From NCBI GenBank assembly GCA_029063275.1, contig JAIDOO010000093.1, forward strand, positions 1 to 12,125: a stretch of 12,125 nt of DNA, in the 5' to 3' direction. This document shows positions 1 to 12,125 of this stretch, one piece after another. The stretch comes from Clostridia bacterium. Lineage in GTDB: Bacteria > Bacillota > Clostridia > Christensenellales > Borkfalkiaceae. Each line of letters opens with the position of its first letter. The first letter of the stretch is position 1. The notes under the pieces are model-generated. The model had not been told where the DNA came from. It did not search any database and saw nothing but the letters and a program-made list of their open reading frames with translations. Position numbers and translations under genes: made by a program.

Positions 1-688
1 ATTCTTCAATAGAAATTCCATCACGATTTTTTGCCGAAGTGATTTTAATATTGTCATGAGTTTTTGAAATATAAGTAAGCCCATTATAGATAAAAGGAAT
101 TGTAGGGAAAGGCAATTTTACATTATCCATTGCGACATTGTCGAATGTAACGTACTCAAAATTCATTTTACGTATTTTTAAATTAGTTAAATAAGTATTT
201 CTGAATACTGCGTTTTCTATTGATAACGGAACCCAATCACAGTTTATAAATTTGCAATTGTCAAATATTGAATCATTGAATATAGCAGATTCAAAAACAC
301 ATTTTTCAAAAACAACATCATAGAAAATGCTTTTATTAAATCTTGTTGATTCAAAATGTAAGTTTTTAAAATTACATTGTCTAAAATCACAAGATTGCAA
401 ATTTGTATCATAAAAATTGCTTGGATAAAATTGGCAATTGTTAAACAATGATCCAGCCAAACTAGCTTGATAAAAATCAGCATTATCAAAAGTACACTCA
501 TCAAAAAATCTTTGTCTTAAATTTTTTGTACGAAATGATTCATAAATTTTTATCCCTTTATGTAATTTATTAATTTCTGTAGTATAAAACATTTTATTTT
601 GCATATGAGCAGAAAGATTCTTTACAGAATTTAAAAATCCAACGTCTTCCGCATCTTTTGTTGATAAATTTATTAAATGATTATTCAT
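1..688 (-). CDS. Pentapeptide-repeat protein, C-terminus cut by the window edge
   Basis: The minus-strand frame is open from an ATG at 688-686 to the left edge, giving 229 codons without a stop. After an N-terminal stretch of about 65 residues comes a long run of five-residue units with a central F or L and frequent N, D, C, S or A at the flanking positions, for example FDNADFYQASLAGSLFNNC and later FNDSIFDNCKF. This is the right-handed quadrilateral beta-helix pattern of pentapeptide-repeat proteins. A non-repeat part begins near residue 195 (LPFPTIPFIYNG) and is incomplete. A GAGG ribosome binding site lies 6 bases upstream of the ATG. Repeats alone do not give a function; such proteins include gyrase-protecting and toxin-linked members as well as many unknowns. 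It is transcribed away from the DAC-like gene pair and is similarly AT-rich. The coding call and the repeats are directly seen; the function is not known. Confidence 0.88.
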   Translation of the reverse strand, partial: MNNHLINLSTKDAEDVGFLNSVKNLSAHMQNKMFYTTEINKLHKGIKIYESFRTKNLRQRFFDECTFDNADFYQASLAGSLFNNCQFYPSNFYDTNLQSCDFRQCNFKNLHFESTRFNKSIFYDVVFEKCVFESAIFNDSIFDNCKFINCDWVPLSIENAVFRNTYLTNLKIRKMNFEYVTFDNVAMDNVKLPFPTIPFIYNGLTYISKTHDNIKITSAKNRDGISIEE

Positions 689-767
689 AATTAGCCTCGC
701 AATAATTACAAGTTATTTAAAGGAAAAGTTTAGGAATTTTTAATCGGATTTCAACTGCAAACTTGAC

Positions 768-796
768 TTGAATTTTATGGTTTTATATTGTATAAT
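768..796 (+). promoter_or_regulatory. Sigma-A-type promoter of the DAC-like gene pair
   Basis: A -35 box TTGAAT (768-773) and a perfect -10 box TATAAT (791-796) are separated by exactly 17 bases, placing the transcription start about 20-25 bases before the ATG at 825. The overlapping TTGACT at 763-768 would be too far from TATAAT. The leader is short, and the only ribosome-binding match is a weak GGA at 815-817. No convincing promoter was found on the other strand for the divergent pentapeptide gene. Confidence 0.7.
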
Positions 797-824
797 ATAA
801 TAAACGCAAAAGACGGAATATATT

Positions 825-1895
825 ATGGACAACCTTTCATTTAGTTCGCAAAGCAGAAAATTGCGTAGATTTTTTAAAATTCATAATATCAAGTTGCCAA
901 CCGATTTTTATAACGAATTGCTTGAGTTTATTTCCTCGGCTTGTATCTATGAAGAGGAAGGGCGAAAAATCAGACCGAGTTTAATTGTAGGCAACAATCT
1001 TTTGGATAAACATTTGTCTATGATATTGCAGGCGAATGTATTATGTTTCAGTAAGGAAAAAATCAAAAAAACGCATTTAAAAAAGAGATTAAAATCATTA
1101 ATTCCTTTTTGCGAAAACGGGTGGAGAATATTTATAAATTTTGATTCGAAGGATGTCAGTTACGGAATAATCAGAAACTTTAATGGTCCGACAGGTTTAA
1201 ATTTTGATGATCTTTTATCCGGCTTATCTGCGGAAGAAGTTCAATCTTTTGATCTCAATTATATTTTGGTAGACGTATTAAATAACTTCGAGCTAATGTT
1301 AAAAGGTAATGCAGGTACTTTTAAAATCGATTTTAAATTGTGTAAACCGGATTCTTACAGCCAAAACTTTTTAGATTGTTTTTGCGACGATATTATTTCC
1401 GCCGTTGAGTCGGATAAGAGAAAACTGAAAGTCGCATTTATGAAGATAATAAACCTGTTTTCGCAAAAGCTTCACGGCAGTATCTGTTTGGTTATCGATA
1501 ACGAATACGAATTACCCGATGACGTGCTTAAAGACGGAGTTTTTCTTCCTGAACCGATAGATATATGCGCTGTGTTAACCGATGAATTAAACGAAACCAA
1601 TAATAAAGACGTATCGGGAATTGTTTCTGTTTACGAAAAGTATTATGCTTTTACCGGTATATTGTTGGAAATGCTTAATTTTGATGGCATCACGATAATA
1701 GATAATAAAGGACGTTTAAGAGCTTACAACGTATTTGTTAATTCCGACATAAATTCAAACAACGCTTTATCCGGCGGCGCACGGAAAAGGGCCGCAGAAT
1801 TTTTATGTAATCAGCAAAATCCAAATTATTTGGGGGTATACTTTCAGTCGCAAGACGGCTTGTGTTCTTATAAGAGGGTAAACAATAATGAGTAA
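825..1895 (+). CDS. Protein with a C-terminal diadenylate-cyclase-like (DAC/DisA_N) domain
   Basis: This 356-residue protein has no signal peptide or obvious membrane segment. Residues about 205-350 follow the layout of the DAC domain of DisA and CdaA. GSICLVIDNE (218-227) sits where DACs have a GAIIVIG-type strand, KDG (236-238) where they have an IIDGG-type turn, FDGITIIDNKGR (286-297) at the DGA motif, and SGGARKRAA (316-324) at the GTRHRAA motif, followed by a strand (335-340) and a short QDG turn. True DACs make c-di-AMP from two ATP using the DGA Asp and the RHR motif. Here these read DGI and RKR, so activity is uncertain; related DAC-derived domains have been proposed as nucleotide sensors in conflict systems. 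Residues 1-200 are unrecognised; EEEGRKIRPSLIVG (43-56) stands out. The stop codon lies inside the next gene, so the two are probably translated together. The DAC-like fold is a motif-level inference. Confidence 0.78.
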   Translation: MDNLSFSSQSRKLRRFFKIHNIKLPTDFYNELLEFISSACIYEEEGRKIRPSLIVGNNLLDKHLSMILQANVLCFSKEKIKKTHLKKRLKSLIPFCENGWRIFINFDSKDVSYGIIRNFNGPTGLNFDDLLSGLSAEEVQSFDLNYILVDVLNNFELMLKGNAGTFKIDFKLCKPDSYSQNFLDCFCDDIISAVESDKRKLKVAFMKIINLFSQKLHGSICLVIDNEYELPDDVLKDGVFLPEPIDICAVLTDELNETNNKDVSGIVSVYEKYYAFTGILLEMLNFDGITIIDNKGRLRAYNVFVNSDINSNNALSGGARKRAAEFLCNQQNPNYLGVYFQSQDGLCSYKRVNNNE

Positions 1896-3180
1896 TGAGA
1901 TAATTTTATATTCCGCTTCGACAGGTATTCAGATTTCGCAGAGATGTTGCGATGTATCTTCTTTAATGGAGTACAATAAATTGCTTAAGCCGAGTGAGGC
2001 GGAAAAAGTAATAAAAGCAGTCGACGGACAATTATACGATATGGCGGCGGAATATTTGTGGAGCCGCACGATTAATATTTTAAAAAAAGATATTTTTAAG
2101 TTTGGCAATGAATTCGTCGCAGAGATGCTGGATAGACCGAACGGTGATATAGATACGATTTCAGAGTATGAAATTATTACGTTATCGGCTGATTTGGGAT
2201 TCATTAACAGTACGGCAAAAATGGAGTTTTTGCAATTCAGCGAAACCATACAACATTTTATGTCGTTAGAGGAAGACGAAGAAGAATTTCCCGTTACAAG
2301 ACTTATCGATATGGTTCGTTCTTGTATTAAATATGTTTTAGGATATGATTCGATAGAATACGAAGTGCCTTTCGGTTCTTTCAGGGACAGACTTAAAAGT
2401 GAAATCGTTAATTCCGGCAGTGATATTTACGAACAGTTAAAGACTTCGCCTTATTTTTATAAAAAGACGATTACAAAGACCCTATTGAATTTGGCTAAGA
2501 CATTGCAAGAGGGCGCCGAAAGAGAAGTAGTATTAGCCAATTTGAGTTTTATTGTTCCGGGTATATGGCAGGATTTGTCGTCCGAGGACCGTTGGGCAAT
2601 CGGTCGCGCATACGCGCAAGCAAATAACGACGGAGATGAAAATTTATCAAAGGCGTTGAAATCTTTACTGATAAAAATCAAAGGTTTCGACTATGTGCCT
2701 GAAAATCTTCGTTCCAACTCATATATTACTGCGGCAAAAGATTTATTGACGACTCATCAAGGAATGAATAATTTTTACCGTGAACCGTCGTATGCGAAAG
2801 TTTTGTGCGATATGGGCTCGTCGATTCCTATGCCTGCATTTAGCATTTGTATGACGGCAACTTTGGCATGTAAACTGGGAAACGGTTATGGCGTGTCGGA
2901 AAATGCACAGCAGTATCTTGATAAGATTTTGGATCGCGTGTCCCCCGAAAGGTGGAGATATTATCTTGGTAACGATATTTCGAAAGATTCCACAATCCTT
3001 TATAAATTATGTTACCAAAAAGACACGCTTGAGAATTTTAAAGATATTGTAGATAAATATAAATTATATGATATACGATTCACGACTGAGGAAATTACAA
3101 AGGTAATGCAGGCGCTTGCCGGCAATAAGCTTAGTACGGCAAGGAAAATTTTTATCGATATGTATGATAAACTCAATTAA
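1888..3180 (+). CDS. Unrecognised helical protein, partner of the DAC-like protein
   Basis: This 430-residue protein starts with an ATG that overlaps the upstream gene by 8 bases, with an AGAGGG stretch (1873-1878) nine bases upstream as a ribosome binding site. I do not recognise the family. It is soluble-looking and largely helical, with an acidic patch LEEDEEEF (127-134) separating an N-terminal part from a longer C-terminal part. Two stretches look like conserved cores: WSRTINILKKDIFKFGNEFV (58-77) and the region 295-365, which holds NFYREP, GSSIPMPAF, ACKLGNGYGVS and RWRYYLGN. There is no visible nuclease, Walker or protease motif. Tight coupling to a DAC-like gene suggests the two products act together, as sensor and effector or as a complex, but that is inferred from gene order only. 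The codon pattern and AT-richness match the upstream gene. No clear terminator follows it. Confidence 0.88.
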   Translation: MSNEIILYSASTGIQISQRCCDVSSLMEYNKLLKPSEAEKVIKAVDGQLYDMAAEYLWSRTINILKKDIFKFGNEFVAEMLDRPNGDIDTISEYEIITLSADLGFINSTAKMEFLQFSETIQHFMSLEEDEEEFPVTRLIDMVRSCIKYVLGYDSIEYEVPFGSFRDRLKSEIVNSGSDIYEQLKTSPYFYKKTITKTLLNLAKTLQEGAEREVVLANLSFIVPGIWQDLSSEDRWAIGRAYAQANNDGDENLSKALKSLLIKIKGFDYVPENLRSNSYITAAKDLLTTHQGMNNFYREPSYAKVLCDMGSSIPMPAFSICMTATLACKLGNGYGVSENAQQYLDKILDRVSPERWRYYLGNDISKDSTILYKLCYQKDTLENFKDIVDKYKLYDIRFTTEEITKVMQALAGNKLSTARKIFIDMYDKLN

Positions 3181-3316
3181 AACAAATTAAATTCTGTATA
3201 TAATAACAAAAAAGCAAACGGCTTACCGTAGTTTCCATAGGGAATTTATAGAGAGCAATAAAAATAACATATGAGAAATATTTTTTAATATAAATTTCAA
3301 TTTAACGGAAAACATT

Positions 3317-3718
3317 ATGAGACTTGATGGAATTGGGTTATTTGTAAAAGATATGGCAACGATGATACGTTTTTATCGAGACGTATTAGGTTTTGAAATT
3401 CAAGAAGGCGAAGACTCCGTCAACGTTTATTTGATAAAAGACGGCACGTTGTTTATGCTTTACGAAAGAAACAAGTTTGAAAGTATGACGAGCCGAAAGT
3501 ATGAATATATTAAGGGGCTAAACGGACATTTCGAAATAGCGTTGTATGTGGACACTTTTGAAGAAGTTGATAAGCGTTTTGCCGATGTCGTAAGTAAGGG
3601 AGCAACTCCCGTACTTGAACCCACAACTGAACCGTGGGGACAAAGAACGTGTTACATTGCCGACCCCGAAGGTAACCTTATCGAAATCGGCTCTTTCAAT
3701 AAACCGTTTAAAAGATAA
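3317..3718 (+). CDS. VOC-family (glyoxalase/bleomycin-resistance fold) protein
   Basis: At 133 residues this is a standard two-module vicinal-oxygen-chelate protein. Module 1 (about 1-55) has MRLDGIGLFVKDMATMIRFYRDVLGF-type sequence, where the Phe-Tyr and LGF positions are typical. Module 2 (about 70-127) has HFEIALYVDTFEEVDKRF, KGATPVLEP, and the closing DPEGNLIEI. Candidate metal ligands are H71 and E123. The usual first-strand His is absent (LDGIGLFV), so metal binding cannot be assumed. The substrate is unknown; members include glyoxalase I, dioxygenases, antibiotic-binding proteins and many small uncharacterised enzymes. The ATG has only a weak GGAAAA upstream. It lies 136 bases after the DAC-linked gene with no obvious promoter, and its base composition is intermediate. 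Family assignment is firm, function is not. Confidence 0.9.
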   Translation: MRLDGIGLFVKDMATMIRFYRDVLGFEIQEGEDSVNVYLIKDGTLFMLYERNKFESMTSRKYEYIKGLNGHFEIALYVDTFEEVDKRFADVVSKGATPVLEPTTEPWGQRTCYIADPEGNLIEIGSFNKPFKR

Positions 3719-3735
3719 ATTTCAATTTATCTTTT
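3710..3735 (+). terminator. AT-rich hairpin overlapping the VOC stop codon
   Basis: Perfect 12-base arms, AAAAGATAAATT (3710-3721) and AATTTATCTTTT (3724-3735), flank a 2-base TC centre and are followed by a further T. The stop codon TAA (3716-3718) lies in the left arm. The A-rich/T-rich layout could end transcription weakly in either direction. The stem has only two G-C pairs, so its strength is doubtful. Confidence 0.4.
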
Positions 3736-3751
3736 TAATAATGTGCAGTTA

Positions 3752-3782
3752 AAAGCTCCCGAACAAAACGTTCGGGAGCTTT
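3752..3782 (+). terminator. GC-rich hairpin, probable terminator after the VOC gene
   Basis: Perfect 13-base arms, AAAGCTCCCGAAC (3752-3764) and GTTCGGGAGCTTT (3770-3782), enclose a 5-base loop. The T-run is short (TTT, then CTGTC), so it is a stable hairpin with a poor U-tract. Its place between the VOC gene and the cvpA promoter fits a transcription stop. Confidence 0.6.
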
Positions 3783-4003
3783 CTGTCATCGCTTGAATGT
3801 ACAACCTTTTTTTAATTACCTGTGGTAAGCGCTTTTTGCCGTTCGCTTTTTTAATTGAAGAAATGCCGATTATCGTTGCAAAATAAATTAGATTGTGTTA
3901 CACTTTTAAGGTGCTTTTCGAAAATTAAATAATCTTATTAGACGGTTTGAATATTTTATTTAAGTAACGGCAACAATTAAAAAAAATAATCTGGAGGCGG
4001 CAA
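3783..4003 (+). other. Gene-free stretch before cvpA
   Basis: This is AT-rich spacer with runs of T (around 3805 and 3846) and no open frame with coding character. It contains the cvpA promoter and, at its end, a strong GGAGG ribosome binding site (3993-3997). No tRNA or recognised structured RNA was seen. Confidence 0.6.
3876..3904 (+). promoter_or_regulatory. Sigma-A-type promoter of cvpA
   Basis: A -35 box TTGCAA (3876-3881) and a -10 box TACACT (3899-3904) are 17 bases apart. The predicted start near 3911 leaves a leader of about 90 bases before the GTG at 4004. Confidence 0.6.
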
Positions 4004-4585
4004 GTGATTCTTGCGGATTGGATTGCGATAGCGGTAGTTGCCGCGTTTATACTTTTGGGAGCGCTGGTTGGCTTTGGCAAAGGTATTAAATTTTTTACCG
4101 GCGGAGTTTTCGGCATTATAATTTCGATTTTTGTCTGTTACCTTATAGGCGGAATGGTTTTAAAAATACCGTTCGTTCAGGACATATTGGGAAAATTCAT
4201 AGACGCCCTTACCGACAAAAACAAATTCTGCGACTTCCTTTTGAAAATCCATATCGAAATCGTAGTTTACTATCTTGTGCTGTTTATAGTGGTTTCGGCG
4301 CTCCGCGTTCTGATTGTGTTTCTTTTAAAGCGCTTTGTGGAAATAGACAGACCCGTATTTAAGTTGATTAACAGATTATTGGGAATACTGTTTTTTCTCA
4401 TAATCCTGGTATTGCTGACTTTCCTTGTTTTCCAGATAATTTACTGGATAGGCGGTTCGGCTTACACCGATTTCAAACAGCATTTGACGGGTAGCTTCTT
4501 CAAGTTGGATAAGTTGCTTGACGCCAATCCGCTGGCTTCCCTTCCCGACTGGTTCAGAGAGAATTTCGTGCACGAAGTATCATAA
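4004..4585 (+). CDS. CvpA-family integral membrane protein
   Basis: This 193-residue protein has four hydrophobic segments, at about residues 4-24, 31-53, 84-108 and 122-149. The N-terminal DWIAIAVVAAFILLGALVGF with the following GKGIKFFTGG fits the CvpA (colicin V production protein) family, where an Asp near the start and Gly-rich turns between the first two helices recur. The C-terminal 45 residues are polar and end in a soluble tail. CvpA proteins are inner-membrane proteins linked to colicin V export and envelope homeostasis, with no settled molecular function. The GTG start was chosen because GGAGG (3993-3997) lies 6 bases upstream. The gene has its own promoter and a short gap before the PRC-barrel gene. 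Topology is clearly seen; family assignment is by general resemblance and is moderately sure. Confidence 0.82.
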   Translation: MILADWIAIAVVAAFILLGALVGFGKGIKFFTGGVFGIIISIFVCYLIGGMVLKIPFVQDILGKFIDALTDKNKFCDFLLKIHIEIVVYYLVLFIVVSALRVLIVFLLKRFVEIDRPVFKLINRLLGILFFLIILVLLTFLVFQIIYWIGGSAYTDFKQHLTGSFFKLDKLLDANPLASLPDWFRENFVHEVS

Positions 4586-4595
4586 AATTAAAATT

Positions 4596-4626
4596 TGCGG
4601 CAGGCTTAATTTCAAGGCTTGCCGCA
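4596..4626 (+). other. Hairpin between cvpA and the PRC-barrel gene
   Basis: Arms TGCGGCAGGCT (4596-4606) and GGCTTGCCGCA (4616-4626) pair over 11 positions including two G-U wobbles. The element starts 11 bases after the cvpA stop and ends 12 bases before the next ATG. It lacks a T-run, so it may be an mRNA-processing or translation-modulating structure rather than a terminator. Confidence 0.45.
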
Positions 4627-4637
4627 TATATTATTAT

Positions 4638-4967
4638 ATGGACTTTTTGTATTCCGAAATCAAACAAAAGGAAGTTATAGGTTTAAACGACGGAAGGCAC
4701 CTGGGAAAGGTGTGCGACCTGTCTTTTTCGTTCCCCGAAAATAATATTCTGGGTTTTTACGTAACGGGCTGTAAGGGCTTTAAGTTTAACCGCCAAAACG
4801 AATTTATTCCCATTAAAAACGTGGTTAAAATAGGAGAGGATGCAATACTCGTTAAGTTTGAAAACAAGCCCGACTGCCCGCCGCCTAAAAACCGTCCGCC
4901 CAAAAATTGTCCGCCGCCCTGTCCGCCTAATCCGTGCGACAGGCGCAGTTACGACGAATACGAATAA
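4638..4967 (+). CDS. YlmC/YmxH-family PRC-barrel protein with a Pro/Cys-rich tail
   Basis: This 109-residue protein begins MDFLYSEIKQKEVIGLNDGR, followed by HLGKVCDLSFS, and has FIPIKNVVKIGEDAILVKF at 56-74. This is the pattern of the short PRC-barrel proteins annotated as the YlmC/YmxH sporulation family in Bacilli and Clostridia (first strand with S-ELxxKEVI, then GxxLGxVxDL, then IPWxxIxxIGxDxI). The barrel ends near residue 77. The remaining 32 residues are an unusual tail of repeated PP or PPP with four cysteines (C80, C91, C95, C100), ending in acidic DEYE. The frame is open further upstream, but the ATG at 4638 gives the normal family N-terminus and avoids overlap with cvpA. No clear Shine-Dalgarno precedes it. 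In spore formers this family is expressed around sporulation with unclear function. Confidence 0.87.
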   Translation: MDFLYSEIKQKEVIGLNDGRHLGKVCDLSFSFPENNILGFYVTGCKGFKFNRQNEFIPIKNVVKIGEDAILVKFENKPDCPPPKNRPPKNCPPPCPPNPCDRRSYDEYE

Positions 4968-4973
4968 AATTTT

Positions 4974-5009
4974 GTCCGCCGCGCAAAGTCTTGCGCGGCG
5001 GACGTTTTT
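4974..5009 (+). terminator. Bidirectional intrinsic terminator between convergent genes
   Basis: Perfect 13-base arms GTCCGCCGCGCAA (4974-4986) and TTGCGCGGCGGAC (4991-5003) enclose a 4-base loop and are followed by GTTTTT on the plus strand. On the minus strand the same stem is followed by AAAATTTTATT. It sits between the PRC-barrel stop and the convergent DUF4363 stop, so it probably serves both transcripts. Confidence 0.92.
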
Positions 5010-5010
5010 A

Positions 5011-5388
5011 TCAGAATATATTTTCAAGTCTTACGGCGTACGAGCCGGGCAATGCGTCGGCAATTTCTTTGAGAACTTCTAATTTGCTCAGCGCCGCCTC
5101 ATAGTCGCCTGTATATATAAGTCCGCAGGTTTCGTTCAGCCAGTAATCGACGTACGAAATATCGTTGTGCGGAACGAAGACGTGGAGTTTGCTTTTTTTG
5201 TCCAGCCACATTTCTTTTACGGCATAGCCGTCCTCGCGGTTGGCGGTTTCGTTTTCTACCTTTTTATAAAGAGTATTTACCGCACTGCTGAACTCGTCAA
5301 ACTGCTTGTCTACGTATAGCTCCACGCAAACAAACAGCACTACGCATAAAACTATCGCGGTAAGCGTGTAAATCACCGATTTTACCAT
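5011..5388 (-). CDS. DUF4363-family single-span membrane protein
   Basis: This 125-residue protein has one N-terminal transmembrane helix (about residues 5-23, SVIYTLTAIVLCVVLFVCV) and a soluble helical remainder. The WLDKKSKLHVFVPHNDI stretch, then NETCGLIYTGDYEAALSKLEVLKEIADALP, fits the DUF4363 family, whose genes are regularly found directly behind DUF421 genes in Clostridia. Here its ATG overlaps the 3' end of the DUF421 gene by 7 bases, so translation is likely coupled, and GGGGA lies directly against the start. The two products probably work together at the membrane, facing the outside for most of this protein; that location is inferred from a short positive N-terminus. The biochemical role is unknown. 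Confidence 0.82.
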   Translation of the reverse strand: MVKSVIYTLTAIVLCVVLFVCVELYVDKQFDEFSSAVNTLYKKVENETANREDGYAVKEMWLDKKSKLHVFVPHNDISYVDYWLNETCGLIYTGDYEAALSKLEVLKEIADALPGSYAVRLENIF

Positions 5389-6056
5389 TCCCCGTTCACC
5401 TCTAATTTTAAAATCTTGTACTTCTCGCCTTTCTTCTGAAAATACGCCCTGCCTTCGGAATTAACGGTCAATACCACAACCTGTTTGGGTTTTGCGTTCT
5501 GTTCCTTTAAAAGACCGTCAAGCCGTTCGCGTTCGATACCCGCCTTTTTAAGGTTTTTGGTATCAACCGTTCCGCTCTCTATCAAAGTGAGAGATAGGGT
5601 AGAGGTGGACTTGTCGGGATTTTCAAGCGCGGAAAAGCTGCCGTTCGCCTCGTATAAGCCGTAATAGACGTCGTCAAGAGCAAAGTATCCTGCGGTGCGC
5701 ATACTTTCGATAAGGTCGCTTACGTCCAGATTGTTCTTTCTGAGCTCGCGCTCGACAATGCCGTTGCGGTTGATGACTATCGACGGCGTGCCGCACACTA
5801 CCTTTTTCATAGGCTTAAACCACAAATCCAAAAGCCATACAATCTGGTGCAGAATAAATATGGCGACAATTGCGATAATGCCGTATAAAAGCGGTATAGA
5901 GGTGTCAGCCATAGGAATACACGCAAGCTCGGCGATAACGAGAGTAATTACAAATTCAAAGGGCTGCATTTCGCCTATCTGGCTTTTGCCCATAAGACGC
6001 ATTATAAAAAGAAGGGTAATAAAAATAACCGTCGTGCGGATAAATATAAGAGCCAT
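5382..6056 (-). CDS. DUF421 (YetF-like) membrane protein
   Basis: This 224-residue protein shows the diagnostic DUF421 block: IMRLMGKSQIGEMQPFEF (18-35), VITLVIAELACIPM (36-49), then hydrophobic segments at about 2-20, 33-50 and 56-78. The soluble C-terminal half has GTPSIVINRNG (89-99), LRKNNLDVSDLIESMRTAGY (105-124), DDVYYGLYEANGSFS (128-142), and a terminal RAYFQKKGEKYKILKLEV part. DUF421 proteins are common in spore formers, where relatives are linked to spore or germination membranes and resistance, but the molecular activity is unsettled. The ATG at 6056 matches the family N-terminus, yet no Shine-Dalgarno is visible upstream. It forms an overlapping pair with DUF4363 and is divergent from the folate operon. 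Family assignment is firm. Confidence 0.94.
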   Translation of the reverse strand: MALIFIRTTVIFITLLFIMRLMGKSQIGEMQPFEFVITLVIAELACIPMADTSIPLLYGIIAIVAIFILHQIVWLLDLWFKPMKKVVCGTPSIVINRNGIVERELRKNNLDVSDLIESMRTAGYFALDDVYYGLYEANGSFSALENPDKSTSTLSLTLIESGTVDTKNLKKAGIERERLDGLLKEQNAKPKQVVVLTVNSEGRAYFQKKGEKYKILKLEVNGEW

Positions 6057-6090
6057 AATATAAGTATTTTCAAAATGAGGCTTTATATTC

Positions 6091-6119
6091 TTGATTTGGT
6101 TCGGCGGCAGTGGTATAAT
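6091..6119 (+). promoter_or_regulatory. folC: Candidate sigma-A-type promoter of the folate operon
   Basis: A TTGATT -35 box (6091-6096) and a perfect TATAAT -10 box (6114-6119) are exactly 17 bases apart. Transcription would begin near 6126, giving a structured leader of about 105 bases before the folC ATG. That start would remove the left strand of the possible P2 stem of the tetrahydrofolate riboswitch candidate, so either this promoter or that stem model needs adjusting. Confidence 0.65.
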
Positions 6120-6120
6120 A

Positions 6121-6190
6121 TAAGCGTAAGTATCGGCGGTTGGACGTCCGCCGGACGAAAGGCTTTTGCCTGCGGTTTAGGTACGCGTCC
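6121..6190 (+). promoter_or_regulatory. Candidate tetrahydrofolate (THF class I) riboswitch in the folC leader
   Basis: The leader reproduces the core order of the THF-I riboswitch. TAAGT (6127-6131) is followed by a P3 stem CGGCGG/CCGCCG (6134-6139 with 6148-6153) with a GGACG-containing loop. Then comes ACGAA (6155-6159), a small hairpin AGGC/GCCT (6160-6171), and GCGGT (6172-6176). The loop GGACG (6142-6146) can form a pseudoknot with CGTCC (6186-6190), as in the known fold. P2 could be TAA-GCG (6121-6126) with TGC and TTA (6171-6173, 6177-6179) around a GGT bulge, the same bulge I recall in the Streptococcus mutans RNA. P1 is not evident. Position directly before folC-folP-folBK supports the call. 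Alternative: an unrelated structured leader, where GCGTA/TACGC (6124-6128 with 6182-6186) is the main stem. Confidence 0.5.
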
Positions 6191-6210
6191 TTAAAATATA
6201 TTTTTTTTCG

Positions 6211-6232
6211 GGCGCCACAGGGCGTTTTTTTT
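6211..6232 (+). terminator. Possible attenuator hairpin with T8 directly before the folC start
   Basis: GGCGCC (6211-6216) can pair with GGCGTT (6221-6226), two pairs being G-U, around an ACAG loop. The right arm runs into eight T residues that end exactly at the ATG. This resembles a weak intrinsic terminator and could be the expression platform of the upstream riboswitch candidate. It could equally hide the only Shine-Dalgarno-like AGGG (6219-6222). Stem stability is modest. Confidence 0.4.
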
Positions 6233-7375
6233 ATGGAAGAAATTTTTGAAAAACTGAACGGTATGCGCCAAAGCGGTTTTAACTTCGGCACGGATAGAAC
6301 ACGCACCGTTTTGGACAGGCTGAATAGCCCCGACAAAAAACTTAAAATAATTCATATCGCAGGCACCAACGGCAAGGGCTCGACTGCGGAATATTTAACT
6401 GATATACTCATAGCCGCAGGAAAAAAGACGGGCACTTTTACTTCGCCCGAGGTTTATAGCTATTTCGAGCAGTTCCGCATTAATGCAAAGCCCGTGCCCG
6501 CAGACGTTTTAGCCGACTGCTTTTCAAGAGCTTTTAACGCGGCTTCAAATCTTGGCGCAACTCCGTTTGAAATAGAAACAGCAGGCGCGCTTACGGCATT
6601 TGCGGAAAGCGGATGTGAATACGCCGTTATAGAGTGCGGGTTGGGCGGACTTACCGACGCGACCAACGCGATTGCAAAAAAGGAGGTTGCGGTAATAACC
6701 TCTATTTCCTTGGAGCATACCGCATATCTCGGCGGAACGATTGAAAAAATATGTGAACAAAAAGCGGGAATAATAAAAAACTGCCCTGCGGTTGTGAGCT
6801 CGCTTCAACCCGTTGAAGCGGAAGAGTACTTTAAAAAACTCGGCGCAGTGAAAGCGCCGCCCTGCGCATACAAGCTGAAAATGCAGGGCTCCGCCCAGCC
6901 TTATAACGCGGGCGCGGCGGCAACCGCCGCCGAAATTCTGGGCATTGACGCAAAGTTTATAAAATCGGGTATAGAAAATACCGTGCTTTCAGGCAGGCTT
7001 GAGGTTATCAAAACCGACAAAACCTATATTCTTGACGGCGCACACAATCCGCAGAGCTTTGAAAATCTGAAATCCTTTCTTGAAAAATACGACCGCGCAA
7101 AAAACACCGTAATATTCGGCTGTCTTTCCGATAAGGACGCGGGGCGGTGCTTAGACGCAATAAGAGATTGCGCGGACCGCATAATCGCCGTAACGCCTGA
7201 TTCTTACAGGGCGATGGACGGGGATAAAATTTTCAGCCTGTGCAAAAATTACTTCAAAAACGCAACGCGGGCGGACGGAATTTGCTCCGCGCTTGAACAG
7301 ACGGAGAGCGAAACCGTTACGGTCTGCGGTTCGTTTACGCTTTTAAAAGAAGCGAAGGATTGGATTTTAAAATGA
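6233..7375 (+). CDS. folC: FolC, dihydrofolate synthase / folylpolyglutamate synthase
   Basis: FolC ligates glutamate to dihydropteroate and extends folate glutamate tails using ATP. This 380-residue copy shows the Mur-ligase-like P-loop GTNGKGS (44-50), TSPE (70-73) where TSPHL is usual, ECGLGGLTDATN (134-145) for the usual EVGLGGRLDATN, SLEHTAYLGGT (159-169), EQKAGIIK (175-182) with the lysine that is carbamylated in studied FolC, GRLEV (254-258) and ILDGAHNP (266-273). It is shorter than the usual 420 or so residues, chiefly because the stretch between AGIIK and GRLEV is condensed. The ATG at 6233 gives the natural start (EEIFEKLNG); an in-frame TTG at 6140 lies inside the leader structure and was rejected. 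No strong Shine-Dalgarno is visible. The stop overlaps the folP start as ATGA. Confidence 0.94.
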   Translation: MEEIFEKLNGMRQSGFNFGTDRTRTVLDRLNSPDKKLKIIHIAGTNGKGSTAEYLTDILIAAGKKTGTFTSPEVYSYFEQFRINAKPVPADVLADCFSRAFNAASNLGATPFEIETAGALTAFAESGCEYAVIECGLGGLTDATNAIAKKEVAVITSISLEHTAYLGGTIEKICEQKAGIIKNCPAVVSSLQPVEAEEYFKKLGAVKAPPCAYKLKMQGSAQPYNAGAAATAAEILGIDAKFIKSGIENTVLSGRLEVIKTDKTYILDGAHNPQSFENLKSFLEKYDRAKNTVIFGCLSDKDAGRCLDAIRDCADRIIAVTPDSYRAMDGDKIFSLCKNYFKNATRADGICSALEQTESETVTVCGSFTLLKEAKDWILK

Positions 7376-8154
7376 TTATATCGGATAAAAAATTTGAAAA
7401 TTACACCTACGTAATGGCGATTATAAACCTGACCCCCGACTCGTTTTTCAAGGACAGCCGAAAGGATGAGTACACTGTTTTGAAGGCGGTTGAAAAGGCG
7501 GTTAAGGATGGCGCGGCGTTGATAGACGTAGGAGCGCAGTCCACACGCCCCGGTTATACCGAAGTAAGCGCGGACGAGGAAATTGCCCGCTTCGGGCGTC
7601 CGCTGAGGCTTATTAAAGAAAATTTCGAAATTCCCGTTTCGGTGGATACTTATTTTGCAAAGAGCGCAGAAGCCGCGCTCGATATAGGCGCGGATATGAT
7701 AAACGACGTATGGGGACTGTCGCACGACAGGGAAATGGCAAAGATAATCGCAAAACATAACGCGTCGGTGTGCATTATGCACAATGCAAAAAATACGCTG
7801 TCGGGCGATATATGGAAGCCTATAAATTCTTTTTTAAAGGAGCAGGCGGAGTTTGCGGTTTCAAACGGAATTGCAAAGGATAAAATCTGTCTTGACGGCG
7901 GGATAGGCTTTGCCAAAACCAAAGAGCAGAACTCGGAGCTTTTAAACGGCTATCACCGCCTTTCCGCACTTGGCTATCCTCTTCTTTTGGGAACGAGCAG
8001 AAAATCTTTATTCGGCGGCGAAATACAGGACAGGCTTGCGCCGACGGTTGAAAGCACCCGTCTTGCGGCGAGGAACAAAATTCTTTTCGTGCGCGTTCAC
8101 GACGTAAAGGAAAACGCGCAGGCAATCAAAGAATGTTACGAACAAAACAATTAA
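7372..8154 (+). CDS. folP: FolP, dihydropteroate synthase
   Basis: FolP joins hydroxymethyldihydropterin diphosphate and p-aminobenzoate to dihydropteroate; it is the sulfonamide target. The 260 residues form a TIM-barrel enzyme with all family motifs: NLTPDSF (19-25), DVGAQSTRPG (52-61), SVDTY (90-94), INDVWG (110-115), MHN (136-138), LDGGIGFAKT (174-183), GTSRKS (207-212) and RVHDV (241-245). Changes from the common forms include AQ for GE in the second motif and LDGG for LDPG in the pterin-loop region. The ATG at 7372 overlaps the folC stop (ATGA), with AAGGA 12 bases upstream, so translation is probably coupled. An in-frame TTG at 7360 was not chosen. The length is at the short end for the family. 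Confidence 0.95.
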   Translation: MIISDKKFENYTYVMAIINLTPDSFFKDSRKDEYTVLKAVEKAVKDGAALIDVGAQSTRPGYTEVSADEEIARFGRPLRLIKENFEIPVSVDTYFAKSAEAALDIGADMINDVWGLSHDREMAKIIAKHNASVCIMHNAKNTLSGDIWKPINSFLKEQAEFAVSNGIAKDKICLDGGIGFAKTKEQNSELLNGYHRLSALGYPLLLGTSRKSLFGGEIQDRLAPTVESTRLAARNKILFVRVHDVKENAQAIKECYEQNN

Positions 8155-8185
8155 TACGGAAAAAGCTTTAAATTTCCGTGAAGGC

Positions 8186-8191
8186 AGGAGG
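8186..8191 (+). promoter_or_regulatory. Strong Shine-Dalgarno of the folB/folK gene
   Basis: AGGAGG stands only 3 bases before the ATG at 8195, with no other start close by. It is a full match but at an unusually short spacing. Confidence 0.7.
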
Positions 8192-8194
8192 AAT

Positions 8195-8983
8195 ATGAAC
8201 GTAATACAAATCAGGGGGCTTGAATTTTCAGCCTGCCACGGCGTGAACCCCGACGAAAAAACCGCTCCCCAGAAATTTGTGATAGACGCGGATATAAAAA
8301 CCGATTTTTACGCCGCCGCAAAAAACGACGATATCGGCGGTACGGTCAATTATGCAAAAGCCTGCAAGGCAATTGCCGCTACCGTTCAGGACAATGTTTT
8401 CAATCTGATAGAAAAGCTTGCCTACGAGTGCGCGTTTGCGGTATTGGAAAATTTCAAAAGGGCGGAGGCGGTAACCGTTACCGTAAAAAAACCCGAAGCC
8501 CCTATGAGCAAAAAATTCGATTACGTTGCGGCTTGCGTAGCGCTTGAAAGAAACACCGCGTATCTGTCGCTCGGTTCGAGTATGGGCGATAAAAAAGCGT
8601 ATCTTGACAAAGCGGTAGCTCTTTTGGATAAAGTGCGCGGAGTAAAGGTTGAAAAGGTTTCTTCATACTTGCCGACAAAGCCCTACGGCGGTGCGGCTGA
8701 AAACGAATTTTTAAATTGCGCCGTAAAAATTTCAACTTTTCTTGCGCCCGAAAACCTGTTGTCTGAAATCCACGAAATAGAAAAACAGTGCGAACGCGTC
8801 CGCACCGTCCGCTGGGGCGACAGGACGCTTGATATCGACATAATATTTTTCGGCGACAAAATACTGCGCGGGCAAAACCTGACAATTCCCCATGCAGACT
8901 ATAAAAACCGCGATTTTGTTTTAACTCCCTTAAAGGAAATTGCAGAGGGCTTTATCTGCCCCGATACGGGCAAGCCGTTATGA
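8195..8983 (+). CDS. folK: FolB-FolK fusion: dihydroneopterin aldolase and HPPK
   Basis: This one 262-residue chain covers two consecutive steps. Residues 1-118 are dihydroneopterin aldolase (FolB), which cleaves dihydroneopterin to 6-hydroxymethyldihydropterin: GLEFSACHGVNPDEK (8-22), TVNYAK (50-55), IEKLAYECA (72-80) and VTVKKPEAPM (95-104, with the catalytic lysine region). Residues 120-262 are 6-hydroxymethyldihydropterin pyrophosphokinase (FolK): AYLSLGSSMGDKKAYL (122-137), the substrate-loop TKPYGG (161-166), the Mg-binding RWGDRTLDIDIIFFGD (206-221), and IPH with R239 (231-239). Fused FolB-FolK chains are known in several Bacillota. The gene follows folP after 40 bases and has its own AGGAGG site. 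The product feeds FolP directly. Nothing is missing from either domain. Confidence 0.95.
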   Translation: MNVIQIRGLEFSACHGVNPDEKTAPQKFVIDADIKTDFYAAAKNDDIGGTVNYAKACKAIAATVQDNVFNLIEKLAYECAFAVLENFKRAEAVTVTVKKPEAPMSKKFDYVAACVALERNTAYLSLGSSMGDKKAYLDKAVALLDKVRGVKVEKVSSYLPTKPYGGAAENEFLNCAVKISTFLAPENLLSEIHEIEKQCERVRTVRWGDRTLDIDIIFFGDKILRGQNLTIPHADYKNRDFVLTPLKEIAEGFICPDTGKPL

Positions 8984-9002
8984 CTTTTTCGGTTAAATAT
9001 GG

Positions 9003-9029
9003 TTTGTGCAGTATGCACAAATATTTTTA
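9003..9029 (+). terminator. Palindrome TTTGTGCA-gta-TGCACAAA with AT-rich tail after folB/folK
   Basis: Perfect 8-base arms (9003-9010 and 9014-9021) enclose three bases, starting 20 bases after the folB/folK stop, followed by TATTTTT. It may be a weak terminator of the folate operon, or, given its symmetry, a binding site for a dimeric repressor acting on the promoter candidate at 9037-9065. Confidence 0.4.
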
Positions 9030-9036
9030 AGAAATA

Positions 9037-9065
9037 TGTACAAACTGCAAAAATTATGATACACT
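9037..9065 (+). promoter_or_regulatory. Weak promoter candidate upstream of ppx
   Basis: TGTACA (9037-9042, four of six matches to TTGACA) and TACACT (9060-9065) are separated by 17 bases. The -10 is the same hexamer used before cvpA. A transcript from here would meet the hairpin with a T-run at 9092-9129 within about 55 bases. Confidence 0.35.
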
Positions 9066-9091
9066 TGTCCTATTAAGTAATTTAAACGGCG

Positions 9092-9129
9092 GCAACACAA
9101 AAGCCCGCATAGGGCTTTGTTGCTTTTTT
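9092..9129 (+). terminator. Intrinsic terminator upstream of ppx
   Basis: AAAGCCC (9100-9106) and GGGCTTT (9112-9118) pair around a 5-base loop; GCAAC (9092-9096) and GTTGC (9119-9123) extend the stem across a 3-base bulge. Six T residues (9124-9129) follow. It probably stops folate-operon transcription before ppx, and could attenuate any transcript starting at 9065-9075. Confidence 0.78.
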
Positions 9130-9232
9130 CGCACGCGCACCGCTTGCAATACGTTCGGTATTGTGATGCCGCCTCTTAATTTACGGATATTACGCAAACC
9201 ACAAATGCGAAAACGCGTGTCAGGAGATTAAT
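9130..9232 (+). other. Leader of ppx with a 9-base hairpin
   Basis: TTGCAATAC (9144-9152) pairs with GTATTGTGA (9158-9166), two pairs being G-U, and is directly followed by TGCCGCC (9167-9173), complementary to GGCGGCA at 9088-9094. AGGAG (9222-9226) is the ppx ribosome binding site. No coding frame is seen here. Confidence 0.45.
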
Positions 9233-10747
9233 TTGGAAAAGATAGGAATTATAGATTTAGGCTCTAACTCGGCAAGGCTCGTTATAGTAAACCTGTTTGC
9301 CGAAGGCTATTTTATGGTAGTGGACGAATTGAAAGAGAGCGTCCGCTTAGGGCAGGATATGGAGCGCGACGGCTTTTTGAAGCCCCAGCGCGTAGCCGAA
9401 ACGATTAAGACGTTAAAAATGTTCCGCCGTCTTTGCGACGCGAGCGGAGTTTCGCGCATTATCGCGGTTGCTACTGCGGCTGTGCGCCGCGCTAAAAACC
9501 AGCGCAGCTTTCTGGACGAAATTCAGGCGAGTTGCGGAATTAAAATCCGCGTTCTCACCGCCGAGGAAGAGGCGGTTTACGTTTACCGAGGCGTGATAAA
9601 CACTATGGACGTGCCCAAGGGACTTATTCTCGAAATCGGCGGCGGCTCGACCAAAGTGGTTTACTACAACAGAAGAAATATTTTAAATTACGCCACTATG
9701 CCCTTCGGCGCGGTTACTTTGACCGGTCTTTTTGCCGACGACGGCTTAAAGCCAGAACAGCAGGCGAAGAAGATAGAAGAGTTCTTCCGCGAGGAGCTTA
9801 AAAAGATAGAGTGGATAAACGAGGTTGACCCCGACGTTCAGATGATAGGCGTAGGCGGCTCGTTCAGAAATCTTTTCAAGATAAACAAAATCGTCCATAA
9901 ATATCCGCTCGACACCGTTCACAACTATTGCATGAGCGTTGAGGACTTCGACGCCGTTTACGATACGTTAAAGGTTTTGGACCTTGACAAAAAGAAGAAG
10001 ATAAAGGGTCTTTCGGCGGAGCGTGCGGACATTCTTCCCGCCGCGCTTGCGATAGTCAAGTCGTTTATTTCGTACTTCAATTTCGATAAATTCGTTATGT
10101 CCGGCGCGGGGCTCAGAGAGGGCATTATGTTCAACCAAGCCCTTCCCATAACCGAAGAAAAGCCTATTTCGGACGTGTTGAATTACTCGCTTACCACTTT
10201 GGTGAAGTATTACGACTGCGACGAAAAGCACGTCGAACACGTTGTTAATTTAAGTATACAGCTTTTCAAACAGCTCAGAGTACTTCATAAATTCCCCAGA
10301 CAGTATTTAAGAATTTTAAAGGTTGCGGCAACTCTGCACGACTGCGGAATGAAGATAAAGTACTACAATCACCAGCGCCACAGCTGTTATATGATTTTAA
10401 ACTCAAACCTTTACGGGCTTGCCCACAGGGATATAATCCTTGCGGCGTTTACCGCCTGCTGCCATAAAAAAGAGGACATCAATCTCTACGAATGGGCAAG
10501 ATACAAGGACCTTTTGGGCGAGGACGATATCGAAATCGTCAAGCGCCTCGGCGTGATTTTACGCATAGCCGAAAGTCTTGACAGGTCTATGTCGGGCTCG
10601 GTTAAATCGATAAACTGCGACATTCTCGGCGATTCGGTTATAATGAAAACCGAAGTCGAGGGAGAAGCAACTCTGGAAATCCGCGACGCAATGGCGGCAA
10701 GCGCGGAATTCAGAAAATCTTTCCGTAAAAATCTTGAAATTTTATAA
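9233..10747 (+). CDS. ppx: Ppx/GppA exopolyphosphatase-type phosphatase with C-terminal HD domain
   Basis: The enzyme family hydrolyses polyphosphate ends or pppGpp. This 504-residue protein has an N-terminal ASKHA-fold domain (about 1-300) with IDLGSNSARL (7-16), AVATAAVRRAKN (78-89), the catalytic-glutamate region TAEEEA (109-114), EIGGGST (134-140), GVGGS (206-210), SAERADILPAAL (261-272) and GAGLREGI (291-298). The C-terminal part (about 310-504) is an HD-type helical domain with LHDCG (368-372), HQRHS (380-384) and CCHKK (409-413). Exopolyphosphatase versus pppGpp phosphatase cannot be decided from sequence; two-domain length favours Ppx/GppA of the longer type. The start is TTG at 9233 with AGGAG 6 bases upstream, and the first motif begins at once. 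It has its own leader and lies upstream of maf and the mreB-like gene. Confidence 0.92.
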   Translation: MEKIGIIDLGSNSARLVIVNLFAEGYFMVVDELKESVRLGQDMERDGFLKPQRVAETIKTLKMFRRLCDASGVSRIIAVATAAVRRAKNQRSFLDEIQASCGIKIRVLTAEEEAVYVYRGVINTMDVPKGLILEIGGGSTKVVYYNRRNILNYATMPFGAVTLTGLFADDGLKPEQQAKKIEEFFREELKKIEWINEVDPDVQMIGVGGSFRNLFKINKIVHKYPLDTVHNYCMSVEDFDAVYDTLKVLDLDKKKKIKGLSAERADILPAALAIVKSFISYFNFDKFVMSGAGLREGIMFNQALPITEEKPISDVLNYSLTTLVKYYDCDEKHVEHVVNLSIQLFKQLRVLHKFPRQYLRILKVAATLHDCGMKIKYYNHQRHSCYMILNSNLYGLAHRDIILAAFTACCHKKEDINLYEWARYKDLLGEDDIEIVKRLGVILRIAESLDRSMSGSVKSINCDILGDSVIMKTEVEGEATLEIRDAMAASAEFRKSFRKNLEIL

Positions 10748-10749
10748 TT

Positions 10750-10778
10750 GTAATGCCGCTGAAAATACGCGGCATTAC
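10750..10778 (+). repeat. First inverted repeat between ppx and maf
   Basis: Perfect 10-base arms GTAATGCCGC (10750-10759) and GCGGCATTAC (10769-10778) flank a 9-base loop, three bases after the ppx stop. No T-run follows. Its right arm shares four bases with the next, longer inverted repeat, so only one of the two can form fully. Confidence 0.6.
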
Positions 10779-10826
10779 GTGTAGTTAACCCAAAAAAGTG
10801 CATCTTTTGAGGTTAACTACACGTAA
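10775..10826 (+). repeat. Second, long inverted repeat just before maf
   Basis: Perfect 16-base arms TTACGTGTAGTTAACC (10775-10790) and GGTTAACTACACGTAA (10811-10826) enclose 20 bases in which CAAAA (10791-10795) and TTTTG (10805-10809) extend the stem. It ends 9 bases before the maf ATG and has no T-run after it. Possible roles are an mRNA structure controlling maf translation, a processing site, or a small repeat element. Confidence 0.7.
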
Positions 10827-10835
10827 CTGTTTACT

Positions 10836-11387
10836 ATGAAATACATTCTGGCAAGCGCCTCGCCGCGTAGAAGGGAACTTTTATCGCAGGTATTAAATAA
10901 TTTCGAGGTCGTTCCCGCTAAGGCGGAAGAAAAAGTCAATCTTGCAATGTTTCCCGAAAAAATGGCTTGCGCCCTTGCCGAACACAAGTGCGACGAGGTG
11001 TTTAATGACCATACGGATTCAACCGTTATCGGGTGCGACACCGTGGTCTATTTCGAGGGCGAAATTTTAGGCAAGCCCAAAAACAGGTCGGACGCCGCGG
11101 CAACGCTGAAAAGGCTGTCCGGCAAAACTCACTACGTCATTACGGGCGTGTGCGTAAGAAACAAGTATAAAAAACTCATTGACTTCGACAAAACCGAAGT
11201 AAAATTCAACGTCCTTTCGGACGAATTTATTAAAATTTACACTGACGGCGGCTCGCCGCTGGATAAGGCGGGCAGTTACGGAATACAGGACGGCGGCATA
11301 GTAAAGGAATGCTTCGGCAGTTATACAAACGTGGTGGGACTGCCCGTAACGCTGGTAAGAAAAATGATTAACGAGGTACGCGAATGA
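10836..11387 (+). CDS. maf: Maf-family nucleoside triphosphate pyrophosphatase
   Basis: Maf proteins hydrolyse dTTP, UTP or modified NTPs to monophosphates, preventing their incorporation into nucleic acid. At 183 residues the protein has the usual size and motifs: SASPRR (7-12), GCDTVV (66-71), LGKP (78-81), SGKTHYVITGV (95-105), DKAGSYGIQ (143-151) and NVVGLP (165-170). This matches the YhdE/Maf dTTP/UTP branch better than the 7-methyl-GTP (YceF) branch, though subgroup assignment by eye is tentative. The ATG at 10836 gives the family N-terminus MKYILASASPRR, but no Shine-Dalgarno is visible; a long hairpin lies directly upstream. The stop overlaps the mreB-like start as ATGA, repeating the maf-mreB neighbourhood known from Bacillus subtilis. 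Confidence 0.95.
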   Translation: MKYILASASPRRRELLSQVLNNFEVVPAKAEEKVNLAMFPEKMACALAEHKCDEVFNDHTDSTVIGCDTVVYFEGEILGKPKNRSDAAATLKRLSGKTHYVITGVCVRNKYKKLIDFDKTEVKFNVLSDEFIKIYTDGGSPLDKAGSYGIQDGGIVKECFGSYTNVVGLPVTLVRKMINEVRE

Positions 11388-12125
11388 AAAGACTTGCAAT
11401 AGATATGGGTTCTAGCATAACCAAAATTTATATGCCCGGCTGCGGAGTGGTGCTTATGGAAGCGACCTGTATCGCGGTTGAAGAAATGATTGACAACGGT
11501 CAGAAAATTGTAAACATAAAGGCGCTCGGCGACAAGGCACGCGCACTTTCCGGCAGGTCGGCTGTCAACACCCATATAGTAAATCCCGTCGTAGAGGGCG
11601 ATATAGTAAACGAAACCCTGGCGGCGTGCCTTTTGGAATATTTTTTAAACAAGGTTGAAATAAGCAGGAGACAGGCAAAGCGCACGGAGGTTATGTTTAT
11701 TCTGCCCTGCGGCTGTAAACCTGCGTTAAAGGAAAAGTATCAGCGCATTGCGGACGCGTGCGGAATTTGTATGTCGTACTTCACCCTCAACCCTTTCGCG
11801 GCGGTGTTGGGTCAGAACGTGGCTATTAACGAAAGCACTCCTATGTTTTTAATCGATATAGGTTGCGGCATAACCAATATCGCGGCGCTCTCGCAGGACG
11901 GCATTATTTCGGGTATAAACGTAAATCTGGGCGGCGGCAATATCGACGTGCATCTTATCGATATGCTTGCCGACAAGTACAATATAAAGATCGGCGCGCT
12001 CACCGCCGAAAGATTGAAAAACACAGTCGGCAGTCTTTTGGACGACGACAACAAAATGACGGTGGTCGACGGCAGGGATGTCGAAACGGGCGCACCCGCA
12101 TCGGTTGCGATAAATTCTTCGCAGG
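11384..12125 (+). CDS. mreB: MreB-like actin-fold protein, C-terminus cut by the window edge
   Basis: 247 codons are present of an expected 330-345. MreB forms membrane-bound filaments guiding cell-wall synthesis. The phosphate-1 loop IDMGSSITKIYM (6-17) stands for the usual IDLGTANTLVY, and NPVVEGDIVNE (67-77) for RPMKDGVIADF. FILPCGC (105-111) stands for the ICVPSG-type strand, LIDIGCGITNIAALSQDGI (156-174) for the IDIGGGTTEIAVISLGGI motif, and IKIGALTAERLKNTVGS (201-217) for the IGERTAEEIKIEIGS block. GRDVETGAP (230-238) matches GRDLVTGLP. The order of motifs is fully MreB-like, but several highly conserved nucleotide-contact residues differ (IGCGIT in place of IGGGTT). It may therefore be a second, divergent paralogue (Mbl/MreBH-like) rather than the main MreB. 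ATGA overlap with maf supports coupled translation; mreC/mreD would be expected next. Confidence 0.83.
   Translation, partial: MKRLAIDMGSSITKIYMPGCGVVLMEATCIAVEEMIDNGQKIVNIKALGDKARALSGRSAVNTHIVNPVVEGDIVNETLAACLLEYFLNKVEISRRQAKRTEVMFILPCGCKPALKEKYQRIADACGICMSYFTLNPFAAVLGQNVAINESTPMFLIDIGCGITNIAALSQDGIISGINVNLGGGNIDVHLIDMLADKYNIKIGALTAERLKNTVGSLLDDDNKMTVVDGRDVETGAPASVAINSSQ

Follow-up and report, generated by a model that had tools for sequence, protein, structure and literature searches.

A candidate mobile conflict module that couples a diadenylate-cyclase-fold protein to a putatively HEPN-derived helical partner

Diadenylate cyclases (DACs) are textbook housekeeping enzymes. According to the available text of a 2026 paper (PMC13092281), DS-2, a set of phospholipase, cGAS and DAC genes brought forward by DefensePredictor, is a validated phage defence system in which the predicted catalytic residues of the DAC are needed for defence; 15 of 30 homologues of the DS-2 DAC lie beside CBASS, an earlier note of a CBASS-DAC association is cited, and DS-2 is stated to contain the first DAC validated in phage defence. 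A DAC in phage defence is thus already known from DS-2. The second close comparison is Panoptes (optSE), a two-gene cyclase-effector operon whose products, in the available part of PMC12657218, include 2',3'-c-di-AMP. Here we analysed a 12,125-nucleotide stretch of a Clostridia bacterium genome (henceforth referred to as the ‘window’) that contains two adjoining genes, ORF1 and ORF2, the first of which encodes a DAC-fold protein.

Like DS-2 as described in its available text, the family of this pair includes a DAC-type protein in the vicinity of CBASS, at a plasmid-borne pair in Agrobacterium, although the DACs are compared by description only. In contrast to DS-2, which has three genes and no ORF2-like partner in that text, the window lacks CBASS, and no phospholipase or cGAS match was found in ORF1, ORF2 or the two flanking genes. 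With Panoptes the pair shares a two-gene operon in which a partner accompanies a nucleotide cyclase, but OptS is described as an mCpol (Cas10-type) protein and OptE as a transmembrane effector, whereas ORF1 has a DAC fold rather than that of an mCpol-type OptS and its partner is all-helical. Nor does the pair itself constitute CBASS, which has a CD-NTase cyclase with a Cap effector, since neither gene had a PADLOC or Pfam match, and the CBASS of the Agrobacterium locus is a separate neighbour. We found no description, in the open-licence literature as far as it was available, of a DAC with a HEPN-derived solenoid partner, of caspase or phosphoesterase fusions of that partner, or of the core copies detailed below; PMC13092281 cites a 2023 article in which Galperin treats DAC architectures and which may cover some of these proteins.

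Both genes lie on the + strand, as do all features of the pair given below. From the ORF calls, the relatives and AF2 models, ORF1 (825..1895) encodes 356 amino acids with an N-terminal alpha/beta domain and a C-terminal divergent DAC domain, and ORF2 (1888..3180) encodes an all-helical protein of 430 amino acids that has a putatively HEPN-derived N-terminal part and an alpha-solenoid-like part. The genes overlap by 8 nt, and a Shine-Dalgarno-like AAGAGGG (1872..1878) can be read in the end of ORF1, 9 nt upstream of the ORF2 start. In a scored set of 81 loci with an ORF1-like gene (80 from genome contigs plus the window), the two genes overlap in all 22 loci that hold both, and for 19 of these the overlap measures 4 or 8 nt; in the Agrobacterium pair, which is outside this set, they are 1 nt apart. 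The preliminary description had a good promoter driving two overlapping, coupled genes. The overlap and the coupling are borne out; a sigma-70-like match upstream of ORF1 (TTGAAT-17-TATAAT, 768..796, 10 of 12 consensus positions) is also present, but promoter-like sites in the region number 13 against 12.4 in shuffled sequence, that is, chance level in number. At E<=1e-3 we recovered 317 relatives of ORF1 and 451 of ORF2, which indicates that both are real genes. The closest listed relatives, own entries aside, are 83% (ORF1) and 87% (ORF2) identical, and among the 120 listed for each the identity floor is 29% and 43%, respectively.

The AF2 model of ORF1 (pLDDT 88.9), together with a fold search, shows a DAC fold over residues 178-354 (1356..1886), which agrees with the DAC-like domain earlier proposed for residues 205-350. 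Sequence alone links ORF1 to DACs weakly: window ORF1 had no match to PF02457 at E<=1, and so did not reach the curated cut-off, although PF02457 matched 18 of 41 aligned ORF1 sequences (the window and 40 of 120 listed relatives, 317 having been found) at E<=0.1; hhalign of this alignment against nine canonical DACs gave an E-value of 0.002 and a probability of 14%. The DAC assignment therefore rests on the fold. A PDB sequence search found nothing with the ORF1 alignment (E<=1) or the ORF2 alignment (E<=5), and Foldseek returned no hits at 1e-3 for either model. The domain ahead of the DAC (residues 1-175, 825..1349) is without a clear fold match, in line with the unknown domain of the preliminary description, and is conserved, with Y42, E44, E45, P51, K90, W100 and G114 invariant in the 41 sequences.

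Intact DGA, GTRHR and SEE/SQRR motifs are absent from ORF1, which has DGI, GARKR and SQDG instead. Profile alignment sets D287-G288-I289 (1683..1691) on DGA, and D287 and G288 are invariant in the 41 sequences. The counterpart of GxRHR is GGARKR (317-322, 1773..1790), in which R320 and R322 are invariant and K321 nearly so; among the 120 listed ORF1 sequences, 119 read GARKR (104), GARRR (12), GSRKR (2) or GARTR (1) at this site. SQDG (342-345, 1848..1859) corresponds to SEE or SQRR and has S342 and G345 invariant. Compared with DisA, CdaA and CdaS (PF02457), ORF1 thus has the same fold, the Asp-Gly of DGA, both Arg of RHR and the Ser of SEE; it differs in DGI, GARKR and SQD, in its own N-terminal domain, in having ORF2 as operon partner and in lacking a PF02457 match. 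The substrate-site Asp, both Arg and the Ser (with roles as given in the available part of PMC7288161) are kept across ten very divergent pairs, including those of Vibrio and Agrobacterium, with a Glu-to-Asp exchange.

Because the Thr and His of GTRHR are replaced by Ala and Lys (or Arg, Thr, Ser), enzyme activity of ORF1 is uncertain. We considered whether ORF1 could be a DAC without catalysis that responds to the level of a nucleotide and exerts allosteric control over ORF2. The same replacements (Thr to Ala; His to Lys, Arg, Thr or Ser) would fit such a protein, and a mycobacterial DAC in which RHR is changed to AAA neither binds ATP nor is active (PMC3328451, available text). However, the DGA Asp, the two Arg and the Ser do not vary among the 10 divergent pair members, which speaks against it, and the position of the His is basic in most sequences, as would suit altered catalysis no less than binding; we regard a dead enzyme as quite unlikely. 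The reading we prefer retains ORF1 as a nucleotide-handling enzyme that would form the output of the pair, with ORF2 as its sensor or gate.

The AF2 model of ORF2 (pLDDT 85.7, pTM 0.67) consists of helices throughout save two one-residue strand or bridge positions, confirming the helical nature previously noted for the second protein. In the model, residues 158-413 (2359..3126) take an alpha-solenoid shape, and the HEAT/ARM matches to it are of shape and not of family membership. Pfam rows for COX_ARM and HSM3_N among the window gene products were sub-threshold and were dropped. Residues ~30-150 (1975..2337) form a HEPN-like region without an RN...H motif, assigned through homology to solo proteins: hhalign aligned ORF2 (by an alignment of 37 of its 120 listed relatives, 451 having been found) at 100% and E 1.1e-40 with solo proteins in which R176 and H183 are invariant. 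This R...H pair is present in 10 of 10 solo ORF2 homologues, and the Rx4-6H HEPN motif ([MLIV]R[NH]x4-6H) in 0 of 120 listed ORF2-type sequences. The solo homologues also have weak matches to Abi_C (PF14355), HEPN_RiboL-PSP, DUF4145 and Dandelion-HEPN; as for a HEPN fold, a Dandelion-HEPN chain matched at E 0.11, HEPN-type Pfam rows were weak, and the whole-model fold search was dominated by the solenoid. The proposed HEPN ancestry, drawn from one motif and weak hits, is therefore putative. The solo proteins thus resemble HEPN RNases and Abi_C in the R...H pair and these family matches, whereas the paired ORF2 lacks the motif and has a solenoid-like part.

A further element, NNFYREP (2767..2787), is common to solo and caspase-fused relatives in the alignment, and N[FY][YH]xEP occurs in 116 of the 120 listed sequences of the paired type and in 84 of the 87 of the long fusion type. 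Among the 120 listed relatives the ORF2 module is fused to a PF00656 caspase in 84 and to a PF00149 phosphoesterase in 3, as checked again for 5 caspase and 3 PF00149 proteins; the 87 long fusion-type relatives keep AGHG in 82 cases and DACxSG in 81. Caspase-family proteins of Clostridia (for example P0315, annotated ‘caspase family protein’, from Clostridioides difficile) share the ORF2 module as their C-terminal ~430 residues, but their output is a fused peptidase C14, whereas here it would be a separate DAC. A caspase fusion on a viral contig has an ORF2 module 36% identical to window ORF2.

These forms of ORF2 bear on two other explanations of the pair. According to the first, a nucleotide guard with Panoptes-like logic, the product of ORF1 would constantly silence a toxic ORF2, and removal of the nucleotide by phage would free it. 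The tight coupling of the two genes, with no separate sensor gene, accords with this, as does the two-gene cyclase-effector operon of Panoptes, which works in this way in the available text of PMC12657218. Yet the HEPN motif is lost from ORF2-type sequences (0 of 120 listed), so that toxicity of ORF2 is only hypothetical, and the caspase and phosphoesterase fusions put the effector outside the ORF2 core, and we consider a guard unlikely. According to the second, the pair would be an addiction module in which ORF1 is the antitoxin to a toxic ORF2, as could be suggested by the way the genes overlap or abut when carried by plasmids or phage-like contigs and by the intact HEPN-type motif of solo relatives. 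We consider this very improbable: their large size and good conservation set both proteins apart from most antitoxins, and solo and fused ORF2 forms occur with no ORF1 match in the available DNA.

The pair is patchily distributed. Of 101 genomes from the window's family, 1 was found to have the gene, namely the genome that the window comes from, and a search of the taxonomic class with the ORF2 alignment had hits in 4 of 341 genomes, three of the 4 solo-type. For Paenibacillus filicis, a search of its taxonomic class with alignment A3 found 5 of 398 genomes, and an ORF2-alignment search of its family 3 of 104, two of the 3 partial. Mobile-type pairs (henceforth referred to as ‘class A’) occur in Desulfosporosinus, Geobacter, Syntrophomonas, Paenibacillus and Lachnospiraceae records. 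Within three genes, and the pair aside, no neighbour family is common to the six scored loci of class A (the window locus being represented by 3.4 kb); together with the sparse occurrence, such varied neighbours are as expected of a mobile defence module. Class A pairs were also found on IMG/VR contigs, one with a terminase gene (L099), one of the same layout (L100) and one with AimR. Among 50,697 phage records, none matched window ORF2 at 1e-5. On a Vibrio plasmid the pair lies 1.9 kb from a BsuBI/PstI R-M system, and on the Agrobacterium plasmid it adjoins a CBASS cyclase and phospholipase. Both plasmid pairs are remote from that of the window, which counts against the conflict-module reading: Vibrio ORF1 is 29% identical to window ORF1, and Agrobacterium ORF1, more remote still, was not recovered by the same search and is 24.5% identical to Vibrio ORF1. 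The preliminary description raised the question of whether the pair travels in defence islands. In favour of a defence setting are defence-type neighbours at two pair loci (Vibrio and Agrobacterium, such loci being few and hand-picked) the caspase or phosphoesterase fusions of the partner, and the occurrence on phage-like contigs, on plasmids and at varied chromosomal sites; against it, neither gene matched anything in PADLOC, and no known defence gene lies beside the window pair among the four gene products searched (the pair and two flanks). Overall, we hold a mobile conflict role, taken by itself, to be likely.

At the window locus the pair is flanked by a pentapeptide-repeat gene (2-688, - strand, GC 0.25), whose presence the preliminary description had reported correctly, and by a glyoxalase-family gene (3317-3718). 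None of the neighbours at the five remaining class A loci belongs to the family of the former. Further along (4001-12125) the GC content rises up to 0.46, and the ORFs read, from translations only, as folate-synthesis, Ppx/GppA, Maf and MreB genes, which suggests that the pair sits at the edge of the core chromosome. Elsewhere in class A, one locus (L019) has within three genes a neighbour from the acyl-ACP-thioesterase-type family that is recurrent beside class B genes (see below), and on the Vibrio plasmid a third gene, of 204 amino acids and with no family match found, has a one-base overlap with the end of the pair (L104:3225-3839).

For 59 of the 81 scored loci (‘class B’), the available DNA shows no ORF2 match along with the ORF1-like gene; 6 of these have less than 1.3 kb after ORF1, and 53 remain when they are set aside. 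The surroundings are recurrent, as 54 of 59 class B loci have a neighbour family common to at least three other class B loci. By names taken from one Pfam-searched member per family, these include a pheT-type gene (10 loci) or a Ham1-type gene (6) before ORF1, and an acyl-ACP-thioesterase-type gene (15) or a ~2700-aa gene named by length only (18) after it. At the pheT-type loci (L008, L012, L013, L014, L020, L021, L023, L027, L043 and L081) a pheS-type gene lies upstream in 8 of 10, the hosts are MAGs of Clostridia and other Bacillota, and the ORF1-like gene appears core-like with a DAC-like signature. A further 16 loci (‘class C’) hold a pair with a divergent ORF2, with recurrent neighbours in 13, among them a PRK-type kinase (12 loci) and a SepF-type protein (7). 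Since 59 of 81 ORF1-like genes show no ORF2 in the available DNA and mostly lie in recurrent neighbourhoods, ORF1 can apparently work without a ‘gate’, which weighs against the sensor-output reading. In a tree of 85 ORF1 sequences, from which L100 was left out, 10 class A rows stand apart from 75 class B and C rows with a support of 99/100. Long branches among the class A rows are joined at some forks and we therefore use only this split; as the tree is rooted at the midpoint only, it does not establish the direction of change between mobile and core forms. Class C falls in two places of the tree, which fits loss of ORF2 in class B. The idea of a stable pair, with homologues apart in fixed core loci as the finding that would count against it, fares unevenly: the pair is found repeatedly on phage-like DNA, on plasmids and at differing places in chromosomes, but most ORF1-like genes stand at recurrent sites with no ORF2 seen in the available DNA, and the 16 class C pairs mostly keep their neighbourhood too; these 75 loci branch apart from the mobile pairs.

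We considered whether ORF1 could be an alternative housekeeping c-di-AMP synthase, of which the mobile pair would be a spare copy. A genome test took in 50 of the 80 loci from genome contigs, 31 of them class B, 14 class C and 5 class A; canonical DAC (PF02457) was present in 5 of 5 class A and 0 of 45 class B or C genomes. In the order of one of the latter, 135 of 151 genomes have a canonical DAC, which would favour replacement, although that order was not matched for genome size (the class B and C genomes span 0.8-1.8 Mb) and 13 of its 151 genomes lack both the DAC and a match to the ORF1 alignment; there were three such matches in the order, two of them (G559 and G611) weak and partial. However, the same 45 genomes, mostly MAGs by record title with completeness unstated, have no match to the receptor CdAMP_rec (PF06153), no match to the RF00379 riboswitch under stricter filters and no GdpP over the cut-off; a GdpP row in one of them (G476) is below the cut-off and has stops inside. 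Positive controls in the 5 class A genomes are thin, with the receptor in 1, the riboswitch in 3 and GdpP over the cut-off in 2. In view of these limits a Fisher test was disregarded. Against a housekeeping synthase stand this failure to find a classical network and the canonical DACs of the tested class A genomes and of the window genome, which has one elsewhere, and we regard it as highly unlikely; core forms as replacement c-di-AMP synthases were set aside on the same findings. Since receptor and riboswitch were not matched, nor GdpP over the cut-off, the core form probably does not serve the classical c-di-AMP network, and may instead descend from a mobile pair that was domesticated to handle a different nucleotide or to fill a different role.

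Returning to the sensor-output reading, we infer that ORF2 would be the constant part, in which a HEPN-derived, catalytically degenerate domain and an alpha-solenoid-like part recognise an infection cue and gate the output. ORF1, as a DAC-fold enzyme, would act on ATP or a related nucleotide once ORF2 releases or activates it. Among the relatives, the output under the control of this ORF2 core would be a caspase or a calcineurin-like phosphoesterase fused to it, or else an RNase site within the core itself. This whole chain, a mobile two-gene conflict module, most likely anti-phage, with ORF2 sensing or gating and ORF1 as nucleotide-handling output, has in our view a slightly less than even chance of being right. 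We advance as a doubtful extension that a defence family is built on one HEPN-derived solenoid sensor with swapped outputs (DAC-type enzyme, caspase, phosphoesterase or own RNase), that the product of its DAC version is a nucleotide different from c-di-AMP, and that domestication turned this version into a core gene of those small-genome Clostridia that have lost classical c-di-AMP signalling. If true, this would be a second DAC-type module, one that occurs without CBASS, and with the caspases and phosphoesterases of the partner's relatives it would link several outputs to one sensor, the trigger of which could then be tested directly. In genomes where a search for four classical c-di-AMP components found none over the cut-off, the lone core copies raise the question of which nucleotide a DAC-like fold makes there.

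Other ORF2-type relatives have varied surroundings. The caspase fusion on the viral contig (694 amino acids, L102:6015-11275) lies directly downstream of a 1045-aa SIR2-pAgo protein, with two serine recombinases before the region and a GajB-like helicase after it. One solo homologue with the HEPN motif is near a HamB-like (Hachiman) helicase (L121:4501-9311), and another adjoins a 471-aa gene with weak matches to SIR2-pAgo-associated N-terminal domains (L119:7449-10256). On a 14-kb Acinetobacter schindleri plasmid, a solo homologue with RNxxxxxH (L107:5800-7200) lies between a recombinase and a toxin gene pair of HTH/PemK type, with macrolide-resistance genes nearby.
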